Shown here: piece by piece, positions 1 to 64,000 of the stretch
How positions within the stretch are numbered: position 1 is the first letter of the stretch
Layout of the letters: each line of letters starts with the position of its first letter
Source of the DNA: Geitlerinema sp. PCC 7407
GTDB taxonomy: Bacteria > Cyanobacteriota > Cyanobacteriia > PCC-7407
Direction of reading: 5' to 3'
Assembly (NCBI RefSeq): GCF_000317045.1
Contig: NC_019703.1
Span: forward strand, 3,728,934-3,792,933
Length of the DNA: 64,000 nucleotides
The notes under the pieces: model-generated
Told to the model about the DNA's origin: nothing
The model's input: only the letters and a program-made list of their open reading frames with translations
The model's database searches: none
Translations under genes and position numbers: made by a program

Positions 1-151
1 AGAAAGCAGCAAAGGCTGAATTGGACTCAGTGGACCAAGATTGTTTTCCCATCCGAGTGTTTTAGGGGCAAGTTTACGGTGGTGGGGTTAGCGGCGATCG
101 CCTTCGCCAGGCGTCGCGCGATCGCGTTAGCCAGATATCATACATGAACTA

Positions 152-173
152 CCCCGGCCTAAGAGGCCTGAGG
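152..173. repeat. Right-end hairpin of the IS605-type element
   Basis: GGCCT (156-160) pairs with AGGCC (164-168) around a 3-base loop, with weaker flanking C/G pairs. The tnpB stop codon (159-161) lies inside the hairpin. This is where the TnpA-recognised right end and the 3' part of the TnpB guide RNA (omega RNA) are expected in this family. Confidence 0.6.
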
Positions 174-1397
174 TTTCTGTCGCTTCTTCGCCCCAAGTTG
201 CCGCATACTTCCGCACGCGGTAGAGCTTGACGACTCTGCGACTGAAGAGGCAAGTTCCTTACCCCTTGCCCAAGCCAGATTGACTTGGGCGGCATTAACA
301 TCTCGGTCCTCAACATGATTGCAGTGAGGATTGGCGCAAACATGCACCCGGTCAGACAAGGTCTTGGGGGTCAGTTCCCAGCACTTTACGCAGCGCTGAG
401 AGGGCTTTAGCTGCTGAGTGGGAGACTCGACATAGAATCCCCCGGCTTCAGCCAGCTTGTAGTCCAGGAACTGACCAATCATGCCAAAACCCACGGACAA
501 AATAGAGCGGTTAAGCCCTGCTTTTTGACGGGTCTTGGACTTGCCCTTGCGGGTCATGTTTTTGACGTTCAGTTTTTCACCGGCCACTAGGCTATTACGG
601 CTCACTATGTGGCTGGTGACTTGGTGAATCCAGTTCTCGCGCTGTCGGGCAACTTTGCGCTGTAGCTTCGAGACTTTTTGACGCTCACGCGTCCATCGGC
701 GAGAGGCTTTGATGCGCTTCGTTCGGTTGGGAGCGCGCTTGCGTCTGAGTTTCTTTGAGGCTTGCTTGACTTGGATGTCCCCTTGCCGGATGAACTCAGG
801 TTTGCTGATCTGCTCACCCGTGGATAGGGTGATGGCTTCTTTGCACCCCAGATCAATGCCAACAGAACCTTCTCCTGTAGACCGGGCTGGCTCACACTGC
901 ACGGTGATGGAGGCATACCATTTGCCGTGTCGCCAGAAGATCGTGCAGGTGGTGGGTTTGCCCCAGGTCCGAGCTTGTCCCCGCATCTTCAGGCTGCCAA
1001 GGTTGCTCAGGTTGAGAGAACCATGCAATCCACTAGTTTCGGCTTTCCAACCGGACTTGCAGGGATAGGTCCAGCCTGCATAGCGGCGGGACGCTTTGAA
1101 GCGGGGATATCCACCCAGTTTTTTGAAGAATCTCTGAAAGGCAAGGTCGACTCGCTTGAGGGTGGCTTGGAGAGCATGGGAGCCTAGCTCTTTGTACTCT
1201 GGCCACACTTCTTTGAAGGCGGGTAGGCTGTTTTGCTGCTCAAAGTAGTCAACGGCGTGGTTGAACTTCTGATACTGGGTTTTGCGGTTGGCTAACGCGG
1301 CGTTGTACAACCCACAGTGCAGTTTCCGCCAGTAGTGGAGTGTGGACTCCTGCTGACGGGTGGGATAAAGCCGGTAGGTGATACGACGTGTTAGCAT
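159..1397 (-). CDS. tnpB: RNA-guided endonuclease TnpB, IS605 type
   Basis: A 412-residue TnpB/OrfB. The RuvC-like residues are visible: Asp in GIDLGCKEAI, Glu in GEKLNVKNMT and Asp in the C-terminal DRDVNAAQ. A four-ligand zinc-binding segment (CVKC, then CANPHC) precedes the last Asp. TnpB proteins are transposon-encoded nucleases guided by an RNA from the element's right end. The N-terminal region (YRLYPTRQQE) is typical. It is divergent from tnpA and belongs to a different subfamily from the two tnpB copies near 48 and 51 kb. No frameshift or stop is visible, so it looks functional. Confidence 0.92.
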   Translation of the reverse strand: MLTRRITYRLYPTRQQESTLHYWRKLHCGLYNAALANRKTQYQKFNHAVDYFEQQNSLPAFKEVWPEYKELGSHALQATLKRVDLAFQRFFKKLGGYPRFKASRRYAGWTYPCKSGWKAETSGLHGSLNLSNLGSLKMRGQARTWGKPTTCTIFWRHGKWYASITVQCEPARSTGEGSVGIDLGCKEAITLSTGEQISKPEFIRQGDIQVKQASKKLRRKRAPNRTKRIKASRRWTRERQKVSKLQRKVARQRENWIHQVTSHIVSRNSLVAGEKLNVKNMTRKGKSKTRQKAGLNRSILSVGFGMIGQFLDYKLAEAGGFYVESPTQQLKPSQRCVKCWELTPKTLSDRVHVCANPHCNHVEDRDVNAAQVNLAWARGKELASSVAESSSSTACGSMRQLGAKKRQKPQAS

Positions 1398-1425
1398 TCT
1401 CTCAGCATAGCTTGCCTATAGGTTG

Positions 1426-1836
1426 ATGCAACCCAGCCACAGAAAAGGATCTCACTCTGTTTTTTCTATTTACCTACACCTGGTTTTTGTGACCAAATAC
1501 CGGCAAAAGGTGATTGATGACTCAATGCTGCAAACAATGACTGAGGTGTTTCAGCGAGTTTGTGTTGCTAACAAAAGCAAGGTGATTGAGATCAATGGGG
1601 AGCCTGACCATGTCCATCTTTTGCTTGACTTGCATCCAGATAACAACATTTCTCAGTTGGTTGCGAGCCTGAAGGGGGCGTCTAGTCGCATTGTCAGAAA
1701 ACAGCACTCGGAGCGGTTGGCAAGGTTTTACACAAAGCCTGTTTTTTGGTCGAGTTCTTACTATGTTTCTTCTGCGGGGGGCGCGCCGTTGGAGCGAATC
1801 AAGCAGTACATTGATGGGCAACCGGGGGTTAATTGA
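1426..1836 (+). CDS. tnpA: IS200-type Y1 transposase TnpA
   Basis: About 136 residues, the usual length of the Y1 transposase of IS200/IS605. The HUH metal motif is HVH near residues 63-65, and the catalytic Tyr lies in IKQYIDGQ near residue 129. The enzyme cuts and rejoins single-stranded ends. The ATG at 1426 is preferred over the TTG just before it. It is divergent from tnpB by 28 bp, so the promoters probably overlap. Confidence 0.92.
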   Translation: MQPSHRKGSHSVFSIYLHLVFVTKYRQKVIDDSMLQTMTEVFQRVCVANKSKVIEINGEPDHVHLLLDLHPDNNISQLVASLKGASSRIVRKQHSERLARFYTKPVFWSSSYYVSSAGGAPLERIKQYIDGQPGVN

Positions 1837-1872
1837 CTGTTTCCGCTTTGCTCCAACAGTCGCGCTATCCTT

Positions 1873-1895
1873 CCCCACCCTTAAGAGGGTTGGGG
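1873..1895. repeat. Left-end hairpin of the IS605-type element
   Basis: CCCCA-CCCT pairs with AGGG-T-TGGGG around a TAAG loop with one bulged base. It lies just after the tnpA stop, where the left end is expected. Its AAGAGG loop side resembles that of the right-end hairpin. Confidence 0.6.
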
Positions 1896-1914
1896 ACTGT
1901 CGCGGTTTAGTTCA

Positions 1915-2198
1915 CCTGTTTTTGTGGGCGATCGCCTGTAGCACCCTTGCGCCAGCCTGACTCGCAGACTCCAGAAACTTGAGCGAAGTTCCGCTGAAGT
2001 CCCGTTTAGAGCCCCTTTGGCAGCCCTCCCTTCACCCAAGCTTTGTTTGCCAAAGCAGAAGTTTAGCGGCTCTGTGAAGATCCCGTAATCACCCTGAAAT
2101 TCTCTACGGATTTGCTGAAAAGTTCCGTGGATCTTCTTGATACCGCCGCAAAAATAGCGGGCAGGATAGCAGTGTCGCAGTAAGGGGTGACAGCGCTC
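1915..2198. other. Intergenic region, no gene supported
   Basis: Between the IS left end and the Mo-nitro_C gene. An open frame runs on the minus strand but has no recognisable protein features. No convincing regulatory site was seen. Confidence 0.4.
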
Positions 2199-2570
2199 AT
2201 GAACCACTCTCACTACACGCCTCAAGACCTCGCCCTCTCCAGTTGGGTTTGGGTTCAGCGCCCCAGCGACCTGCCCCCCGTCCCTCAAGCCCCCCAAGCT
2301 ACAGCAATGTCTTTCGATTTACTCCATCCTCTTCGGCGATGGATCGATCGTTTCGAAATCCACGATCCGTCCGTTGCTCGCCTCATTTGCGAAAAGATTC
2401 CCTCTCAGTGCCCCTTTGAACGTGACATTACCCTCTGGGGTCACCGCATTCTCCACATTCCGCCCCTGTGCAAGCTCAATCCGCTCTACGAACAGGTCGT
2501 GAGCCTACGATTTCGAGCGCTCTGCTACCTCGCTGACGAGTGCGGCGAAGACGTCACCAGCTACTGCTAA
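2199..2570 (+). CDS. Mo-dependent nitrogenase C-terminal domain protein (orphan)
   Basis: About 123 residues. From about residue 40 onward it matches the small cyanobacterial family named after the Mo-nitrogenase C-terminus: LLHPLRRWIDRFEIHDP, then the Cys-rich SQCPFERD and the closing ADECGEDV. Despite the name, members are usually stand-alone proteins of unknown function in cyanobacteria, including non-fixers. No nif gene is in the window, so a role in nitrogen fixation is not implied. ATG 2199 is chosen over GTG 2187 because the AAGGGG stretch is too close to the GTG. A terminator follows at 2767. Confidence 0.75.
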   Translation: MNHSHYTPQDLALSSWVWVQRPSDLPPVPQAPQATAMSFDLLHPLRRWIDRFEIHDPSVARLICEKIPSQCPFERDITLWGHRILHIPPLCKLNPLYEQVVSLRFRALCYLADECGEDVTSYC

Positions 2571-2766
2571 ATAGGTCCTGCGCATTTGCTTATCGACTCA
2601 AAACTGCCCGCTTCATCGGTTATGAGTCAGCCACCCATATTTTGTTTAGCGTTTTGATTTCGTCGCGATCGCCCCATGAATCTCTGCGTTTAAACGCGAT
2701 CGCTTTTCTCTTTTGCTTCGAAGTTTGACTGTTCTGTCGGCACCATTGTTTGATTCCTCCAAACTC

Positions 2767-2798
2767 AAAACCTCCTGACCAACAGCCAGGAGGTTTTT
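2767..2798 (+). terminator. Rho-independent terminator
   Basis: AAAACCTCCTG (2767-2777) pairs with CAGGAGGTTTT (2787-2797) across a 9-base loop, ending in a five-T run and a T-rich stretch. It serves the upstream Mo-nitro_C gene. Confidence 0.8.
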
Positions 2799-3682
2799 CT
2801 TATCTTTTGTATTGCTTAAAGCGTTCAAAATAGCTAGTTTGCGAAGGCGACACTCAAAGCTTTAGCCCTAGAAACAAGTCGAAGTCAGTGCGTTATCAAG
2901 CCAAAAAAATTCGATTTTTGAATCAACTAAATTCAATTTTTCTGAGCTATTCAAGACTCACTAAGATTTTTTGGCAGTCAATTCCATCAAGAAATGCCCT
3001 TTTCAAGAAGTTCTTCCCTTCTCAAAAAGTCTATTTCTAGGTCAATTGGCTTTCATCTTGTGAGATCTATCTTAGATCTAGCGTTTTTTGATCCCGTTAT
3101 GGCTTGATTTTGCAAAAATTTTTAGAGGGCGATCGCCCACTTACAAAACAGTAAACTTTGGTATCAGACCCTTGATCTCTTCTTCAAAGGCCTTATAGTA
3201 GTAATTGAAGCTACAAAGCTTCCCTGGCAGATTTAACAGCCAAGTTCAAACTAAAACCAAAGAGGTAAAAAGCTGTTCCATTCGAATCTGTCTCGTTCCA
3301 AAGCAACAGCGTCCTTCTCGAACTCTAAATATTTCCTCAACTAAACCAGCGGGAGCAATGCATCGGGAAACTCAATTCATGAGTCTTTCATCCGAGTATC
3401 TCCAAACAAAGCGAATCCATGAGAGGAAATCAATTAGAAAGTAGACAAAAAGGGCGCTGTTGTCATTTTAAATAAATTACGTTTTTTGCTTTGTCATCCA
3501 GTGACAGAATAAGCAAATCTAAAATATTTTCTATTTATCCTTATCAATATTCCAAGATTGGGTTCAGGACCCACCAAGTCTTTCGATTTTTGCTGGCCGA
3601 TCGTTAGAAGCGATTGGACCTGCTGGATTGGGGTATGGTGGTATCTGCTTGATTCACGTTCCATCCCATCACGGCAAGTGCC
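2799..3682. other. AT-rich intergenic region without a recognised gene
   Basis: About 880 bases, clearly more AT-rich than the flanks, with only one HIP1 palindrome (near 3130) and several A/T runs. A plus-strand open frame at 3205-3444 has no ATG start, no clear SD and no family resemblance. The low GC suggests acquired DNA, a decayed gene, or long untranslated and promoter DNA. Confidence 0.5.
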
Positions 3683-4444
3683 ATGGCCATCATTGCCCTG
3701 AAAGCCTGGTATCTCCAGGAATATGAACCGGTACGGGATCTCGAAAAGCGCCCCCACGATCTGCGGCTGAGCAAGAGCAGTTTGCTAAAGTCAGCGCTGC
3801 GGGCAGATTTTTTGGAAGATGCCGCCGAAGTGAAGCGATCGCTCTGGTTTCAGCGCTATCTCGAAGGGGAAACGGTCGAGTTCTACATCGAAGGCAGCGG
3901 CGGCTACATCATCTCCAACGTGGACCTGATCAGCCACGAAATGTATTTCACCAAGCGTGAGGTGATGGCCCACCTAGAGCCGACGATTTTCCTGTGCTAC
4001 CAGACGGAGTATGAGGCCTCGAGCCAGGCGCTGCGATCGGTGCTGCAAAAGACCATCGAAGCCGTCAACAAGCGATCGCGGCTGCCCCTGAGCCTGGAGG
4101 AGTCCCACCGCCTCACCGACAGTCCAGTGCGCCTCCAGAGCTCTCTCATGCGCAAAATTCGCCAAAGCCTGCTTTTTGTGGGAGACGGCACCCCCATCAC
4201 TGGGATCGACGGCACGCCGCCCCAGCTCATTCCCAGCCCCAAGGTGTGCGTAGAGGTCGGCTATGCCCTTCAGTGCAAGCGGCCTGAGCAGGTGATTTTG
4301 GCCCAGATGGAGCGGCCCGAGCTGCCTGGTCAGTTCCCCTTTGATGTGCCGAGCCACAGCCGGGTGGTCTTTGGCAAGGAATCCGATCTACAAAAGACCT
4401 TGCCCTCGCTCATCCAGGCTCAGCTCCAGCGCTTTGGCCTCTAG
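3683..4444 (+). CDS. Conserved cyanobacterial protein with TIR-like C-terminal half
   Basis: 253 residues. The N-terminal 90 residues are unassigned (LEKRPHDLRLSKSSLLKSAL). From about residue 100 the order resembles TIR-like or nucleoside-deoxyribosyltransferase-like folds: a strand (TIFLCYQ), a helix (SQALRSVLQKTIEAVN), a second strand (SLLFVGDG), then SPKVCVEVGYAL, where Glu sits as in the ELGYA motif of CAP12-type TIR proteins. A PFDV segment and a terminal helix follow. It stands alone with no defence partner beside it, so a housekeeping role is possible. The fold call is by eye. Confidence 0.55.
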   Translation: MAIIALKAWYLQEYEPVRDLEKRPHDLRLSKSSLLKSALRADFLEDAAEVKRSLWFQRYLEGETVEFYIEGSGGYIISNVDLISHEMYFTKREVMAHLEPTIFLCYQTEYEASSQALRSVLQKTIEAVNKRSRLPLSLEESHRLTDSPVRLQSSLMRKIRQSLLFVGDGTPITGIDGTPPQLIPSPKVCVEVGYALQCKRPEQVILAQMERPELPGQFPFDVPSHSRVVFGKESDLQKTLPSLIQAQLQRFGL

Positions 4445-4548
4445 GGGCTGCCAGAAGGGGCCAATTTCGCCTGGGATCTGGCGCCATCCGTTATTTTCGG
4501 CGCCGGGCGGACCATAATAATCTCGACGAACTGCAAGGAAACGTTTCG

Positions 4549-4803
4549 ATGCCCAGAACTCCTACCGAATTTTCCGTGCATCTGCTCCTAGAGGGTGGTC
4601 ACCGGGAAGAAGTGCGTTTTCCCACGATTCAAGATTTTCAGAAGTGGTACACCAGTGAGGTAGCCCAGAAGTCGACGTCCGGCGACTTCGTCAGTGTGCC
4701 GATCAAGAATATTCAGGGCGAGTACATGGTGGTGCGCCCTTCCAAGATTTTGGCGATCCGAGTGGAACCTGTCTTCAGCTCTAGCGTCGAACGGTTTTCC
4801 TAG
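4549..4803 (+). CDS. Conserved hypothetical protein, 84 aa
   Basis: A small soluble protein with mixed strand/helix character: FSVHLLLEGG, then FPTIQDFQKWY, then VPIKNIQGEYMVVRP. No signal peptide or membrane segment. The pattern suggests a compact domain conserved in cyanobacteria, but no function is recognised. It starts 21 bp before mltA on the same strand and may be co-transcribed with it. Confidence 0.7.
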   Translation: MPRTPTEFSVHLLLEGGHREEVRFPTIQDFQKWYTSEVAQKSTSGDFVSVPIKNIQGEYMVVRPSKILAIRVEPVFSSSVERFS

Positions 4804-4823
4804 AGCGTTGGCGTTGAGTTGCT

Positions 4824-5978
4824 ATGAGAATGCTAATTGGTGCGGGGTTGGGCTTGGTCTGGATGGTTGCGCCGGCGATCGCCCAACCGGCCAATTTGCC
4901 GCTGCGGCCGCTGGCGTCACCCCAGGCTTCAGCGACGCTGGGCCTAGATGAGCAGCTTTGGGGGTCTTCGGCTGGGGCGGGCGATCGCGCTGCCCTGATC
5001 GCAGCGATCGACCACAGCTTGGCATACTTGCGATCGCCCAAGGCCGCCGAGGCGTATGCCCGCTACCCCGTGCCGGGTGTCACGCGCGATCGCGTCCAGC
5101 GAAGCCTCGTGCGGTTTCGGGAGCTGCTGCGCACGACCCGCTCTGCCCAAGAGCTCCAGGCGGCGGTGCGGCGTGAGTTTGTGCTCTACGAATCCGTGGG
5201 CAAAGACGGCCAGGGGACTGTCGCCTTTACGGGGTACTTTGAGCCGACCTACGTTGCGAGCCGCGTCCCCACCGAGGCCTTTCGCTACCCGCTCTATCGC
5301 CTGCCGCCCAATCTCGGCCAGTGGCCCAAGCCTCACCCCACCCGATATCAGCTCGAGGGCCCCAATGGCCTGCAAGGTGCCCAGGGCCGGCTCAAAGGGC
5401 TAGAAATCGTGTGGCTGCGCGATCGCCTCGAAGCCTTTTTGATCCAGGTGCAGGGCTCGGCGCGCCTCCAGATGACCGACGGCACCACCATGACCGTGGG
5501 CTACGCAGGCCGCACCGACTACCCCTACAGCAGCATCGGGCGAGAGCTGGTCAACGACGGCAAGGTCCGCCTCGAAGACCTGACGCTGCCGGTCCTGATT
5601 AGCTATTTTCAGCAAAATCCGGCGGCGCTCAATTTCTATTTGCCGCGCAACCGGCGCTTTGTCTTTTTCAAAGAAACCAACGGCGCCCCGGCCACCGGCA
5701 GCCTAAGCGTCCCTGTCACCGCAGAGCGCTCGATCGCCACAGACAAGTCTCTGATGCCGCCGGGCGCCCTGGCTCTGATTCACACCGAGATTCCGCCGGC
5801 TTCTGGCGCTGAGGCAGCGCAGGGACCTGTGAGCCGATTTGTCCTCGACCAAGACACGGGTGGCGCCATCCAGGGGGCGGGGCGCGTGGATATTTTCATG
5901 GGAACGGGTCAGCAGGCAGGCGATCGCGCGGGTCTGATCAACGGCACCGGCCAACTCTACTACCTGCTGCTCAAGTAA
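4824..5978 (+). CDS. mltA: Membrane-bound lytic murein transglycosylase A
   Basis: 384 residues with a signal peptide (about 1-20, ending AIAQP). The MltA domain follows (FTGYFEPTY near residue 134, LEIVWLRDRLEAFLIQVQGS). The C-terminal 3D domain ends in DTGGAIQGAGRVDIFMGTG; the Asp of the VDIF segment corresponds to the catalytic Asp of the family. It cleaves the MurNAc-GlcNAc bond of peptidoglycan, giving 1,6-anhydro ends. No lipobox Cys is seen, unlike E. coli MltA, so it is probably periplasmic or held by the uncleaved signal. Confidence 0.9.
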   Translation: MRMLIGAGLGLVWMVAPAIAQPANLPLRPLASPQASATLGLDEQLWGSSAGAGDRAALIAAIDHSLAYLRSPKAAEAYARYPVPGVTRDRVQRSLVRFRELLRTTRSAQELQAAVRREFVLYESVGKDGQGTVAFTGYFEPTYVASRVPTEAFRYPLYRLPPNLGQWPKPHPTRYQLEGPNGLQGAQGRLKGLEIVWLRDRLEAFLIQVQGSARLQMTDGTTMTVGYAGRTDYPYSSIGRELVNDGKVRLEDLTLPVLISYFQQNPAALNFYLPRNRRFVFFKETNGAPATGSLSVPVTAERSIATDKSLMPPGALALIHTEIPPASGAEAAQGPVSRFVLDQDTGGAIQGAGRVDIFMGTGQQAGDRAGLINGTGQLYYLLLK

Positions 5979-6310
5979 TGGGCGTAAAACAACCCCCTGA
6001 GGACTGATCCACAAAACTCGCAAAAGATCGTTACGATCGCAGGAACCCCTAGCATGGCCTCTTCCAAGGCCAATACTAGGGAAAACCCAGGTGGAGTTGT
6101 AGAATGGTTTTTTGCTCCTCAGAGCAGAATCCAGCGCGCGATCGCCTTCTTCTCGAAGATGGGTCCGATCGCCCCTTTACCTGATTTTCAAAACCCATTC
6201 CCAACGCACTGAGAGGCAGCTTCCGGGCCGCTCTCCGGGCCAACTGTTTTTGAACTTTTCGGTTTGATCCAGCCCAGCCCAAGCCCCGATGGCCTGCACC
6301 AGTCCTGCTT
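5979..6310. other. Intergenic region with an imperfect hairpin
   Basis: Holds CCCTAG (6047-6052) and CTAGGG (6076-6081) with nested GGCC pairs between them. It is followed by AAAA, not T, so it is a doubtful plus-strand terminator for mltA. The rest has no gene; the antiporter start lies at its right edge. Confidence 0.4.
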
Positions 6311-8236
6311 ATGGAAGAAGTTCCTTTTAATACAACCCTGCTAATAGTTTTGGCCGTTTTGGCAGGGACAGCAGCCCAAGTCATGGCTGGCTTCCTGAAA
6401 GTCCCCAGCATCGTTTTTCTGCTGATGTTTGGGATTTTGCTGGGGCCGGATGGCCTTGGCATCCTGCATCCCAACCTCCTGGGCGGCGGCCTCGAAGTGA
6501 TCGTGGCTCTTTCCGTGGCCCTGATTTTGTTTGAGGGCGGGCTCAACCTAGAGTTGCGCGACATTGGTCGCGTCTCAGGCAGCCTGCGCAATTTGGTCAC
6601 TATCGGCACCCTCGTCACGCTCATCGGGGGCGGCATGGCGGCCCACTGGCTCAGTGAGTTTCCCTGGCCGATCGCCTTTCTGTATGCGTCGCTGGTGGTG
6701 GTGACAGGTCCAACGGTCACGGGCCCGCTGCTAAAGCAAGTCAACGTCGATCGCCAAGTTTCTGCGCTGATCGAGGGAGAAGGCGTCCTGATCGACCCCG
6801 TCGGCGCCATCTTGGCGGTGGTCGTGCTCGACATCATTCTCAACGGGGACGCCGACCCTTGGTTTGTGATCAGCGGCCTGGTGGTGCGCCTCAGCATTGG
6901 GGGCGCGATCGGCGTTGTGGGCGGCTGGCTGCTGGGCTTCATCCTCAAGCGCGTGACGTTCCTCTCAGAGGATCAGCGCAACCTGATTGCTCTGGCAGGG
7001 CTATGGGGAATTTTTGGGCTGGCCCAGAGCATCCGCAGCGAGTCGGGCCTGATGGCGACGGTGGTCTCAGGGATCGTGGTGCGGGCCTCCTCAGTCCCTG
7101 ACGAGCGCCTGCTGAGACGGTTTAAGGGCCAGCTCACCATCTTGGCCATCTCGGTTCTATTTATTTTGCTGTCGGCAGATTTGTCGATCGCCAGTTTGTT
7201 TGCCCTGGGATGGGGCGGTATTTTGGCGGTGCTGGCGCTGATGTTTGTGGTGCGACCGATCAACGTCTGGATCTGCACCTGGAATAGCGGCCTAAATTGG
7301 CGTCAAAAGGCTTTTTTGGCCTGGATTTCTCCCCGAGGGATTGTTTCTGCCTCAGTTTCTTCGCTGTTCGCGATTTTGCTGACGGAGCGGGGCATTAACG
7401 GGGGCGACTCGATTAAGGCGCTGGTGTTTTTGACGATCATTTTGACGGTGTTTGTCCAGGGTCTGACGGCGGCCTCGGCCGCTAAGCTGCTGCACATCAC
7501 CTCAACCGAGGTGACGGGGGCAGTGATCGTCGGCTCGAATCCTCTCAGTCGGCTCATCGGGCGACTGTTTCAGGAGCGGGGGGAGTCGGTGGTGATCATC
7601 GACACCGACCCAGAGGCCTGCGAGAAGGCAACACAGGAAAATCTGCGGGCCGTGGCGAGCAGCGCTCTAGACACAGACGTCCTAGAGGAGGTGGGGCTAG
7701 CGTCAGTCGGCACTTTCTTGGCGATGACGAGCAATGCTGAAGTGAATCTGGTGCTGGCTCAGCGAGCAGCAGAGGAGTTCAAGCCGCCTCGGGTGCTGGC
7801 CTGTTTCTCGAGCGAGGCGCAAAACGGCCAGGGCAATGGCAAAACCGTGCAGCAGGCCTTTGGGCCTCAAGTGACGCTCAAGACCTGGAACCAGTACCTG
7901 AGCGATCGCGATGTGAAGCTGGGAGAAACCCTGCTGCGAGAGCCGGGGCTGGAGTTCCAGCAGGCCCACTTGCAGGCGCTGATCCGGGCAGCCGAGCTAA
8001 CGCCGCTGCTGGTGGAGCGCGACGGTCACCTGCAAGTGGCGGCGGTCGGCGACGACTGGAAGGCGGGCGATCGCATTATTTATCTGCTCCACGATCCCAC
8101 GCCCAAGCTGCTCAAGCGGCTCTCGGGGGGCAGCCAAGGGCCTCTGACCGTCGAAAAGCTCCCGGAAGTCGAAGAGGTGCCGATTCCCAGCAATGGCGGC
8201 GTGCCGTCCGCACCGGCCAAGCAGTCCTTGGCCTAG
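6311..8236 (+). CDS. CPA1-type cation:proton antiporter with TrkA-N domain
   Basis: 641 residues. The N-terminal 390 or so form many membrane segments typical of Na+/H+ exchangers, with ALILFEGGLNLEL, the GPTVTGPLL loop and EGVLIDPVGAI, which carries the acidic transport residues. From about residue 395 a Rossmann TrkA-N-like domain follows (GAVIVGSNPLSRLIG, then VVIIDTDPEAC), then a C-terminal region resembling a regulatory ligand-binding module. It probably exchanges Na+ or K+ for H+ at the plasma membrane in salt and pH homeostasis. Which NhaS paralogue it matches cannot be said. Confidence 0.88.
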   Translation: MEEVPFNTTLLIVLAVLAGTAAQVMAGFLKVPSIVFLLMFGILLGPDGLGILHPNLLGGGLEVIVALSVALILFEGGLNLELRDIGRVSGSLRNLVTIGTLVTLIGGGMAAHWLSEFPWPIAFLYASLVVVTGPTVTGPLLKQVNVDRQVSALIEGEGVLIDPVGAILAVVVLDIILNGDADPWFVISGLVVRLSIGGAIGVVGGWLLGFILKRVTFLSEDQRNLIALAGLWGIFGLAQSIRSESGLMATVVSGIVVRASSVPDERLLRRFKGQLTILAISVLFILLSADLSIASLFALGWGGILAVLALMFVVRPINVWICTWNSGLNWRQKAFLAWISPRGIVSASVSSLFAILLTERGINGGDSIKALVFLTIILTVFVQGLTAASAAKLLHITSTEVTGAVIVGSNPLSRLIGRLFQERGESVVIIDTDPEACEKATQENLRAVASSALDTDVLEEVGLASVGTFLAMTSNAEVNLVLAQRAAEEFKPPRVLACFSSEAQNGQGNGKTVQQAFGPQVTLKTWNQYLSDRDVKLGETLLREPGLEFQQAHLQALIRAAELTPLLVERDGHLQVAAVGDDWKAGDRIIYLLHDPTPKLLKRLSGGSQGPLTVEKLPEVEEVPIPSNGGVPSAPAKQSLA

Positions 8237-8280
8237 GGAGTGCAGACGCTTTTGTCCTGAACCGGCCCTTCACTTCTAAG

Positions 8281-9117
8281 ATGAATAGGCACATTGACAA
8301 CCGGAACGGTGCAGCAGAGGCTATGGAGCAGGTCATTGGCAAGATTTCTCCAGACCCGTCCCCCCAGGGGGGGCTCGGGACGCTGTACGGCGTGGGGGCG
8401 GGTCCTGGCGACCCTGAGCTGATCACCCTGAAAGGCTGGAGACTGCTCCAGCGATCGCCCGTGGTAGCGTTTCCGGCGGGGCTCGGCGGCAAGGCAGGCG
8501 TTGCCCAGCAAATTGTCCAGGAGCACCTCAGTCCTGAGCAGACTCAGCTTGCCCTGCATTTTCCCTATGTCCACGACCTAGCGGTTTTGGAGGCAGCCTG
8601 GCGCGCCGCCGCTGAGGCGGTGTGGGAGCACCTGCGCCAGGGCCAAGACGTGGTGTTTGTCTCTGAGGGAGACGTGAGCTTTTACAGCACGTTCACCTAT
8701 CTGGCCCAGGCGCTGCACGAGGCCCATCCCGAAGCACCGATCCAGACCGTGCCAGGGGTATGCTCTCCCCTCGCGGCGGCGGCCATGCTGGGCGTGCCCC
8801 TGACCACGCGATCGCAGCGGCTGGTGGTCCTGCCCGCCCTCTACACCGTGGATGAGCTCGAAGCTGTGCTGGCCTGGGCCGATGTGGTCGTCCTGATGAA
8901 AGTTAGCTCGGTGTATCGGGAGGTGTGGCAGCGCCTGAAGGAGCGCGATCTGCTGGGGCGCAGCTACGTGATCGAGCGCGCCACGCTGCCAACCCAGACC
9001 ATTCACCGAGATTTGGGCGATCGCCCCGATTTGCAGCTTCCCTATTTCTCGTTGATGGTGATTCAGGTGCGGGCCGAAGCGCCTGCGTCCCTGCCGGCCC
9101 CAGCGGCAACTTTTTAG
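8281..9117 (+). CDS. cobI: Precorrin-2 C20-methyltransferase
   Basis: About 278 residues of the tetrapyrrole methylase family. GVGAGPGDPELITLKG near residue 38 is the SAM/substrate loop, SEGDVSFYSTF is the second conserved loop, and VPGVCSPLAAAA the third. The spacing and VSEGDVSFYST fit CobI/CbiL, which methylates C20 in cobalamin synthesis. The ATG at 8323 (MEQVIGK) is an alternative start with AGAGG close by. No cobalamin riboswitch was recognised, and no other cob gene is in the window. Confidence 0.88.
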   Translation: MNRHIDNRNGAAEAMEQVIGKISPDPSPQGGLGTLYGVGAGPGDPELITLKGWRLLQRSPVVAFPAGLGGKAGVAQQIVQEHLSPEQTQLALHFPYVHDLAVLEAAWRAAAEAVWEHLRQGQDVVFVSEGDVSFYSTFTYLAQALHEAHPEAPIQTVPGVCSPLAAAAMLGVPLTTRSQRLVVLPALYTVDELEAVLAWADVVVLMKVSSVYREVWQRLKERDLLGRSYVIERATLPTQTIHRDLGDRPDLQLPYFSLMVIQVRAEAPASLPAPAATF

Positions 9118-9248
9118 CCCCCCGAGCTGTCACCGTTGTTGGGGAAACTCGCTAGAATCTGGTCGGAGGAACAGGCCATTTTAGCAGCCCTACGCCCGCG
9201 TCTCGATCGTCCCGTTGCTTCACCGAGTGGAATTTGCGTCAGTCCGCC

Positions 9249-10538
9249 ATGTCCTACGATGCCTTCGCCAAAGCCCTGTCCGAGCCTCTGAGACAACCTG
9301 GCTATTTAGCTTTTTTGGCCTCTGTCAGCATCCACGGCCTGCTGTGGGCGGTGCTGCCCATGCTTCCTTCGTCGTCGAGCACGCCGGATATTGAGCAGCG
9401 CTCTGTGGACATCGTGACCTTGACCCCCGCCGAGCAGCAGCGACTGCCGGCCACAGCGCGGGACCTACCGGGCAGCTCCAGCACGATTTTGCCCGCTTTT
9501 CCCAACCAGGCGGGCTTGAGCATGCCCAATCTCCAAATGCCCGGTCTCCAATCAGAGACCAGCCTGGCCGACCTCTATCAGAACTCTCCCGATACCTCTT
9601 CTTCGACCTCGACCTACACCTACACGCCGGATATCTTGTCACAGCTGGCGCAGCAGGAGCAGCTGGCGATCGCCCAGCAAGAGGCCCGAATGCGAGAACT
9701 TGCCGCCCGCTCGGCTCAAGATGGACAGTCTGGCAGTGTGCAGGCACCAGGGCCTATCACCAATCGCCTCATTCCCAATCTGTCTCCTTCCTTTGAGCCG
9801 CCCATTTACGATCCGTCGGAAATTCTGAAGAACCCGGAGCTGATTGCGGGCTTGGGGAATTCTACGCCGCCGAGTTCTGGGCAGCCCCAGCCGCCAACCC
9901 AGCCAACGGAGCAAGCAACGGGGCCCCAGCAGCCCCAGGGTGAAACCCAGCAGCCCGAAGACCCCCCTGCCCAGCCCCCGGCCGACAGCACCAGCGATCC
10001 TGAGGCCTCGCCCCCGCCAGCCCCCGAGGAGCCCGCAGGCGCTTTGCCGAACAAGATCCCCGATGCGGCGATCGCCTATCAGCAAGAGAAAATGCAGGAG
10101 TATCGCGATCGCTACACCTTCGTGGCAGAGGGCACCAAACAGTCTGAGGCCGCCGCCCGCACCGAGCAGTGGGACGCCAGCGCGAAGGCGATCGCTGCCA
10201 AGGAAGAGAAAAATATTAGCTGGAATCGGGTCGAAACCGCCGTGTCCCTATACCCGACGGATGCCTGCTACGCCAAGCCCGAGGGAGCCGCTGCCGTGGG
10301 CGTTTTGGTCGATCCAGAAGGCAAAATTGTCGAAGATCAGCTGATGATTTTGCAGTCCTCCGGCTACAAGGCCTTTAATGACGCAGCCCTGGCCCACGTG
10401 AAGGAGATGCCCTTCGAGGGTACCGGCGAGTATCAGCAAATTCTGCTGCCCTTCGAGTTTCGCTACTCGGAGGAGATCTGCGCTCAGCAGCCCGGGGCGA
10501 CCCCCGGTGCTCCTGCTGAGGACCAGGCCGACGGCTAG
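9249..10538 (+). CDS. TonB-like energy transducer / proline-rich periplasmic protein
   Basis: About 429 residues. One membrane segment lies near the N-terminus (LAFLASVSIHGLLWAVLPML). A long Pro/Gln/Ser-rich linker spans roughly residues 120-275, expected for a periplasm-spanning arm. The C-terminal 90 residues resemble a TonB C-terminal fold (GVLVDPEGKIVEDQLMILQS, FNDAALAHVKEMPFE). This layout suits coupling the inner membrane to outer-membrane receptors, but no ExbB/ExbD or receptor genes are adjacent. ATG 9249 is preferred to the upstream TTG. Confidence 0.7.
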   Translation: MSYDAFAKALSEPLRQPGYLAFLASVSIHGLLWAVLPMLPSSSSTPDIEQRSVDIVTLTPAEQQRLPATARDLPGSSSTILPAFPNQAGLSMPNLQMPGLQSETSLADLYQNSPDTSSSTSTYTYTPDILSQLAQQEQLAIAQQEARMRELAARSAQDGQSGSVQAPGPITNRLIPNLSPSFEPPIYDPSEILKNPELIAGLGNSTPPSSGQPQPPTQPTEQATGPQQPQGETQQPEDPPAQPPADSTSDPEASPPPAPEEPAGALPNKIPDAAIAYQQEKMQEYRDRYTFVAEGTKQSEAAARTEQWDASAKAIAAKEEKNISWNRVETAVSLYPTDACYAKPEGAAAVGVLVDPEGKIVEDQLMILQSSGYKAFNDAALAHVKEMPFEGTGEYQQILLPFEFRYSEEICAQQPGATPGAPAEDQADG

Positions 10539-10621
10539 GCGCTGGGGCAAGCTCTGAGAAGCGGCCCAAAATGGGGCACAATGGAGCCGCAGATTGGCGG
10601 GGCGATCGCCCGAATGGAGTC

Positions 10622-11659
10622 ATGGGAATCGATGCAGCATTTTCGACGCGACTGAGAAACGCCGCTGACCGGCTCATGGACCTGCTTGACGGGTTTGGTC
10701 AGGCTCAGGTGCTGGTGGTCGGGGACCTGACGGTGGATGAGTTCTTGACTGGGCAGGTGGAGCGCGTATCTCGGGAGGCTCCGGTGCTGATCTTGCGGCA
10801 TGAGGAGACGCGCCAGGTGCCCGGCGGCGGCGCCAACGCGGTGTACAACCTGGCGATGCTGGGAGCCCAGGTCAAGGCCGTGGGTCTGGTGGGGGACGAC
10901 GCCCAAGGGCGATCGCTCCGGCAGATTTTTGAGGCGGCCCGCATCGACACCCGCGGCATCCTGGTCGAGAGCGATCGCCCCACCGTCACCAAAACTCGCA
11001 TCTCCGGCCACGCCCGCCAGTCCGTCACCCAGCAAATCGTTCGCGTCGATCGCAAATCTGACGATCTGCCAGCACCGGCTCTCCAGGCGCAGATCGTGGA
11101 CTACATTCACCAGCACCGAGAAAGCGTAGACGCAGTGGTGTGCTCGGACTACGGCGACGGCACCCTCACCCCTTTGATCATTGAGGCCACGCTGCACCAC
11201 TCCCGCGTCATCGTCGATACCCAGGTCAACCTAGGGCGCTACGCGGGGGCCACCATCTTTACGCCCAACCTCCCCGAAGCCGAGCGGGCCGTGGGCTACG
11301 CCATCGAGTCCCCTGAGCAGCTGAGCCAGGCCGGTCGCGATCTGCTGCGGCAAACCCAGGCAAAATACATTTTGATCACGCGGGGCGAAGAGGGAATGAC
11401 CCTGTTTGGCCGCGACGGCAGCGAAGAGCACATTCCCGCCTTCAACCGCACCGAGGTCTTTGACGTGACGGGGGCTGGCGATACGGTGGCCGCCGCCCTT
11501 ACCCTCACCCTCTGCCAGGGCGGGTCTTTTTGGGAGGCGGCGGTGCTGGGAAACCTTGCCGCTAGTATTGTAGTTCGGCAGTTTGGTACCGCGACCACCA
11601 CCCCAGCCGCCCTGAAGGCGGCGCTAGAAACCTTGCTTGAGGAGAGTTCTCAGACGTGA
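10622..11659 (+). CDS. PfkB-family D-glycero-beta-D-manno-heptose-7-phosphate kinase-like protein
   Basis: About 345 residues, matching the kinase half of HldE (RfaE domain I): [20 protein letters not shown], the sugar-binding [27 protein letters not shown], and the catalytic [11 protein letters not shown]. The nucleotidyltransferase half of HldE is absent. The family phosphorylates heptose-7-phosphate at O-1 for ADP-heptose used in surface glycans. The gene overlaps rfbB by 4 bp (GTGA), so the two are translationally coupled, fitting envelope polysaccharide synthesis. Confidence 0.85.
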
Positions 11660-12732
11660 CCCAATCTCGACGCATTTTGATTACGGGCGGCGCTGGCTTT
11701 ATTGGCTCCAACTTTGTGCATCACTGGTGTCGCCAGCATCCGGGCGATCGCGTCGTGGTGCTCGATGCCCTCACCTACGCAGGCAACCGGGCCAATCTGG
11801 CTAGCCTAGAGAGCCATCCCCAGTTTCGCTTTGTGGCGGGAGACATTTGCGATCGCCCCTTGATCGATCAGCTGTTGCGCGAAGAGGCCATCGACACCGT
11901 CGCTCACCTGGCTGCTGAGTCCCACGTCGATCGCTCCATCCTCGGTCCCGACGCCTTCATTCGCACCAATGTCGTCGGCAGCTTCACCCTCCTCGAAGCC
12001 TTCCGGCAGCACTGGCTGGCCCAGCAGCAGCCTGAGCACTTTCGCTTTCTCCACGTCTCCACCGACGAAGTTTACGGCAGCCTCAGCCCCACCGACCCAG
12101 CCTTTAGCGAGACCACGCCCTACGCCCCCAACAGCCCCTACTCCGCTTCCAAGGCTGGCAGCGATCACCTGGCCCGAGCCTACTTCCACACCTACGGCCT
12201 GCCCACCCTGATCACCAACTGCTCCAACAACTACGGCCCCTACCACTTCCCCGAAAAGCTGATTCCCCTGATGTGCATCAACATCTTGATGGGCAAGGCT
12301 TTGCCGGTCTACGGCGACGGCCAAAACGTCCGGGACTGGCTCTACGTCGAGGACCACTGTCAGGCGCTGGATGTGGTGATCCAGCGGGGTCAGCCAGGGG
12401 AAACCTACAATGTCGGCGGCAACAACGAGGTCAAGAACCTTGAGCTGGTGGAAATGCTGTGCGATCTGATGGATGAGCTGGCACCCGACCTTCCCATCAA
12501 GCCCAGCCGTCAGCTGATCACCTTCGTGAAGGATCGTCCCGGCCACGATCGCCGCTACGCCATCAACGCCACCAAGATCCGGACCGAGCTGGGCTGGGAG
12601 CCCCAGGTCACGGTCAGCGAAGGTCTCCAGAAAACGGTCCAGTGGTACCTCAGCCACCGCGAGTGGTGGCAGCCCCTCCTGTCGCCGGAGTATCAGGCCT
12701 ACTACGCCAAGGTCTACAGCGAAACCGCCTGA
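11656..12732 (+). CDS. rfbB: dTDP-glucose 4,6-dehydratase
   Basis: 358 residues, an extended SDR. The NAD-binding motif is [11 protein letters not shown] at the N-terminus, the catalytic pair is in [11 protein letters not shown], and [18 protein letters not shown] is characteristic of RmlB. It converts dTDP-glucose to dTDP-4-keto-6-deoxyglucose, the precursor of rhamnose and other deoxysugars. The GTG start overlaps the stop of the preceding kinase. rfbA, rfbC and rfbD are not in the window. Its stop is only 10 bp from that of a convergent gene. Confidence 0.93.
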
Positions 12733-12742
12733 GGCTCGCTAC

Positions 12743-13570
12743 TCACGCCCGAGAGCGGCGCTGAAGACCGAGACCCCCCGCCAACAGGCCCAGTCCCAGC
12801 AGCACGGAAGGTTCGGGCACTGTCTCGGAGGGCGGTTGAGGGGGTAGGGTGGTCAGCTCTCGACGAAGCTTTTGCTCCATGGCCACCCCAACATCCTCAA
12901 AGCCTCTGGCCGCCAAAATAAAAGATCCCTCCCCGCCTTGCAGATTGTCTTGGTACCACCTCTCTAGGCCCGATTGAGGCTGATTGGGCCGAGTGGGCAG
13001 GGGCACGATGGGCAGCCCATTAATGGCTGAGACCCCTGCGGCTAGAGCATTATCTCTTGCCAAGCGCGCGCCTCTGGTGTCCCCAACGCCGTCTCCCGAA
13101 ACATCGATTACCCAGCGCTGCCCATCGTAGGCGTTGCTGCTGAACAACGGCGTCGCGAACTCGATCGCAGCGCCGGGATCGGTTCCAAAAAAGCCCGTGG
13201 GTCTGCGCAAGGCCAAAATAGCGTCTGCGAACTGGAGGGCGCTCTCTGGACTATTCAGCAGGGTCCAGGGAATCGACTGCTGCTGATTGGCTGGGCCGGA
13301 CCACTGAATCAAATTCACGGCAACAGTCCCGAGGGTGCCAGCACCGAACTCGGCAGACAGCTGCCGGAAAGCATCCCCGTAGCCTGTCATTTGTCGCTGA
13401 TATTCTTCGCCGTTGATGCTGGGAGAAACATCCACTAGCAAAGAAAGCTCGACATTTACGGGCACAAGCGTTGCTGCGGATGCAGGACGCTGAGCACCGA
13501 TTGTCACGCCACAGGCGGCGATCGCAACCAAGCCCGGCAAGATTTCCAAGCGCGACCGTTGATGAAACAT
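12743..13570 (-). CDS. DUF1194 (VWA-like) PEP-CTERM exported protein
   Basis: 275 residues. A signal peptide (about 1-33, ending ASAA) is followed by a DUF1194/von Willebrand A-like domain: ELSLLVDVSPSINGEEYQRQ supplies a DxSxS metal-site motif, and WVIDVSGDGVGD is the second conserved strand. The C-terminus is a PEP-CTERM tag: VPEPSV, a hydrophobic stretch and RRRS-like basic residues. Such proteins are exported and processed by an exosortase, which is not encoded here. Exact function unknown; a secreted adhesion or matrix role is an inference. Confidence 0.85.
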   Translation of the reverse strand: MFHQRSRLEILPGLVAIAACGVTIGAQRPASAATLVPVNVELSLLVDVSPSINGEEYQRQMTGYGDAFRQLSAEFGAGTLGTVAVNLIQWSGPANQQQSIPWTLLNSPESALQFADAILALRRPTGFFGTDPGAAIEFATPLFSSNAYDGQRWVIDVSGDGVGDTRGARLARDNALAAGVSAINGLPIVPLPTRPNQPQSGLERWYQDNLQGGEGSFILAARGFEDVGVAMEQKLRRELTTLPPQPPSETVPEPSVLLGLGLLAGGLGLQRRSRA

Positions 13571-13708
13571 GTGATCTTCCTTACTAGAGGAGGCTTTTCG
13601 AGGCTTAACTCAGTAAATTCAAGGAGAATAATAAGGGTTGTAGGTTAAAAAAGAAGCATAATTGCGCATTTATTTCATAAATTCTCACAAAATTTACGTA
13701 TTTTCTCG

Positions 13709-13737
13709 AACCTTTCGCAATAATCTTGCGAAAGGTT
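13709..13737. repeat. Perfect 12-bp inverted repeat upstream of the DUF1194 gene
   Basis: AACCTTTCGCAA (13709-13720) is exactly complementary to TTGCGAAAGGTT (13726-13737) with a 5-base loop. Neither strand has a T run after it, so a terminator is unlikely. It lies about 140 bp upstream of the DUF1194 start and could be an operator or leader hairpin. Confidence 0.5.
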
Positions 13738-13827
13738 TGTTACTCATTCAAGGGCGTGAGCCTGGAGAAGCTTTTTAGAAGTCCAGGTGCTGAGGCTCAC
13801 CAAGGATACAGCCAGACAAAACGGCAC

Positions 13828-13850
13828 AAAAAAAGGAGGCCGAAGCCTCC
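13828..13850 (-). terminator. Rho-independent terminator, minus strand
   Basis: GGAGGC (13835-13840) and GCCTCC (13845-13850) enclose a CGAA tetraloop, with a run of seven A's on the plus strand (U on the minus transcript). It sits 25 bp after the stop of the PEP-CTERM gene that ends at 13875. Confidence 0.85.
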
Positions 13851-13874
13851 TGAAGCACCTGCTTGCAGACAACG

Positions 13875-14567
13875 CTAGGAAAAGGCGCGGCGGCGGGAGA
13901 ACGCCCAAGCGCTGGCGGCGATCGCCAGTCCCGCCAGGGCCGAGGGTTCGGGCACCCGCTCGACGGGAGAGGCCTTCACAATGAAGTCGTTGACGTCGAC
14001 ATCCGCTTCGTAGGAGTCGTTGATCGCCACCAGGACTTCTTGGGAGCCGACGGCCACCGTCTTGCGATCGGGGGTTACGCCCGGATTGTTTTGGATCCAG
14101 TTAGGGCCTTGGGTGTTGTAGGTGTAGCTGCCGTCGGAGGCGTAGCGGAAGACCGTCGAGAGGCCGTCGGAGAAGACGGTGCCATTGGCGCCGGTCAGGC
14201 CAAAAAAGTAGGTCTGGCCCGCCCGGAAGGTGAAATTCGCGGCGCAGTCGAGGACGGTGACGCCGCAGGTTCCCAGCCAGTCGTTGCTGGCGTCGGTGCT
14301 GCCGGGGTCGTAGCCCGCGCCGACTTCCGAAAAGAGGGTCTCGACGAGGGAGCGATCGCCCCCTTCTTCGACGTAGACGCCAAAGTTCGAGCGGTATTTG
14401 CCCCGAGACTCAAGGAAGTCAAAGGCAAGGGTGGTGTCCTGATCGAAGGAAATGCCGCCGCTGCCAAAAACGTCCGAGGTGAGGGAGGCCGCCTGTCCTG
14501 GGGAGGCGATCGCCAGCAAGCTGCCAGCGACTAGGCCAAGGGATGCCAAGTTGCGCTTGAAAGTCAT
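13875..14567 (-). CDS. PEP-CTERM exported protein
   Basis: 230 residues. Signal peptide to about residue 27 (GQAAS). The central part is beta-rich, with two Cys in LGTCGVTVLDCAANF that could form a disulfide, and EVLVAINDSYEADVDVNDF resembles DUF4114-type domains. The C-terminal tag is VPEPSALAGLAI then RRR. Probably exported and exosortase-processed; specific role unknown. It shares its strand with the other PEP-CTERM gene but has its own terminator between them. Confidence 0.8.
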   Translation of the reverse strand: MTFKRNLASLGLVAGSLLAIASPGQAASLTSDVFGSGGISFDQDTTLAFDFLESRGKYRSNFGVYVEEGGDRSLVETLFSEVGAGYDPGSTDASNDWLGTCGVTVLDCAANFTFRAGQTYFFGLTGANGTVFSDGLSTVFRYASDGSYTYNTQGPNWIQNNPGVTPDRKTVAVGSQEVLVAINDSYEADVDVNDFIVKASPVERVPEPSALAGLAIAASAWAFSRRRAFS

Positions 14568-14830
14568 GGAGTCTAAATGCTTGGGGTGAACGAGAATCGG
14601 TCAGCGAGGCGCCGGCAGTCCTAGAAATTTGAGCCCTCTGGAGCTAAACCGGGCGATCGCGGGTATCGATAGGGGCAATTTACGTTCTTGCATTTTAAAT
14701 CTACCCGCCTCGCCTAAAAATCGATCAATACAACCGTGGATTTCTGTATTTGGAGAGGTTTTTAGTTATTTTTTTGTTAAGCCAAAGCGATTTTTACGGG
14801 TAAATACGCAAATTTGACCATTTACAAACC

Positions 14831-16849
14831 TTAGGGCGACGCCTGGAGCGCCTGCACCGCCGCTTTGATCAGGGTGTACCACTGGGCCTGGGACACATTA
14901 ACGTCTTTGCTGATGCCGGTCGGGCTGCGCAAACGCCCAATCCGCTGTCCCTGCTGGATGGTGAGGGAGGAGCCGTCGGGGTTCTCGATGGTGAGCCACT
15001 GCTGGTGCGATCGCCTTTGGAGAAAACAGCGATAGTCGCGATCGCCGTGGACAAAGGAAACCAGCGATCGCTCAGCAGGCAGCCGCACCCCCAGCAGCTC
15101 CAGCTCAATGGTGGTGTTGCCATTCCAGACGTTTTCGCGCAGGCGGTAGGCCACATCTAGGCAGCTCGGCAGCGGATAGTAGCAGCCCCAGCGCCAGGCG
15201 ATCGCCTGCAACATTGCCGCTTGGCCATCGGGCGATCGCTGGCGGAGCGTCAGCTTGAGGTGGATCTGGTCCTTGCCGACCGTGCGCTGCTCCAGCACCT
15301 CCACCGCCTCCGACCAAAACACCGGATCGGGATTCTCCATACCGCACGGGTGCAGAGCGTCCACTTCGGCGTAGAGGTCCGCTGTGAGATCCTGCAAATG
15401 GGCCTCCGCATCCACGGTCACCAGCGGCTTCAGGTACTCCGGCTCCAGGCACTGGTGAGCAAACTGGCTCAGGCGCGCTTGCAGCGCTTCCAAATTCTCA
15501 GCCGCCAGAGAAAAGCCCCCAGCAGCTCGGTGCCCTCCGTGCTTGATCAGCAAATCTTTGGCAAACTCCAGCGCCTCAAAGACGTGAAACTCCGGAATGC
15601 TGCGGGCAGAGCCGCGAATGTGCTGGCGCTCCTCGTCTTCGTAGGTGCCAATGAACACCGGCACGCCGTAGCGCTCCACCAGCCGGGAGGCCACGATGCC
15701 GATCACGCCGTGGTGCCAGTCCGGCTGGACCACCACGAGCACGCGCGTTTCGCTGAGGTCAGGCCCTTCGGTTTCGCACCAGGCGATCGCCTCCTGCTCG
15801 ATTTCGCTACAGAGCTGCTGCCGCTGCTGGTTAATGTGCTCACACTGGGTCGCCCGCTCTAGAGCCACCTCCCACTCATCGGTGGTCAGCATCTCGATCA
15901 CGGTCTGGGGATCGCCGATGCGGCCCACCGCATTGATCCGTGGCCCCAGCCGAAAACCGATGTCCTCGGGCTTGAGGGACTGGTTGTCGCTGGCCGCTAG
16001 GCCCGCCACCTGGATCAGGGCCTGAATGCCCGGAATGCGAGACTGGGGCAGCAAGCGCAGCCCCCGCTTGACCCAGCGCCGATTGACGCCGGTGAGGGGC
16101 GCCAGGTCCGCGATAGTCCCCAGGGTAAACAGCTCCAGCAAAGGATTGACCAAATCCTGGAGCTGCCCAGACTGCTGGGCCAGGGACACCGCCAAAATAT
16201 AGGCCACGCCCACGCCCGCCACGCCCCAGTAGGGCGAGGTGGTGGGCAGCAGCTTGGGGTTCAAGATGGCGTTCGCGGGGGGTAGCTCGGGGGGCAAGTC
16301 GTGGTGATCGGTGATGATCACATCGAGGCCCAGCTCCCGAGCGCGGGCGATCGGCTTGACGGCGGCAATGCCGTTATCGACCGTGAGCACCAGGCCCACC
16401 CCTTCTTGGTGAAATTCTTCGACGATGCGCTCGTTGATGCCGTAGCCTTCCTGCATGCGGCTGGGGATGGCGTAGTCCACCCGGGCGCCGAGCTGCCGCA
16501 GCGATCGCAGCAAGAGGGCCGTACTGGTCATGCCATCGGCGTCGTAGTCGCCACAAATCGCGATCTTGCGGCCCTGGGCGATCGCCTCGGCCAGCAGCTC
16601 GACACTCGCCGCCAAATCCGGAAACTCCTCTAGCGGCGATGGCAAGACCAGCTTCTCAGGGTTGAGGAAGCTGCGCGCCGCCTCGGGGGTCTCGATGCCG
16701 CGATTGAGCAGCACCTGACCCAGAATCGGCGAAAGGCCCGCCACCTGGGCGATCTGAGCCGCCTCTGGGGGTCGGGCGGGGGCGATGTGCCAGCGCTGGG
16801 CCGGAAAGGACGAGCGACTGGCGGATGTAGGAGCAGACAAATCGATCAC
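14831..16849 (-). CDS. recJ: Single-stranded-DNA-specific exonuclease RecJ
   Basis: 672 residues. The DHH-phosphoesterase motifs are visible: CGDYDADGMTSTALLLR near residue 100, TVDNGIA, and ITDHHDLPPELP, with DHHA1-type GGHRAAGGFSL further on. The long C-terminal extension suits cyanobacterial RecJ. It degrades ssDNA 5' to 3' in recombination and repair. The N-terminal WHIAPARPPEAAQIA region also fits the family. The next minus-strand gene upstream is 33 bp away. Confidence 0.92.
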   Translation of the reverse strand: MIDLSAPTSASRSSFPAQRWHIAPARPPEAAQIAQVAGLSPILGQVLLNRGIETPEAARSFLNPEKLVLPSPLEEFPDLAASVELLAEAIAQGRKIAICGDYDADGMTSTALLLRSLRQLGARVDYAIPSRMQEGYGINERIVEEFHQEGVGLVLTVDNGIAAVKPIARARELGLDVIITDHHDLPPELPPANAILNPKLLPTTSPYWGVAGVGVAYILAVSLAQQSGQLQDLVNPLLELFTLGTIADLAPLTGVNRRWVKRGLRLLPQSRIPGIQALIQVAGLAASDNQSLKPEDIGFRLGPRINAVGRIGDPQTVIEMLTTDEWEVALERATQCEHINQQRQQLCSEIEQEAIAWCETEGPDLSETRVLVVVQPDWHHGVIGIVASRLVERYGVPVFIGTYEDEERQHIRGSARSIPEFHVFEALEFAKDLLIKHGGHRAAGGFSLAAENLEALQARLSQFAHQCLEPEYLKPLVTVDAEAHLQDLTADLYAEVDALHPCGMENPDPVFWSEAVEVLEQRTVGKDQIHLKLTLRQRSPDGQAAMLQAIAWRWGCYYPLPSCLDVAYRLRENVWNGNTTIELELLGVRLPAERSLVSFVHGDRDYRCFLQRRSHQQWLTIENPDGSSLTIQQGQRIGRLRSPTGISKDVNVSQAQWYTLIKAAVQALQASP

Positions 16850-16882
16850 AGGCTGGCTTCGTCACAACAAGACTCGCCAATC

Positions 16883-17305
16883 TTAGTACACCGCTACTCG
16901 TCCATCGTTGAGAATATATACCGAGCGATCGCCCGGCGGCCGCCCGCCCGGGCGCAGTTCGAGGCGCAGAGTGCCGTCATCGGGCTTTTGGGTCAGGACC
17001 TTGAGGGGGAGCCCCGTCACATCCCAAAACAGCAGCGAAATATTGGGTGCGGTGCCGCCCCACTGATCAATCGTGATTTCCTGGCCCGGCCGCAGGGCCA
17101 CGGGGTCCGTGCCGTAGACCTTCTGAATTTCGATAATGCTGGCGGTCCGATTGATGATTTGTAACTTTACTTGCTGACCGGGGATAAATTGCAGCGGCTT
17201 GGGTCCGCAGTTCGAGGCGCAGGTCCCCGCGATCGCCGGGCTCACGCCCCAGACACCCCCCACCAGTGCCACTGCCAGCAGTACCTTTTGCCAGGGTTTC
17301 GCCAT
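16883..17305 (-). CDS. Exported small protein of unknown function
   Basis: About 140 residues. ATG 17305 is chosen because GAGGAGG lies 9 bases upstream. Signal peptide MAKPWQKVLLAVALVGG to PAIAG, then two Cys close together (TCASNCGPK). The rest is beta-rich (QVKLQIINRTASIIEIQKVYG, PGQEITIDQWGG), as in small periplasmic or secreted proteins. No family is recognised with confidence. It shares its strand with recJ but is unlikely to share its function. Confidence 0.7.
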   Translation of the reverse strand: MAKPWQKVLLAVALVGGVWGVSPAIAGTCASNCGPKPLQFIPGQQVKLQIINRTASIIEIQKVYGTDPVALRPGQEITIDQWGGTAPNISLLFWDVTGLPLKVLTQKPDDGTLRLELRPGGRPPGDRSVYILNDGRVAVY

Positions 17306-17545
17306 GGTCCCTATCCTCCTCAGGAACGCCAATCGATGCATGCGGGATCTCGCCCTCCTATTACACCCCGATTTGCCCCAAAATTTTCGCCTGCTTGATA
17401 CTTATCTATCCTTTGATGCGGCTCTGGGGCTTTGAGGGGCGATCGCCCCAGGTAGGCTTTTCCGCCATCGCCATCCGGGGGACAATGGCAAAGACACCCG
17501 GCGCCAATTTTGAGGGCGCTGTTTTCCAGGATTTTCAACCGTTCC

Positions 17546-18379
17546 ATGGCACCCCATCCCCGCAAACGATTTGGTCAGCACTGGCTGCGCAGCGAAAAGG
17601 TATTGCAGCGAATCGTGGCCGCTGCCGATCTAAGCGCGGGCGATCGCGTTTTGGAAATTGGGCCAGGGCAGGGGGTCTTGACGCGATCGCTTCTGGAAGC
17701 CGCCGAAGCCCTGCTGGCCATCGAGATTGACACCGATCTGTGCCGCGCCCTCGCCCAAAAACTAGGCAACCGGCCCAATTTTCTTTTGCTCCAGGGCGAC
17801 TTTTTGGAGCTGAACTGGCAGGCCATTCTCAATGACTTTCCCGCCTTCCAGAATCCTCGCAAAGTCGTCGCCAACATTCCCTACTACATCACCGGCCCCA
17901 TCCTCGAGCGCCTCCTGGGCACCATCGGCGCACCCAATCCCCAGCCCTTCGAGCGCATTGTCCTGCTGATCCAAAAAGAAGTGGCCGACCGGCTGTGCGC
18001 CAAGCCCGGATCGCGGGCCTTTGGGGCGCTGTCGGTCCGGGTCCAGTACCTGGCCGAGTGCGAATGGGTCTGCGCGGTGCCGCCCCACGCCTTTTTCCCG
18101 CCGCCCAAGGTGGAGTCGGCGGTGGTGTGTCTGCGACCCCGCCCCTTCCCCGCCGTGGTCGACAATCCCCGACAATTTGAAACCCTGGTCAAGCTCGGCT
18201 TTGCCACCAAGCGCAAAATGCTGCGCAATAACCTAAAAAGCGTGATCGACCGCGATCGCTTGTCCCACTTGCTGGAAAAATTAGAGGTGAACCCGCAGGC
18301 CCGCGCAGAAGACCTCAGCGTTGAGCAGTGGGTCATGCTCAGTAACTCGCTAACGACACCATGCGCGCCTACGCCCTAA
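17546..18379 (+). CDS. rsmA: 16S rRNA (A1518/A1519) dimethyltransferase
   Basis: About 277 residues. RKRFGQHWL at the N-terminus, SAM motif LEIGPGQGVLT, and the NIPYY catalytic motif (VVANIPYYITGPI). KsgA/RsmA dimethylates two adenines in the 3' hairpin of 16S rRNA during small-subunit maturation. ATG 17546 begins the conserved N-terminus. Its last 19 bp overlap ispE, a linkage seen in other bacteria, so co-translation is likely. Confidence 0.93.
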   Translation: MAPHPRKRFGQHWLRSEKVLQRIVAAADLSAGDRVLEIGPGQGVLTRSLLEAAEALLAIEIDTDLCRALAQKLGNRPNFLLLQGDFLELNWQAILNDFPAFQNPRKVVANIPYYITGPILERLLGTIGAPNPQPFERIVLLIQKEVADRLCAKPGSRAFGALSVRVQYLAECEWVCAVPPHAFFPPPKVESAVVCLRPRPFPAVVDNPRQFETLVKLGFATKRKMLRNNLKSVIDRDRLSHLLEKLEVNPQARAEDLSVEQWVMLSNSLTTPCAPTP

Positions 18380-19308
18380 AAGCTCCCGCCAAAGTCAATC
18401 TCTATCTGGAAATCATTGGCGATCGCCCCGATGGCTACCACGAGCTGGCCATGATTCTCCAGGGCATCGAGCTCTCGGACTTTGTGTACCTGCGATCGCT
18501 GAGCACCGACGAAATTCGCCTGCGCTGCAACCATCCCCAAGTCCCCACCGATCGCACCAACCTGGCCTATCGGGCCGCCGAGCTGATGGTGCAGCAGTTT
18601 CCTGACGCCATGGCCCAGCGCGGCGGCGTCGAAATCACCATCGACAAGCGCATTCCGGTGGCTGCGGGCCTAGCGGGAGGTTCCAGCAACGCCGCCGCCG
18701 TCCTCGTGGGGCTCGATCTGCTGTGGGATCTGGGCCTGACCCAAATCGAGCTGCAAGACCTGGGGGCCAAGCTGGGCTCCGATGTGCCCTTTTGCATTGG
18801 GGGCGGCACCGCTCTGGCGACCGGTCGGGGCGAGCAGCTCTCTGAGCTGCTCAATCCTGCGCCCCTGTACGTCGTGCTGGGGAAATATCGCAGCCTGTCT
18901 GTGTCCACCGCCTGGGCCTACGGCACCTACCGCCGCGAGTTTGGCGACCAGTACGTGTCTGGGCCTGCGGCGCTCCAGGAGCGCTGGCACAGGGTCCACT
19001 CTGGCCCCCTGGTCAAGGCGATCGCGGGCGGCCACAGCACCCAGATCGGGCCGCTTCTCTATAACGATCTGGAGCGGGTGGTGCTGCCGGCCCATCCCCA
19101 GGTGCAGCACCTGCGGGAGGTCCTAGGGAGCCACCCCGAAGTCTTGGGAGCGATGATGTCCGGTTCGGGGCCGACGGTGTTTGCGCTGACGGCGTCCGAA
19201 GCGTCAGCGGAGGCGGTGCGAGAGGCGACGCGTCAGGCGATCGCCGACCCCGATCTCGAGCTTTGGGTGACGCGCTTTTGCAGCCACGGCATCCAGGTGA
19301 CCGAGTAG
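18361..19308 (+). CDS. ispE: 4-diphosphocytidyl-2-C-methyl-D-erythritol kinase
   Basis: 315 residues of the GHMP kinase family: AKVNLYLEIIGDRPDGYHEL at the N-terminus, the ATP loop PVAAGLAGGSSNAAAVL, and GAMMSGSGPTVFAL near the C-terminus. It phosphorylates CDP-methylerythritol in the MEP isoprenoid pathway, which feeds chlorophyll phytyl, carotenoids and quinones. It overlaps rsmA by 19 bp. Confidence 0.94.
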   Translation: MRAYALKAPAKVNLYLEIIGDRPDGYHELAMILQGIELSDFVYLRSLSTDEIRLRCNHPQVPTDRTNLAYRAAELMVQQFPDAMAQRGGVEITIDKRIPVAAGLAGGSSNAAAVLVGLDLLWDLGLTQIELQDLGAKLGSDVPFCIGGGTALATGRGEQLSELLNPAPLYVVLGKYRSLSVSTAWAYGTYRREFGDQYVSGPAALQERWHRVHSGPLVKAIAGGHSTQIGPLLYNDLERVVLPAHPQVQHLREVLGSHPEVLGAMMSGSGPTVFALTASEASAEAVREATRQAIADPDLELWVTRFCSHGIQVTE

Positions 19309-19354
19309 CCGCGCGATCGCCCGCTGATTTCCTTTTATTTCTCGGTGTTTTGCT

Positions 19355-19681
19355 ATGAGCAACCTTTCTCCCCAGCCCCCCGAAACCAATGCGCCCCCCG
19401 GCGTGTTGCAGTGCCTGACCAGCGCCTTGATTGCAGGCACGATCGCCCTCTTGATGTACAAAGTCACCGGCGGCATCGCGGCGAATTTCGCCAGCCACCC
19501 GCTCCACTCAGACAACTACACCGCCCAGAGAATTGCCTCAGCGGTGCGGACCCTCGTCATCGGCATGTGCGCCCTCGGGAGCGGCATTTTTGGCTTTGCG
19601 GCCCTGGGGCTGACGGCCCTGAGCGTGCAGACCTTCATCCAAAAGGTCCGCCAGCGCCCAGAGCCCCCTTCCCAGTCCTAG
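19355..19681 (+). CDS. DUF3082 cyanobacterial membrane protein
   Basis: 108 residues. Two hydrophobic segments (LTSALIAGTIALLMYKV and VIGMCALGSGIFGFAALGL) flank a short loop with HSDNYTAQ. This fits the DUF3082 family found in cyanobacteria and plastids, function unknown. It follows ispE by 46 bp, so it may be in the same operon. Its stop overlaps the stop of the convergent VOC gene by 4 bp. Confidence 0.8.
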   Translation: MSNLSPQPPETNAPPGVLQCLTSALIAGTIALLMYKVTGGIAANFASHPLHSDNYTAQRIASAVRTLVIGMCALGSGIFGFAALGLTALSVQTFIQKVRQRPEPPSQS

Positions 19682-20154
19682 ACCGGTGCCAGCTCGCGAT
19701 CGCGGTTGAAAAAGGCCGCCAGAGACTCCGGCTGCATAAACCGGAGATACTCCTCGGCGCAGTCCGGCGGCAGCAGCTCCATGAGCAGGTGGTTCTCGAT
19801 CCACAGCTCCACCAGACTGAACAAGCCATCTCGGTTACAGGCCAAGGCCCGCCAGCCCTCGCGCGCCGCAATTCGCTCGATGTCTTCACGGCTCACCGGC
19901 ACTGACACCGCCGCATGGGTCGCCGAGTAGGGCGACGCAGACGGCACTGTCACGAACGAAGCCTGATCCTCTCCAGGCAACATTTCGGTTCCGAAGGGAT
20001 AGACCTCGATCATGGTGCCATGGCGATCGAGCGACAGGACTACATAGCTGCCCGGATTGGGCGGAAACGGTGCCACCTGGCCCTGCCAGAGCTCTGCCAA
20101 GACCTCGGCAACGTGCTGGGGATCGCGGACCGCAATCGAGATGTGGTGAATCAT
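19678..20154 (-). CDS. VOC (glyoxalase/bleomycin-resistance) superfamily protein
   Basis: About 158 residues. MIHHISIAVRDPQHVAEVLAE is the typical first beta-alpha unit, with His3 or His4 as possible metal ligands, and GTMIEVYPFG supplies a Glu ligand position. The second unit ends in LMELLPPD. Substrate unknown; these proteins bind a metal and act on small molecules or sequester them. ATG 20154 is used rather than the TTG two codons upstream. Confidence 0.75.
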   Translation of the reverse strand: MIHHISIAVRDPQHVAEVLAELWQGQVAPFPPNPGSYVVLSLDRHGTMIEVYPFGTEMLPGEDQASFVTVPSASPYSATHAAVSVPVSREDIERIAAREGWRALACNRDGLFSLVELWIENHLLMELLPPDCAEEYLRFMQPESLAAFFNRDRELAPV

Positions 20155-20483
20155 GGTCAAAAAACCTCAATAGGAATTTAAGGAGCCTGGGGACTAGGCG
20201 CAGCGAGGACCCAGAAAGCACTTGGGAGACGCTGTGGCGCTGGGCGCGATCGCCCGAGACGCGGCCTGATGCGGGAGCCGCGATCTAGTTATTTAAAGCT
20301 CGAGCACCGTCAAACTTCAGCGATATTTCCGCGATCGTACCGTTGCTTTCCCGGACAAAGCGCTCTTGATCACTACAGCGAGGACACGCAATATTACGGA
20401 CACGCTTCCTCAGCAGACCAACAACACCCTTTAAAATCAGGAAGCCCCTTGCCTAGCGGCCCTTTGCGGCTTCGTCCTGCCCC
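20155..20483. other. Intergenic region, nothing recognised
   Basis: Between the divergent VOC and photolyase genes. It must hold both promoters, but no clear -35/-10 pair, hairpin or small gene was seen. One short open frame lacks any family feature. Confidence 0.4.
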
Positions 20484-22013
20484 ATGACCATTGGAATTTG
20501 GGTTCTCGGTGACCAGCTCTCCCTCAACCAGAGCGCCCTTGCTCAGCGGCGCTCCCAGGCGGCTGACACCCCCGTCCTGCTGATCGAGTCCCTCAACCAC
20601 GCCCAGGCGCGCCCCTACCACCGCCAAAAGCTGGTCCTGGTCTGGTCGGCCATGCGCCACTTTGCCGAGACGCTGCGGCAGCAGCAGTGGCCTGTGACCT
20701 ACGAAACGGCCCCTGACTTCCAGACGCCGCTGGTCCAGTGGATCCAGGCTCACAACCTGCGGGAGGTGTGGGTCATGGCGCCGTGCGATCGCCCCTTTCA
20801 GGACCTGCTCGAAACGCTGGAGCTGCCCTGCGATCTCAAGATCTGGCCCAACAACCACTTTTTGTGGTCCGAGGAGGACTTTCGCACCTGGGCCACCGGC
20901 CGCAAGCGCTTGCTCATGGAGGACTTTTATCGGGAGGGTCGCAAGCGCTTCGGCATCCTGATGACCGGAGACCAGCCAGCCGGGGGCCAGTGGAACTTCG
21001 ACAAGGACAACCGCAAACCGCCCAAACAAGGGCTACAGCCCCCTGCCCCGCTGTGGTTTGAGCCTGACGCCATCACCCAGGAAGTCCTAGCGCAAGTCCG
21101 TACGCTGACAGCAGATTCGGCCTCGGCCTACGGCCACCTAGAGCCGTTTCGATGGGCCGTGACCCGGGACCAGGCCCTGGAGGTCCTGCAAGACTTTGTG
21201 GAGCACCGGCTACCAAATTTTGGGACCTATCAGGATGCCATGGTGACCGGCCAGGACACCCTGTGGCACGGCCTGCTGTCGCCCTACCTCAATCTGGGGC
21301 TTCTCGAGCCTCGCGAGGTGATCGAGGCAGTCGAGACGGCCCACCAGCAGCGCAATCTAGCCCTCAATCACGTCGAAGGGTTCATTCGTCAGGTGATGGG
21401 CTGGCGGGAGTACATGCGGGGGCTCTACCGCTTCTTGGGCGCGGACTACGCCAACAGCAACTGGTTCGGGCACAGGGCCGCGCTCCCGGAGTTTTTCTGG
21501 ACGGGGAAGACGGACCTCAACTGTCTGCGCCAGACCCTCGACCAGGTGGCGCGCACGGGCTACGCCCATCACATTCAGCGCCTGATGATCTTGGGAAACT
21601 TTGCCTTGATCGCAGGCCTTGATCCCCAGGCGGTGGAGCAGTGGTTTCACGCGGTTTTTATTGATGCCTACGACTGGGTGATGCAGACCAACGTGCTGGG
21701 CATGGGTCTGTTTGCGGATGGCGGTCGGCTGGCGTCCAAGCCCTACGCCGCTTCTGCCAACTATGTGGGCCGCATGAGCGACTATTGCGGCCAGTGCACC
21801 TACAATGCCAAGGCGCGCACGGGTCAGGGAGCCTGTCCGTTTAATTTTTTCTACTGGGACTTTTTGCTGCGTCACCGGGAGAAGCTGGCGTCCCAGGGCC
21901 GCATGAGTCTGATCCTGGGAAATCTCAAGCGGATGGACGAAGCGGAGGCCCAGGAAATCCAGTCATTGGCCCAAGCTTGGCGCGATCGCCACGCGCCAGA
22001 AGCCAAAAGTTGA
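20484..22013 (+). CDS. FeS-type photolyase/cryptochrome (DPRP family, PhrB-like)
   Basis: 509 residues. The N-terminal domain is DPRP-like (IWVLGDQLSLNQSAL, MEDFYREGRKRFGILM). The C-terminal FAD domain has EGFIRQVMGWREYMRG and YAHHIQRLM, containing the His implicated in (6-4) repair in this family. Four Cys fit the [4Fe-4S] ligands: 347, 435, 438 and 451 (YCGQC, then ACPFN). Bacterial members such as PhrB repair (6-4) photoproducts using light. It lies directly beside the candidate replication origin. Confidence 0.9.
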   Translation: MTIGIWVLGDQLSLNQSALAQRRSQAADTPVLLIESLNHAQARPYHRQKLVLVWSAMRHFAETLRQQQWPVTYETAPDFQTPLVQWIQAHNLREVWVMAPCDRPFQDLLETLELPCDLKIWPNNHFLWSEEDFRTWATGRKRLLMEDFYREGRKRFGILMTGDQPAGGQWNFDKDNRKPPKQGLQPPAPLWFEPDAITQEVLAQVRTLTADSASAYGHLEPFRWAVTRDQALEVLQDFVEHRLPNFGTYQDAMVTGQDTLWHGLLSPYLNLGLLEPREVIEAVETAHQQRNLALNHVEGFIRQVMGWREYMRGLYRFLGADYANSNWFGHRAALPEFFWTGKTDLNCLRQTLDQVARTGYAHHIQRLMILGNFALIAGLDPQAVEQWFHAVFIDAYDWVMQTNVLGMGLFADGGRLASKPYAASANYVGRMSDYCGQCTYNAKARTGQGACPFNFFYWDFLLRHREKLASQGRMSLILGNLKRMDEAEAQEIQSLAQAWRDRHAPEAKS

Positions 22014-22020
22014 GCAATCA

Positions 22021-22320
22021 GCCAGTTTTTGGGTCAGTTTGGGGACACTTTGCAATTCTTTGTTTTCGCGGCGCGTTTTCCCCAAAGATTCCACAGCTTT
22101 TCCACAGAAGAGGGGGATCTTTTCCACAGGTTGGCCGAGGTTTTCCACAGGCCGCCACGAAGCCATCAGCGTTTGTGCCCTGTCCTGGGGATTTCGATCA
22201 AAGTTTGGGGCGGCTCAAAACCAGGAAAATTGTTGTAAACGAAGATAAATAAACGGCGGCTGAAACCCTGATTCTTTCGTAAACCTTTTTTTAATCGGAA
22301 GGCGATCGCAACATTTCGCA
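22021..22320. other. Candidate chromosomal replication origin (oriC)
   Basis: A phased DnaA-box cluster is followed within about 75 bases by an AT-rich stretch (22215-22300: AAAATTGTTGTAAAC, then AAATAAAC, then a run of T's), suitable as an unwinding element. No protein gene is supported between 22014 and 22551. dnaA and dnaN are not in the window, but cyanobacterial origins are often not beside dnaA. An alternative is a DnaA-titration or regulatory site. Confidence 0.6.
22076..22149 (+). promoter_or_regulatory. Phased DnaA-box cluster (TTTTCCACA x3 plus one near match)
   Basis: Exact TTTTCCACA at 22098-22106, 22120-22128 and 22141-22149, and TTTTCCCCA at 22076-22084. Start-to-start spacing is 22, 22 and 21 bases, about two helical turns, all on one strand. 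A weaker GATTCCACA lies at 22087-22095. TTTTCCACA is the DnaA box reported for cyanobacteria. Repeated 9-mers at constant phase are hard to explain by chance. Confidence 0.8.
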
Positions 22321-22551
22321 GCATTGACAACCCTCCCCCCTGATACCGCACAATGGTGCGACCGACACATTCATAACGCTTCGCTAGACCCTCGTTTCTA
22401 CGCTGGGTAGACGGGTTGACAGTGCCTGTTGCGACACATTCCCACCCGGCGGATTGCAGACAGCGCGGAGCGTCGTTTTGGCTTGTCAAATTTTCCTATT
22501 TTTCGCGTTGCGATCGAAGTTATCCCGTTGTTCCAAGGAGTAAAGGTTCCT

Positions 22552-22752
22552 ATGAACGCTACAGTCAGCATCTTGGCCGAAATCCCCGAAGAGTTGCACG
22601 AAACCCTCAAAGGCTATCTGGAAGCCCATCCCGACTGGGACCAGGACCGCGTTTTCACGGCGGCGCTGTCGCTGTTCCTGCTGCAAAACGGCGACTGCGA
22701 TCGCCGGGCTGCGCGGGTCTATCTCGACACGCTCTTCAAGCACGCGGCCTAG
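22552..22752 (+). CDS. DUF2811 cyanobacterial small protein
   Basis: 66 residues. ATG 22552 is preceded by AAGGAG at suitable spacing; upstream in-frame codons have no SD. SILAEIPEELHETLKGYLE and AALSLFLLQNG are the DUF2811 hallmark; the helical pattern resembles ribbon-helix-helix-sized proteins. Conserved in cyanobacteria, function unknown. A strong terminator follows 66 bp after the stop, so the gene is probably monocistronic. It is the first gene downstream of the candidate origin. Confidence 0.8.
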   Translation: MNATVSILAEIPEELHETLKGYLEAHPDWDQDRVFTAALSLFLLQNGDCDRRAARVYLDTLFKHAA

Positions 22753-22818
22753 AGCCTATGGCGCAGGATGCGAGAAAGACCGAGCCTGCGCCTTGAGCCC
22801 CCGCTTGTGAAAAGCCTG

Positions 22819-22847
22819 CCCCCGCCGAAAACTCGGCGGGGGTTTTT
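22819..22847 (+). terminator. Strong rho-independent terminator
   Basis: CCCCCGCCGA (22819-22828) pairs perfectly with TCGGCGGGGG (22833-22842) around AAAC, then five T's. It terminates the DUF2811 transcript. Confidence 0.92.
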
Positions 22848-22959
22848 GATGGGTGTGTTACGAGGGCGTTACACTTGCGGGTTCTGTGAACCCAAGCTTC
22901 GGGGGATGGGGTATGGTGAAAAGCGGTTGAGTTCTAAGCTGGCAAAAGGCTTTTAATAT

Positions 22960-23550
22960 ATGGCTTATTTCTGGTTTAAGGCGTTTCACATTGTCGGTGT
23001 GGTGGTGTGGTTTGCGGGCCTGTTTTACCTGGTGCGCCTGTTCATCTACCACGTGGAGGCCGAAGAACAGCCTGAGCCAGCGCGAGGCATTTTGCAGAGC
23101 CAGTATCTCCTGATGGAGAAGCGCTTGTACAACATCATCACGACGCCGGGGATGCTGGTGGCGGTGGCGATGGCGATCGGGCTGCTGACGACGGAACCCG
23201 AAGTGCTCCACGACTGGTGGCTGCACGTGAAGCTGGGGTTTGTGGTGCTGCTGCTGGGCTATCACCACTACTGCGCCCGGATTCTCAAGCAGCTAGAAAA
23301 AGGGACCTGTCGCCTGAGCAGCGGGAAGCTGCGGGCGCTCAATGAGGCGCCGACCCTGCTGCTGGTGGCGATCGTGATGTTGGCCGTGTTCAAAAATAGT
23401 TTCCCGACCAGCGCTAGCGTGTGGGTGATGGTGGCGCTGGTGGTGTCCATGGCGGCGTCGATCCAGCTCTACGCCAAGATTCGCCGCCGCAATGAGGAGA
23501 AGCGTCGCGCCGAGGCGATCGCGTCTCAAACTCCCGCAGAATCTGTCTAG
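22960..23550 (+). CDS. hemJ: Protoporphyrinogen IX oxidase HemJ
   Basis: 196 residues with about four membrane segments. WFKAFHIVGVVVWFAGLFYL carries the His of the N-terminal haem-binding/active site; YHHYCARILKQLEKG and LRALNEAPTLLLVAIV are further family hallmarks. HemJ (slr1790 type) oxidises protoporphyrinogen IX in haem and chlorophyll synthesis and is the usual cyanobacterial enzyme. The following gene begins 15 bp after it, suggesting an operon. Confidence 0.93.
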   Translation: MAYFWFKAFHIVGVVVWFAGLFYLVRLFIYHVEAEEQPEPARGILQSQYLLMEKRLYNIITTPGMLVAVAMAIGLLTTEPEVLHDWWLHVKLGFVVLLLGYHHYCARILKQLEKGTCRLSSGKLRALNEAPTLLLVAIVMLAVFKNSFPTSASVWVMVALVVSMAASIQLYAKIRRRNEEKRRAEAIASQTPAESV

Positions 23551-23565
23551 AGATGTCCTAGCGCT

Positions 23566-24639
23566 TTGCTGGCTGAGGTTGAGAGCTACCTAAAAACGGC
23601 GATCGCCCCCCAAGGGATCGTCCTAGACCAAGACCCTTCGGCCCTCTGGCGGGCGCTGCGGGGTCTTGGCGATCGCGGCTGGCTGGCGCTGCGGGTGCCG
23701 GTGGCGGCGGGGGGTGGCGGCCTCGACGGGTGGCAGTACTGGCAGTTTCAAGCGGCGATCGCCCGCTACTCGGGGGCCTTGGCTTTTTTGCAGACCCAGC
23801 ACCAGAGCGCAGCGGCCCTGCTGGCCCAGAGCCCCAACGATCGGCTCAAGGAGACCTATTTACCGCTGATCCCGTCCGGTCAGCGGCTGCTGGGGATCGG
23901 CTTTTCCCATCTGCGGCATCCCGAACCGCCGCTCAAGGCGATCGCCGTGGAGGGAGGCTACGAGTTCACGGGCAGCGTCCCCTGGGCCACGGGCTACGGC
24001 TGCTTTCACGACTGGCTGGTGGCGGCGGTGCTGCCCTCAGGAGACTCGGTTTTCGGGCTGATCCCGTTTCGAGAACTGCGCAGCAGCACCAGCGGAGAAA
24101 TGACGTTTCAGGGGCCGATGCTGCTCACGGCCCTGCAATCGACCCAGACCGTCTCAGCCAGCTTGCGCCAGTGGTTTGTGCCCGCCGCTCGCGTAGTATG
24201 CCACCAGCCGGGGGACTGGATCCACGAGAATGATCGGCGCAACGCCCTCAAGGGGACCTCGCTGGCCCTGGGGTGCGCCCAGGCGGGCATTGATCAGGTG
24301 GTGAAGATGGCCCAGCGCCGTGACGAAGCCGCTTTGGCGTCCGTGGCCGAAGCTCTGGCCCAAGAGCGCGATCGCTGCTGTCAGGCAATTCGCGTCGCCC
24401 TCGAGACCGGCAGCAGCCCTTGGGAAGATCAGCTGCGGCTGCGGGCCTGGGCCACAGAGCTGGCATTCCGCTGCGCCCAGGCAGGCGTCGTGGCGGCGGG
24501 CGGAGCCGCCAATCACCGGAGCCACGACGCCCAGAGAATTTATCGCGAGGCGATCGTCTTTAGCGTGTCCGGCCAGACGGCGGCGATCCGGGAGGCAACG
24601 CTCCAGCGGCTGACCCAGGCTGGGGACGCGGCCCTGTAA
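23566..24639 (+). CDS. Acyl-CoA dehydrogenase-like flavoprotein
   Basis: 357 residues starting at a TTG; no ATG is nearby in frame. The order fits the acyl-CoA dehydrogenase fold: an N-terminal helical part (LGDRGWLALRVPVAAGGGGL), a middle beta domain (GSVPWATGYGCFHDWLVAA), and a C-terminal four-helix part (LGCAQAGIDQVVKMAQR). No catalytic Glu could be placed with confidence. Such cyanobacterial proteins need not act in beta-oxidation; the substrate is unknown. Probably co-transcribed with hemJ. Confidence 0.75.
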   Translation: MLAEVESYLKTAIAPQGIVLDQDPSALWRALRGLGDRGWLALRVPVAAGGGGLDGWQYWQFQAAIARYSGALAFLQTQHQSAAALLAQSPNDRLKETYLPLIPSGQRLLGIGFSHLRHPEPPLKAIAVEGGYEFTGSVPWATGYGCFHDWLVAAVLPSGDSVFGLIPFRELRSSTSGEMTFQGPMLLTALQSTQTVSASLRQWFVPAARVVCHQPGDWIHENDRRNALKGTSLALGCAQAGIDQVVKMAQRRDEAALASVAEALAQERDRCCQAIRVALETGSSPWEDQLRLRAWATELAFRCAQAGVVAAGGAANHRSHDAQRIYREAIVFSVSGQTAAIREATLQRLTQAGDAAL

Positions 24640-24859
24640 TGCGCTTACTTGCTCTAAGCTGCTCAATTTTGCCTAATTTGGTTAGAATTCGGCTGCGACG
24701 AGAGGAGATCCCGCGCCCATTTTGTCTCAGGGCCGGCGATGCCAGATCCCAGGGCTTCGGCTGCGCTCGATAAGATGGGAAAAGCGGTGCAGGGTCAATA
24801 GTGCGCGACCTTCTCCGGTTGAACTTCTTTTTGCTCACGCTGTCAGTCCGGCAAACCCT

Positions 24860-27800
24860 ATGGCCTTTTCTTCCATTGTTCGTGCTCTGGGGCGATCGCC
24901 CCTCACCAGCGAACTGCTCCAAAAGCTCACGCAGCAGCAGGCGCTCCACCTAAACGGGATCGCTCGGCTGCCCAAGGGCTTGGTGGCGTCGGCCCTGGCC
25001 CAGAGCCAAGGGCGATCGCTCCTGGTAGTGACGGCCACCCTGGAAGAGGCCGGACGCTGGACCGCCCAGCTCGAGGCCATGGGCTGGCAAACGGTGCATT
25101 TTTATCCCACCTCCGAGGCGTCGCCCTACGAGCCCTTTGACCCCGAGTCGGAGATGACCTGGGGCCAGATGCAGGTGCTAGCGGACCTAGTGAAGCTGCG
25201 GGCGATCGCCGACAAAGCCGCGCCGCCCCTGGCGATCGTCGCCACGGAGCGCGCCCTCCAGCCCCACTTACCGCCCCGAGAAGCCTTTGCGCCCTTTTGC
25301 CTGCACCTGACCCAGGGCGACGAGCTCAACCTGCGCAGTCTGGGCCAAACCCTGGCCCGCCTGGGCTACGAGAAGGTCTCCATGGTAGAAACCGAAGGCC
25401 AGTGGAGCCAGCGCGGGGACATCATCGATGTGTTTCCCGTCGCGTCGGAGCTGCCGGTGCGGCTGGAGCTCTTCGGCGACGAGCTAGAGAAAATTCGCGA
25501 ATTTGATCCGGGCAGCCAGCGATCGCTCGATCGCGTCTCCCAGCTGATTTTGACGCCCACGGGCTTTAGCCCGATCGTCAGCGAGGCCCTGGGCGATCGC
25601 AGCCTTGACCTCAGCAGCCTGCTCAGCCCCACCGAACAGGAGCAGTTCGACACCGAAGCGCGTCTGGAAGGCAGCCGCCGCTTCCTGGGGATCGCCTTCG
25701 ACGCGCCCGCCTCGCTGCTGGACTACCTGCCCAGCGATACGCTGGTGGCCATCGATGAGCCGGAGCAGTGCCGCGCCCACGGCGATCGCTGGTTTGAGCA
25801 TGTCGAAGACCACTGGCAGCGCCTCAGCCAGTCCGGCCTGCGGCCCATTCACCGATCGCCCGAGGCGTCCCTCCAGGCCGCAGAGCCCTTTGCGCGCCTG
25901 ATGCTCTCTGAGCTGGCCGAAGAAAAGCAGGGCCTCAACTTGGCCAGCCGTCCCGTCCCCGCCATTGCGCACCAGTTCGCCAAGCTGGCCGAGACCCTGC
26001 GCCAAGAGCGCGATCGCGGCTTTTCGGTCTGGCTGGTGTCTGCCCAGCCATCGCGCTCGGTCGCCCTGCTCCAAGAGCACGACTGCCCGGCCCAGTTCGT
26101 CCCCAACCCGCGGGACTACCCCGCCATCGACAAGCTGCAAACCCAGCACACCCCCGTCGCGGTGAAGTATTCGGGCTTGGCGGAGCTGGAGGGCTTCATT
26201 CTGCCGACCTTCCGGCTGGTGGTCGTCACCGATCGCGAATTTTTTGGTCAGCACACCCTCGCCACCCCCAGCTACGTCCGCAAGCGCCGCCGCGCCGCCT
26301 CCAAGCAAGTCGACCCCAACAAGCTGCAGCCCGGGGACTACGTCGTCCACCGCAACCACGGCATTGGCCGCTTTCTGAAGCTCGAGAGCCTGACGGTCAA
26401 CGGCGAAACCCGCGAATATCTGGTGCTTCAGTACGCCGACGGCCTGCTGCGGGTGGCGGCGGACCAGGTGGGCAGCCTGTCCCGATTTCGGGCGACGGGC
26501 GGCGGCAAGCCCGAGCTGAACAAGATGACCGGCAAGGCCTGGGAGCGCACCAAGAGCAAAGTGCGCAAGGCCGTCAAAAAAGTGGCCGTGGATTTGCTCC
26601 AGCTCTACGCGCAGCGGGCCCAGCAGCAGGGATTTTCTTTCCCGCTGGATATGCCCTGGCAAGAAGAAATGGAGGACTCCTTCCCCTACCAGCCGACCCC
26701 CGATCAGCTCAAGGCGACCCAGGACGTCAAGCGCGACATGGAGAGCGATCGCCCCATGGACCGCCTCGTCTGCGGGGACGTCGGCTTCGGCAAGACCGAG
26801 GTCGCCATCCGCGCCATCTTCAAGGCCGTGACCGCCGGCAAACAGGTGGCCTTTTTGGCCCCGACCACCATCCTCACCCAGCAGCACTACCACACCCTCA
26901 AGGAGCGCTTTGCCCCTTACCCAATCCAGATCGGCTTGCTGAACCGCTTCCGCACCGCCCAGGAACGCCGCGACATCCAGCAGCGCTTGGCGACGGGCGA
27001 ACTGGACATTGTGGTGGGCACCCACCAGCTCCTGGGCAAAGGGGTGCAGTTCAAGGAGCTGGGCCTCTTGGTGATTGACGAGGAGCAGCGCTTCGGGGTG
27101 AATCAAAAGGAAAAAATCAAGAGCCTCAAAACCCAGGTAGATGTTTTGACCCTCAGCGCCACGCCGATTCCTCGCACCCTGTACATGGCCCTGTCGGGGG
27201 TGCGGGAAATGAGCCTGATCACGACGCCGCCGCCCTCGCGCCGCCCTATCAAGACCCACCTGGCGCCCCTGGATATGGAAACGGTGCGCACCGCGATTTG
27301 TCAGGAAATCGATCGGGGCGGGCAGGTATTTTATGTGGTGCCGCGGGTGGACGGCATTGAGGAGCTGGCGGGCCGCCTGCGGGAAATGGTGCCGAGCGCG
27401 CGGATTGCGATCGCCCACGGCCAGATGCAAGAAGGCGAGCTAGAAGCGACCATGCTCACCTTCAGCAATGGCGAGGCCGAAATTTTGGTGTGTACCACGA
27501 TCATCGAGTCCGGCCTGGATATTCCCCGGGTCAACACGATTTTGATCGAGGACGCCCAGCGCTTTGGCCTCTCCCAGCTTTACCAACTGCGCGGCCGGGT
27601 GGGGCGAGCGGGCATTCAGGCCCACGCCTGGATGTTTTACCCCCAGCAGAGCCAGCTCTCGGAGGACGCCCGCAAGCGGTTGCGCGCCATTCAGGAATTC
27701 ACCCAGTTGGGCTCGGGCTATCAGCTAGCCGTGCGCGATATGGAGATCCGGGGCGTAGGCAATCTGCTGGGAGCTGAGCAGTCGGGTCAGATGGACGCCA

Positions 27801-28339
27801 TCGGCTTCGATCTCTATATGGAGATGCTGGAAGAGGCGATCCGCGAAATCCGGGGTCAGGAAATCCCGCAGGTGGACGATACCCAGATCGATCTCAATCT
27901 GACGGCCTTTATTCCCGCTGACTACATTCCCGACCTGGATCAGAAGATGAGCGCCTATCGAGCGGTGGCTACGGCGGGCGATCGCCACGAGCTGACCCAG
28001 ATCGCCGCCGACTGGAGCGATCGCTACGGCCCCATGCCCCACGCAACCCAGCAGCTCCTGCGCGTCATGACCCTCAAGCAAATCGCCAAAAAGCTCGGCT
28101 TCACTCGCATCAAGCCCGAGGGGACCCAGCACGTCGTCCTAGAAACGCCCATGGAAGAACCGGCGTGGAACCTGCTGCGCGGCAACCTGCCTAGCCATCT
28201 CCACAGCCGCTTTGTCTATTCCTCCAGCAAAGTCACCGTCCGCGGCCTGGGAGCTCTCAAAGCCGACCAGCAGCTCGAAAGCCTGATTAATTGGCTCGAG
28301 CGCATGGAGGGCGCTATTCCCGAACCGGCTCTAGCTTAG
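24860..28339 (+). CDS. mfd: Transcription-repair coupling factor Mfd
   Basis: 1159 residues from ATG 24860, where the conserved N-terminus ([15 protein letters not shown]) begins; the 46 codons upstream are open but unlike Mfd. UvrB-like N-terminal domains precede the RNA-polymerase-interacting region ([20 protein letters not shown]), then the translocase with Walker [12 protein letters not shown], the DEEQ box ([10 protein letters not shown]) and SATPIPRTL. It releases RNA polymerase stalled at lesions and recruits UvrA. It overlaps the convergent GGDEF gene by 9 bp. Confidence 0.95.
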
Positions 28340-30529
28340 GTTCTCGACTGCGCGGACCGCCTCGGAGAACTTGTAGCAGTTCTTGCCAATTTCCTTGGCC
28401 TCGTACATGGCAATGTCCGCGTGTTTGATCAGGACCTCGATGTCTTCGGCGTTGGACGGGAACGTGCTGATGCCGATACTCGTGGTTACCACCACCGCTT
28501 TTTCATTCACCGTCAGGGGTTCCGAGAGGGTTGACAGGATCTTGTCGGCGACCCGCGCCGCGATTTGGCGCTCAGGGATCGCTGGCAAAATCACCGTGAA
28601 CTCATCTCCCCCTAGGCGAGCGACGGTGTCACTGCCTCGCAGACAGCGCGTGAGGCGGCGGGCGACGGTCTTTAGGACCAGATCCCCCGCATCGTGACCT
28701 TCGGTATCGTTAATTTCTTTGAAGCCGTCGAGGTCGAGGTACAGCAGCGCTACCAGCTGATGGTTGTTGCGGGCCCAGTCGAGGGCCTGCTCTAGGCGCT
28801 CCACAAACAGCTGACGATTGGGCAGGCCCGTCAAGACATCGTGGTGAGCCAGGTAGCGCAGGTGATTTTCTGAGGTTTTCAGCTCAGCGTTGGAGCGCAC
28901 CAGCTCCGCTGCCGTCTGCTTGAGCTCCTCTTCCATGCGCTTGCGCTCGGTGATATCTCGAATCACCCCCACCAAAAAAACGTTGCCAGCGGCGTCCCGA
29001 TGGAGCGATCGCTTGGTGGCAATCAGGTGGGTTACCCCCTGGACATCGGTGAACTTCTCTTCGGTTTCCTGCTCCTTACCGCAGCTAAAGACCCAGTCGT
29101 CTTGCGCCTGGAAAACCGCAGCCTCATCCGGCGGAAAAAATTCATAATCGCTGCGCTCGAGCAAAAGGCTCAAAGGATGTCCCAAAAACCGCGAAAAGGC
29201 CTCATTGAGGACAATCCAGCGATGAGACTGATCTTTGACAAAAATGGGGTCCGGAATCGTGTTGATGACCCCCTGCAAAAACTCTTTGGAGCGCTTGAGC
29301 TCCTCTTCGAGGTGGGCCAGGTAGCTGGTGATGCCCGCCGCCGAGCCCATCAGCGCCAAGCCCGTCGGCACCACCGGAATCCACCAGCCCACCAAAAATA
29401 AGACAAACCCCGTGCCGGTCAGAAGGAGCATCGCCAAAAGAATGGTCCCCGCAGATTGCCAGGGCTTGCGAAACTGCCAGCACAGACTAGAGCCTAGACA
29501 GGCCCACGCAAAAATCCAGAGGTACTCTAGCCAGTCAGGGATCACGCGCATCAGGGGACGTCCCTGGAGGGCCGCGCTCAGGAGCTGGCTGACAAAGTTG
29601 GCGTGAAGCTCGACTCCGGCCACGGGCTTGGCGGAGTTGCGATCGCCCCCGCTGTAGGGCGTATAGAAAAAGTCGCGAATACTAATGGCCGTCGAGCCGA
29701 TCAGCACAACGCGATCGCGGACCTGCTCAGGTTTGACCTCTCCCTTGAGCACCGCCGTCATACTGACCCGCTCAAAGCCTTGGCGAGGATTTTGGAAATT
29801 GGCCAGCAGCTGATAGCCGCCATTGTCTGCGCGGACGTAGCCACCGTCATTTGGCCCAAACCGGCGCAGCGTCGCTTGGCCAAGCCGCAGCGCGTCGCGA
29901 TCGCCCTCCACCGGCCGCAGCGAGACATCCTCCGACGCCAAATAGCCCTGCACCAGCTTGAGCGCAAAGCTGCGGTGAGTCACACCGTCCTCGGTACGCC
30001 AGTACAGCAGCATCCGGCGGACCGTCCCGTCTGGGTCAATAAACAAATTATTGAAGCCCACCTGCTTGGTCGCCACCAGTCCGGGAGGGCCTAGGACCCC
30101 TGAATTCTGCTGATCTTGAATGCGCTCAATGCCAATAATGTTGGGCACTTCGCGAAAAACGGCTTTTATCTCTTCGTGCCCCGGCTCCACCGGTAAATCT
30201 CGATAAATATCCAGACCGATCACTCGCGGCTGTAGCTCGCCGAGGCGTCGCAGGAGGGCTGCCATCGTATCGTCAGGAATGGGCCACCGCTCGGCATAGC
30301 GCAGGTCCGCTTCATTGATCTCGACGATCAAAACGCGGGAGTCTGGCGCATGCTGAGGGCGCAGCCGAAAATACTGGTCCAGCAAAGACCATTCAAAGGA
30401 CTGCAGCAGGCCCCCGAACCGCAGGGCAATGACAAAGCTGGAGGCCCCCAAGGCCGTCAAAATAATTCGGCGTTTGCTCCAGAGCGGCTGCGCAAACTCT
30501 AGCCAACGATTATTCAAACGCTTGCCCAT
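28331..30529 (-). CDS. CHASE2-PAS-GGDEF diguanylate cyclase
   Basis: 732 residues. A first membrane segment (near 20-40) precedes an extracytoplasmic CHASE2 domain (about 45-330), then further membrane segments to about 405, a PAS domain with PAC (about 415-530, [20 protein letters not shown]) and a GGDEF domain at the C-terminus. The motif GGDEF (640-644) is intact and an RxxD inhibitory site (RGSD) lies five residues before it. It should make cyclic di-GMP in response to an external cue. No EAL domain. Its 3' end overlaps mfd by 9 bp. Confidence 0.92.
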
Positions 30530-31080
30530 CTGGATAGTGATGCGTCAAGGGAGAGAGTCAGGACGACGGAAGTTTGGTGGCGGCTTCAGCAGGCGAAGCT
30601 GATTGGCCTCAGCAAACAGAAATTGGCACCCTCGCTTTCTTAGGGTACCCAAGGGATCTCCTGAAGATGGCAATGGTTCTCAAGGGTCTCCAGGAGAGGG
30701 CAAGTGGGCGAAAAGATTACGGCGAGGAGAGGGGCGATCGCGAATCGAGGGGGGCGACCAAACTGCCATTTGCAGAAGGAATCGGTGACACGGGCACCCA
30801 TTGCGTCAGATCGCTGGCAAGCAAGGTGACGGCAGCCGTGGCAGCGATCGCGTGCAGCAACAAAGACCAGGGGGTAGGGAATGTCGAAGCCATAGCAGTC
30901 ACATCCAGCGGGGATAGTTTCTGTTATGACACGCTGCCCCCAGGCACTGCGTGACCTATCCAGCCTATGGGCAGGGATCTAGATCACACTCCCGAGGGAA
31001 GGTCAAGTTGGCATCCCCCCACAGAAAGAGAATTTCATCTCAAACCGGGCGATCGCCGCTTTTTGGGCTTCTGAGCAACA
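30530..31080. other. Intergenic region, no secure gene
   Basis: Between the GGDEF gene start and the VKOR terminator. A 58-codon minus-strand frame at 30717-30893 encodes one hydrophobic helix (WSLLLHAIAATAAVTLLAS) but has no clear SD. The plus-strand open frame is not protein-like. Otherwise nothing is recognised. Confidence 0.35.
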
Positions 31081-31110
31081 AAAAACGGTGCGGTTCTGAC
31101 AACCACACCG
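31081..31110 (-). terminator. Rho-independent terminator of the VKOR gene
   Basis: On the minus strand AACGGTGTGGTT pairs with AACCGCACCGTT (one mismatch), loop GTCAG, followed by a U run (A's at 31079-31085). It lies about 35 bp after the VKOR stop. Confidence 0.85.
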
Positions 31111-31146
31111 TTTCAGCGAGTATGGGCGCGATCGCCTCAGATCCCG

Positions 31147-32070
31147 CTAGTTTTTGAAGTCTCGGGGTCCCGTGTAGCCCGAGATCTCCGCCAAAGTCTC
31201 CAGGCTTTGGGTTCCAGAATAGAGCTCACCCTTAATTTCCCAAGTCGGGTAGCCCTGGATGCCCGCTGCCTGACACGCTGACGTCTGGGAATTTTGTCCC
31301 TCAGGGTCGCACTCAACATAGTTCAGCTTTTTGGACGCCTCGGCGCCAAAGAGCTGCTTTTGATCGAAGCAGTGCGGGCACCAGTAGGCCCCGTACTCCT
31401 TCGCACCAATCTGGGTCAGGTGCTCCGCTAGGGCAATTTCAGCAGGTCCAGAAGTCGTTGTCGCTGGCGGGGGCGCCCCAGCCTCCACCGTTGCGCCGCC
31501 ATTGGGCGCCGATCCCGTGGCGTTGGCATACAGACCGAGGGTGCCGATCAGGGCCACCATGCCCACAATGACCCCCGTAAATGCCAGCTGTCCCAGGTCA
31601 GGCCAGCTCCGGCCCAACAAGGTCAACACAAACAGCGCCAGCGAGAATAAGGCTGAGCCGACGCAGTAAAAACAGACCGTTTTGATCTCGAAGGCCAGCA
31701 GATACATCAAGTAGCCGCTGAAGATCATCATGGACGTCGCACCAAAGAACAGCAGCCACCAGGTCCAGTTTTCCACCTGGGAGCGCAGTTCTTTGCGAGC
31801 AGTCTCGCTGATGGCCAGGGGGGCCAAGGCGAAAACCGCCATGCTGAAGTAAGCCAAGAAGCCAAAGAGGGTCAGGGGCAACCCAAAAACGGTGGCGTAG
31901 GGGCTTGAGAGGACCCGCTCACAGCCTTCGGTGGGGCAAGCCGCCGTGCCGCCGGTCAGCTTCACAATCGTCAGATAGCCGGTGCCAATCGCACCCGCAA
32001 CAGCGATCGCCCCCATAATCGGGCGCGACCATCGATGAATCCAGGGGGGTGTAGCGCGACGACGGGTCAT
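31147..32070 (-). CDS. VKOR-thioredoxin fusion, disulfide-forming membrane protein
   Basis: 307 residues. The VKOR domain has about five membrane segments with two Cys pairs: C45/C50 (CPTEGC) and C133/C136 (CFYC). A thioredoxin-like domain follows from about residue 210 with C231/C234 (WCPHC). This is the cyanobacterial/plastid VKOR-Trx (LTO1) arrangement, which oxidises thiols in the lumen or periplasm using quinone. In plants it supports photosystem assembly. Its terminator is at 31081. Confidence 0.92.
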   Translation of the reverse strand: MTRRRATPPWIHRWSRPIMGAIAVAGAIGTGYLTIVKLTGGTAACPTEGCERVLSSPYATVFGLPLTLFGFLAYFSMAVFALAPLAISETARKELRSQVENWTWWLLFFGATSMMIFSGYLMYLLAFEIKTVCFYCVGSALFSLALFVLTLLGRSWPDLGQLAFTGVIVGMVALIGTLGLYANATGSAPNGGATVEAGAPPPATTTSGPAEIALAEHLTQIGAKEYGAYWCPHCFDQKQLFGAEASKKLNYVECDPEGQNSQTSACQAAGIQGYPTWEIKGELYSGTQSLETLAEISGYTGPRDFKN

Positions 32071-32199
32071 AGGCCCTCACAAATTCAGGAGCACAAACAA
32101 CAGCACAAACAAGCACTTCAACGGTCAAATTCAGAAGTCAGTGGACTGACTTTATTCTGCAACATGGCGCTGATCTTGGAAGGCGATCGCCCACCTTCC

Positions 32200-33057
32200 C
32201 TAGACCTCCGAAGATTGCAGCTTAGCCGAAGGCATCGTCTGACGAGCATCCGAGCTCGACAAGCTGCGGCGCATCGCCTCTACAAACCGACTGACTCGAA
32301 TCGGATCGATCGGTTCCTCGATGCGGCCATGGCGCTTGAGGGAGCTCGAGACAATGACGCCATCGGCGGCCTGCATCAGCGTGCCAATGTTTTCCCAGTT
32401 CGCGCCGCTGCCAATAAACACCGGCGTGCTGCCTGCCGCAGCCTTTGCCAGTTCCAGATCCTCTTGGGAGGGAGGCCGCCCCGTCGCCCATCCCGACAAA
32501 ATCACCCCGTCGGCCAAGCCGCGCTCAATGGTTTCTTGGACCGCCGTCGTTAGGTTGGGCGAACCCAGAGGGCGAGCGTGCTTGACCAGCACATCAGCAA
32601 AAATCTTGACATCGCTGCCTAGCTCGCGCCGATAGCGCAGCAGCTCGTGAGCTTGGCCCTCGATAAGGCCCTGATCGGTAGCCATGACTCCCGTCAACAC
32701 ATTGACGCGAATGAAGTGAGCCCGCACACAGGTTGCGATCGCCATGGCGCTGCGCGCATCATTGCGCAGAACATTGATTCCGATCGGCACCGTCACCATA
32801 TGCATGAGCCGACTCACAATCAGGCTCATGGCGCTCACCACTGCCGGGTCTACCTGGCTCTTGGCAAAAGGCGCATCAAAAAAATTTTCAACAATAATGC
32901 CATCGACTCCCCCTGCGGCTAGGGCCGTTGCCTCCCGCTCCGCGCGATCTAGCACAACTCTCAGATCTTCTCCCCATCGAGGAGAGGTCGGGAGCGGGGC
33001 CAAATGCACAACGCCAATGACCGGGTTAGGGGTTTTGAAAATACGTCTTAAGTCCAC
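32200..33057 (-). CDS. btpA: BtpA family photosystem I biogenesis protein
   Basis: About 285 residues from GTG 33057, where VDLRRIFKTPNPVIG matches the family's usual N-terminus. IGVVHLAPLPTSPRWGE, GVDGIIVENFFDAPF and VFIGSGANWENIG are BtpA/SgcQ hallmarks of a TIM-barrel-like fold. In Synechocystis BtpA stabilises photosystem I reaction-centre proteins. Codons upstream of the GTG are open but do not resemble the family. Confidence 0.9.
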   Translation of the reverse strand: MDLRRIFKTPNPVIGVVHLAPLPTSPRWGEDLRVVLDRAEREATALAAGGVDGIIVENFFDAPFAKSQVDPAVVSAMSLIVSRLMHMVTVPIGINVLRNDARSAMAIATCVRAHFIRVNVLTGVMATDQGLIEGQAHELLRYRRELGSDVKIFADVLVKHARPLGSPNLTTAVQETIERGLADGVILSGWATGRPPSQEDLELAKAAAGSTPVFIGSGANWENIGTLMQAADGVIVSSSLKRHGRIEEPIDPIRVSRFVEAMRRSLSSSDARQTMPSAKLQSSEV

Positions 33058-33548
33058 GCGCTTACAACTCGGACTCTCTAGTCTGGATCCAGGATTTTGG
33101 GTTGAGTGGGTCGCCGGAGCTGTGAGGTTTGGACCCACAGCTTAGCTCCACAGGACTGGGGCTTTGGTTGAGACCACCAGGCAGCTTTGCCGAAAGATTT
33201 AGCAAACTGCCCGCATACTGAGTACTTTAGCAAGAAATGGTCCTGCAAAAGTCTGGCAGAGGCGATCGCCATAATGCTCAGATGGCTTCCCCAGCGATCC
33301 CCGCGCAGCCCGGGCAAAAGTTTTTTTGTGTAGTTATGTTGCGATTGCGCGTTATGCGATAGGATGGCGAAGGTACTTCAGAGTGCGATCGCAGTTGACG
33401 GTAACCATCGGCAGCAGCTGCCTCACCAAGCGGCGTTTCCGATTGTGTTTACACGAGTCAGAAAAAAGACCGTCATCGGAAAGATCGCTGCGGCTCGTCA
33501 GAGCTCTATCTCCGTTTGACGCCTTTCACCTTCTGATTTTGGAGCTTC
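33058..33548. other. Intergenic region upstream of rimO
   Basis: Divergent promoter region for btpA and rimO. No gene is supported; a plus-strand open frame at 33326-33559 merely overlaps the rimO start. No clear LexA-type or other operator could be assigned by eye. Confidence 0.4.
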
Positions 33549-34904
33549 ATGGGAAGTAAACCGACAATTGCTGTCTCTCACCTTGGCTGTGAAAAGAATC
33601 GCATCGACACCGAACACATGCTGGGACTACTGGTTCAAGCCGGTTACGAAGTCGATTCTAACGAAGAACTTGCAGACTACGTTATAGTTAACACCTGTAG
33701 CTTCATTCAGGCAGCTCGCGAAGAGTCGGTGCGCACCCTGGTAGAGCTTGCAGAGTCTAACAAGCGCATCGTTATCACTGGCTGCATGGCCCAGCACTTC
33801 CAAGAGCAGCTGCTCGAGGAACTGCCCGAGGCCGTCGCCGTCGTCGGAACTGGCGACTACAACAAAATCGTCGATGTCATCCAGCGCGCTGAAACCGGAG
33901 AGCGCGTTAAACAAATTTCTAGCAATCCAACGTACATCGCCGACGAAAACGTTCCCCGCTATCGGACTACAGCTGAAGGTAGTGCCTATCTTCGGGTTGC
34001 CGAAGGCTGCGACTATCGCTGCGCCTTCTGCATCATCCCCCACCTGCGGGGCAACCAGCGATCGCGCTCCATCGAGTCCATCGTCGCCGAAGCCGAGCAG
34101 CTCGCCGCCGAAGGGGTGCAAGAGATCATATTGATCTCGCAAATCACCACCAACTACGGCCTAGATCTGTACGGCGAACCCAAGCTCGATGAGCTGCTGC
34201 GCGCCCTTGGCAAGGTCGACGTGCCCTGGATTCGCATGCACTACGCCTATCCCACCGGGCTCACTCCTAAGGTCATTCAGGCCATGAAGGAGACTCCCAA
34301 CGTCTTGCCCTATCTTGATTTGCCGCTTCAGCACTCGCATCCCGACATCCTGCGAGCAATGAACCGTCCCTGGCAGGGACGCGTCAACGACGGCATCATC
34401 GAGCGCCTGCGGGAATCGTTGCCCGACGCTGTGCTCCGGACCACCTTTATCGTGGGCTTCCCCGGAGAAACCGATGAACACTTTGAGCACCTGATGGCTT
34501 TCGTCGATCGCCATCGCTTCGACCACGTTGGAGTCTTCACTTTTTCCCCCGAAGAAGGAACTCCGGCCTACGACCTGCCCAACCCGCTTGAGCAATCTGT
34601 CATGGACGCGCGGCGAGATGCCCTGATGTCTTTGCAGCAGCCTATCTCTCTAGAGCGAAACCGGGCAGAAATTGGCAAGGTTGTGGATGTGCTCATTGAG
34701 CAAGAGAATCCTGAAACAGGTGAGCTGATTGGGCGTTCTGCTCGATTTGCCCCCGAAGTGGATGGATTGATCTACATCCGAGGGAATGCGACTTTGGCGT
34801 CCCTCGTGCCGGTCAGAATCGAAGATGCTGATGCCTATGACCTCTATGGTTCGATCGCAACGGCGGCTGACTGCTTACAGCAGCCCCAACTGGCAGCACG
34901 CTGA
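33549..34904 (+). CDS. rimO: Ribosomal protein S12 (Asp) methylthiotransferase
   Basis: 451 residues. The N-terminal UPF0004 domain has [22 protein letters not shown] and TGCMAQ, placing three Cys for one [4Fe-4S]; the radical-SAM motif is [13 protein letters not shown] domain closes the protein. [10 protein letters not shown] is the RimO rather than MiaB signature. It methylthiolates an Asp of ribosomal protein S12. crhR lies 241 bp downstream, as in the Synechocystis rimO-crhR operon. Confidence 0.94.
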
Positions 34905-34981
34905 TACGGCTAAGTTTGGGTTCTGAGAACCCGATCGGACTGGGTCCCATGCAGACACATCACCAGTCCAACTAGCAGATG

Positions 34982-35017
34982 CAAGCGCATCTCACTGATA
35001 TTCATCCAATGCGCTTG
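34982..35017. promoter_or_regulatory. Hairpin in the rimO-crhR intercistronic region
   Basis: CAAGCGCAT (34982-34990) is exactly complementary to ATGCGCTTG (35009-35017) with an 18-base loop. It lies between rimO and crhR, where the dicistronic transcript of Synechocystis is processed by RNase E. No U run follows, so it is not a simple terminator. Confidence 0.5.
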
Positions 35018-35145
35018 TCTCTCACGCACTGTAAGCGCAAATTTTTGACGCTGCTATGGGGCACTGACTTCCTGACGGCATGCAGGGACTGACTGTGGCT
35101 AGTGGTGGCGACAACTCAACACAACGACGTTAGCTAGGAGATTCG

Positions 35146-36570
35146 ATGACTCTTTCCTTCCATAGCTTGGGAATTTCGGAAGCTCGTTCTCGCCACCTAG
35201 AATCCCTCGGATTCGAAGCCCCAACCCCCATTCAGGTTGAAGCGATTCCCCACCTGCTGTCGGGACGCGATGTAGTGGGTCAGGCCCAAACTGGTACCGG
35301 GAAAACCGCCGCGTTTTCTCTGCCGATGCTGGAAGCCATTGACCTGAAGAAAAATGCTGTGCAGGCGCTGGTTTTGACCCCAACGCGGGAGCTGGCGGTG
35401 CAGGTTTGCCAGTCCATTCGGGATCTGCGGGGACGCGATCGCGTCTTTACGCTGGCGGTGTACGGCGGCCAGTCCATCGAGCGCCAGATCGAGCGCCTCG
35501 ACCGGGGTGTGCACATTGTAGTGGGCACGCCGGGTCGGGTGATGGACTTGCTCAATCGGGGCTGCCTGAAGGTGGATCAGCTGACTTGGCTGGTGCTGGA
35601 CGAGGCGGATGAGATGCTCAACATGGGCTTCATCCAAGACGTCGAGAAGATCTTGAGCCAGCTTCCGGCCGATCGCCAGACGACTTTCTTCTCCGCGACG
35701 ATGGCGCCGTCGATTCGTGAGCTTGTCACCAAGTTCTTGCGATCGCCCGTCAATGTCACGATCAAGCAGCCCAAGGCTGCGCCGAGCCGCATCAACCAGG
35801 TCGCCTACATGGTGCCTCGCGGCTGGTCCAAGGCCCGGGCTCTGCAACCCATCATGGAGATGGAAGAGCCAGAGGCAGCGCTGATCTTTGTGCGGACCAA
35901 GCAAACGGCGGCTGACTTGACCAGTCAGCTCCAGGCCGCTGGCTACAGCGTGGACGAGTACCACGGCAACCTGAGCCAGACTCAGCGGGAGCGTCTCCTG
36001 CTGCGGTTCCGCCAGCATCAGATCCGCTGGGTGGTGGCAACGGACATCGCGGCTCGGGGTCTCGATGTAGACCACCTGACCCACGTGATCAACTACGACC
36101 TGCCCGACAGCATCGAAAGCTACGTGCACCGGATCGGTCGGACGGGTCGGGCTGGCAAGACGGGTACGGCAATTTCCCTGATTCAGAACTATGAGCGGGG
36201 CAAGCTGCGGGCGATCGAGCGCCACGTGCGCCAGACCCTGGAAGTGCGATCGATTCCGTCACGCGCTCAGATCGAAGCACGCCAGCTCGATCAGCTCAAG
36301 ACCAATGTGCTGGAAACCCTGACGGGTGAGCGTTTGGCTTCCTTCTTGCCGATTGTGGCTCAGCTGAGCGAAGAGTACGAGCCTCGGGCGATCGCCGCAG
36401 CGGCGCTGCAAATGGCCTACGATGCGACCCGGCCGGCCTGGGCTCAGTCCGATCGCGCCTACGACGACGTACCGGAAGCCAACGACATGCCCAAGCCTCG
36501 CCCCACGAAGCGCCAAAATCGCACCGGCGGTCCCCGCAGCCGCAACGCTGCTTCGAGCATCAAAGACTAA
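35146..36570 (+). CDS. crhR: DEAD-box RNA helicase, CrhR type
   Basis: 474 residues. Q motif (FEAPTPIQ), motif I AQTGTGKT, Ia PTRELA, II DEAD, III SAT, then the helicase C domain with ATDIAARGLD and HRIGRTGRAG. The C-terminus is basic and low-complexity (PRPTKRQNRTGGPRSR), suitable for RNA binding. CrhR is the redox- and cold-regulated helicase of Synechocystis. Its position after rimO supports the CrhR identity. The start has a GGAG five bases upstream. A hairpin at 36602 follows. Confidence 0.9.
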   Translation: MTLSFHSLGISEARSRHLESLGFEAPTPIQVEAIPHLLSGRDVVGQAQTGTGKTAAFSLPMLEAIDLKKNAVQALVLTPTRELAVQVCQSIRDLRGRDRVFTLAVYGGQSIERQIERLDRGVHIVVGTPGRVMDLLNRGCLKVDQLTWLVLDEADEMLNMGFIQDVEKILSQLPADRQTTFFSATMAPSIRELVTKFLRSPVNVTIKQPKAAPSRINQVAYMVPRGWSKARALQPIMEMEEPEAALIFVRTKQTAADLTSQLQAAGYSVDEYHGNLSQTQRERLLLRFRQHQIRWVVATDIAARGLDVDHLTHVINYDLPDSIESYVHRIGRTGRAGKTGTAISLIQNYERGKLRAIERHVRQTLEVRSIPSRAQIEARQLDQLKTNVLETLTGERLASFLPIVAQLSEEYEPRAIAAAALQMAYDATRPAWAQSDRAYDDVPEANDMPKPRPTKRQNRTGGPRSRNAASSIKD

Positions 36571-36601
36571 AGACCCAAGGCCTGACGCGATCGTCGGGCG
36601 A

Positions 36602-36641
36602 GAGAAGGACAGACCCGCTGATTAGCGGCTTTGTCCTTCTC
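36602..36641 (+). terminator. Nested hairpin after crhR, probable terminator
   Basis: GAGAAGGACA (36602-36611) pairs with TGTCCTTCTC (36632-36641), enclosing an inner CCGCT/AGCGG stem. The U run after it is weak (ATCTAACC), so termination efficiency is uncertain. Confidence 0.55.
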
Positions 36642-36843
36642 ATCTAACCTAAGTCCGCGCCCAAACAGGAGTGATTTCTCGCTCTTTTTTGGGCGCTTTT
36701 TGCTGAGACACCTTCCCCGATTGCCCTTTGGGTGCCCGGCTTGGTTTTCAAGGGGTCCAGCCTTCCTCTTTAATGAAAAGAGGCGCTCGTGTATTTCGGG
36801 CGGAAAGCGCTATTGTTGACTGGCAAAGGACGCTAGGTGGGCA

Positions 36844-38289
36844 ATGACCAGCGAATTCTCTAAACCGACTTCTTTACCCCCAGGGCCTCTTGAGGATTTG
36901 CCTAGAGTCACTTGGGTTGTCATGCTGCGCTTGGGGCTGTTTCAGATGGGCCTGGGCATCATGTCGATCTTGACCCTGGGCGTGCTCAATCGAGTCTTGA
37001 TTGACGGGCTAGCGGTACCGGCGATCGCGGCGGCAGGCGTTTTGGCCATGCACCAGTTTGTCGCGCCAGCGCGCATTTGGTTTGGCCAGATGTCCGACGC
37101 CAAGCCGCTGTTTGGCCTCCACCGCAGCGGCTATGTCTGGATGGGGGCGATCGCCTTCGCAGTGATTGCTTTTCTGGCAGTGCAGGGATCGTGGCAGCTC
37201 GGAGGCGCGATCGCAGCAGCCAACGGCACCTGGGAATGGTCCGGCGCCATGTTGGGCTGGACGGCCATGCTGGGACTGATTTTTGCTGGCTATGGTCTTG
37301 CCCTCAGCTCCAGTTCAACCCCCTTCGCCGCTCTCCTAGTCGATGTCTCGGACGAAGACAATCGCTCCAAACTCGTGGGCATCGTCTGGTCCATGCTCAT
37401 GGTAGGCATCATCGTTGGGGCGATCGTCAGCAGTGTGCTTCTGAAGCAAATTGAAGCCAATACTCCCATTGAGCAGCTTCAGAGCTCGGTCAATTCCCTC
37501 TTTTTGATCGTGCCAGCGATTGTGATAGGCCTGACCTTCGTGGCAACAATCGGTCTAGAGAAAAAGTATTCTCGCTACTCCCGTCGCTCAACGCTAATTG
37601 ACCGAGAAGACAAAATCACCCTAGGGCGAGCTTTACGAGTGCTCACCGCTAGTCGCCAGACAGGGCTGTTTTTTTCTTTCTTGCTGGTCATGACCCTTAG
37701 CCTATTTATGCAAGAGCCTGTTTTGGAGCCTTACGGAGGACAGGTTTTTGGGATGGGCTATGCCGAAACCACGCGGCTCAACGCCTTTTGGGGATTGGGG
37801 ACGCTGGTCGGGCTGAGCATCACAGGATTTTGGATCGTGCCGCGCATTGGGAAGCAGAAAACCGCAACTCTGGGCTGCATCCTGGTGTCAGGCTGCTTTA
37901 TTTTGATTATTCTGTCGGGCTTCACTCAAAATCCCGCCATGCTGAAAGGGGCGCTGCTCGTCTTTGGGCTGGCCTCTGGCATTACCACCACGGGGGCGAT
38001 CAGCATGATGCTCGACCTGACAGCCGCCGAAACGGCGGGCACCTTCATTGGTGCCTGGGGACTGTCCCAAGCGATGGCTCGCGGTCTGTCGACCTTGGCG
38101 GGCGGCACTGTGCTTACCCTGGGCAAACAGCTTACCCCTAGCCTGATGACGGCCTACGGGCTTGTGTTTGGGGTGCAGGCCGTGGGGATGCTGCTGGCGG
38201 TGTGGTTCCTGGGCCGCGTCAATGTGCAGGAGTTTCGGGAAAATGCCCGTCAGGCGATCGCAGCGGTTTTGGAGAGCGAACTAGACTGA
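36844..38289 (+). CDS. BCD/PucC family MFS transporter
   Basis: 481 residues with about 12 membrane segments. PRVTWVVMLRLGLFQMGLGIM, RIWFGQMSDAKPLFGLHRSGYVWMG and the later segments fit the PucC/LhaA (bacteriochlorophyll delivery) branch of MFS, which cyanobacteria also carry. Its likely role is in tetrapyrrole or pigment-protein assembly at the membrane, but no substrate is shown by the sequence. The stop codon overlaps the start of the next gene by 1 bp. Confidence 0.88.
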   Translation: MTSEFSKPTSLPPGPLEDLPRVTWVVMLRLGLFQMGLGIMSILTLGVLNRVLIDGLAVPAIAAAGVLAMHQFVAPARIWFGQMSDAKPLFGLHRSGYVWMGAIAFAVIAFLAVQGSWQLGGAIAAANGTWEWSGAMLGWTAMLGLIFAGYGLALSSSSTPFAALLVDVSDEDNRSKLVGIVWSMLMVGIIVGAIVSSVLLKQIEANTPIEQLQSSVNSLFLIVPAIVIGLTFVATIGLEKKYSRYSRRSTLIDREDKITLGRALRVLTASRQTGLFFSFLLVMTLSLFMQEPVLEPYGGQVFGMGYAETTRLNAFWGLGTLVGLSITGFWIVPRIGKQKTATLGCILVSGCFILIILSGFTQNPAMLKGALLVFGLASGITTTGAISMMLDLTAAETAGTFIGAWGLSQAMARGLSTLAGGTVLTLGKQLTPSLMTAYGLVFGVQAVGMLLAVWFLGRVNVQEFRENARQAIAAVLESELD

Positions 38290-39101
38290 TGCAGGACTTT
38301 TGGGATTCGGTGCTGCGCTTTGCAGAGACCACGACACAGACGGTGGGCGATCGCCTTTTGGCCGACTTTGGGGGCGCCCAGGCCGACGAAAAAGCCGACG
38401 GCAGCCTGGTCACTGGCTCCGATCGCTGGGCTGACCAGGCGCTGCGCGAGGCGATTCAGGCAGCGTTTCCAGAGCACGGGGTCCTCAGCGAAGAAGTGGC
38501 CCACATCTTTCCGGAGCAGGAATGGTGCTGGATCATTGACCCCATTGACGGCACCACCAACTTTGCCCGGGGCGTGCCGCTGTGGGGCATTTCCCTGGGG
38601 CTGCTGTATCGGGGAACGCCGGTTTTCGGCTACGTAGCCCTGCCGCCGATTCGGCAGTCATTCTACGGCTACTGGTATGGCGACTCTGGTTTGACCGGGC
38701 CTGAGGGCGCTTTTTGCAATCATCAGCCCATTCACAGCAGCTTAGAGGAACCCAGCGGCAACCACTTTTTTAGTGTGTGCGCTCGCAGCACCGGGGTGAT
38801 CACGCCCGATTTTCCCTGCAAGATTCGGATGCTGGGGGTAGCGACTTACAATCTGCTGATTGTGGGGGCGGGGATCGCCCTAGGAGCGGTGGAGGCAACG
38901 CCGAAGATCTGGGACATCGCGGCGGTGTGGGCGATCGCCCAGGCAGCAGGGGCGGTGTGGACTCCCCTAGAAGAGGAGGACATTTTTCCGCTGAAGGTGG
39001 GCCAAAATTATAGCCACCGCCCCTATCCAACGCTGGTGAGCGCGCGGCCTGAGCTGGTGCCACTGTTTCGAGAGCGAATGACGGCGATCGCCCGTCCCTA
39101 G
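38289..39101 (+). CDS. Inositol monophosphatase family phosphatase
   Basis: About 270 residues from ATG 38289 (TGATG overlap with the preceding stop). Metal motifs: LSEEVAH (Glu), IIDPIDGTTNFARG (two Asp) and KIWDIAAVWAIAQAAG (Asp). These are the IMPase/FBPase-like Li+-sensitive phosphatase residues. Substrate may be inositol phosphate, PAP or another phosphomonoester. Close coupling to the PucC-type gene suggests co-expression but not a shared pathway. Confidence 0.9.
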   Translation: MQDFWDSVLRFAETTTQTVGDRLLADFGGAQADEKADGSLVTGSDRWADQALREAIQAAFPEHGVLSEEVAHIFPEQEWCWIIDPIDGTTNFARGVPLWGISLGLLYRGTPVFGYVALPPIRQSFYGYWYGDSGLTGPEGAFCNHQPIHSSLEEPSGNHFFSVCARSTGVITPDFPCKIRMLGVATYNLLIVGAGIALGAVEATPKIWDIAAVWAIAQAAGAVWTPLEEEDIFPLKVGQNYSHRPYPTLVSARPELVPLFRERMTAIARP

Positions 39102-39137
39102 GGCCAGGGGCGATCGCCCCTGCTCAAGCCCCGCCAG

Positions 39138-39977
39138 TTACTCAATGGCGACGTCCAGGGTATAAGTTGCATTCCCCCGCGTACCGCCCACGATCACTTG
39201 ATAATCACCGCTGGCCGGCAGCTCTAGGGTCAGCTGCTCTTCTTCTTGAGCTAGGGCTGCGCCATCCGGGCCGATCACTTCGAAAACAGCATTATTTTCC
39301 AGCGAGGAAATGCTGAGGCGCATCGTTTGCCCCGCCGCCGCATTCAGCAAGTAAGTGTCTCGAGTGCCGCGCACCACGGAGTTCTGAACCTGGCTGGAGG
39401 TGCTGCCAGCCGCAAATTCGATACGAGTCCCCCCTGCCTGGGGCTCCGCAGGCGCTTCGCTGGGGGGCGCGTCGTCGGGAGATTCGGCGAGTTCGTCACA
39501 GTCCGCTGGCTCGTAGGTCACGCGCTCCGCCTGGAGAACGGTGCCGGTCAAGAGCCAGGTTTCCTGAGTCCGCTGGACATCGTTTTCGATCCGGGTCGTG
39601 ACGTCGAGAATCAGGTCGCTGTTGTCCCCTAGCTTGCCGCTCAGCTCCTGAGTGTAGGAGGAATAGTAGCCTTCTTCAGGATTTTGGATCGTGGCGCGGG
39701 TTTCTCCGGTCACGGTGCGATCGCGATCGATGGAAATCCGCGCCTGGCCAGAAGTGTTGGCCGTGTCGACGGTGTAGCACAGCGTTTGGGGCACAAACTC
39801 CCCAGAAACCGAAGGCGACGCGGTGGGCGAAGGGCTGGGAGAGGCGATCGCAGGCGCAGAGGGGCTCGGCGAGGGGCTCCCGCCCGAAGCCAAGGGATTG
39901 GGGTTCTGGCACGCTGGCAGGAGCAGCACGCCGGAGAGCAGAACCCAGCGCGTCAGAGATCGGGCAGAAAAAGTCAT
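39138..39977 (-). CDS. Lipoprotein with Ser/Pro linker and C-terminal beta domain
   Basis: About 279 residues from ATG 39977 (MTFSARSLTRW). A type II signal ends in LLLPAC, so it should be lipidated. A Ser/Pro repeat linker (SPSPSPSAP, then ASPSPSPTAS) follows, then a domain with QTLCYTVDT, and a C-terminal beta-sandwich-like module (GQTMRLSISS, SGDYQVIVGG) resembling PPC-type bacterial pre-peptidase domains. Probably outer-surface or periplasmic; function unknown. Confidence 0.75.
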   Translation of the reverse strand: MTFSARSLTRWVLLSGVLLLPACQNPNPLASGGSPSPSPSAPAIASPSPSPTASPSVSGEFVPQTLCYTVDTANTSGQARISIDRDRTVTGETRATIQNPEEGYYSSYTQELSGKLGDNSDLILDVTTRIENDVQRTQETWLLTGTVLQAERVTYEPADCDELAESPDDAPPSEAPAEPQAGGTRIEFAAGSTSSQVQNSVVRGTRDTYLLNAAAGQTMRLSISSLENNAVFEVIGPDGAALAQEEEQLTLELPASGDYQVIVGGTRGNATYTLDVAIE

Positions 39978-40116
39978 GGTGAAGTTCTCGAAATAGAGGA
40001 CAGCGATCGCCCCAGGATTTCTCCAGGCATTGGGATTAGCCACACAGAGCCTTAACCAGATTTCGGAGAACGCTCACTGGAGCCGCCAGTCCCTCAAGCC
40101 GAGCAGGGCGCGGAGG

Positions 40117-40890
40117 CTAGACCGCTTGGGGCGGCGTCTTGAGCAAGCCATCTTCCAGATACAGCACCTGGTCCGCCACGTCGATAATTCGCGGATCGTG
40201 GGTCACCATCAACACCGTTCGCCCGCTGTCCTTGGCCAGGTTGCGCAGCAGCTCGATCACCGCATGGCCGCTGTGGGAATCCAGCGCCGCCGTCGGTTCG
40301 TCCGCCATGATGAGCTGGGGACTGCCCGCCAAGGCCCGTGCGATCGCCACCCGCTGCTTTTGGCCGCCGGACAGATCCCGTGGCATATAGTCCACTCGGT
40401 GGCTCAGGTCTACCTGGGACAGCAAATGTCGGGCTTCCTCCCGCGCCTGGCGGCCTTGGATGCCCTTCATGTGCAGGGCTACCTCGACATTCTCGATCGC
40501 CGTCAGAGCCGGGAAAAGATTGAACCCCTGAAAAATAAAGCCAATGTTCTTCAGGCGGAAGCGAGCTAGGCGCGATCGCGACATCCGCGTGATCTCTTGG
40601 CCCAGGAGGTGCACCGAGCCAGTCGTTGGGGTTAGCAGCCCTGCCAGAATTGACAGCAGAGTCGTCTTGCCCGAACCAGAAGGCCCCATTAGCAGCTGAA
40701 TATCCCCAGTCTGCACCGTCAGGTCGATATCCTTGAGGGCTTGCACACGCTCACCCCCAGCCTGAAACACCATCGCGATGTTGTGCGCGCAGATCGCACC
40801 CGAATGAACACCGCTCACGCTTCGATGGGTAGAGACAGCCTGATCCAGGGGAACTGCAAATTGAGCAAACTTAACTTGAGAAACAGTCAT
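40117..40890 (-). CDS. DevA-type ABC transporter ATPase
   Basis: About 257 residues. Walker A GPSGSGKT, Q-loop (GFIFQGFNLF), signature LSGGQKQRVAIARAL, Walker B LIMADEPTAALD. The lineage resembles LolD/MacB/DevA export ATPases. It works with a DevC-like permease encoded upstream on the same strand. The start is uncertain because no good SD is visible. Confidence 0.85.
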   Translation of the reverse strand: MTVSQVKFAQFAVPLDQAVSTHRSVSGVHSGAICAHNIAMVFQAGGERVQALKDIDLTVQTGDIQLLMGPSGSGKTTLLSILAGLLTPTTGSVHLLGQEITRMSRSRLARFRLKNIGFIFQGFNLFPALTAIENVEVALHMKGIQGRQAREEARHLLSQVDLSHRVDYMPRDLSGGQKQRVAIARALAGSPQLIMADEPTAALDSHSGHAVIELLRNLAKDSGRTVLMVTHDPRIIDVADQVLYLEDGLLKTPPQAV

Positions 40891-41211
40891 GCGGGGGAGG
40901 AAAAATAACAGCGCTTTGGACAAGGAGGAGGCGAAACCAAAGCAGGACGAAATCTACTCGGGTCATGGCAGCTATGAGATAGATCCGCAACGCCAAGGAG
41001 ACAATACGGATACTCAGTACTACCGGGAAGATTCATCTTGGTTTTTCTTGAACGAGACAGCCTAGGCGACCGTCTAGCCCCGGCCAGGAAACGCTGCCGA
41101 AACTTGGGGCTAGGGGGTCTCGGCAGCCACCGCAATGAGGAAGTTTTCTTCTAGCATAGTCATTTTTCGGTAGAGCCTCCGTAGTCAATTGCACGGGATA
41201 TCCGTGAGTCA
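40891..41211. other. Spacer between DevC-like and DevA-like genes
   Basis: Both flanking genes are on the minus strand, so the 320 bases could be an untranslated segment of one transcript or hold a separate DevA promoter. No gene, terminator or clear operator was seen. Confidence 0.4.
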
Positions 41212-42450
41212 TCATGCTTTGAACACGATGGCTGGATCAACCCGAGTCACTTTTTGGATTGCAAAAACCGCTGAGCTTGCACACATCCCGACCGTCACTC
41301 CGAAGAGGATGAGCGCCATCGATGGAGTGATTAGGATCGTGATTCCCTGGGTTGCCATGGTCCAAGCGCCCAGTCCCATGCACAGTGCAATGCTTGGAAA
41401 GTATCCCAGGATAGCCATCCACAGCGCCTGCTCGACAATGACGCGGTAGATGGTCCAGTCTGACGCCCCCATTGCTTTGAGAGTTCCAAACTCTTTGATG
41501 TGGTCGGAGACCGAGGAATAGAGAATCTGGCCCACGATCACCATGCCCACCACCACCCCCACGGAGGCGCCCAGGCCTAGGATGAAGCCGATGCCTGTGC
41601 GATCGCGCCAGTAGATGCGCGTCTGCTCCGACAGTTCTTGGCGGGTAAAGGCCCGCGTCCCCGGCAAGGCGCGATCGAGGCGCTGCTTAAGCGCCGCTAG
41701 GTCTTCTCCAGGGCGCGCTTTGATCAGCAGATAGGTGATGGCATCCGAGCCGCTCAGGGCCTTGGGCGGGGCAGCCGCTGGGGCAGTCTCTGAGCGGTTA
41801 AAGGAACTCGTGCACGCCAACCCGTCGGCCTCTAGGCGGCACTGCACATCGGACTGTAGGCCTGCGGTGGCGTAGGCGTTGGCCGTTTCCAAAGAGGTGT
41901 ACAAAAAAGCACTCGATGCGATGGACTGGGTGCCCTGGACCCAGCCCGCGACGGTGGCGGGCAAAGAGGAGATTTGCGCGGTGTCGCCTTGATTGCGCAC
42001 CCCGAGGGAGCTGAAATTGCTCTGGTCGAGCAGGACTTGGTAGGGCTGTTGCAGTGTGGCGATGGACCCAGCCTGGAGGTTCCAGGGGCGGAACAAGGTG
42101 CCTTGGGGATCAAAGCCAATGACGCGGACGGGCGCGATTTTGCCGCTCTGGTTTCGCCAGCGGGCAGCCTGGTTGATGACAACTTCGACGCGCTGCACGC
42201 CTTCGACCTCTTGGGCCTGGCTGGCTAGGGTAAGGGGCAGCGGCATGGTCAGCTCGAGGTGGACTAGCTCCTGGGAGGCAACCCAGATATCTGCGGTGGA
42301 GTGGTCAACGATGAGGGCTGTGGAGCGGGTAAAGCCTTTGAGGATGCCAAGCTGAATCGTGACTAGACTCACCGCAAACATGATGCCCGCCTGCGCCACC
42401 AAAAAGCGCGGGATGTCTTCTAGCAGATTTTTGCGGGCAATAGAGGCCAT
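41212..42450 (-). CDS. DevC/MacB-like ABC transporter permease
   Basis: 412 residues. An N-terminal membrane helix (LVAQAGIMFAVSLVTIQLGIL) is followed by a large extracytoplasmic domain (about 45-280) and three C-terminal helices (FILGLGASVGVVVGMVIVGQ, LWMAILGYFPSIALCMGLGA, LILFGVTVGMCASSAVFAI), the FtsX/MacB topology. DevC of Anabaena exports heterocyst envelope glycolipid with DevA and the adaptor DevB. No DevB/HlyD gene adjoins this pair. Confidence 0.82.
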   Translation of the reverse strand: MASIARKNLLEDIPRFLVAQAGIMFAVSLVTIQLGILKGFTRSTALIVDHSTADIWVASQELVHLELTMPLPLTLASQAQEVEGVQRVEVVINQAARWRNQSGKIAPVRVIGFDPQGTLFRPWNLQAGSIATLQQPYQVLLDQSNFSSLGVRNQGDTAQISSLPATVAGWVQGTQSIASSAFLYTSLETANAYATAGLQSDVQCRLEADGLACTSSFNRSETAPAAAPPKALSGSDAITYLLIKARPGEDLAALKQRLDRALPGTRAFTRQELSEQTRIYWRDRTGIGFILGLGASVGVVVGMVIVGQILYSSVSDHIKEFGTLKAMGASDWTIYRVIVEQALWMAILGYFPSIALCMGLGAWTMATQGITILITPSMALILFGVTVGMCASSAVFAIQKVTRVDPAIVFKA

Positions 42451-43072
42451 AGGGGGAAAGCGGTAGATTCCTATCCATAGCGTAGAGAACTTGCCTGCTT
42501 TCCTGCGCGGGTGGTCGTGTCAGTGGTCAGATCGTCCCAAGGGGTTCTCTGGAGCTGTCGTCAGGCGATCGCAGGTTAGGCGCTAGAGGGATGGGCTATT
42601 GTCCTTCGGTCCGTTTTCGGTTGGTCGGTTTTTCGTTGGTTGGCTGGGGGGCGCAGACAGTCGCCTGAGTGTCCCCAAGGCAGCCAAAGCTTGTGGGCAA
42701 ACAGGCGCGGGCGATCGCTCTAAACCTACCCTAGCGAAGTTGAGCCGACTTCGCTTCACCGCGTCAGGGGATTCAAAGCAGGATGGGCCTGCGTTACAGG
42801 GGAGGAATGGGCAGCCAGTGCTCAGAGGTGGCGCAACGGTTTCCCCAAAGCGATCGCCCAGGTGAAACATCGGCGGGGGTCTGGCAAGCCAGCATTTTTG
42901 CAAAATGCCCGTGACTTAAAACAATTGTGGTAAAAATTGTTTCCTGAATAAAGCGAGGTTCTACGGATTCCAGAACGGCAGGCAGCGGAGCGATCGCGCA
43001 GTGAGCGCTTGGAAAGCGCTGTAGGATCAGGGGGCGATCGCTGATGGTAGAGCGACAGATCTCCCTGGGATT
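42451..43072. other. Intergenic region, nothing recognised
   Basis: About 620 bases between divergent genes. Short open frames on both strands (for example 42599-42865) have no family features. No terminator, promoter or RNA was identified. Confidence 0.4.
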
Positions 43073-43579
43073 ATGACTATGAAACCGAAGCTTGCGGATT
43101 TGACCGCGTGGCATCAGGCAGAAATCCTCATGCAGCCGGCCTTTATCCGCATCATTGACAACCTGCGCAAACAGCTAGACGAGACGGACTGGCGGGGGAC
43201 CTACGAAGAGGTGCTGCTGTGGCCAGATGGCACCCCAGAGGAGCTGCGCGATCGGGTCTTGCAGCTGCGGGCAGAGCGCGAGAGCGCCGATCCCGAAACG
43301 GCGGCGACCCTCGACGAGCAGCTCGCCGGTTTGCCCGCGCCGTTTCCGGGGCACATCCTGCGTCTGCAAAAGGGCGATCGAGAGGTGCGGATAGACCTTT
43401 GGGACCTCTGCTATCAGGTTTGCTTTGTGAACTATGCAGCGGACGCGGCTGGGGCAGTGACCATCGATACGCAGCTTCTGGAGGAAGATTCTAGCGATGT
43501 GGACTGGAATCGCCTCGAAGAGAAAACTCGGGGGCTGATCGAGGGCATTTTCGCGGGATTGCCCGAGATAGGCGCTTGA
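43073..43579 (+). CDS. Conserved hypothetical protein, 168 aa
   Basis: A soluble acidic protein, helical at the N-terminus (FIRIIDNLRKQLDETDW, TYEEVLLWPDGTPEEL) with a later strand region (EVRIDLWDLCYQVCFVNY). No signal or membrane segment. It looks like a conserved cyanobacterial protein of unknown function. ATG 43079 is an alternative start. It lies about 90 bp before ygfZ on the same strand. Confidence 0.65.
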   Translation: MTMKPKLADLTAWHQAEILMQPAFIRIIDNLRKQLDETDWRGTYEEVLLWPDGTPEELRDRVLQLRAERESADPETAATLDEQLAGLPAPFPGHILRLQKGDREVRIDLWDLCYQVCFVNYAADAAGAVTIDTQLLEEDSSDVDWNRLEEKTRGLIEGIFAGLPEIGA

Positions 43580-43666
43580 GTATCCGCGGGGCGCGCGATC
43601 GCGCGACAATGGCGGTAGGCCGCGGTAGCGAATGCAAGAACCAAGAACAAGGAGAGGTTGAGTCAG

Positions 43667-44719
43667 ATGGATATGCAGCAGGCAGCAGAGACGAGCTTGC
43701 AGGGGGAGCCGCCTGTCGCCGCAAGCTTCGGCAACGATTCGGCGGCGCGCCAGGCAGCTTTGAAGGGGGTGGCGGTGTGCGATCGCAGTCACTGGGGCCG
43801 CATCGAAATTGCCGGGGGCGATCGCGTTCGCTATCTGCACAATCAAAGCACCAACGACTTTCAGCGCCTCCAGAGCGGCGAAGGCTGCGACACCGTTTTT
43901 GTCACCTCGACCGCCCGCACGCTGGACTTGGCCACGGTGTACGTTCTCGAGACTCACTTTTTGGTGCTGGTTTCGCCTCAGCGCCACCAGCAGATTTTGG
44001 CCTGGCTCGATCGCTACATTTTCCCCATGGACCAGGTGTCGCTAAAGGATTGCACCTCTGACACCGCGGTCCTCAGCCTGATCGGCCCTGAGAGCCAAGC
44101 TTTGCTGGCGGGTCTCGGGCTGCCGGTGCCGGACGGTCCCCACGGTCAGCACCTCTCGGGCACCCTGGGCAAGGCTGAAGTCCGGGTTGCAGTGGGGAGC
44201 GGCCTCGCCGCGCCGGGCTACACCCTGATCTGCACCGCCCAGGATCGCGCAGCGCTGTGGCAAGGGCTCGTGGCAGCGGGCGCTGTACCCATGGGCGATC
44301 GCGCCTGGGAGCAGCTGCGCATCGAGCAGGGTCGTCCGGCCCCCGACTGCGAGCTCACCGAAGACTACAATCCTCTGGAAGCAGGGCTGTGGCACACGAT
44401 CTCTTTTAATAAAGGGTGCTACATCGGCCAGGAGACGATCGCCCGCCTCGACACCTACAAGGGCGTCAAGCAGCAGCTCTGGGGGCTGCGCCTGAGCCAG
44501 CCGGTGGAGCCCGGGACGCCGATCTTGCTCAACGACGAAAAAGTTGGGCTGGTAACCAGCGTGACCGAAGCCTCAGAAGGCGCGATCGGCCTGGGCTATG
44601 TGCGCACGAAGGCCGGGGGAGCGGGCCTAACGGCCCAGGCGGGAGAGGCGATCGCCGAAGTGGTAGAGATTCCCTTCGTGACGCGCGATCGCTCTGCCGC
44701 CCTCGGCGTTTCTAGCTAG
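43667..44719 (+). CDS. ygfZ: YgfZ/GcvT folate-binding protein
   Basis: About 350 residues from ATG 43667, with AAGGAGAGG upstream. The folate-binding fold is seen in YLHNQSTNDFQRLQSGEGC; the hallmark K-G-C-Y-I-G-Q-E (FNKGCYIGQE) is present with the functional Cys. YgfZ/IBA57-type proteins help assemble or repair certain Fe-S enzymes using tetrahydrofolate. It is not a true GcvT aminomethyltransferase. Confidence 0.9.
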   Translation: MDMQQAAETSLQGEPPVAASFGNDSAARQAALKGVAVCDRSHWGRIEIAGGDRVRYLHNQSTNDFQRLQSGEGCDTVFVTSTARTLDLATVYVLETHFLVLVSPQRHQQILAWLDRYIFPMDQVSLKDCTSDTAVLSLIGPESQALLAGLGLPVPDGPHGQHLSGTLGKAEVRVAVGSGLAAPGYTLICTAQDRAALWQGLVAAGAVPMGDRAWEQLRIEQGRPAPDCELTEDYNPLEAGLWHTISFNKGCYIGQETIARLDTYKGVKQQLWGLRLSQPVEPGTPILLNDEKVGLVTSVTEASEGAIGLGYVRTKAGGAGLTAQAGEAIAEVVEIPFVTRDRSAALGVSS

Positions 44720-44752
44720 TCTGCTGGGGCAGCCCGATTTTTGACCTTGGGT

Positions 44753-45757
44753 CTAGCGCACCAGCACCGCTCGGTAGCGCACCGTGTTGTCCCGCACCTT
44801 TTGCAGCGCCTCGTTGACCTGGTCAAAGCTGAAGGTTTCGACAATGGGCTCGATGCCGTAGCGATCGCTCACGTCCAGCATTTCATTGATGCTGGGCCGG
44901 CCGCCAATGGGCGAAGCCATAATGCGGCGGCGCTTGCCGAGCAGCGCCCAAATCGGGATGTTGAGGGGCTCCGCTGGCACTCCCACAAAAGCCAGCGTCC
45001 CGTCAGCGTCCAAATGGGCCAGATAGTCCGGCCAATTGAGAGAAGCCGGGGCCGTGTTGAGAATGATATCCAGGGGCCGCTGGGGCTGGGGCAGTGCCCC
45101 TTCGCGAGGGACGACCAGCGCTTCGTGGGCTCCCAGCTTGGCCGCAAACTCCGCTTTGTCCGGGGAGGTGGTGTACACCGTCACGCGGTTACCCAGCTTG
45201 CTAGCAAACTGGACCGCCATGTGGCCCAGACCGCCCACGCCGATGATGCCGATATTCTGGCCGGAGGTCATGCCTGCATTGCGCAGGCCCGAATACACGG
45301 TGATGCCGCCGCACAGCAGGGGACCGGCATGTTCTGTTTTGATCCCGTCCGGAATCCGGAAAGCAAAGCGGGCGTCAACTTGCAGATAGTCTGCGAAGCC
45401 GCCATAGGAGTCGGTAATCAGGCCTTTGTTTTCGTCGCAGAGGTTTTCGTCGCCGCGCAGACAGTAGCGACACTCCATGCAGGACGAGGCCTGCCAGCCC
45501 ACACCGACGCGATCGCCGATTTTGAGGTGGCGCACCTCTGGCCCCAGTTCTGTGACTTCGCCGATCACCTCGTGCCCCGGCACCATCGGATAGCGATTGG
45601 TCCCCCAGTCATTGTCGATCACGTGGAGATCTGAGTGGCAGATCCCGCACGCCAGCACTTTGATCACGCAGCCAAAGCTGCCAAGACTTTCGGTTTCAAA
45701 GGTGTAGGGCCGGAGCATTGCTCCTTGCTCATGGGCCGCGATCGCCTGAATTTGCAT
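44753..45757 (-). CDS. Zinc-dependent alcohol dehydrogenase (YahK/CAD-like)
   Basis: About 334 residues. The catalytic zinc site is set by CGICHSDLHV and GHEVIGEV, and the structural zinc by CMECRYCLRGDENLC. The Rossmann motif is GIIGVGGLGHMAVQFA. The order fits NADP-dependent MDR aldehyde reductases of the cinnamyl-alcohol-dehydrogenase type, which reduce a range of aldehydes; cyanobacterial homologues act on fatty or aromatic aldehydes. The ATG at 45757 is used. Confidence 0.88.
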   Translation of the reverse strand: MQIQAIAAHEQGAMLRPYTFETESLGSFGCVIKVLACGICHSDLHVIDNDWGTNRYPMVPGHEVIGEVTELGPEVRHLKIGDRVGVGWQASSCMECRYCLRGDENLCDENKGLITDSYGGFADYLQVDARFAFRIPDGIKTEHAGPLLCGGITVYSGLRNAGMTSGQNIGIIGVGGLGHMAVQFASKLGNRVTVYTTSPDKAEFAAKLGAHEALVVPREGALPQPQRPLDIILNTAPASLNWPDYLAHLDADGTLAFVGVPAEPLNIPIWALLGKRRRIMASPIGGRPSINEMLDVSDRYGIEPIVETFSFDQVNEALQKVRDNTVRYRAVLVR

Positions 45758-45895
45758 CAATCAAACTCCGCCATGAAGGGAATCAAGGCACGGTTGCCTT
45801 GCCCTCATTGTGGCGTTTCTCTGAATTTCTGTGCATATATCCAAGGATTGGCCCCAGGCTACCGCGCAATGCTCCGGTTCGCGATCGCTCAGGCG

Positions 45896-46882
45896 CTAGG
45901 AGGCGATCGCCGGCATCGCCAGCCCCTTCGAGGCCAGCCACTCCGCGTTAAACAGCCGCGACTGATAGCGCGCGCCGCCGTCACACAGCACCGTCACAAT
46001 CCGGTGTCCCGGCCCCATCTGCTTGGCCAGCGCCACCGCCGCCGCCACGTTGATCCCCACCGAGCCCCCCATAAACAGGCCGTCCTTGTGCAGGAGCTGA
46101 TAGATCACCCGCAGGGCTTCCGTATCGTCGATTTGGATCGCATCGTCCGTCGGCACGCCTTCCATATTGGCCGTCACCCGGCTATTGCCGATGCCCTCCG
46201 TCACCGAGCTGCCTTCGAGGTGGATTTCCCCGGTTTTGATATAGCTGTAGAGACCGCTCCCCAGGGGATCAGCCACCACGCACTTCACGTTAGGATTTTT
46301 CTCTTTCAGAAAGAGTGCGACGCCAGCGTAGGTGCCGCCGGTCCCCGTCGCTGCCACCCAGGCGTCTACTTGGCCGTCGGTCTGCGCCCAGATTTCGGGG
46401 CCTGTGGTCTCGTAGTGGGCCAGGCGGTTAGCAAGGTTGTCAAACTGGTTGGCCCAAATGGCGTTGTCCATCTCCGCCGCTAGGCGTCCCGACAGCTTCA
46501 CGTAGTTGTTGGGATCGCGGTAGGGCACGGCAGGCACGGTCCGGACTTCAGCGCCCAAGGTGCGCAGCAGGTCGATTTTTTCCTGGGACTGCGTTTCAGG
46601 AATGATGATCAGGCACTTGTAGCCTTTGGCGTTGCAGATGTGGGCGAGGCCAATTCCGGTATTGCCAGCAGTGCCTTCGACTACGGTGCCGCCGGGCTTG
46701 AGTTCGCCGCGCTTTTCGGCATCTTCGATGATGTACAGCGCTGCCCGATCTTTCACCGAGCCGCCGGGATTGAGGAATTCTGCTTTCCCTAGGATTTCGC
46801 AGCCGGTTTCTTCGCTGACGCTATCCAAGCGAATCAGGGGCGTGTTGCCAACTGCTCCGACAAAGCCGTCTTTGATGTCCAT
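45896..46882 (-). CDS. cysK: Cysteine synthase (O-acetylserine sulfhydrylase)
   Basis: 328 residues of PLP fold type II. The lysine is K44 in NPGGSVKDRAALY. The phosphate-binding loop is GTAGNTGIGLAH-like, and GTGGTYAG is a second PLP loop. It makes cysteine from O-acetylserine and sulfide. A paralogue with a different substrate cannot be excluded. Confidence 0.9.
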   Translation of the reverse strand: MDIKDGFVGAVGNTPLIRLDSVSEETGCEILGKAEFLNPGGSVKDRAALYIIEDAEKRGELKPGGTVVEGTAGNTGIGLAHICNAKGYKCLIIIPETQSQEKIDLLRTLGAEVRTVPAVPYRDPNNYVKLSGRLAAEMDNAIWANQFDNLANRLAHYETTGPEIWAQTDGQVDAWVAATGTGGTYAGVALFLKEKNPNVKCVVADPLGSGLYSYIKTGEIHLEGSSVTEGIGNSRVTANMEGVPTDDAIQIDDTEALRVIYQLLHKDGLFMGGSVGINVAAAVALAKQMGPGHRIVTVLCDGGARYQSRLFNAEWLASKGLAMPAIAS

Positions 46883-46977
46883 TACTTGCGTTGATGATCT
46901 GCTGGTGTGTCACTTTCCCCATCGTAAGGGGAAATGCTCGGCTCCCTGCGGGCGATCGCGCCGGAGCTAAAGAACGC

Positions 46978-47004
46978 AAAAGGGCGCACGCTGTACGCCC
47001 TTTT
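46978..47004 (-). terminator. Terminator of the peroxiredoxin transcript
   Basis: AAAAGGGCG (46978-46986) is exactly complementary to CGCCCTTTT (46996-47004). It lies 57 bp after the peroxiredoxin stop and before cysK on the minus strand. The A/T arms make it potentially bidirectional. Confidence 0.8.
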
Positions 47005-47060
47005 GAGAGATTGTTTAGCCCTAACTTAGGACTCTATAGGCTGCTTGACCCAGGCCCTGC

Positions 47061-47699
47061 TTACTTGTTGGGCTGAGGCGTCATGCGCAGGTAGGAGCGA
47101 ACTTCGGTATAGCCTTTGGGGAACTTCTCCTTGAGGACTTCAGGATCCTTGAGGGAGGGGACGATCACGCAGTCGTCGCCATCTTTCCAGTTGGCGGGGG
47201 TTGCGACGCTGTGGTGATCGGTCAGTTGCAGGGAGTCGATGACCCGCAGGATTTCGTCGAAGTTACGACCGGTGCTGGGGGGATAGGTCAGGGTGAGACG
47301 GAGCTTCTTCTCGGGGTCGATGATGAAGACGGTCCGCACGGTGACGGTGTTGCTGGCATTGGGGTGGATCATGTCGTACAGGTCAGAGACCTTCCGATCG
47401 GGATCTGCCAGGATGGGGTAGTTCAGCTTGACGGACTGAGTATCTTCGATGTCGGAAATCCAGCCGGTGTGAGACTCCGTATCATCGACGCTCAGAGCAA
47501 TGGTTTTGACGTTGCGCTTGTCGAATTCAGGCTTGAGGCGAGCAACTTCACCGAGCTCAGTGGTGCAAACGGGGGTGTAGTCGGCGGGGTGAGAAAAAAG
47601 CACTACCCAGCTATCCCCTGCCCAATCGTAGAAGTTGATCTCACCTTCAGACGATTGCTGCGTGAAATTAGGAACAGTATCGCCGAGACGAAGGGTCAT
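47061..47699 (-). CDS. 1-Cys peroxiredoxin (Prx6 type)
   Basis: 212 residues from ATG 47699 with AAAGGAAA upstream; the 21 codons before it do not fit the family. LRLGDTVPNFTQQSSEGEI begins the fold, and the peroxidatic Cys is C45 in HPADYTPVCTTELGE. The long C-terminal extension (GDDCVIVPSLKD) marks the Prx6 subgroup. It reduces peroxides; the Synechocystis homologue is slr1198. Confidence 0.92.
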   Translation of the reverse strand: MTLRLGDTVPNFTQQSSEGEINFYDWAGDSWVVLFSHPADYTPVCTTELGEVARLKPEFDKRNVKTIALSVDDTESHTGWISDIEDTQSVKLNYPILADPDRKVSDLYDMIHPNASNTVTVRTVFIIDPEKKLRLTLTYPPSTGRNFDEILRVIDSLQLTDHHSVATPANWKDGDDCVIVPSLKDPEVLKEKFPKGYTEVRSYLRMTPQPNK

Positions 47700-47955
47700 A
47701 GCTCGATTTCCTTTCGATGTGCTGACAAGAATGGAGACTTTCTGAGGTCCATAATGCCACAAAACCCCGGTTTCCCGAGCGGAGTTTAGATCTTATTCAC
47801 GTTTCTCTCAGAAAAGGGGAATCGCAGATCTCCCCTGGGGCGGATCGGAGAAGGCAGGGGTAGCGGGGGATGGAGAGGTTCCGGCTGGATGATTAGTCAG
47901 CGTAATGCATTTGTTGACATCCTCACCGGGGTGAACCCACGGTGATTCCCAAACC

Positions 47956-49128
47956 TCACGATTTGGGTTTCTGCTTCCTAGCACCTGCCTTCCGGGACTT
48001 GCTCCCCTCCGGTCTTACGGTCGCTCCACAGACTGACACGGTGTGTCCCACCGCCAAGATGTTCTTTGCCGCGTTCACATCCCGATCATGGTGACTGCCA
48101 CACTTCGGACAATCCCACTCTCGAATGCTCAGCGGCAATCGCTCTACGACATGGCCGCAGTTCCCACAGCGCTTAGAGCTGGGAAACCAGCGATCGATCT
48201 TCACCAACTCTCGCCCATACCACAGGGCCTTATAGTCCAGTTGGCGAATCAGCTCACCCCAGCCCGCATCGCTAATGACACGGGAAAGCTTGGGGTTCTT
48301 GACCATGTTCTTCACTGCCAGCGTCTCGACCGCGATCGTTTGATTTTCACGAATCAGTCGAGTCGTCAGCTTGTGAAGATGGTCTTTCCGAGAATTAGAA
48401 ATCTGTTGGTGAATCCGCGCTACCTTGAGTCGAGCTTTGTCTCGATTACGAGAGCCCTTTTGCTTGCGGCTCAGAGCCTTTTGGGCTCTGCGAAGTCGTC
48501 GGTAATGCCGGTCAAAGTGCTTGGGATTGGCGACCTTTTCCCCGTCACTCAGGGCGACCAAGCTGGTAATCCCAGCGTCCACCCCAATCGACTGGTTAGA
48601 AGCCTCCAGTGTGAGATTCCGAGGATCGTCAAAGCGGAGGCTGATGTACCACTGACCAGACGGGTTCAGTCGTACAGTCACCGTGGAGGGCTCAGCCCCC
48701 TCGGGAATCCGCCTGGACCATCGAATGTTCAATGGTTCTGGGCTTTTAGCCAGAAACACCTGACCCTGTTTCCATTTGAAAGCAGACTTTGTGAACTCTG
48801 CACTGCCACCATTGCGCTTCTTCTTGAAGTTCGGATAGTTTGTCCGACCGGTAAAGAAGTTAGTGAAAGCCGTTTGCAGATGTCTCAGTCCCTGCTGAAG
48901 AGGAACGCTGCTTACTTCATTGAGAAACTGGAGGTCTTCTTGCTTTTTCCACTCCGTCAGCTTCGAAGAGGTCTCGGCATAGCCGATTCTCTCTTGTCGC
49001 TCATACCAAGCTTCAGTCCGTTCTGCCAGGGCTCGGTTGTAGACCAGCCGAACACAGCCCAGTGTCCGACGCAAGAGATTCTCTTGCTCGAAGGTGGGAT
49101 AGAACCGGTAGCTGAAGGCTTTTTCCAT
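47956..49128 (-). CDS. tnpB: RNA-guided endonuclease TnpB, IS1341 type, copy 1
   Basis: 390 residues, intact. RuvC-like Asp in VDAGITSLVAL, Glu in VETLAVKNMV and Asp in HHDRDVNAAKNIL; the zinc ribbon is CGNCGHVV then CPKCGS. The N-terminus MEKAFSYRFYPTFEQE is typical. It is about 95% or more identical to the copy near 51 kb and only distantly related to the tnpB near 1 kb. The guide RNA should arise from its 3' end and the right-end hairpin. Confidence 0.92.
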   Translation of the reverse strand: MEKAFSYRFYPTFEQENLLRRTLGCVRLVYNRALAERTEAWYERQERIGYAETSSKLTEWKKQEDLQFLNEVSSVPLQQGLRHLQTAFTNFFTGRTNYPNFKKKRNGGSAEFTKSAFKWKQGQVFLAKSPEPLNIRWSRRIPEGAEPSTVTVRLNPSGQWYISLRFDDPRNLTLEASNQSIGVDAGITSLVALSDGEKVANPKHFDRHYRRLRRAQKALSRKQKGSRNRDKARLKVARIHQQISNSRKDHLHKLTTRLIRENQTIAVETLAVKNMVKNPKLSRVISDAGWGELIRQLDYKALWYGRELVKIDRWFPSSKRCGNCGHVVERLPLSIREWDCPKCGSHHDRDVNAAKNILAVGHTVSVCGATVRPEGSKSRKAGARKQKPKS

Positions 49129-49248
49129 ATCTCACGTTCTAACATTTCTGCTGTGAAACCTGCTTGTTTTAATGGCAATGTCGAGGGCATCGAGCCCCGC
49201 TCAATTGCCGCTCCTATCCCTCCCTGCCCTGAAACGGCGGGGTCTCTC

Positions 49249-49262
49249 GGAGGCTTCTGATG
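49249..49262 (+). promoter_or_regulatory. SD-like GGAGG and ATG at the end of IS copy 1
   Basis: GGAGG (49249-49253) lies six bases before ATG 49260. The frame it opens (49260-49655) is out of phase with the likely real gene starting at 49312, so here the IS-borne signal may translate a meaningless frame. Confidence 0.45.
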
Positions 49263-49311
49263 AAGCCAGTTTATATAGTAGTGGCAATGGCTGTTGTTGG
49301 AGCGCAGCGTT

Positions 49312-49638
49312 ATGTTTCGGTTGTTGGCCCCGATAGTGGAAGCGGTGCAGCCGTTTTTGGTGCCGATTTGCTTTGTGAGTGCCTGGCTGATTGTGATTTT
49401 AGCGGTTTGGAGTGTGTTCACGGCGACGCGGGATGGGGTGCGGCGATCGCAGCAGTTGCACCAGATTCCCTGTACGCGGTGCCAATTTTTTACGGCGGAC
49501 TATCGCCTGAAGTGTACGGTGCGGCCCCAGGCGGCGCTGACGGAAGAGGCGATCGGGTGTGGGGATTTTGTGGCGGGGGAGGATGCGATCGCGGATTTGG
49601 CGGGCGATCGCCTCGGGCCTCGAAGCCGCCGGTGGTGA
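49312..49638 (+). CDS. Small membrane protein with CxxC motif
   Basis: About 108 residues from ATG 49312. One membrane helix (FLVPICFVSAWLIVILAVWSV) is followed by a soluble tail with IPCTRCQFF, a lone Cys in LKCTVRP and IGCGDF, giving four Cys that could bind a metal. The layout occurs in cyanobacterial conserved proteins of unknown function. It lies between the two IS copies. A longer overlapping frame from 49260 is less protein-like. Confidence 0.65.
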   Translation: MFRLLAPIVEAVQPFLVPICFVSAWLIVILAVWSVFTATRDGVRRSQQLHQIPCTRCQFFTADYRLKCTVRPQAALTEEAIGCGDFVAGEDAIADLAGDRLGPRSRRW

Positions 49639-49653
49639 TCTCAAGAGCCCAAT

Positions 49654-49691
49654 AAAAAAGCGATCGCAAGCCGTCAGAGGGCGCGATCGCT
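49654..49691 (-). terminator. Terminator built from two HIP1 palindromes
   Basis: AGCGATCGC (49659-49667) and GCGATCGCT (49683-49691) form a 9-bp stem; the minus transcript then has a six-U run. It lies 77 bp after the stop of the small lipoprotein gene. Confidence 0.65.
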
Positions 49692-49768
49692 CAAAAAGCC
49701 TAGCGGGAGACGCGAAAGCAGCTAAGGCTCGGCTCTCCCGACGCTGGCTCTAGGACTGCCTTTTGGGC

Positions 49769-50008
49769 TTAGCCCTCGCCACCTTCCCCACCAGCGGCGG
49801 GAGACTCGGTTGCGGCAGGAGACTCAGTCGCAGCGGGAGACTCGGTTGCGGCAGGAGATTCCATAGCGGGAGACTCGGTTGCAGCGGGAGACTCCATAGC
49901 AGGAGACTCGGTTGCAGCGGGATCGGTGCCTTCGCCGGTGGTGCTGCAAGCGGCTAAGGGGGCGACTAAGCCCAGCGCCATCAATAGTGCAATGGATTTA
50001 GATTTCAT
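49769..50008 (-). CDS. Small lipoprotein with ESPAAT repeats
   Basis: 79 residues. Signal peptide with lipobox LAAC (Cys near residue 21), then tandem ESPAAT/ESPAME units and a Gly-Glu tail. The repeats come from an 18-base DNA repeat (about 49800-49920). Probably tethered to a membrane, with an acidic, flexible tail; no enzymatic domain. Confidence 0.75.
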   Translation of the reverse strand: MKSKSIALLMALGLVAPLAACSTTGEGTDPAATESPAMESPAATESPAMESPAATESPAATESPAATESPAAGGEGGEG

Positions 50009-50407
50009 GATGTTTCCTCACGTTAACCACACAGTTTAATCAGAGCGTCTTTCGGCGTTTTCGCGGTAAAAAACAGCATTGAGGTAAAGTCAATGCAGAG
50101 TTTTTGACAGCGCGTAACGTTTTATCTCAAGATTTGTGCTCCATGTTTACTCTAGAGCACAACTGAAAATTCGCATATTCCTACTTTGAACGAAGCGCTC
50201 ACCAGCCATTGTTGAGCGGTTTTTTGGCCAGTCTCTGGCAATGCCAGGGGCGATCGCTCATCCCACGCCGGAGCGAGTCTAGGCAAATATTGGCCTGAAA
50301 TCCCCTCTAGCGCATTGGTTATAGCGCTAGGCAGCGACGGCGATCGCCCGCCTGCACCTCTATCGAGATCCACTCCCAGCCTTCTATTTCAAGCGTCCTG
50401 AGCGACT
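50009..50407. other. Intergenic region upstream of the small lipoprotein
   Basis: Holds the lipoprotein promoter and the DNA up to the second IS copy. A minus-strand open frame at 50152-50373 has no family feature. Nothing else recognised. Confidence 0.4.
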
Positions 50408-50449
50408 TTGACATCCTCACCGGGGTAAACCCACGGTGATTCCCAAACC

Positions 50450-51622
50450 TCACAGTTTGGGTTTCTGCTTCCTAGCACCTGCCTTCCGGGACTTGCTCCC
50501 CTCCGGTCTTACGGTCGCTCCACAGACTGACACGGTGTGTCCCACCGCCAAGATGTTTTTTGCCGCGTTCACATCCCGATCATGGTGACCGCCACACTTT
50601 GGACAATCCCACTCTCGAATGCTCAGCGGCAATCGCTCTACGACATGGCCGCAGTTCCCACAGCGCTTAGAGCTAGGGAACCAGCGATCGATTTTCACCA
50701 ACGCTCGCCCATACCACAGGGCCTTATAGTCCAGTTGGCGAATCAGCTCACCCCAGCCCGCATCACTGATGACACGGGAAAGCTTGGGGTTCTTGACCAT
50801 ATTTTTTACCGCCAGCGTCTCGACCGCGATCGTTTGATTTTCACGAATCAGTCGAGTCGTCAGCTTGTGAAGATGGTCTTTTCGGGAATTGAAAATCTGC
50901 TGGTGAATCCGCGCGACCTTGAGTCGAGCTTTGTCTCGATTACAAGAGCCCTTTTGCTTGCGGCTCAGAGCCTTTTGGGCTCTGCGAAGTCGCTGATAGT
51001 GCCGGTCAAAGTGCTTGGGATTGGCGACCTTTTCCCCGTCACTCAGGGCGACCAAGCTGGTAATCCCAGCGTCCACCCCAATCGACTGGTTAGAAGGTTC
51101 CAGCTTCAAGTCTCGAGAATCATCAAAGCGGAGGCTGATGTACCACTGACCAGACGGGTTCAACCGCACAGTCACCGTCGAGGGCTCAGCCCCTTCTGGA
51201 AGCCGCCTGGACCATCGAATGTTCAATGGCTCAGCAGACTTTGCCAAGAACACATTGCCGTTCTTCCACTTGAAAGCAGACTTCGTAAACTCTGCACTGC
51301 CACCATTGCGCTTCTTCTTGAATTTCGGATAGTTTGTCCGACCGGCAAAAAAGTTCGTGAAGGCCGTTTGCAGATGTCTCAGTCCCTGCTGAAGAGGAAC
51401 GCTGCTTACTTCATTGAGAAACTGGAGGTCTTCTTATTTTTTCCACTCCGTCAGCTTCGAAGAGGTCTCGGCATAGCCGATTCTCTCTTGTCGCTCGTAC
51501 CAGGCTTCAGTCCGTTCTGCCAGGGCTCGGTTGTAGACCAGCCGAACACAGCCCAGTGTCCGACGCAAGAGATTTTCTTGCTCGAAGGTGGGATAGAACC
51601 GGTAGCTGAAGGCTTTTTCCAT
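50450..51622 (-). pseudogene. tnpB: tnpB copy 2, interrupted by a nonsense codon
   Basis: The reading frame is the same length as copy 1 (1173 bp), but codon 63 is TAA (tta at 51434-51436), where copy 1 has CAA (Gln). The 62 codons before it are identical in protein sequence to copy 1; after it the frame continues in phase to the end. A GTG at 51253 could restart a 267-residue C-terminal fragment that keeps the RuvC residues. Otherwise it differs by scattered substitutions. Confidence 0.9.
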
Positions 51623-51742
51623 GATTTACGTTCTAACATTTCTGCTGTAAAGACTACAGACTCTAATGGCAATTTCGAGGGCATCGAGCCCCGCTCAATT
51701 GCCGCTCCTATCCCTCCTCGCCCTGAAACGGCGGGGTCTCTC

Positions 51743-51756
51743 GGAGGTTTCTGATG
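51743..51756 (+). promoter_or_regulatory. IS-borne SD for the dioxygenase gene
   Basis: GGAGG (51743-51747) is six bases before ATG 51754. The GGAGG belongs to the IS end (the same bases are present in copy 1), so the element appears to supply the ribosome binding site of the following gene. Confidence 0.6.
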
Positions 51757-52422
51757 ATTTTTTCGATCGACAATCTGCTGACTCCTGAGGAAGTGCAGGC
51801 GCTCACCCACCGCCTGAGCGACGGCAAATTTATCGATGGCAAGCGCACTGCCGGCTGGCACGCTCAGCTCGTCAAAAACAATACTCAGCTCGATCGCGAA
51901 AGCGAAACCTACAAAGCCTTGGTAGAAGAGGTGCGCGAGGCGTTTCAGAGCAATTTCTTATTTCAAATTGCCGTCCAGCCCAAGAGGATTCATTCGCTGC
52001 TGTTTAGTCGCTATGAGGCGGGCATGTCCTACGGCAGCCATACCGACAATGCCCTGATGGGCACGCCCGCCCAACGCAGCGACGTTTCTATGACGCTCTT
52101 TTTGAGTCCGCCGGAGAGCTACGAAGGGGGGGAGCTAGTGATCGAGGAGATGGGGGGCGATCGCCCTTTCAAGCTGCCCGCCGGATCGGCCATTGTGTAT
52201 CCGTCGTCTACCATGCACCGCGTCGAGCCAGTCACCAGCGGCATTCGTCTAGCCGCTGTGGGGTGGACCCAGAGCCTGGTGCGCGACCCGGCCCAGCGCG
52301 AGATCCTGTTTGAGCTGGACACGGTGCGCCGGGCCGTCTTTGAGCGTCAGGGCAAAACCGTCGAATTTGACTTGCTCACCAAGAGCCACACCAATCTGCT
52401 GCGGATGTGGGCCGAGCCCTAG
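51754..52422 (+). CDS. piuC: PKHD-type Fe(II)/2-oxoglutarate dioxygenase
   Basis: 222 residues. Iron ligands H96 and D98 (YGSHTDNALM) and H155 (SSTMHRVEP), with R165 binding 2-oxoglutarate (SGIRLAAVGW). This is the PiuC/YbiX family, often iron-regulated; substrate unknown. The start lies right at the end of the adjacent IS copy, whose GGAGG acts as its SD. The stop overlaps the convergent SDR gene by 4 bp. Confidence 0.9.
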   Translation: MIFSIDNLLTPEEVQALTHRLSDGKFIDGKRTAGWHAQLVKNNTQLDRESETYKALVEEVREAFQSNFLFQIAVQPKRIHSLLFSRYEAGMSYGSHTDNALMGTPAQRSDVSMTLFLSPPESYEGGELVIEEMGGDRPFKLPAGSAIVYPSSTMHRVEPVTSGIRLAAVGWTQSLVRDPAQREILFELDTVRRAVFERQGKTVEFDLLTKSHTNLLRMWAEP

Positions 52423-53396
52423 GCCTTGACACTGGCTACGTGGTGGTGCATGGCCTCTCGCAAGACCTCCTCGATGGGCCGCGGCTGCCAGCCCAGTTCG
52501 CGGCGCGCTTTGTCGGCCCGGACCCGCACGCAGCGATCGTAGACGTAGTGCACTCGCTCGCGGCTGAGGGGCGGCTGCCACGAGAGCAAGCGCCCCACCG
52601 GATCGAGGACATTGCCCACAAAGCGCACCAGGGCCTCGGGCGCTTCCTTGGGGGCCGGGATGCCGGTTTCTCGGCTCAAGAGGGCAAACATCTCCCGGGT
52701 GGTCAGCTCCCCTGCCGAGATGATGTAGTGAGCGCCTGAGGGGGCCTTTTCGTAGGCCAAGAGCATCGCTTCGACTAGGTCGTCTACGTGGACGATGCCA
52801 GTGACGCGATCGCCCCCGGCCCACAGCTTGAGTCCCCCCTTGGCAAACTGGCGCATTACCGGCCCGAAGTGCGGATCATCTGGCCCAAAAATGCCCGAAG
52901 GCATGACGCTCACCGTCGAGAGGCCCTTTTGGCCAAACTCGTCTACGAGGCGCTGGGCTTCGTACTTGGTGCGATCGTAGGCGGACGAAAACCCTTGCTG
53001 GGTCCGCTGGTAGGTTTCATCGATGACCTGACCCTGGGTATCGCCGTAGACGCCGATGGTGCTGCAATAGACGAACCGCTGCACCCCCGCCGATTGGGCT
53101 GCTTCTAGAACGGCCCGCGTTCCTTCGACATTGACCTGAGCCATCTTGGCGGCATCCACAATGCCAAGCTCGACGTAGGCAGCCAGATGAAAGACCGCTT
53201 CGACCCCCTGCATGGCTGCGCCGAGGGCTGAGCGATCGCCAATTTCACCGTAGGCAAACTCCACGGGCAGATCTGTTAGCCGATCTAGGGAACTCGACTT
53301 GCGAACGTAGGCCACGACTTGATGGCCGCGCTGAAGCAAAGCTGTGACCAGGTGAGACCCCGTAAAGCCGCTCGCGCCGGTAACCAGTGCTTTCAT
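52419..53396 (-). CDS. Extended SDR (NAD-dependent epimerase/dehydratase), possible ceramide-pathway reductase
   Basis: About 325 residues from ATG 53396. Nucleotide motif TGASGFTGSHL, catalytic pair in AYDRTKYEAQRL, and GIVHVDDLVEAML are extended-SDR features. It resembles dihydroflavonol-4-reductase/HpnA-like enzymes. It follows the GNAT-like and alpha-oxoamine synthase genes by tight spacing, the set in which Caulobacter CerR (also an extended SDR) reduces the 3-keto group of the ceramide precursor. The palindrome ACAAACGTTTGT (53399-53410) lies just before the start. CerR identity is an inference. Confidence 0.7.
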   Translation of the reverse strand: MKALVTGASGFTGSHLVTALLQRGHQVVAYVRKSSSLDRLTDLPVEFAYGEIGDRSALGAAMQGVEAVFHLAAYVELGIVDAAKMAQVNVEGTRAVLEAAQSAGVQRFVYCSTIGVYGDTQGQVIDETYQRTQQGFSSAYDRTKYEAQRLVDEFGQKGLSTVSVMPSGIFGPDDPHFGPVMRQFAKGGLKLWAGGDRVTGIVHVDDLVEAMLLAYEKAPSGAHYIISAGELTTREMFALLSRETGIPAPKEAPEALVRFVGNVLDPVGRLLSWQPPLSRERVHYVYDRCVRVRADKARRELGWQPRPIEEVLREAMHHHVASVKA

Positions 53397-53433
53397 AAAC
53401 AAACGTTTGTGTTTTTAACCCGTTGCGATCGCC

Positions 53434-54582
53434 CTAAAGCGCTTTTTCATAAATGCGATAGGTCTTGTAGCGCTGGCCGCCCGAAGCCTCCACCAGTCGC
53501 CGAGACGGAAAATTGTCTTCGTAAATCCAGGACATTTCGGCCTGCTTGTAGGCCTTGCCCGGCTTTTGGGCCCCTTTCATGGTCAGGTGCATCAGCCCCA
53601 GGGGCACCAGCTTGCGACGGTGCTCCGGCAGAGCGCAGATGGTCAGCACGCGGCCCTGATTGATTTTGCGGCGGAACCACAAAAACTTGAGGAGGCCGAT
53701 CCAGTCGAGCTTACCGTTGACGCGCTTGAGCGGGATGTTGTAGTCGGGCAGCCCCATGACGAAACCAATCATTTCGCCCTCAAGCTCCGCGATGTGGAAG
53801 ACGTCGGGGTCCACCAGGCTCTGGAGCGATCGCGCCTCTTCGAGAAATTCTTCCTCGGTGCGGGGCGTCGAGCTCCAGTTATTCGAGAAGGCCTTGGTAA
53901 AGAGCTGATACAGGGCGCGGCAGTCCGCCTCAAAGGCGTCTCCCTTCAGGCTTAGGGGCCGGAACTTGACCCCCGACTTGCAGGCGATCCGATAGCCCTT
54001 CTCGAACTCCGGCGACAGGGTGCCTTCCAAGGAGAGCAAATAGGCGTAGGCGTCTTTGGCTTTTTCCCAGCCGTCGCGATCCATAAACGCAGGATAGTAG
54101 GCCGGGTTGTAGGGCATCATCACCATGGGCGGCGAGTCAAAGCCCTCGACTAAGAATAGACAGTTATTGTGCGTCGACAGATCAATGGGTCCACGGATAC
54201 GGGTCATTCCCTGGTCCCGGAGCCACTGACCGGCGGCATTTAGCAGCTCCTGGGCAATCTCAAAGTCATCAATACACTCGAAAAAGCCAAAGAGGCCGAG
54301 GGGGAGGCCTTCGCGTTCAATGAGACGGTCATTGACGGCGGCCACCACTCGGCCTACGGCTTGGGGTTTGCCCTGGTAAGGGGCGATCGCTACAAACTGC
54401 TGCAGCCGACCATAGGAGAAGAAGGGATTGCTCGGCTCAAACTGCTTGGCAACTGAGCTGCGCAAGGGCGGGACCCAGTGCGGATCGTTTGCATAAACGC
54501 GGTCTGGAACCTCCAGGAAAAGCGCTTGGTCTTGGGGCGTTGTGACGGCCCGAATCTCACACTTCGCTGTTGTTTGCACCAC
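53434..54582 (-). CDS. GNAT-like acyltransferase, possible bacterial ceramide synthase
   Basis: 382 residues with a GTG start. It resembles a long GNAT-like family: an N-terminal part with NDPHWVPPLR, YGRLQQFVAIA and GRVVAAVNDRLIEREG; a middle with IRGPIDLSTHNNCLFLVEGF and YNPAYYPAFM; and a C-terminal half with ICALPEHRRKLVPLGLMH, which resembles the acyl-CoA loop. It lies 66 bp after the alpha-oxoamine synthase and 37 bp before the SDR. The bacterial ceramide synthase (bCerS) of Caulobacter is described as a GNAT-fold N-acyltransferase encoded with spt and cerR; whether this is an orthologue needs a search. Confidence 0.65.
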   Translation of the reverse strand: MVQTTAKCEIRAVTTPQDQALFLEVPDRVYANDPHWVPPLRSSVAKQFEPSNPFFSYGRLQQFVAIAPYQGKPQAVGRVVAAVNDRLIEREGLPLGLFGFFECIDDFEIAQELLNAAGQWLRDQGMTRIRGPIDLSTHNNCLFLVEGFDSPPMVMMPYNPAYYPAFMDRDGWEKAKDAYAYLLSLEGTLSPEFEKGYRIACKSGVKFRPLSLKGDAFEADCRALYQLFTKAFSNNWSSTPRTEEEFLEEARSLQSLVDPDVFHIAELEGEMIGFVMGLPDYNIPLKRVNGKLDWIGLLKFLWFRRKINQGRVLTICALPEHRRKLVPLGLMHLTMKGAQKPGKAYKQAEMSWIYEDNFPSRRLVEASGGQRYKTYRIYEKAL

Positions 54583-54648
54583 GACATTTCAGCTCTCTAA
54601 TATCTCAGCTCGATCAAAGCTCCGTCCCCTTGAGGGCAGCCAGCAACC

Positions 54649-55929
54649 CTAGGCGCTGATCGTCGGCTTGTACATGCGATCGCGCGTTGCCGTCATCGCC
54701 GTCACCAAGCGATCCATCTCCTCCTTGGTGTGGAGCGAGTTCACCGTCACCCGCATCCGGGGCTTGGCAATGAACCAAATCGGGGACACCCAGATGCCGT
54801 ACTCATCCAAGAGGCGGCGCGCAAACAGCTTGGGGTTAATGTCTGCTGGCAAGATCACCGGCAGCACGTTGGTTTCGCCCCAGACGTCAAAGCCCTGCTC
54901 GGTGAGGCGCGATCGCAAGTAGCGCGTGTTCTCTTGCAGCTGGGTCACCAGCTCCGGATGCTGGCGGACTTGGCGAATGCTCTCCAGGGCAGCCGCCGTG
55001 GTTGGCGGTGGCAGGGAGATCGTGCCGATCGAGCTAGGCGAGACGTTCAGCAGGGGCTTCAGCTCGGCCACGTGGGTGCTGATCGCGGCTCCCGCTGAGG
55101 CAGCAAACTTCGAGAAGGTCGTCATGATCAGCGGCATCACGCCCCGATCGATGGCGTCTTGGGGCAGCAAGTTGAAGTGCTCATAAATACCACGCCCCGT
55201 CGCTCCGATGGCGCCGCTGGCGTGGGCTTCATCCATCACCAGCGTGCTGCCTTCGTAGTGGCTCATGATCTCCAGCATGTCGGGCAGGGGCGCCACGTCG
55301 CCGTCCATGGAAAAGACCGCGTCGGAGATCACCATGATGCGATCGTCTGGCTGGGCATAGCGGCGCAGCTTGCGGGCCATGTCTTCCATATCACAGTGGC
55401 GGTAGGCGCGAACCCGTACTCGCGGGCTGTGGCCAAATAGCTTGCCCGATCGCGTCCCGGCATTGGCGATCGCCGACACGATGCAGCCATGGTTTAGCAC
55501 ATCCGACAGAATCAGCGTCTCGCGCGTGTTTTGGAAACCAGGCACCGGGATCGCCAGATGGCAAAAGGCATCCATCAGAGCCTGAAACGCCATCCACGCA
55601 TTGAGAAATAGCTGGGTATGGGGCAAATGCTTGAACGCAGAAATCTCATCTTCGAGCTGGCGATGGAGATCGATCCGCCCGCTCAGCACCGAACAGGAAC
55701 TATTCGAGGTTCCATACTGCCAGATCGAATCCACCGCAGCCTGACGGACAGCGTCGTTCTGCACCAGACCCAGGACATCATTGGTGCAAAACGTCAGCAC
55801 CTTGCGCCGCTCACCCGAGGGAGGCAGTTCAATGTCAACCAAATTGCCGTTGCGTCCGTGGCAGATATATTCGTCGGGATCCAGACCGCTCTCATACCAG
55901 CGCTGGACATACTCTTTTACAACTTGCAC
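54649..55929 (-). CDS. Alpha-oxoamine synthase family PLP enzyme (serine palmitoyltransferase-like)
   Basis: 426 residues, GTG start with GAGGGGAG upstream. PLP features: SDVLNHGCIVSAI, SDAVFSMDGDVAPLPDM, MDEAHASGAIGATGRG (Asp233), and the Schiff-base Lys274 in TTFSKFAASAG. The family condenses an acyl-CoA or acyl-ACP with an amino acid (BioF, KBL, HemA, Spt, CqsA). The Lys motif (TFSK, not TLGK) and NDVLGLV differ from BioF. No biotin genes adjoin. The acyltransferase and SDR downstream favour a long-chain-base product such as keto-sphinganine; a sulfonolipid or signal molecule is possible. Confidence 0.8.
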   Translation of the reverse strand: MQVVKEYVQRWYESGLDPDEYICHGRNGNLVDIELPPSGERRKVLTFCTNDVLGLVQNDAVRQAAVDSIWQYGTSNSSCSVLSGRIDLHRQLEDEISAFKHLPHTQLFLNAWMAFQALMDAFCHLAIPVPGFQNTRETLILSDVLNHGCIVSAIANAGTRSGKLFGHSPRVRVRAYRHCDMEDMARKLRRYAQPDDRIMVISDAVFSMDGDVAPLPDMLEIMSHYEGSTLVMDEAHASGAIGATGRGIYEHFNLLPQDAIDRGVMPLIMTTFSKFAASAGAAISTHVAELKPLLNVSPSSIGTISLPPPTTAAALESIRQVRQHPELVTQLQENTRYLRSRLTEQGFDVWGETNVLPVILPADINPKLFARRLLDEYGIWVSPIWFIAKPRMRVTVNSLHTKEEMDRLVTAMTATRDRMYKPTISA

Positions 55930-56118
55930 AGTAAACTCCCCTCACCTTGAGTTCTCAAATCACCGATGCCCTCTGGCTCAGCAGATGTACTTTCCTAGCA
56001 AGGTATCCGATACCCCCATTTAAGACAACGATGGTACGGGATCCCGATTGCGCCCCCAGGGACAGAACCTCAGCCCAGGGCTCACTCAAATATTGATGAA
56101 ACTTGCATCCGTGCTGGC

Positions 56119-57216
56119 CTAGGAGACCGACACTTCAGCGTCCTTGTTCCGAGCGGGCGATCGATCGCTCTCGGGGGCGATCGCCTGCTCCGACTGCCGC
56201 AAAATCAGCCGCTGCACCGCAATAATCGCCGGGTTAATCTCCACATAGCGCCGCTGAGGCTCCTTGAGGTAAGTCTGCTGCTCACTTTCCATCATTTCGA
56301 TGTCCTGGCGCAGAAACTTCATAAAGACATAGTTTTCTAGGATGTGCTGCAAAGCGGGCCGGGCCGAGTTGATCAGCCACTGGGGCAGCCGCACCTTCAA
56401 GAAGAAGTAGGCAAAGGAGCGGCTCTCAGTGGGGCTAACCGGCAGGCGCATTAAGTATAGAGAGGAAACGTTTTCGAGGTTGCTGAAGTAGTGGGGATAG
56501 CGGTACTGGACTGAGATGATTTTGGTGGTGGTGTCTTTGGCCTGGTCGGTGAGGCCGAGGAATTTGGCGAGCTTGCCTCTGTAGGAGACTTGGTAGTCGG
56601 CGATGACAGAGCCGTCGGTTTCCCGGAGCTTCACGAGCTGGGGATCAAACCAGCCCTGGAGGTTTTCGTGCAGGAAGCCATGGAAGACGTCCATGGAGTT
56701 TTCGTTGCAGATGGAGAAGTGAGCCTTGAAGTGGCCGGTGACAGGCACCATGAGGTAGCCGGGCTGATCAAATTCGGCGATGTGGGGGACGGGGGTGGTC
56801 TCCGCAAGGGCGGGATCGCCGGGAAAGATCCACAAAAGGTTGTAGCGATCGCAAATCGGGTAGCTGCGGGCCTTGGCGCAGGGGAGTTTTTGGCTGGGGG
56901 GCAGGTAGGGAATTTTGGCGCATTCGCCCTGGCTGTCAAATTCCCAGCCGTGGTAGCGGCAGGCGAGGTTTTGGCCAAGGACAAGGCCCTTGTGCAGGGC
57001 GACGCCCTTGTGGGGGCAGGCGTCTTCGAGGGCGTGGACGTTGCCCTCGGTGTCCCGATAAACGGCGATCGCCTGCTGCCAGACGGTGACAGCGATGACC
57101 TGCCCTGGCTTGAGGCGATCGGACCAGGAGACGGCGTACCAGTGGTTGGGATTGATGCCGGCGTCTCGGACCGAGTTGCGGACTTGCTGGCTCTTTAAGG
57201 TAGTTGCGAGTTCCAT
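56119..57216 (-). CDS. Rieske non-haem iron oxygenase
   Basis: About 365 residues from ATG 57216 with AGGGGGA six bases upstream. Rieske [2Fe-2S] ligands: C67/H69 (CPHKG) and C86/H89 (CRYHGW). The mononuclear iron motif is NENSMDVFHGFLH with D176, H179 and H183. The family includes ring hydroxylases, PAO-like and desaturase-like oxygenases. It lies 190 bp upstream of the alpha-oxoamine synthase on the same strand and may act on the same product, for instance as a hydroxylase. Substrate is not shown. Confidence 0.85.
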   Translation of the reverse strand: MELATTLKSQQVRNSVRDAGINPNHWYAVSWSDRLKPGQVIAVTVWQQAIAVYRDTEGNVHALEDACPHKGVALHKGLVLGQNLACRYHGWEFDSQGECAKIPYLPPSQKLPCAKARSYPICDRYNLLWIFPGDPALAETTPVPHIAEFDQPGYLMVPVTGHFKAHFSICNENSMDVFHGFLHENLQGWFDPQLVKLRETDGSVIADYQVSYRGKLAKFLGLTDQAKDTTTKIISVQYRYPHYFSNLENVSSLYLMRLPVSPTESRSFAYFFLKVRLPQWLINSARPALQHILENYVFMKFLRQDIEMMESEQQTYLKEPQRRYVEINPAIIAVQRLILRQSEQAIAPESDRSPARNKDAEVSVS

Positions 57217-57515
57217 AAAATTCCCCCTAACGAAAGGCTGGGATGGGGACGATCGCAGCGGCTGGGCGGTCACGCAGATGCAATCGTGCGCTTTAGCCCA
57301 GCCTACAGTTGAACGCTGAGTTTGTTGGGCGATCGCCCCTGCGGCGTCTCTCCACCGCTCCCAGGATATCTGGCCCCTTGCCAACCTGGCATCACCAAGG
57401 TGGAGCAATGGTGAGGCAATCGGGACCGTGGGTCGCCTAGGCTGGATCTAGGGCGAGGCGGTTCTTTGGGAAGTGCGGGGCTTCGGTATAGTGGCAACAG
57501 CCAATTTTAAGGATT

Positions 57516-58679
57516 ATGGGGAAAACCATTCAGCTAAGCGTGCTGCTGGCGGCGGGCGCGATGACGACGATGGCAGGCGGAGTCGTAGCGCCGGTCCTGC
57601 CAGACATTATTCGGCAACTTCAGATCGAACCGACGCTGGCCGGCAATTTGGTCAGCGCTCACTGTCTGACGATCGCGCTGTTTAGCCCCCTGCTGGGGGT
57701 GGTGGCCGATCGGGTGGGACCGCTGCGGGTTCTGGTGCCGTCTTTGGTGGCCTATGGCCTGGTGGGAGTGGCCGGAGCCGGTATGGAGAGCTTTTGGCCG
57801 CTGCTGGCGACGCGGGCACTGCTGGGAGCGGCGGCGGGGGGCATCGCGGCAGCCAGCCTGGGCATGCTGGGCAATCTCTATGAGGGAACGGAGCGATCCC
57901 AGGCTCTGGGCTATGCCACCAGCACGCTGACGGTGGCGGGGATCGCCTTTCCGCTGCTGGGGGGGCTGCTGGGTTCCTTGGGCTGGCGGTATGCGTTTTA
58001 TCTGTATGGGGTGGCGATCCCGCTGGCGCTGGTGGCGGTGAGTGTGCTGCGCAATGGGCAGTCGGCGCGATCGCCCAAGACTCCAGCGACTCCCAAAGGA
58101 ATGGGTGCTACCTTGAGCGATCCGCCGGTGCTCCAGATCCTGATCGCCCTGGCGCTGGCATCGGTGTCTATGTACGCAGTAGTCATCTATGCGCCCCTCT
58201 ATCTAGAAGCGATGATCGGCGCAGGGCCTGAGATTAACGGGATTGTGCTGGCGGCCCGGGCGATTGGTGCTGCGGTGGTTTCAGCGCTGGCCGCCCGACG
58301 CCTAGCCCAGAAGATCGGGACATCGAAGGCGATCGCTTTGGGCTTCGGCCTGATGGCCCTGACCCTGGTTACGATTCCCTTTTTGAGCACGCTAGCGGGG
58401 ATTTTGCCCGCGGCGATCGCCTTTGGCGGCGGTTTTGGTCTGGTTTTACCCAATCTGTACAGTATTTTGGCTGATTTATCCCCGCCAGATCAGCGCTCCA
58501 CGGTTTTAGCCGCGGGCACCGGCACGAGCTTCTTGGGGCAATTTTTGTCACCGATTTTGCTCGGGCCGACGCTGGCCTTGGGAGGTCTTGAGGGCGTCTT
58601 TTATGGCGCAGGGGCGATCGCGGCGATCGCAGGTATCAGCTGCCAGCTCTTGATCCGCCCGGTGCCTAAGCCGCGCTAG
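57516..58679 (+). CDS. MFS efflux transporter
   Basis: 387 residues with about 12 membrane helices. MTTMAGGVVAPVLPDIIRQL, VVADRVGPLRVL and the A-rich helix near LLGAAAGGIAAASLG fit the arabinose-efflux/drug-H+ antiporter group of MFS. Divergent from the Rieske gene, 299 bp away. It could export a product of the neighbouring cluster, but drug efflux is equally possible. Confidence 0.85.
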   Translation: MGKTIQLSVLLAAGAMTTMAGGVVAPVLPDIIRQLQIEPTLAGNLVSAHCLTIALFSPLLGVVADRVGPLRVLVPSLVAYGLVGVAGAGMESFWPLLATRALLGAAAGGIAAASLGMLGNLYEGTERSQALGYATSTLTVAGIAFPLLGGLLGSLGWRYAFYLYGVAIPLALVAVSVLRNGQSARSPKTPATPKGMGATLSDPPVLQILIALALASVSMYAVVIYAPLYLEAMIGAGPEINGIVLAARAIGAAVVSALAARRLAQKIGTSKAIALGFGLMALTLVTIPFLSTLAGILPAAIAFGGGFGLVLPNLYSILADLSPPDQRSTVLAAGTGTSFLGQFLSPILLGPTLALGGLEGVFYGAGAIAAIAGISCQLLIRPVPKPR

Positions 58680-58898
58680 CAGGGCTGAGATGCCAGTTGT
58701 ATGAATTTGCCATAGCCTTGGGACAGTTCCAGCGCCTCCCGGGCTCGGTCTCGAAAGCATCCAGCTTCCTCTGAGAGCGATTTTGACGCCGATCGCCGTC
58801 GCCATCCGCTGCGCTACTGGCTCAGCGCGCCGACCCAAAAAAATTAGACCCGCGCGATCGCCCTAGGAGCGATCGCAGCCCTGGTCCTGCTTATCTTG

Positions 58899-60587
58899 CT
58901 AGCCGCCGTCTCCGGGCAAGCGCACCTCTTGCAGCACCGTCAGGCCCGCCAAGAACTGCCGGTCCTCGCTCAGGTGCGGGAACTTGAGCTGCGAGTCTGG
59001 AATGCCGCGATCGAGCTGGCGGCGGCGTAAAATCCCAAAGCTACCCGGCGCCAAGATCCGCAAACGGGGTGGCGGCACGAAGTTACTGGGACGCTTGAGG
59101 GCGTAGGACTTGTTTTCCGCCTGCAAGAGGCGATCGCACCGGTCCAAAAAGCCCTGGGGATCCGCCAGACTTTCCCCCGCCGCCAGCTCCACATTGATCA
59201 AATAGTGCGCCGGAATCACATCCTCCGAGAGCGTAATGCAGAAATCTTCCAGCACCACCCCAAACTCTTGCTGCAGCGTCTGCATTACCCGCGTAATGTG
59301 GTACTCCGTCGTTTTCTCCGTCGTCGAAGAAATCATGCCGCCCCGGCGATAGCGGAACACGATCAGCGGCGTCTTTTCATAGAAGCCCACCACCTCCACC
59401 ACGTCCCCAATGTCGTAGCGGTAGAAGCCGCTGTAGGCCGTCGTCAGCAAGCGGTAATAGCCTCCCACCTGCACCTCTGTCGGCAGCAGCGTCTTGGGAT
59501 GGGCCTCCTCCCACTGGTCCGGCGCAATAAATTCAAAAAAGCCGCTCTCCAGGGCCAAGACGCTGCCGTCGGTATCCACATCGGGGTACACGCTAAAGGT
59601 CGCCTCCGCCGACGAGTACACCGCCCCAAACACCGGCGTATCGCCAAAGTAGGCCAGGAAGCGCTCAAAGTAAAAGTCCGACGTCCCGCCCCGCGCCGTC
59701 CCAACAAAGGCTAGCTGCGGCCACGCAGCCACCGGCGTCAGCCGACCATCGCGCTGGATCGCCACTCGCAGCTCCTGGGCCCGGACCGGGTCTGGTACGC
59801 AGCGCTTTTCGAGTTGCTGGCGCAGCTCGGGCGACAGATCCAGCCAGCTCGCCAGTTCGCCTTTTTCGATGTCGCGAATCAGCTGGTCCGCATACTCTTC
59901 GAGGTAGCCGCAGGTCCGCAGGACCAGCATGGGGAAGTTGGCCAGCAGACCGCGCATCTGGCGATCGCGCAGCGCAAAGAGCAGGCACACGTAGTGGCGC
60001 GTCACGCTGTCCCCCGGCAGCAGCGTCTCAAAGGGATGGGCAAACAGCTGGCTGTAGAGCAGCTTGCCCATGCGCAGCACCCCCACGCTGGCGTGGCCGT
60101 AGTCGATGCCCGTCGGCGTCTGGCCGAGGAGCTGCACCGAGTTGGTGGTCAGCACCCGGCCAAAGGATCGCCCCCGCGCCGCCAAGCCGTCCGCCAAGAA
60201 ACCAATTGACGCCAGATTTGCCCGCTTGAGGGAGTTCTGAAAGCGCTTGGTCACGGGAATTAGTTTTTGCACCCCCGTCGAGCCGCTCGTCAGGTTGAAG
60301 TAGGCGATCGGGTCTGCGGTCAGGACATTAGGTTCACCGTTGAAGGCCCGCTCTGTATAGGCCTGGTAGGTGCTGTAGGGCCAGATGGGAACCTGCTCGC
60401 GAAACTGATCAATGGTTTTGATGTCGCTGAGACCAAACTTTCGCCCGAGCTCGGTCGTTTGCTGAACGCGCAGCAGCTCCATCAAAAAGCGCTCTTGGGC
60501 AGCTTCGGGCTGGCGGGTTTGGGCGACGAGGCGATTTTTGGCGCGGCGCGCAATGGCCAAAACAAAGGGGGAGAGGAAACGGTTCAT
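58899..60587 (-). CDS. GH3-family acyl-adenylating enzyme
   Basis: About 562 residues from ATG 60587. GH3 family features: the ATP motif FNLTSGSTGVQKLIPVT, YSSAEATFSV and YRYDIGDVVEVVGFY. Plant GH3 proteins adenylate carboxylic acids and conjugate them to amino acids; bacterial members make amides of unknown products. It is separated from the Rieske gene by the MFS gene on the other strand, so membership of the cluster is tentative. Confidence 0.85.
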   Translation of the reverse strand: MNRFLSPFVLAIARRAKNRLVAQTRQPEAAQERFLMELLRVQQTTELGRKFGLSDIKTIDQFREQVPIWPYSTYQAYTERAFNGEPNVLTADPIAYFNLTSGSTGVQKLIPVTKRFQNSLKRANLASIGFLADGLAARGRSFGRVLTTNSVQLLGQTPTGIDYGHASVGVLRMGKLLYSQLFAHPFETLLPGDSVTRHYVCLLFALRDRQMRGLLANFPMLVLRTCGYLEEYADQLIRDIEKGELASWLDLSPELRQQLEKRCVPDPVRAQELRVAIQRDGRLTPVAAWPQLAFVGTARGGTSDFYFERFLAYFGDTPVFGAVYSSAEATFSVYPDVDTDGSVLALESGFFEFIAPDQWEEAHPKTLLPTEVQVGGYYRLLTTAYSGFYRYDIGDVVEVVGFYEKTPLIVFRYRRGGMISSTTEKTTEYHITRVMQTLQQEFGVVLEDFCITLSEDVIPAHYLINVELAAGESLADPQGFLDRCDRLLQAENKSYALKRPSNFVPPPRLRILAPGSFGILRRRQLDRGIPDSQLKFPHLSEDRQFLAGLTVLQEVRLPGDGG

Positions 60588-60994
60588 AAGGTGTTTTGTC
60601 AAGACGAAATAGGGGCGATCGCTTCAGTCAAAGCGCGATCGCCCGTTCAAGCAATCTGCAACCTTTTTACCCCAGCGGTGAGGGTTCGAGAAGTTCGGTG
60701 CAGACCAACCCAAGGGCCAAGATTCTGCTCGGTTTTGGGGACGTTCTATCGAAAATTGACGCCAACCATGAAGAACCTCACAAACTTGGTTCGTGATTTC
60801 ACCGATTTCTGCGCGAAGCCCTCCTAGGGGCCAGAAATAAAAGTTGCGTGGATATTCTGAAGAAATTCCGGCTTGTCTCGATGAAACTATAGACAAATCT
60901 GAAGAATGCGCTTGAATAAAGCCAAACAACTAGGGGGCAACTAAGTTCGTTTGGTCTTCTGGTCAAATAAAGCATCCTTTCAGATGAGTGGACT
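60588..60994 (+). ncRNA. Possible plus-strand non-coding transcript
   Basis: No protein gene is supported on the plus strand here, yet two good plus-strand terminators follow. TTGTCT and AGACAA form a short inverted repeat near 60872-60898. A short RNA ending at the first terminator would explain the structure. No known cyanobacterial sRNA was recognised, and the start is unknown; the terminators could instead belong to transcription from further upstream or be part of the hhoA terminator region. Confidence 0.3.
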
Positions 60995-61033
60995 GCCTGG
61001 TCTAGGGGGCTTATAAGACCAGGCTCTTTTTTT
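60995..61033 (+). terminator. Rho-independent terminator, plus strand
   Basis: GCCTGGTCT (60995-61003) is exactly complementary to AGACCAGGC (61016-61024), followed by TC and seven T's. Confidence 0.88.
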
Positions 61034-61070
61034 GGGATTTTTTTGTAGCCACTATCTAAGATTTAGCTGC

Positions 61071-61107
61071 CAGGGAGAATGCTTGACATTCTCCCTGAGC
61101 TGTTTTT
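61071..61107. terminator. Second hairpin, possibly bidirectional terminator
   Basis: CAGGGAGAATG (61071-61081) pairs exactly with CATTCTCCCTG (61087-61097). Five T's follow on the plus strand at 61103. On the minus strand it is the first hairpin after the hhoA stop (about 17 bp), where it may end that transcript, although no U run follows there. Confidence 0.6.
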
Positions 61108-61113
61108 AGGGGA

Positions 61114-62307
61114 TCAGGCAGCAGGCTGGAGCTCGGCGGTGCGGACCGTGAGCTGCTGGGGGCGATCGCCTCGCAGCACTTTGAGCTTCAGGGGCTGTCC
61201 CACCCGGCTATTTTCCACAAAGCGCTGGAGCTGATCGGCGCTGACGATGCCTTGGTCTTCGATCTGTACGACGACGTCGCCGCGCCGCAGGCCAGCATTA
61301 GCGGCGGGCGTGTTGGGCAGCACGTTCATGACCAGGACGCCATTCACCTCCGGCAGCGCCACCATGGCGTTGGGGTTTTCGTTGTTCTCGCGGGCGAGGC
61401 GGGGAGTCAGGGTGGTCATCTGGATGCCCAGGTAGGGATGGACGACTTTTTCGCCCCGCACCAGTTTGGCCGAGATTTCCTTGGCTTTGTTGATGGGAAT
61501 GGCAAACCCGATGCCCATGGCGTCAGCCCGGATGGCGGTGTTGATGCCAATGACTTCGCCTTGTTCGTTGAGCAGGGGGCCGCCGGAGTTACCGGGGTTG
61601 ATGGCGGCGTCGGTCTGGATAAAGTCTAGGCGCTTGTCAGCGATGCCGACTTCGGTGCTGGAGCGCTTGAGGGTGCTGATGATGCCGAGGGTGACGGTGT
61701 TGTCGAGGCCCAGGGGATTGCCGACGGCGATCGCCCAGTCTCCCACCTGCACCTGATCGGAGTTGCCGAGGGTGGCCATGGGCAGGGCATCGGAGGCGCT
61801 CGTTTCGATCTTCACCACTGCCAGGTCGGTGACTTCATCAACGCCCCGCACCTGACCATCAAAGGTGCGCCCGTCCTTGAGGGTGACGGTGACGCGATCG
61901 GCTTTGTCGACGACGTGGGCGTTGGTCAAGACAATGCCGGTGCGATCGATGATGAAGCCCGAACCCTGGCCCCGCAGGCGCTCTTCGCGCGGCATCTGGG
62001 AAAAAAAGCGATCGCCAAAGAACTGCCGCAAAAACGGATCGTCCATCATCGGATCGAGACTGCGGGTAATCGTCCGCTCGGTATCTAGCCGGACCACCGC
62101 TGGCCCCACTTGATTCACGGCCGCGGCCACAAAGCTAGTGCTGCGGCTGATGGGCGTCGGACTACTTTCTGTCTCCAGGGGCGACGCCTGGGCCCCGGCC
62201 CAAGGCCCCCCAGCCAAGGTCAGCAAGACACACAGTGCACTCACGACCAGACAGGCACCAAGCCGTCTCATCCAAGCAGGTTGGGGACGTTGGATTGGAA
62301 ATCGCAT
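61114..62307 (-). CDS. hhoA: HhoA/DegP-type serine protease with PDZ domain
   Basis: 397 residues. N-terminal signal/membrane region ([14 protein letters not shown]), then the trypsin-like triad: His in LTNAHVVD, Asp in [10 protein letters not shown] and Ser in [13 protein letters not shown] domain closes the protein ([16 protein letters not shown] to GDRPQQLTV). Cyanobacteria have HhoA, HhoB and HtrA; which one this is cannot be fixed here. The family degrades misfolded periplasmic or thylakoid proteins under stress. GAAAGG lies upstream of the ATG. Confidence 0.92.
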
Positions 62308-62626
62308 AGCATCAACCTTTCATTGATCCTTTCACACGTTCACAGGCAAGCGCTGCCTCAGAGATCGCTCCTGACGGGTTAAGCGGCTCTCCGCTGGGTG
62401 GGCAAGCGCCAAATTCTCTGGGCGAAGCCGCAGAATCCATTGCTCTTTCGCTGGGTCCCAGATCCAAGCACGGTATCTTGCCCAAGACTTATCCCTTATT
62501 TTGGCAGTTCCTGCGAAGTTTCTGGGGCAGGGGCTTGGTGGGCCGGGGTCCGGCTCTGCTACTTTTGCCACCGATGGGCCTGAGCAGTCTAGGGTAGGAT
62601 GGACAGACGCTGCTCTAACCAACCCC
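62308..62626. other. Divergent promoter region, hhoA and InrS-like gene
   Basis: Holds the promoters of both genes. No secure operator or hairpin was seen. A longer upstream-extended frame of the InrS-like gene is open here but is not protein-like. Confidence 0.4.
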
Positions 62627-63031
62627 ATGACCCGATCCCACGCCCACTCCCCGTCTCCGCTGTCTTCCGGCGATCGCCAACCGAGTGAGCGATCCCACAG
62701 CCACGATCCAGCCGATCATCTGGCAGATGAACCGGGCGATCGCGGCCTTCACCATGCCCACGTCCACAGCGAAGAGTCTCTGCGGCTGGTTATCAACCGC
62801 CTCTCGCGGATCGAAGGGCATATCCGGGGCGTCAAGACCATGGTGCAAGAGAGTCGCCCTTGCCCCGACGTTTTGGTCCAGATTGCTGCGGTCCGAGGAG
62901 CCCTCGATCGCGTAGCGCGCCTCATTCTAGACGAGCACCTCACCGAGTGCATCGCTCGGGCCGCCGAAGAGGGCAACATCGACGTTGAAATCGCCGAGCT
63001 CAAATCCGCCTTGGATCGATTTCTACCTTAA
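62627..63031 (+). CDS. InrS/CsoR-family metal-sensing repressor
   Basis: About 134 residues from ATG 62627. The CsoR core is visible: RLSRIEGHIRGVKTMVQE, then C79 (RPCPDV), H104 and C108 (LDEHLTECIARA). A His-rich N-terminus (HAHSP, HSHD, HHAHVH) adds ligands, as in the nickel sensor InrS of Synechocystis. It should bind DNA and release on metal binding. No nrsD-like exporter is in the window, so the target is unknown. Confidence 0.85.
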   Translation: MTRSHAHSPSPLSSGDRQPSERSHSHDPADHLADEPGDRGLHHAHVHSEESLRLVINRLSRIEGHIRGVKTMVQESRPCPDVLVQIAAVRGALDRVARLILDEHLTECIARAAEEGNIDVEIAELKSALDRFLP

Positions 63032-63439
63032 GTTTCATTTGCTACCAGCGATAACAGAGGACATACTAGGAGCGGACAAGCTAAGTACAGTCCTCTAAAG
63101 CGCTGTGCCATTTGGCTTCTCGCAGGGCTCCAGAGCAGACCTTCGATCGCCTCAAGCCCCGATTGGATGCTCTCGAGGCCGTGATCTAGAGGAACCCTAC
63201 TTGAGAGCTGACACAGCCGAACCTCCAAGTCCAGGGACCGCTAACTGCTTCCTGCGCTTTCCTGACAAAGGCAGCCGTCCTCTCGTAGAGCTCACGGAAG
63301 GTGCTAAGTCGGGAAAGAAACACCTTCGTCACGGTGCCTTTTGAGGCTCCCTGCCGCAGGACAGATTCTTGTCGTCGCTCGACTCTACTATGCTGGATCC
63401 GAGCCGCTTCGCATTCTCTAGCTCCGCGTGCGTTGTCGA
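63032..63439. other. Intergenic region with unassigned open frames
   Basis: About 400 bases between the InrS-like gene and the CHASE gene. Minus-strand frames (63028-63228 and about 63190-63335) encode helical-looking peptides split by a stop and a frame change, possibly a decayed gene. No family is recognised. Confidence 0.35.
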
Positions 63440-64000
63440 ATGTCTCGAGATTTTTTTTCTCCCCCTATTTGGTTTCGTCGCACCTGGATTCCCTATCTTG
63501 CTCTTGCAACCGCTCTGAGTTTGACGTTCACGGTGGCACTCTACAGTGCACGGGTTACCGAAGCCCGAGAGCAGTTGCGCTTTGAGAGTCATGTCCGCCG
63601 GACCAAGCGAGATATTTCAGCCCGCATGGATACCTATATTGCGCTGCTGCGGGGCACGAGCGGTCTCTTTGCTGCCAGCAATGACGTCAGTCTGAGGCGC
63701 TTTCAGGCTTACATCAATCAGCTTGATCTGGGGCGCTATTACGAAGGCATTCAGGGAATTGGATTTTCTCAGCGAGTGGCGCCCGCTGAGCGAGAGGGTC
63801 TGGTGCGTCGGCTGCGCAGCGAGTTCGCCAGCGGGCTGGCCAGCGATCTCGCCAGCACGTTCGCCATTACTCCCGCCTATGAGCGAGATGAGTATCACGT
63901 CATTGTGTACCTTGAGCCGCTCGATGAGCGCAATCGGGCGGCTTTGGGCTATGACATGTTCACGGATAAGACGCGGCGGTTTGCGATGGAGCAGGCCCGA
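63440..64000 (+). CDS. CHASE-domain sensor protein, 5' part only
   Basis: 187 codons from ATG 63440 to the window edge. A membrane helix (YLALATALSLTFTVALYSA) precedes a CHASE domain (GLFAASNDVSLRRFQAYINQ, YYEGIQGIGFSQRV, YFEP-like VYLEPLDERNRAALGYDMF). CHASE sensors precede histidine kinase, GGDEF or adenylate cyclase output domains; the output part lies beyond the window. Confidence 0.85.
   Translation, partial: MSRDFFSPPIWFRRTWIPYLALATALSLTFTVALYSARVTEAREQLRFESHVRRTKRDISARMDTYIALLRGTSGLFAASNDVSLRRFQAYINQLDLGRYYEGIQGIGFSQRVAPAEREGLVRRLRSEFASGLASDLASTFAITPAYERDEYHVIVYLEPLDERNRAALGYDMFTDKTRRFAMEQAR

Follow-up and report, generated by a model that had tools for sequence, protein, structure and literature searches.

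Insertion sequences are well known as donors of outward promoters. The tnpB-only element considered here is one that we take to be a member of the IS1341 group of the IS200/IS605 family. In the TnpB systems studied so far, the guide is taken from the sequence that flanks the element past its right end. Ends-only derivatives with a hairpin have been described as palindrome-associated transposable elements (PATE) and, in the parts of the source drawn on here, are said to be often moved by a transposase acting in trans (PMC7290912).

The window, that is the whole stretch of 64,000 nucleotides of Geitlerinema sp. PCC 7407 that was analysed, contains two copies of the element, both on the minus strand. 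Copy 2 (50408-51753, with the right end at 50408 and the left end at 51753) was delimited by alignment with copy 1 (47914-49259), which gave a length of 1346 nt for both, and it is similar also to a third copy. Each 1346-nt element carries one long gene, tnpB, and no tnpA was found inside it. In copy 1 (47956-49128) this gene is intact and encodes a protein of 390 amino acids with the Pfam domains HTH_OrfB, OrfB_IS605 and TNB. TnpB scored 386.8 bits against the NCBIfam model guided_TnpB, above the cut-off of 100, and 390.4 bits against the narrower IS200_TnpB model, under the cut-off of 425. Unlike its counterpart in copy 1, tnpB of copy 2 (50450-51622, minus strand) is broken by a single in-frame stop, as seen in the translation. 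Elsewhere in the genome (4.68 Mb, a single contig), DNA similarity revealed one more full copy, the third, and two solo ends, one left and one right. None of the five Y1 TnpA matches of the genome lies within 47914-49259 or 50408-51753; these five tnpA could mobilise the tnpB-only copies in trans. A second IS605-type element is present at positions 159-1836 of the window, with tnpB (159-1397, minus strand) and Y1 tnpA (1423-1836, plus strand) in divergent orientation. Between the two IS copies, at 49769-50008 on the minus strand, there is a lipoprotein-like frame of 79 amino acids made of ATESPA/MESPA repeats.

Copy 1 terminates in ...GGAGGCTTCTG and copy 2 in ...GGAGGTTTCTG, and in both cases ATGA follows. 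In copy 2 the end reads ...TCTCGGAGGTTTCTG and continues into ATGATTTTT, which is the beginning of piuC. A left-end subterminal hairpin, CGCC-ctgaaac-GGCG, was read by eye at 51719-51733. It is followed, on the plus strand, by a Shine-Dalgarno (SD)-like GGAGG at 51743-51747, by TTTCTG at 51748-51753 and by the ATG of piuC at 51754. The corresponding GGAGG of copy 1 was located by comparison of the copies at 49249-49253 of the plus strand, with ATGA starting at 49260. Six places in the genome match the left-end pattern; five of them have GGAGG and the sixth (L146) has GGAG. In copy 1, in the third copy and in the solo left end, GGAGG is followed by TTC and then by a G directly before ATGA. Since GGAGG lies inside the 1346-nt element and is shared by the copies and by the other left ends, it belongs to the element, as do the bases up to G 51753; the first-pass annotation had indeed assigned the GGAGG found six bases before the piuC ATG to the IS end.

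On the host side, TCAT adjoins 59 of 67 left ends (TTAT adjoins six, ACAT one, and one is blank at a contig edge), a tally that holds partly by construction because most ends were located with a motif requiring T[CT]AT. The ATGA found at 51754-51757 is the complement of TCAT, on the 3' side of which the element lies, and therefore the ATG is part of the host-owned target motif; this accounts for the coincidence of the insertion point with the piuC start codon, which the same annotation had recognised and which agrees with an element ending at 51753. To call the locus a simple case, as was done there, is however an understatement, because the ATG is part of the target motif and the arrangement recurs in other genomes, also in the form of miniatures of 47-53 nt.

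In the mechanism that we propose, a tnpB-only IS200/IS605-type element would insert 3' of TCAT and, since TCAT is ATGA on the other strand, every ATGA start codon would be a legal target. The insertion would fall exactly between the leader and the ATG and leave the coding sequence unchanged. On the strand that serves as mRNA leader after the insertion, GGAGG or GGAG would stand 5-7 nt upstream of the target ATG, and the native leader would thus give way to a complete ribosome-binding site. At piuC, the native leader, nearly devoid of SD, would apparently have been exchanged for one with a strong SD. In our judgement, the best explanation overall, and a likely one, is an insertion that exchanges the leader, spares the coding sequence and provides a site for ribosome binding. 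It is directly supported by the boundaries derived from the copies, by the ownership of GGAGG, by the recurrence at start codons and by one clean empty site, that of a tldD miniature and not that of piuC.

As regards the genome that contains the window, four of the six left-end matches are followed by an ORF of at least 200 amino acids that begins with that ATG. The solo left end (L140/L004, G000:C1:3288740-3288814), 88% identical, immediately precedes the start of a gene with a CHASE2 domain and is apparently an IS end kept as a leader after the loss of the remaining element. The GGAGG-ATG of copy 1 opens a frame of 131 amino acids without a Pfam or NCBIfam match. Copy 1 was considered as a second start-codon case and set aside, since this family match is absent and a frame at 49312, also without a Pfam match, appeared likelier by eye. 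Copy 1 is probably not before a true start, and the third full copy is not at a true start either.

The recurrence at start codons was analysed with two sets of left ends. The first set was anchored on tnpB. A protein scan with TnpB gave 125 loci, from which the best 80 were taken; 73 were inspected for the left end, which was located in 63 (11 by eye and the rest by motif), and in 60 of these the flank was at least 600 nt long. An interior insertion (L051) was left out because of its short flank. Among these best 80 of 125 loci, ATGA opens an ORF of at least 100 amino acids at 17 of the 60 ends, as compared to 258 of 1960 ATGA sites in the flanks (13.2%; p = 0.0015, which like all the recurrence p-values given here is optimistic, because the sets were gathered differently and the ends are related and not phylogenetically independent). 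When an in-frame stop within 30 codons upstream was also required, the flank sites were 98 of 1960 (5.0%). Pfam families were found in 15 of the 17 start-codon ORFs, with the domain beginning within the first 20 residues in 11 of the 17. These families include the DNA polymerase III beta subunit, DNA_pol3_delta2 (three loci), a histidyl-tRNA-synthetase-family protein, a heavy-metal-type ATPase, a pyruvate-flavodoxin-oxidoreductase-like protein and an ABC-3 permease.

It was also observed that replication genes recur among the start-codon insertions (L041, L059, L061, L103 and L153). Genes with DNA_pol3_delta2 appear three times, and the left ends of L059 and L061 differ in type although the genes are similar; dnaN was struck twice, in two different genomes.

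The second set consisted of SD-bearing left ends. A search of 388 genomes of the class with the pattern TCATCNNNNNNCTCCGAGAGACCC, one mismatch being allowed, gave 28 places in 21 genomes. The reversed control gave one place; it does not have the SD-plus-ATGA layout and so does not measure chance matches at native starts, which a rough calculation puts at about one or fewer. An ORF of at least 100 amino acids comes next at 18 of the 28 places, copy 1 being among these and probably spurious. Six places (L120, L123, L130, L131, L133 and L134) were dropped for want of a hairpin, right end or tnpB that was clear by eye; long ORFs are present at four of them. Two of the dropped places, L123 and L131, were CPP1-like genes that matched the pattern and were rejected as IS cases on these grounds. 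They come from genomes of two different families and share the leader motif CTCTCGGAGG before ATGAGCGATCA, with no hairpin seen; this motif is either a conserved native leader or a very old IS end.

Among the 22 SD-bearing ends with independent evidence of an IS, judged by eye, 13 are at gene starts (L119, L122, L125, L126, L127, L132, L135, L137, L139, L140, L142, L144 and L146), which compared to the 13.2% of flank sites gives p = 5e-7. One of them, L144, is the piuC case of the window, and without the three full copies of this genome the count is 12 of 19. The genes include tatC, tldD and a response regulator, and 11 of the 13 have Pfam families. When only the places with similarity to the TnpB of this element were considered, six of 10 were at gene starts. 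The ltrA gene (L127) was tried as an empty-site comparison and rejected: in two relatives that lack the element the start is at the same residue, and their leaders could not be aligned by eye.

Miniature elements were searched for by joining the left-end motif to GATGTCAA, again in the 388 genomes and with a reversed control. Seven places were found in six of the 388 genomes, and none in the control. The miniatures are 47-53 nt long, and in them GGAG or GGAGG stands 5-7 nt upstream of the target ATG. Three of the seven stand before gene starts (p = 0.053), namely those of a Uma2 protein (L148), of TldD/PmbA (L152, which is the same place as L139) and of DnaN (L153); the other four open frames of 4-29 codons, which are not gene starts. 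Y1 TnpA is present in four of the six genomes that carry miniatures.

The tldD gene was compared in 10 other genomes of the genus, two of which gave no usable leader (L180 is at a contig edge and the match in G208 is broken). The miniature is missing in the remaining eight, whose leaders align with that of the carrier up to the start codon. For example, the leader of one congener reads GTAGCACGCTGCC followed by ATG, and the carrier has GCTAGCACGCAGCG, then 47 nt, then ATG. By eye, no GGAG-type motif was found in the last 15 nt of the native tldD leaders. This result indicates that the tldD miniature is a clean insertion at a start codon, without target duplication. The dnaN gene was also considered as an empty site and is weaker than tldD, because its congeners own a GGAG and, in the nearest of them (L161), the leader has by eye the look of a decayed copy.

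Genes such as dnaN and that of the DNA polymerase III delta' subunit are usually essential. These findings suggest a route by which a transposon may enter genes of this kind without killing the host, that is by aiming at the start codon and bringing a ribosome-binding site.

A credible alternative, which in our estimate comes rather close to an even chance, is that tolerance alone shapes the distribution. Insertion would be random with respect to TCAT sites, those at start codons would survive as the frame is unbroken, and GGAGG would be DNA needed for transposition, whose position is coincidental. This alternative agrees with the behaviour of ends without SD, 10 of 48 of which are at starts. 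In fact, starts should make up roughly a quarter of the ATGA sites at which an insertion can be tolerated, a value calculated from approximately 5% of start-like ATGA sites against 48 of 300 window ATGA sites outside ORFs (approximately 16%), and 10 of 48 is near it. Moreover, nine of the 22 SD-bearing ends are away from gene starts despite having the same motif. On the other hand, the 13 of 22 SD-bearing ends at starts are less easily reconciled with it (p = 6e-5 against an assumed 20% and 5e-4 against 24%), and the SD-bearing start cases include solo ends and miniatures, from which the remaining element is gone.

The weight carried by the SD-like motif itself deserves consideration. Among the tnpB-anchored ends, seven of the 12 that pair at -6 kcal/mol or better are at starts, as compared to the 10 of 48 others (Fisher p = 0.027; p = 0.035 and 0.099 with the other two cut-offs). 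When SD strength was compared by rank between start and non-start ends in these same 60, no difference was observed (p = 0.27). Pooling with the 22 ends of the pattern search gave 20 of 34 SD-bearing ends at starts versus the 10 of 48 without SD (Fisher p = 0.0009). With the pooled set limited to ends that still have tnpB sequence, through the addition of 10 tnpB-bearing places, the figures were 13 of 22 versus 10 of 48 (p = 0.0025). A search of 145 genomes with a non-SD left-end pattern gave six places; no ORF of at least 100 amino acids follows at any of them, and they are too few to weigh. Tolerance alone could account for the ends without SD and accounts less well for the SD-bearing ones; these may be in excess at start codons because an insertion there can be tolerated when it brings an SD.

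A further step, which we put forward tentatively and with less than even confidence, is that a lineage of left ends has evolved to double as a translation-initiation region. TCAT would place it at ATGA and GGAG(G) would keep or raise expression. The miniatures would then be mobile ribosome-binding sites, as at dnaN and tldD, the full elements would act in the same way at piuC, and solo ends would be kept as leaders. Gene expression would then be rewired in a distinct manner, through a mobile translation signal whose position is fixed to the single base by the target motif.

The leader-replacing insertion that we favour has to be weighed at piuC itself. This gene (51754-52422, plus strand), identified by protein-family match and start alignment, encodes a PKHD-type Fe(II)/2OG dioxygenase of 222 amino acids. 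Residues 1-221 of the product align with NCBIfam NF003974 (305 bits, cut-off 143). Assuming that the insertion was clean, the native leader was probably displaced to 50388-50407 of the plus strand, now beyond the right end of the element, and ends in ...CCTGAGCGACT; the empty site at piuC is likewise probable on this assumption. If the guide is read from beyond the right end, the TnpB guide of such a copy would correspond to the native leader of the host gene. Upstream of the displaced leader, at 50076-50096, there is an inverted repeat, GCATTGAGGTAAAGTCAATGC, which is terminator-like and might also be an operator.

A match to piuC was found in 26 of 39 genomes, this genome being counted among the 39. 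Leaders were read at 19 loci, after leaving out ten weak or partial matches and the own locus of this genome. The start codon is common to all 19 aligned loci (ATG, with GTG in two). Identity to these relatives in piuC is 42-63%, and none is close enough to show an empty site. None of the 19 leaders has GGAGG in the last 20 nt, and four of them have the weaker GGAG, GAGG or AGGA. The observation that the first-pass annotation had named as contrary to its claim, an IS-free relative with the same GGAGG, was therefore not encountered among these 19 leaders, at this degree of identity. With ACCUCCUU as the assumed anti-SD, the IS-derived leader of piuC pairs at -10.2 kcal/mol with a spacing of 6 nt, the presumed native leader at -1.9 kcal/mol and those of the 19 relatives at -6.5 to +2.6 kcal/mol. 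In a comparison of 38 ORFs of the window, each measured at the first ATG (median -2.1), piuC has the strongest pairing; seven of them are at -6 or lower and two at -9 or lower.

It might be argued that GGAGG is not used at all, piuC being translated without the help of an SD or not being expressed, and that the insertion is neutral or damaging. The predicted fold of 100 nt around the piuC start gives some room to this explanation, since the GGAGG bases are unpaired with a probability of only 0.02-0.17 and would be largely hidden. The same holds for the absence of SD from most native piuC leaders and for the search for sigma-70-like promoters in 50000-51800, which found none (shuffled sequences gave a mean of 0.5). 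The native promoter of piuC is probably beyond 1.35 kb of antisense tnpB. However, piuC is still an intact, full-length ORF, and the strength of pairing and the spacing of the SD are those reported above; we regard disuse of GGAGG as unlikely. In the orientation of the gene, both window copies (50408-50413), the third copy and all seven miniatures begin with TTGACA, a perfect -35 hexamer; this right-end sequence was considered as a -35 box and rejected, as no matching -10 was seen by eye.

If leader replacement took place as proposed, ribosomes would use GGAGG at piuC, and transcription of piuC would run through the IS. The first-pass annotation had gone further and stated that the IS supplies the ribosome site on which piuC translation now depends. 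The SD-like motif in the IS end stands, whereas the dependence of translation on it may be so, judging from the sequence. That the piuC leader natively had GGAGG and resembles the IS end by chance is extremely improbable, given that GGAGG lies in a 1346-nt stretch that the two copies have in common and is seen again at the remaining left ends of the genome, and no leader of the 19 relatives has it.

A search by title and beginning of abstract, with most subscription papers outside its range, found no description of start-codon targeting combined with SD donation. The piuC case is one of a recurrent class, in which an IS200/IS605-type element is found at start codons with an SD-like end; the SD may be functional, and the end may be of adaptive origin. 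The element resembles the IS200/IS605 family and its IS1341 group in its TnpB domains, in having no internal tnpA, in the subterminal hairpin, in the lack of target duplication and in a fixed tetranucleotide at the left end. It differs from the IS1341 group in two respects: start codons are overlapped by its target, TCAT, and an SD-like motif is present on the outward strand of its left end. The miniatures are similar to PATE, as far as the consulted parts of that description go, in being short and in containing only the left-end and right-end palindromic parts. Within the same limits, they differ from PATE in their length of only 47-53 nt, in the GGAG or GGAGG placed 5-7 nt upstream of the target ATG and in the location of three of the seven at gene starts. 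Finally, as in promoter-supplying insertion sequences, the end of the element would give an expression signal to the neighbouring gene; unlike in those, the donated signal would here be translational and positioned by the target motif.

Follow-up and report, generated by a model that had tools for sequence, protein, structure and literature searches.

A candidate ceramide-type gene set with oxygenase partners in scattered cyanobacteria

Do cyanobacteria possess genes for sphingolipid-type synthesis, and does a locus of Geitlerinema sp. PCC 7407 hold them? Sphingolipids have been reported from two cyanobacteria only, Scytonema julianum and field-collected Moorea producens, without genes (PMC8895605, PMC6272925). 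Sphingolipidomics of Nostoc punctiforme found that none were made; the single alpha-oxoamine synthase (AOS) described there is BioF-like, and cyanobacterial BioF forms one clade in that study (PMC8895605). The AOS clade described here differs from that BioF clade. In the window, which is the whole stretch of 64,000 nucleotides that was analyzed, a first-pass annotation had singled out an AOS, a long GNAT, and an extended SDR as a three-gene operon resembling the Caulobacter-type ceramide pathway (Spt, bCerS, and CerR). On sequence grounds, we consider it fairly probable that this locus specifies a route to ceramide-type (sphingolipid-like) lipids in which the synthase is divergent and oxygenases tailor the product, and that this route is present in scattered cyanobacteria. 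The AOS–GNAT–SDR family supplies specific, testable candidate genes for sphingolipid-type synthesis in named cyanobacterial genera.

Organization of the locus

The coordinates and Pfam matches agree with the earlier description of an AOS, a long GNAT, and an extended SDR on one strand, with gaps of 66 and 37 bp between the genes. On the minus strand, the PLP-type AOS (54649..55929; 426 aa, GTG start; Pfam Aminotran_1_2, 1.2e-31) is followed by a tandem-GNAT N-acyltransferase of the bCerS/YghO family (53434..54582; 382 aa; Acetyltransf_1, 5.3e-6) and an extended SDR on the HpnA-like side of its family (52419..53396; ATG start; Epimerase, 3.4e-44), for which the list of open reading frames offers a second start, TTG at 53402. 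A Rieske non-haem iron oxygenase gene (56119..57216) lies on the same strand 189 bp upstream of the AOS gene, and the order of transcription is Rieske, AOS, GNAT, and SDR. Among 80 distinct AOS loci with sufficient downstream DNA, GNAT came next after AOS in 42 and was followed by SDR in 21, the GNAT stop and the SDR start usually overlapping by one base. The locus of Baaleninema simplex PCC 7105 contains AOS and GNAT. Because of the spacing here and this overlap in many relatives, the genes are presumably cotranscribed. A scan of the locus for promoters and terminators found sites no more numerous than in shuffled sequence.

The commonest neighbor of AOS is the Rieske gene, located directly upstream in 66 of the 87 distinct AOS loci with sufficient upstream DNA. 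The three genes hold together as the unit that had been proposed, and the proposed operon was incomplete. A divergently oriented MFS transporter gene (57516..58679, plus strand), whose product may be an accessory protein or exporter, is found near AOS in 51 loci. The next gene (58899..60602, minus strand) encodes a GH3-family acyl-adenylate amide synthase that is distantly OlsH-like; it is near AOS in 24 loci, and its membership in the set is uncertain.

Distribution and co-occurrence in cyanobacteria

AOS orthologues were found in 27 of 386 cyanobacterial genomes spread over 14 families, with identities of 71 to 83% when the window itself is set aside, and no other match fell below 1e-60. The carrier genera include Leptolyngbya, Phormidesmis, Symploca, Coleofasciculus, Calothrix, and Rhizonema, among others, and two families (f7 and f23) contain both carriers and non-carriers. 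All 27 AOS carriers also possess orthologues of GNAT (57–75% identity) and SDR (60–73%), as does one further genome, G294, the sole non-carrier in which GNAT reaches this level. The SDR orthologue was absent from all 21 non-carriers, in which the best SDR match, where there was any, was an HpnA-like paralogue (33–35%). The Fisher test for AOS and GNAT gave p = 1e-40, a value inflated by shared ancestry. In G011, the three genes are at 0.49, 1.27, and 1.50 Mb, yet all are present, and in six other genomes (G030, G042, G114, G133, G183, and G284), AOS and GNAT are distant from each other or on separate contigs; linkage therefore does not explain the co-occurrence. Since every one of the 27 genomes with AOS has close orthologues of all three genes, the grouping is not a matter of chance, and AOS, GNAT, and SDR are one functional unit. 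In G294 (L090 and L244), GNAT, SDR, and Rieske orthologues are present and an AOS orthologue was not found, reflecting either a real loss of AOS or an assembly gap.

Lipid-type hydroxylases co-occur with this unit, adding to the three genes noted earlier the Rieske gene upstream of AOS and an FA_hydroxylase gene that usually accompanies an Mpo1-like gene. Rieske orthologues are present in 17 of the 27 carriers and in G294, and other genomes have at most paralogues of 32 to 41% identity. FA_hydroxylase (PF04116) has an orthologue in 25 of the 27 carriers, against 2 of 21 non-carriers (49–55% identity); for the Mpo1-like protein (PF06127), the counts were 18 of the 27 carriers and 0 of 22 other panel genomes. 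FA_hydroxylase is mostly unlinked to AOS and usually stands beside the Mpo1-like gene: the two are close together in 17 of the 18 genomes having the latter, and on separate contigs in G129. In the host itself, FA_hydroxylase, Mpo1-like, and amidohydrolase genes lie in a row 17 kb to the right of the window (L241, 3836–6415). In some genomes, the pair joins the AOS locus, as in G306, where AOS, Rieske, FA_hydroxylase, and Mpo1-like genes fall within approximately 6.5 kb. The only PDB matches of FA_hydroxylase were to yeast Scs7, a ceramide hydroxylase, and were weak (E 0.09).

A gene for an OlsC-like acyl 2-hydroxylase (L153, 347–1084, and relatives) was seen near 14 AOS loci, with 281 bits to the OlsC model (cut-off, 450). 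It was rejected as a fixed partner on account of its patchy distribution.

Relationships of the three enzymes

By its sequence, the GNAT is a member of the bCerS (YghO/aca) family. It shares 29 to 35% identity over the full length with YghO and with the Sphingomonas and operon GNATs, and in a tree with four distant GNATs as the outside set, the cyanobacterial clade and these proteins occupied a 16-row branch with 100/100 support, which also contains two GNATs of other context (from Rhizobium WL3 and G276). The gene for its relative YghO in E. coli, on a sequence annotated as a plasmid, adjoins genes for SPT, ACP, SDR, and acyl-AMP ligase, acpR and epi being among its neighbors, and the relative in Sphingomonas adjoins an SPT that is nearly identical to PDB 2jg2. 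In laboratory strains of E. coli K-12, yghO is probably a pseudogene. The predicted structure (pLDDT 79) best matched tandem GNATs (TM approximately 0.56–0.59). A family-f7 cyanobacterium has a more distant bCerS-like GNAT (L100, 6915–8042; 32%), whose neighbors are genes for a DevBC-like exporter and a thioester-reductase-like ORF; this may be another lipid locus.

The AOS is 25 to 31% identical to SPT, KBL, and BioF. In the tree, the cyanobacterial proteins formed a single clade on a very long branch (2.1–2.7 changes per site), separate from SPT, BioF, KBL, and PKS-linked AOS; the tree joins it to KBL with weak support (65/76). An AU test did not reject grouping with SPT (p = 0.33), nor with BioF or PKS-linked AOS. 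Among NCBIfam models, bioF scored best with 230 bits (cut-off, 426), and the KBL models gave 168 to 192 bits (cut-offs, 460–493); the best match to a solved SPT had 138 bits (E 3.6e-39). BioF was rejected as the identity of this AOS, given this score and the BioF-group AOS found elsewhere in the carriers checked: all 14 hold another AOS, which clusters with BioF from cyanobacteria or E. coli. Because of this separate enzyme, the AOS of the locus is the likeliest AOS partner and substrate source of the GNAT. The cyanobacterial BioF of the Npun_R3567 type, which belongs to the same enzyme family and phylum, is a separate clade that coexists with the present one in the carriers checked, as had been suggested from motif differences. 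In a few carriers, G002, G011, and G183 among them, there is a third AOS, which is of PKS or KBL type, and AOS domains within long PKS-like ORFs of several cyanobacteria (L221–L224; approximately 1,090–2,760 aa) form a further clade. The AlphaFold model of AOS, which is of low confidence (pLDDT 65), was set aside for typing; its fold matches span all AOS types.

The AOS retains H147, D233, H236, K274, and R393, so that the catalytic Lys, the Asp/His pair, the stacking His, and the carboxylate Arg required in SPT are all present. It shares the AOS fold, these residues, and TFSK at the lysine with the Sphingomonas and Sphingobacterium SPTs, from which it differs in its low identity (25–29%), in two inserts of 11 to 12 residues near residues 127 to 137 and 159 to 171, and at the acyl site, where the PATP loop is missing, four residues being gone and PIWFIAKP standing instead. 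The first-pass annotation had taken TFSK as a departure; this was mistaken, as GTFSK is the usual motif of SPT from Sphingomonas, E. coli, and Sphingobacterium. Its other motif, NDVLGL where other AOS have N-x-Y-L-G-L, does set the family apart, the tyrosine being gone. The AOS is a candidate 3-keto long-chain-base synthase with an SPT-like role. The SDR, a candidate keto-reductase in the CerR role, groups with HpnA-like SDRs (95/90), and its union with the CerR set was not rejected at 0.05 by the AU test (p = 0.09), long branches meeting there.

The pathway of Caulobacter and E. coli BL21 (spt, yghO/aca, which is bCerS, epi/cerR, acpR, and aasR) has the same three enzyme types, and its GNAT belongs to the same family as the cyanobacterial GNAT, with 30% identity over the full length. 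The SPT systems of both organisms were tested experimentally, and aca/yghO was named there (PMC9386255). By contrast, the cyanobacterial AOS stands outside the SPT clade in the tree, the SDR leans toward HpnA-like proteins rather than CerR, and the partners are Rieske and FA_hydroxylase/Mpo1 genes; no dedicated acpR or aasR was found among the commoner neighbors of the AOS loci. Rubrobacter radiotolerans and Streptomyces NBC_01001 show the same AOS–GNAT–SDR order with GNATs approximately 34% identical to the cyanobacterial one, whereas their AOS falls among the SPTs (97/97) and E. coli CerR is the relative with which their SDRs cluster. The proposed Spt/bCerS/CerR set was borne out for the three enzyme types as a unit and for bCerS, whereas membership of the AOS in the SPT clade and of the SDR with CerR was neither shown nor rejected. 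The phylogenetic check suggested with it separated the AOS from BioF and the GNAT from the four distant GNATs, and left the AOS with the weak KBL join.

Proposed pathway and alternatives

We infer the substrates, the product, and the order of the steps as follows. With its carboxylate arginine kept, the AOS would join an alpha-amino acid, most likely serine and possibly alanine or glycine, to a long-chain acyl thioester, giving a 3-keto long-chain base. In cyanobacteria, acyl-ACP is generally regarded as the working acyl thioester, which makes it the probable acyl donor here. The bCerS-type GNAT would N-acylate the AOS product, and the SDR would reduce the 3-keto group, either before or after N-acylation; the order proposed for Caulobacter puts N-acylation first (PMC11087976). 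In most carriers, the Rieske protein and the FA_hydroxylase with its Mpo1-like partner may then hydroxylate or trim the chains. If this is true, a Rieske oxygenase is paired with sphingolipid-type synthesis.

Several observations count against a ceramide-type product: the long branch of the AOS, on which it could not be placed with SPT, its two inserts, its missing PATP loop and NxYLGL tyrosine, the weak AOS model that does not tell AOS types apart, the HpnA-like leaning of the SDR, G294 without AOS, the lack of sphingolipids in Nostoc punctiforme (although its one described AOS is BioF-like), and the absence of acpR and aasR from the commoner neighbors. An AOS pocket unlike that of SPT would also suit another substrate, and we think it unlikely, though worth weighing, that the enzyme uses cysteate, glycine, or alanine and yields, instead of a true ceramide, a sulfonolipid, a 1-deoxy-ceramide, or a different N-acyl aminolipid. 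Environmental bacteria are known to contain 1-deoxy and sulfono-1-deoxy ceramides (PMC11334938), and a cysteine-synthase-like gene (window 45896–46882, minus strand) lies 9 kb from AOS; this gene is, however, absent from the frequent neighbors across 103 AOS loci, and cysteate acyltransferase 28eh matched the AOS with 106 bits, less than the 138 bits of SPT. More improbable is a non-membrane-lipid role, in which the GNAT and SDR modify a signal or small amino-ketone produced by a CqsA- or KBL-like AOS. The weak grouping with KBL and the divergent MFS transporter near many loci would fit it, but the GNAT is of the bCerS family, the co-occurring genes are of fatty-acid-hydroxylase type and Mpo1-like, and the CqsA-type model gave only 91 bits, its cut-off being 428. 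That the AOS is a diverged BioF or glycine C-acetyltransferase with coincidental neighbors is very improbable and already contradicted: bioF is the top NCBIfam model, yet its score is far under the cut-off, the carriers checked have a second AOS of the BioF group, and the co-occurrence of the three genes is perfect.

Within the ceramide-type pathway that we favor, we propose tentatively, at somewhat below even probability, that the cyanobacterial first-step synthase evolved separately, not from SPT, and came to act with a bCerS-family GNAT and with Rieske, FA_hydroxylase, and Mpo1-like tailoring. If so, a sphingolipid-like class has been missed by surveys keyed on SPT. A Black Sea survey, with 38 phyla, accepted only proteins strongly similar to known SPT (E ≤ 1e-70; PMC11334938); the AOS would probably miss this threshold, its best solved-SPT match being 3.6e-39 in a different search.

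Elsewhere in the window, two near-identical TnpB/OrfB-like ORFs of 390 and 267 aa (47956–49128 and 50450–51253, minus strand) lie approximately 1.3 kb apart, which suggests that an insertion element was duplicated and that one of its copies is shorter.
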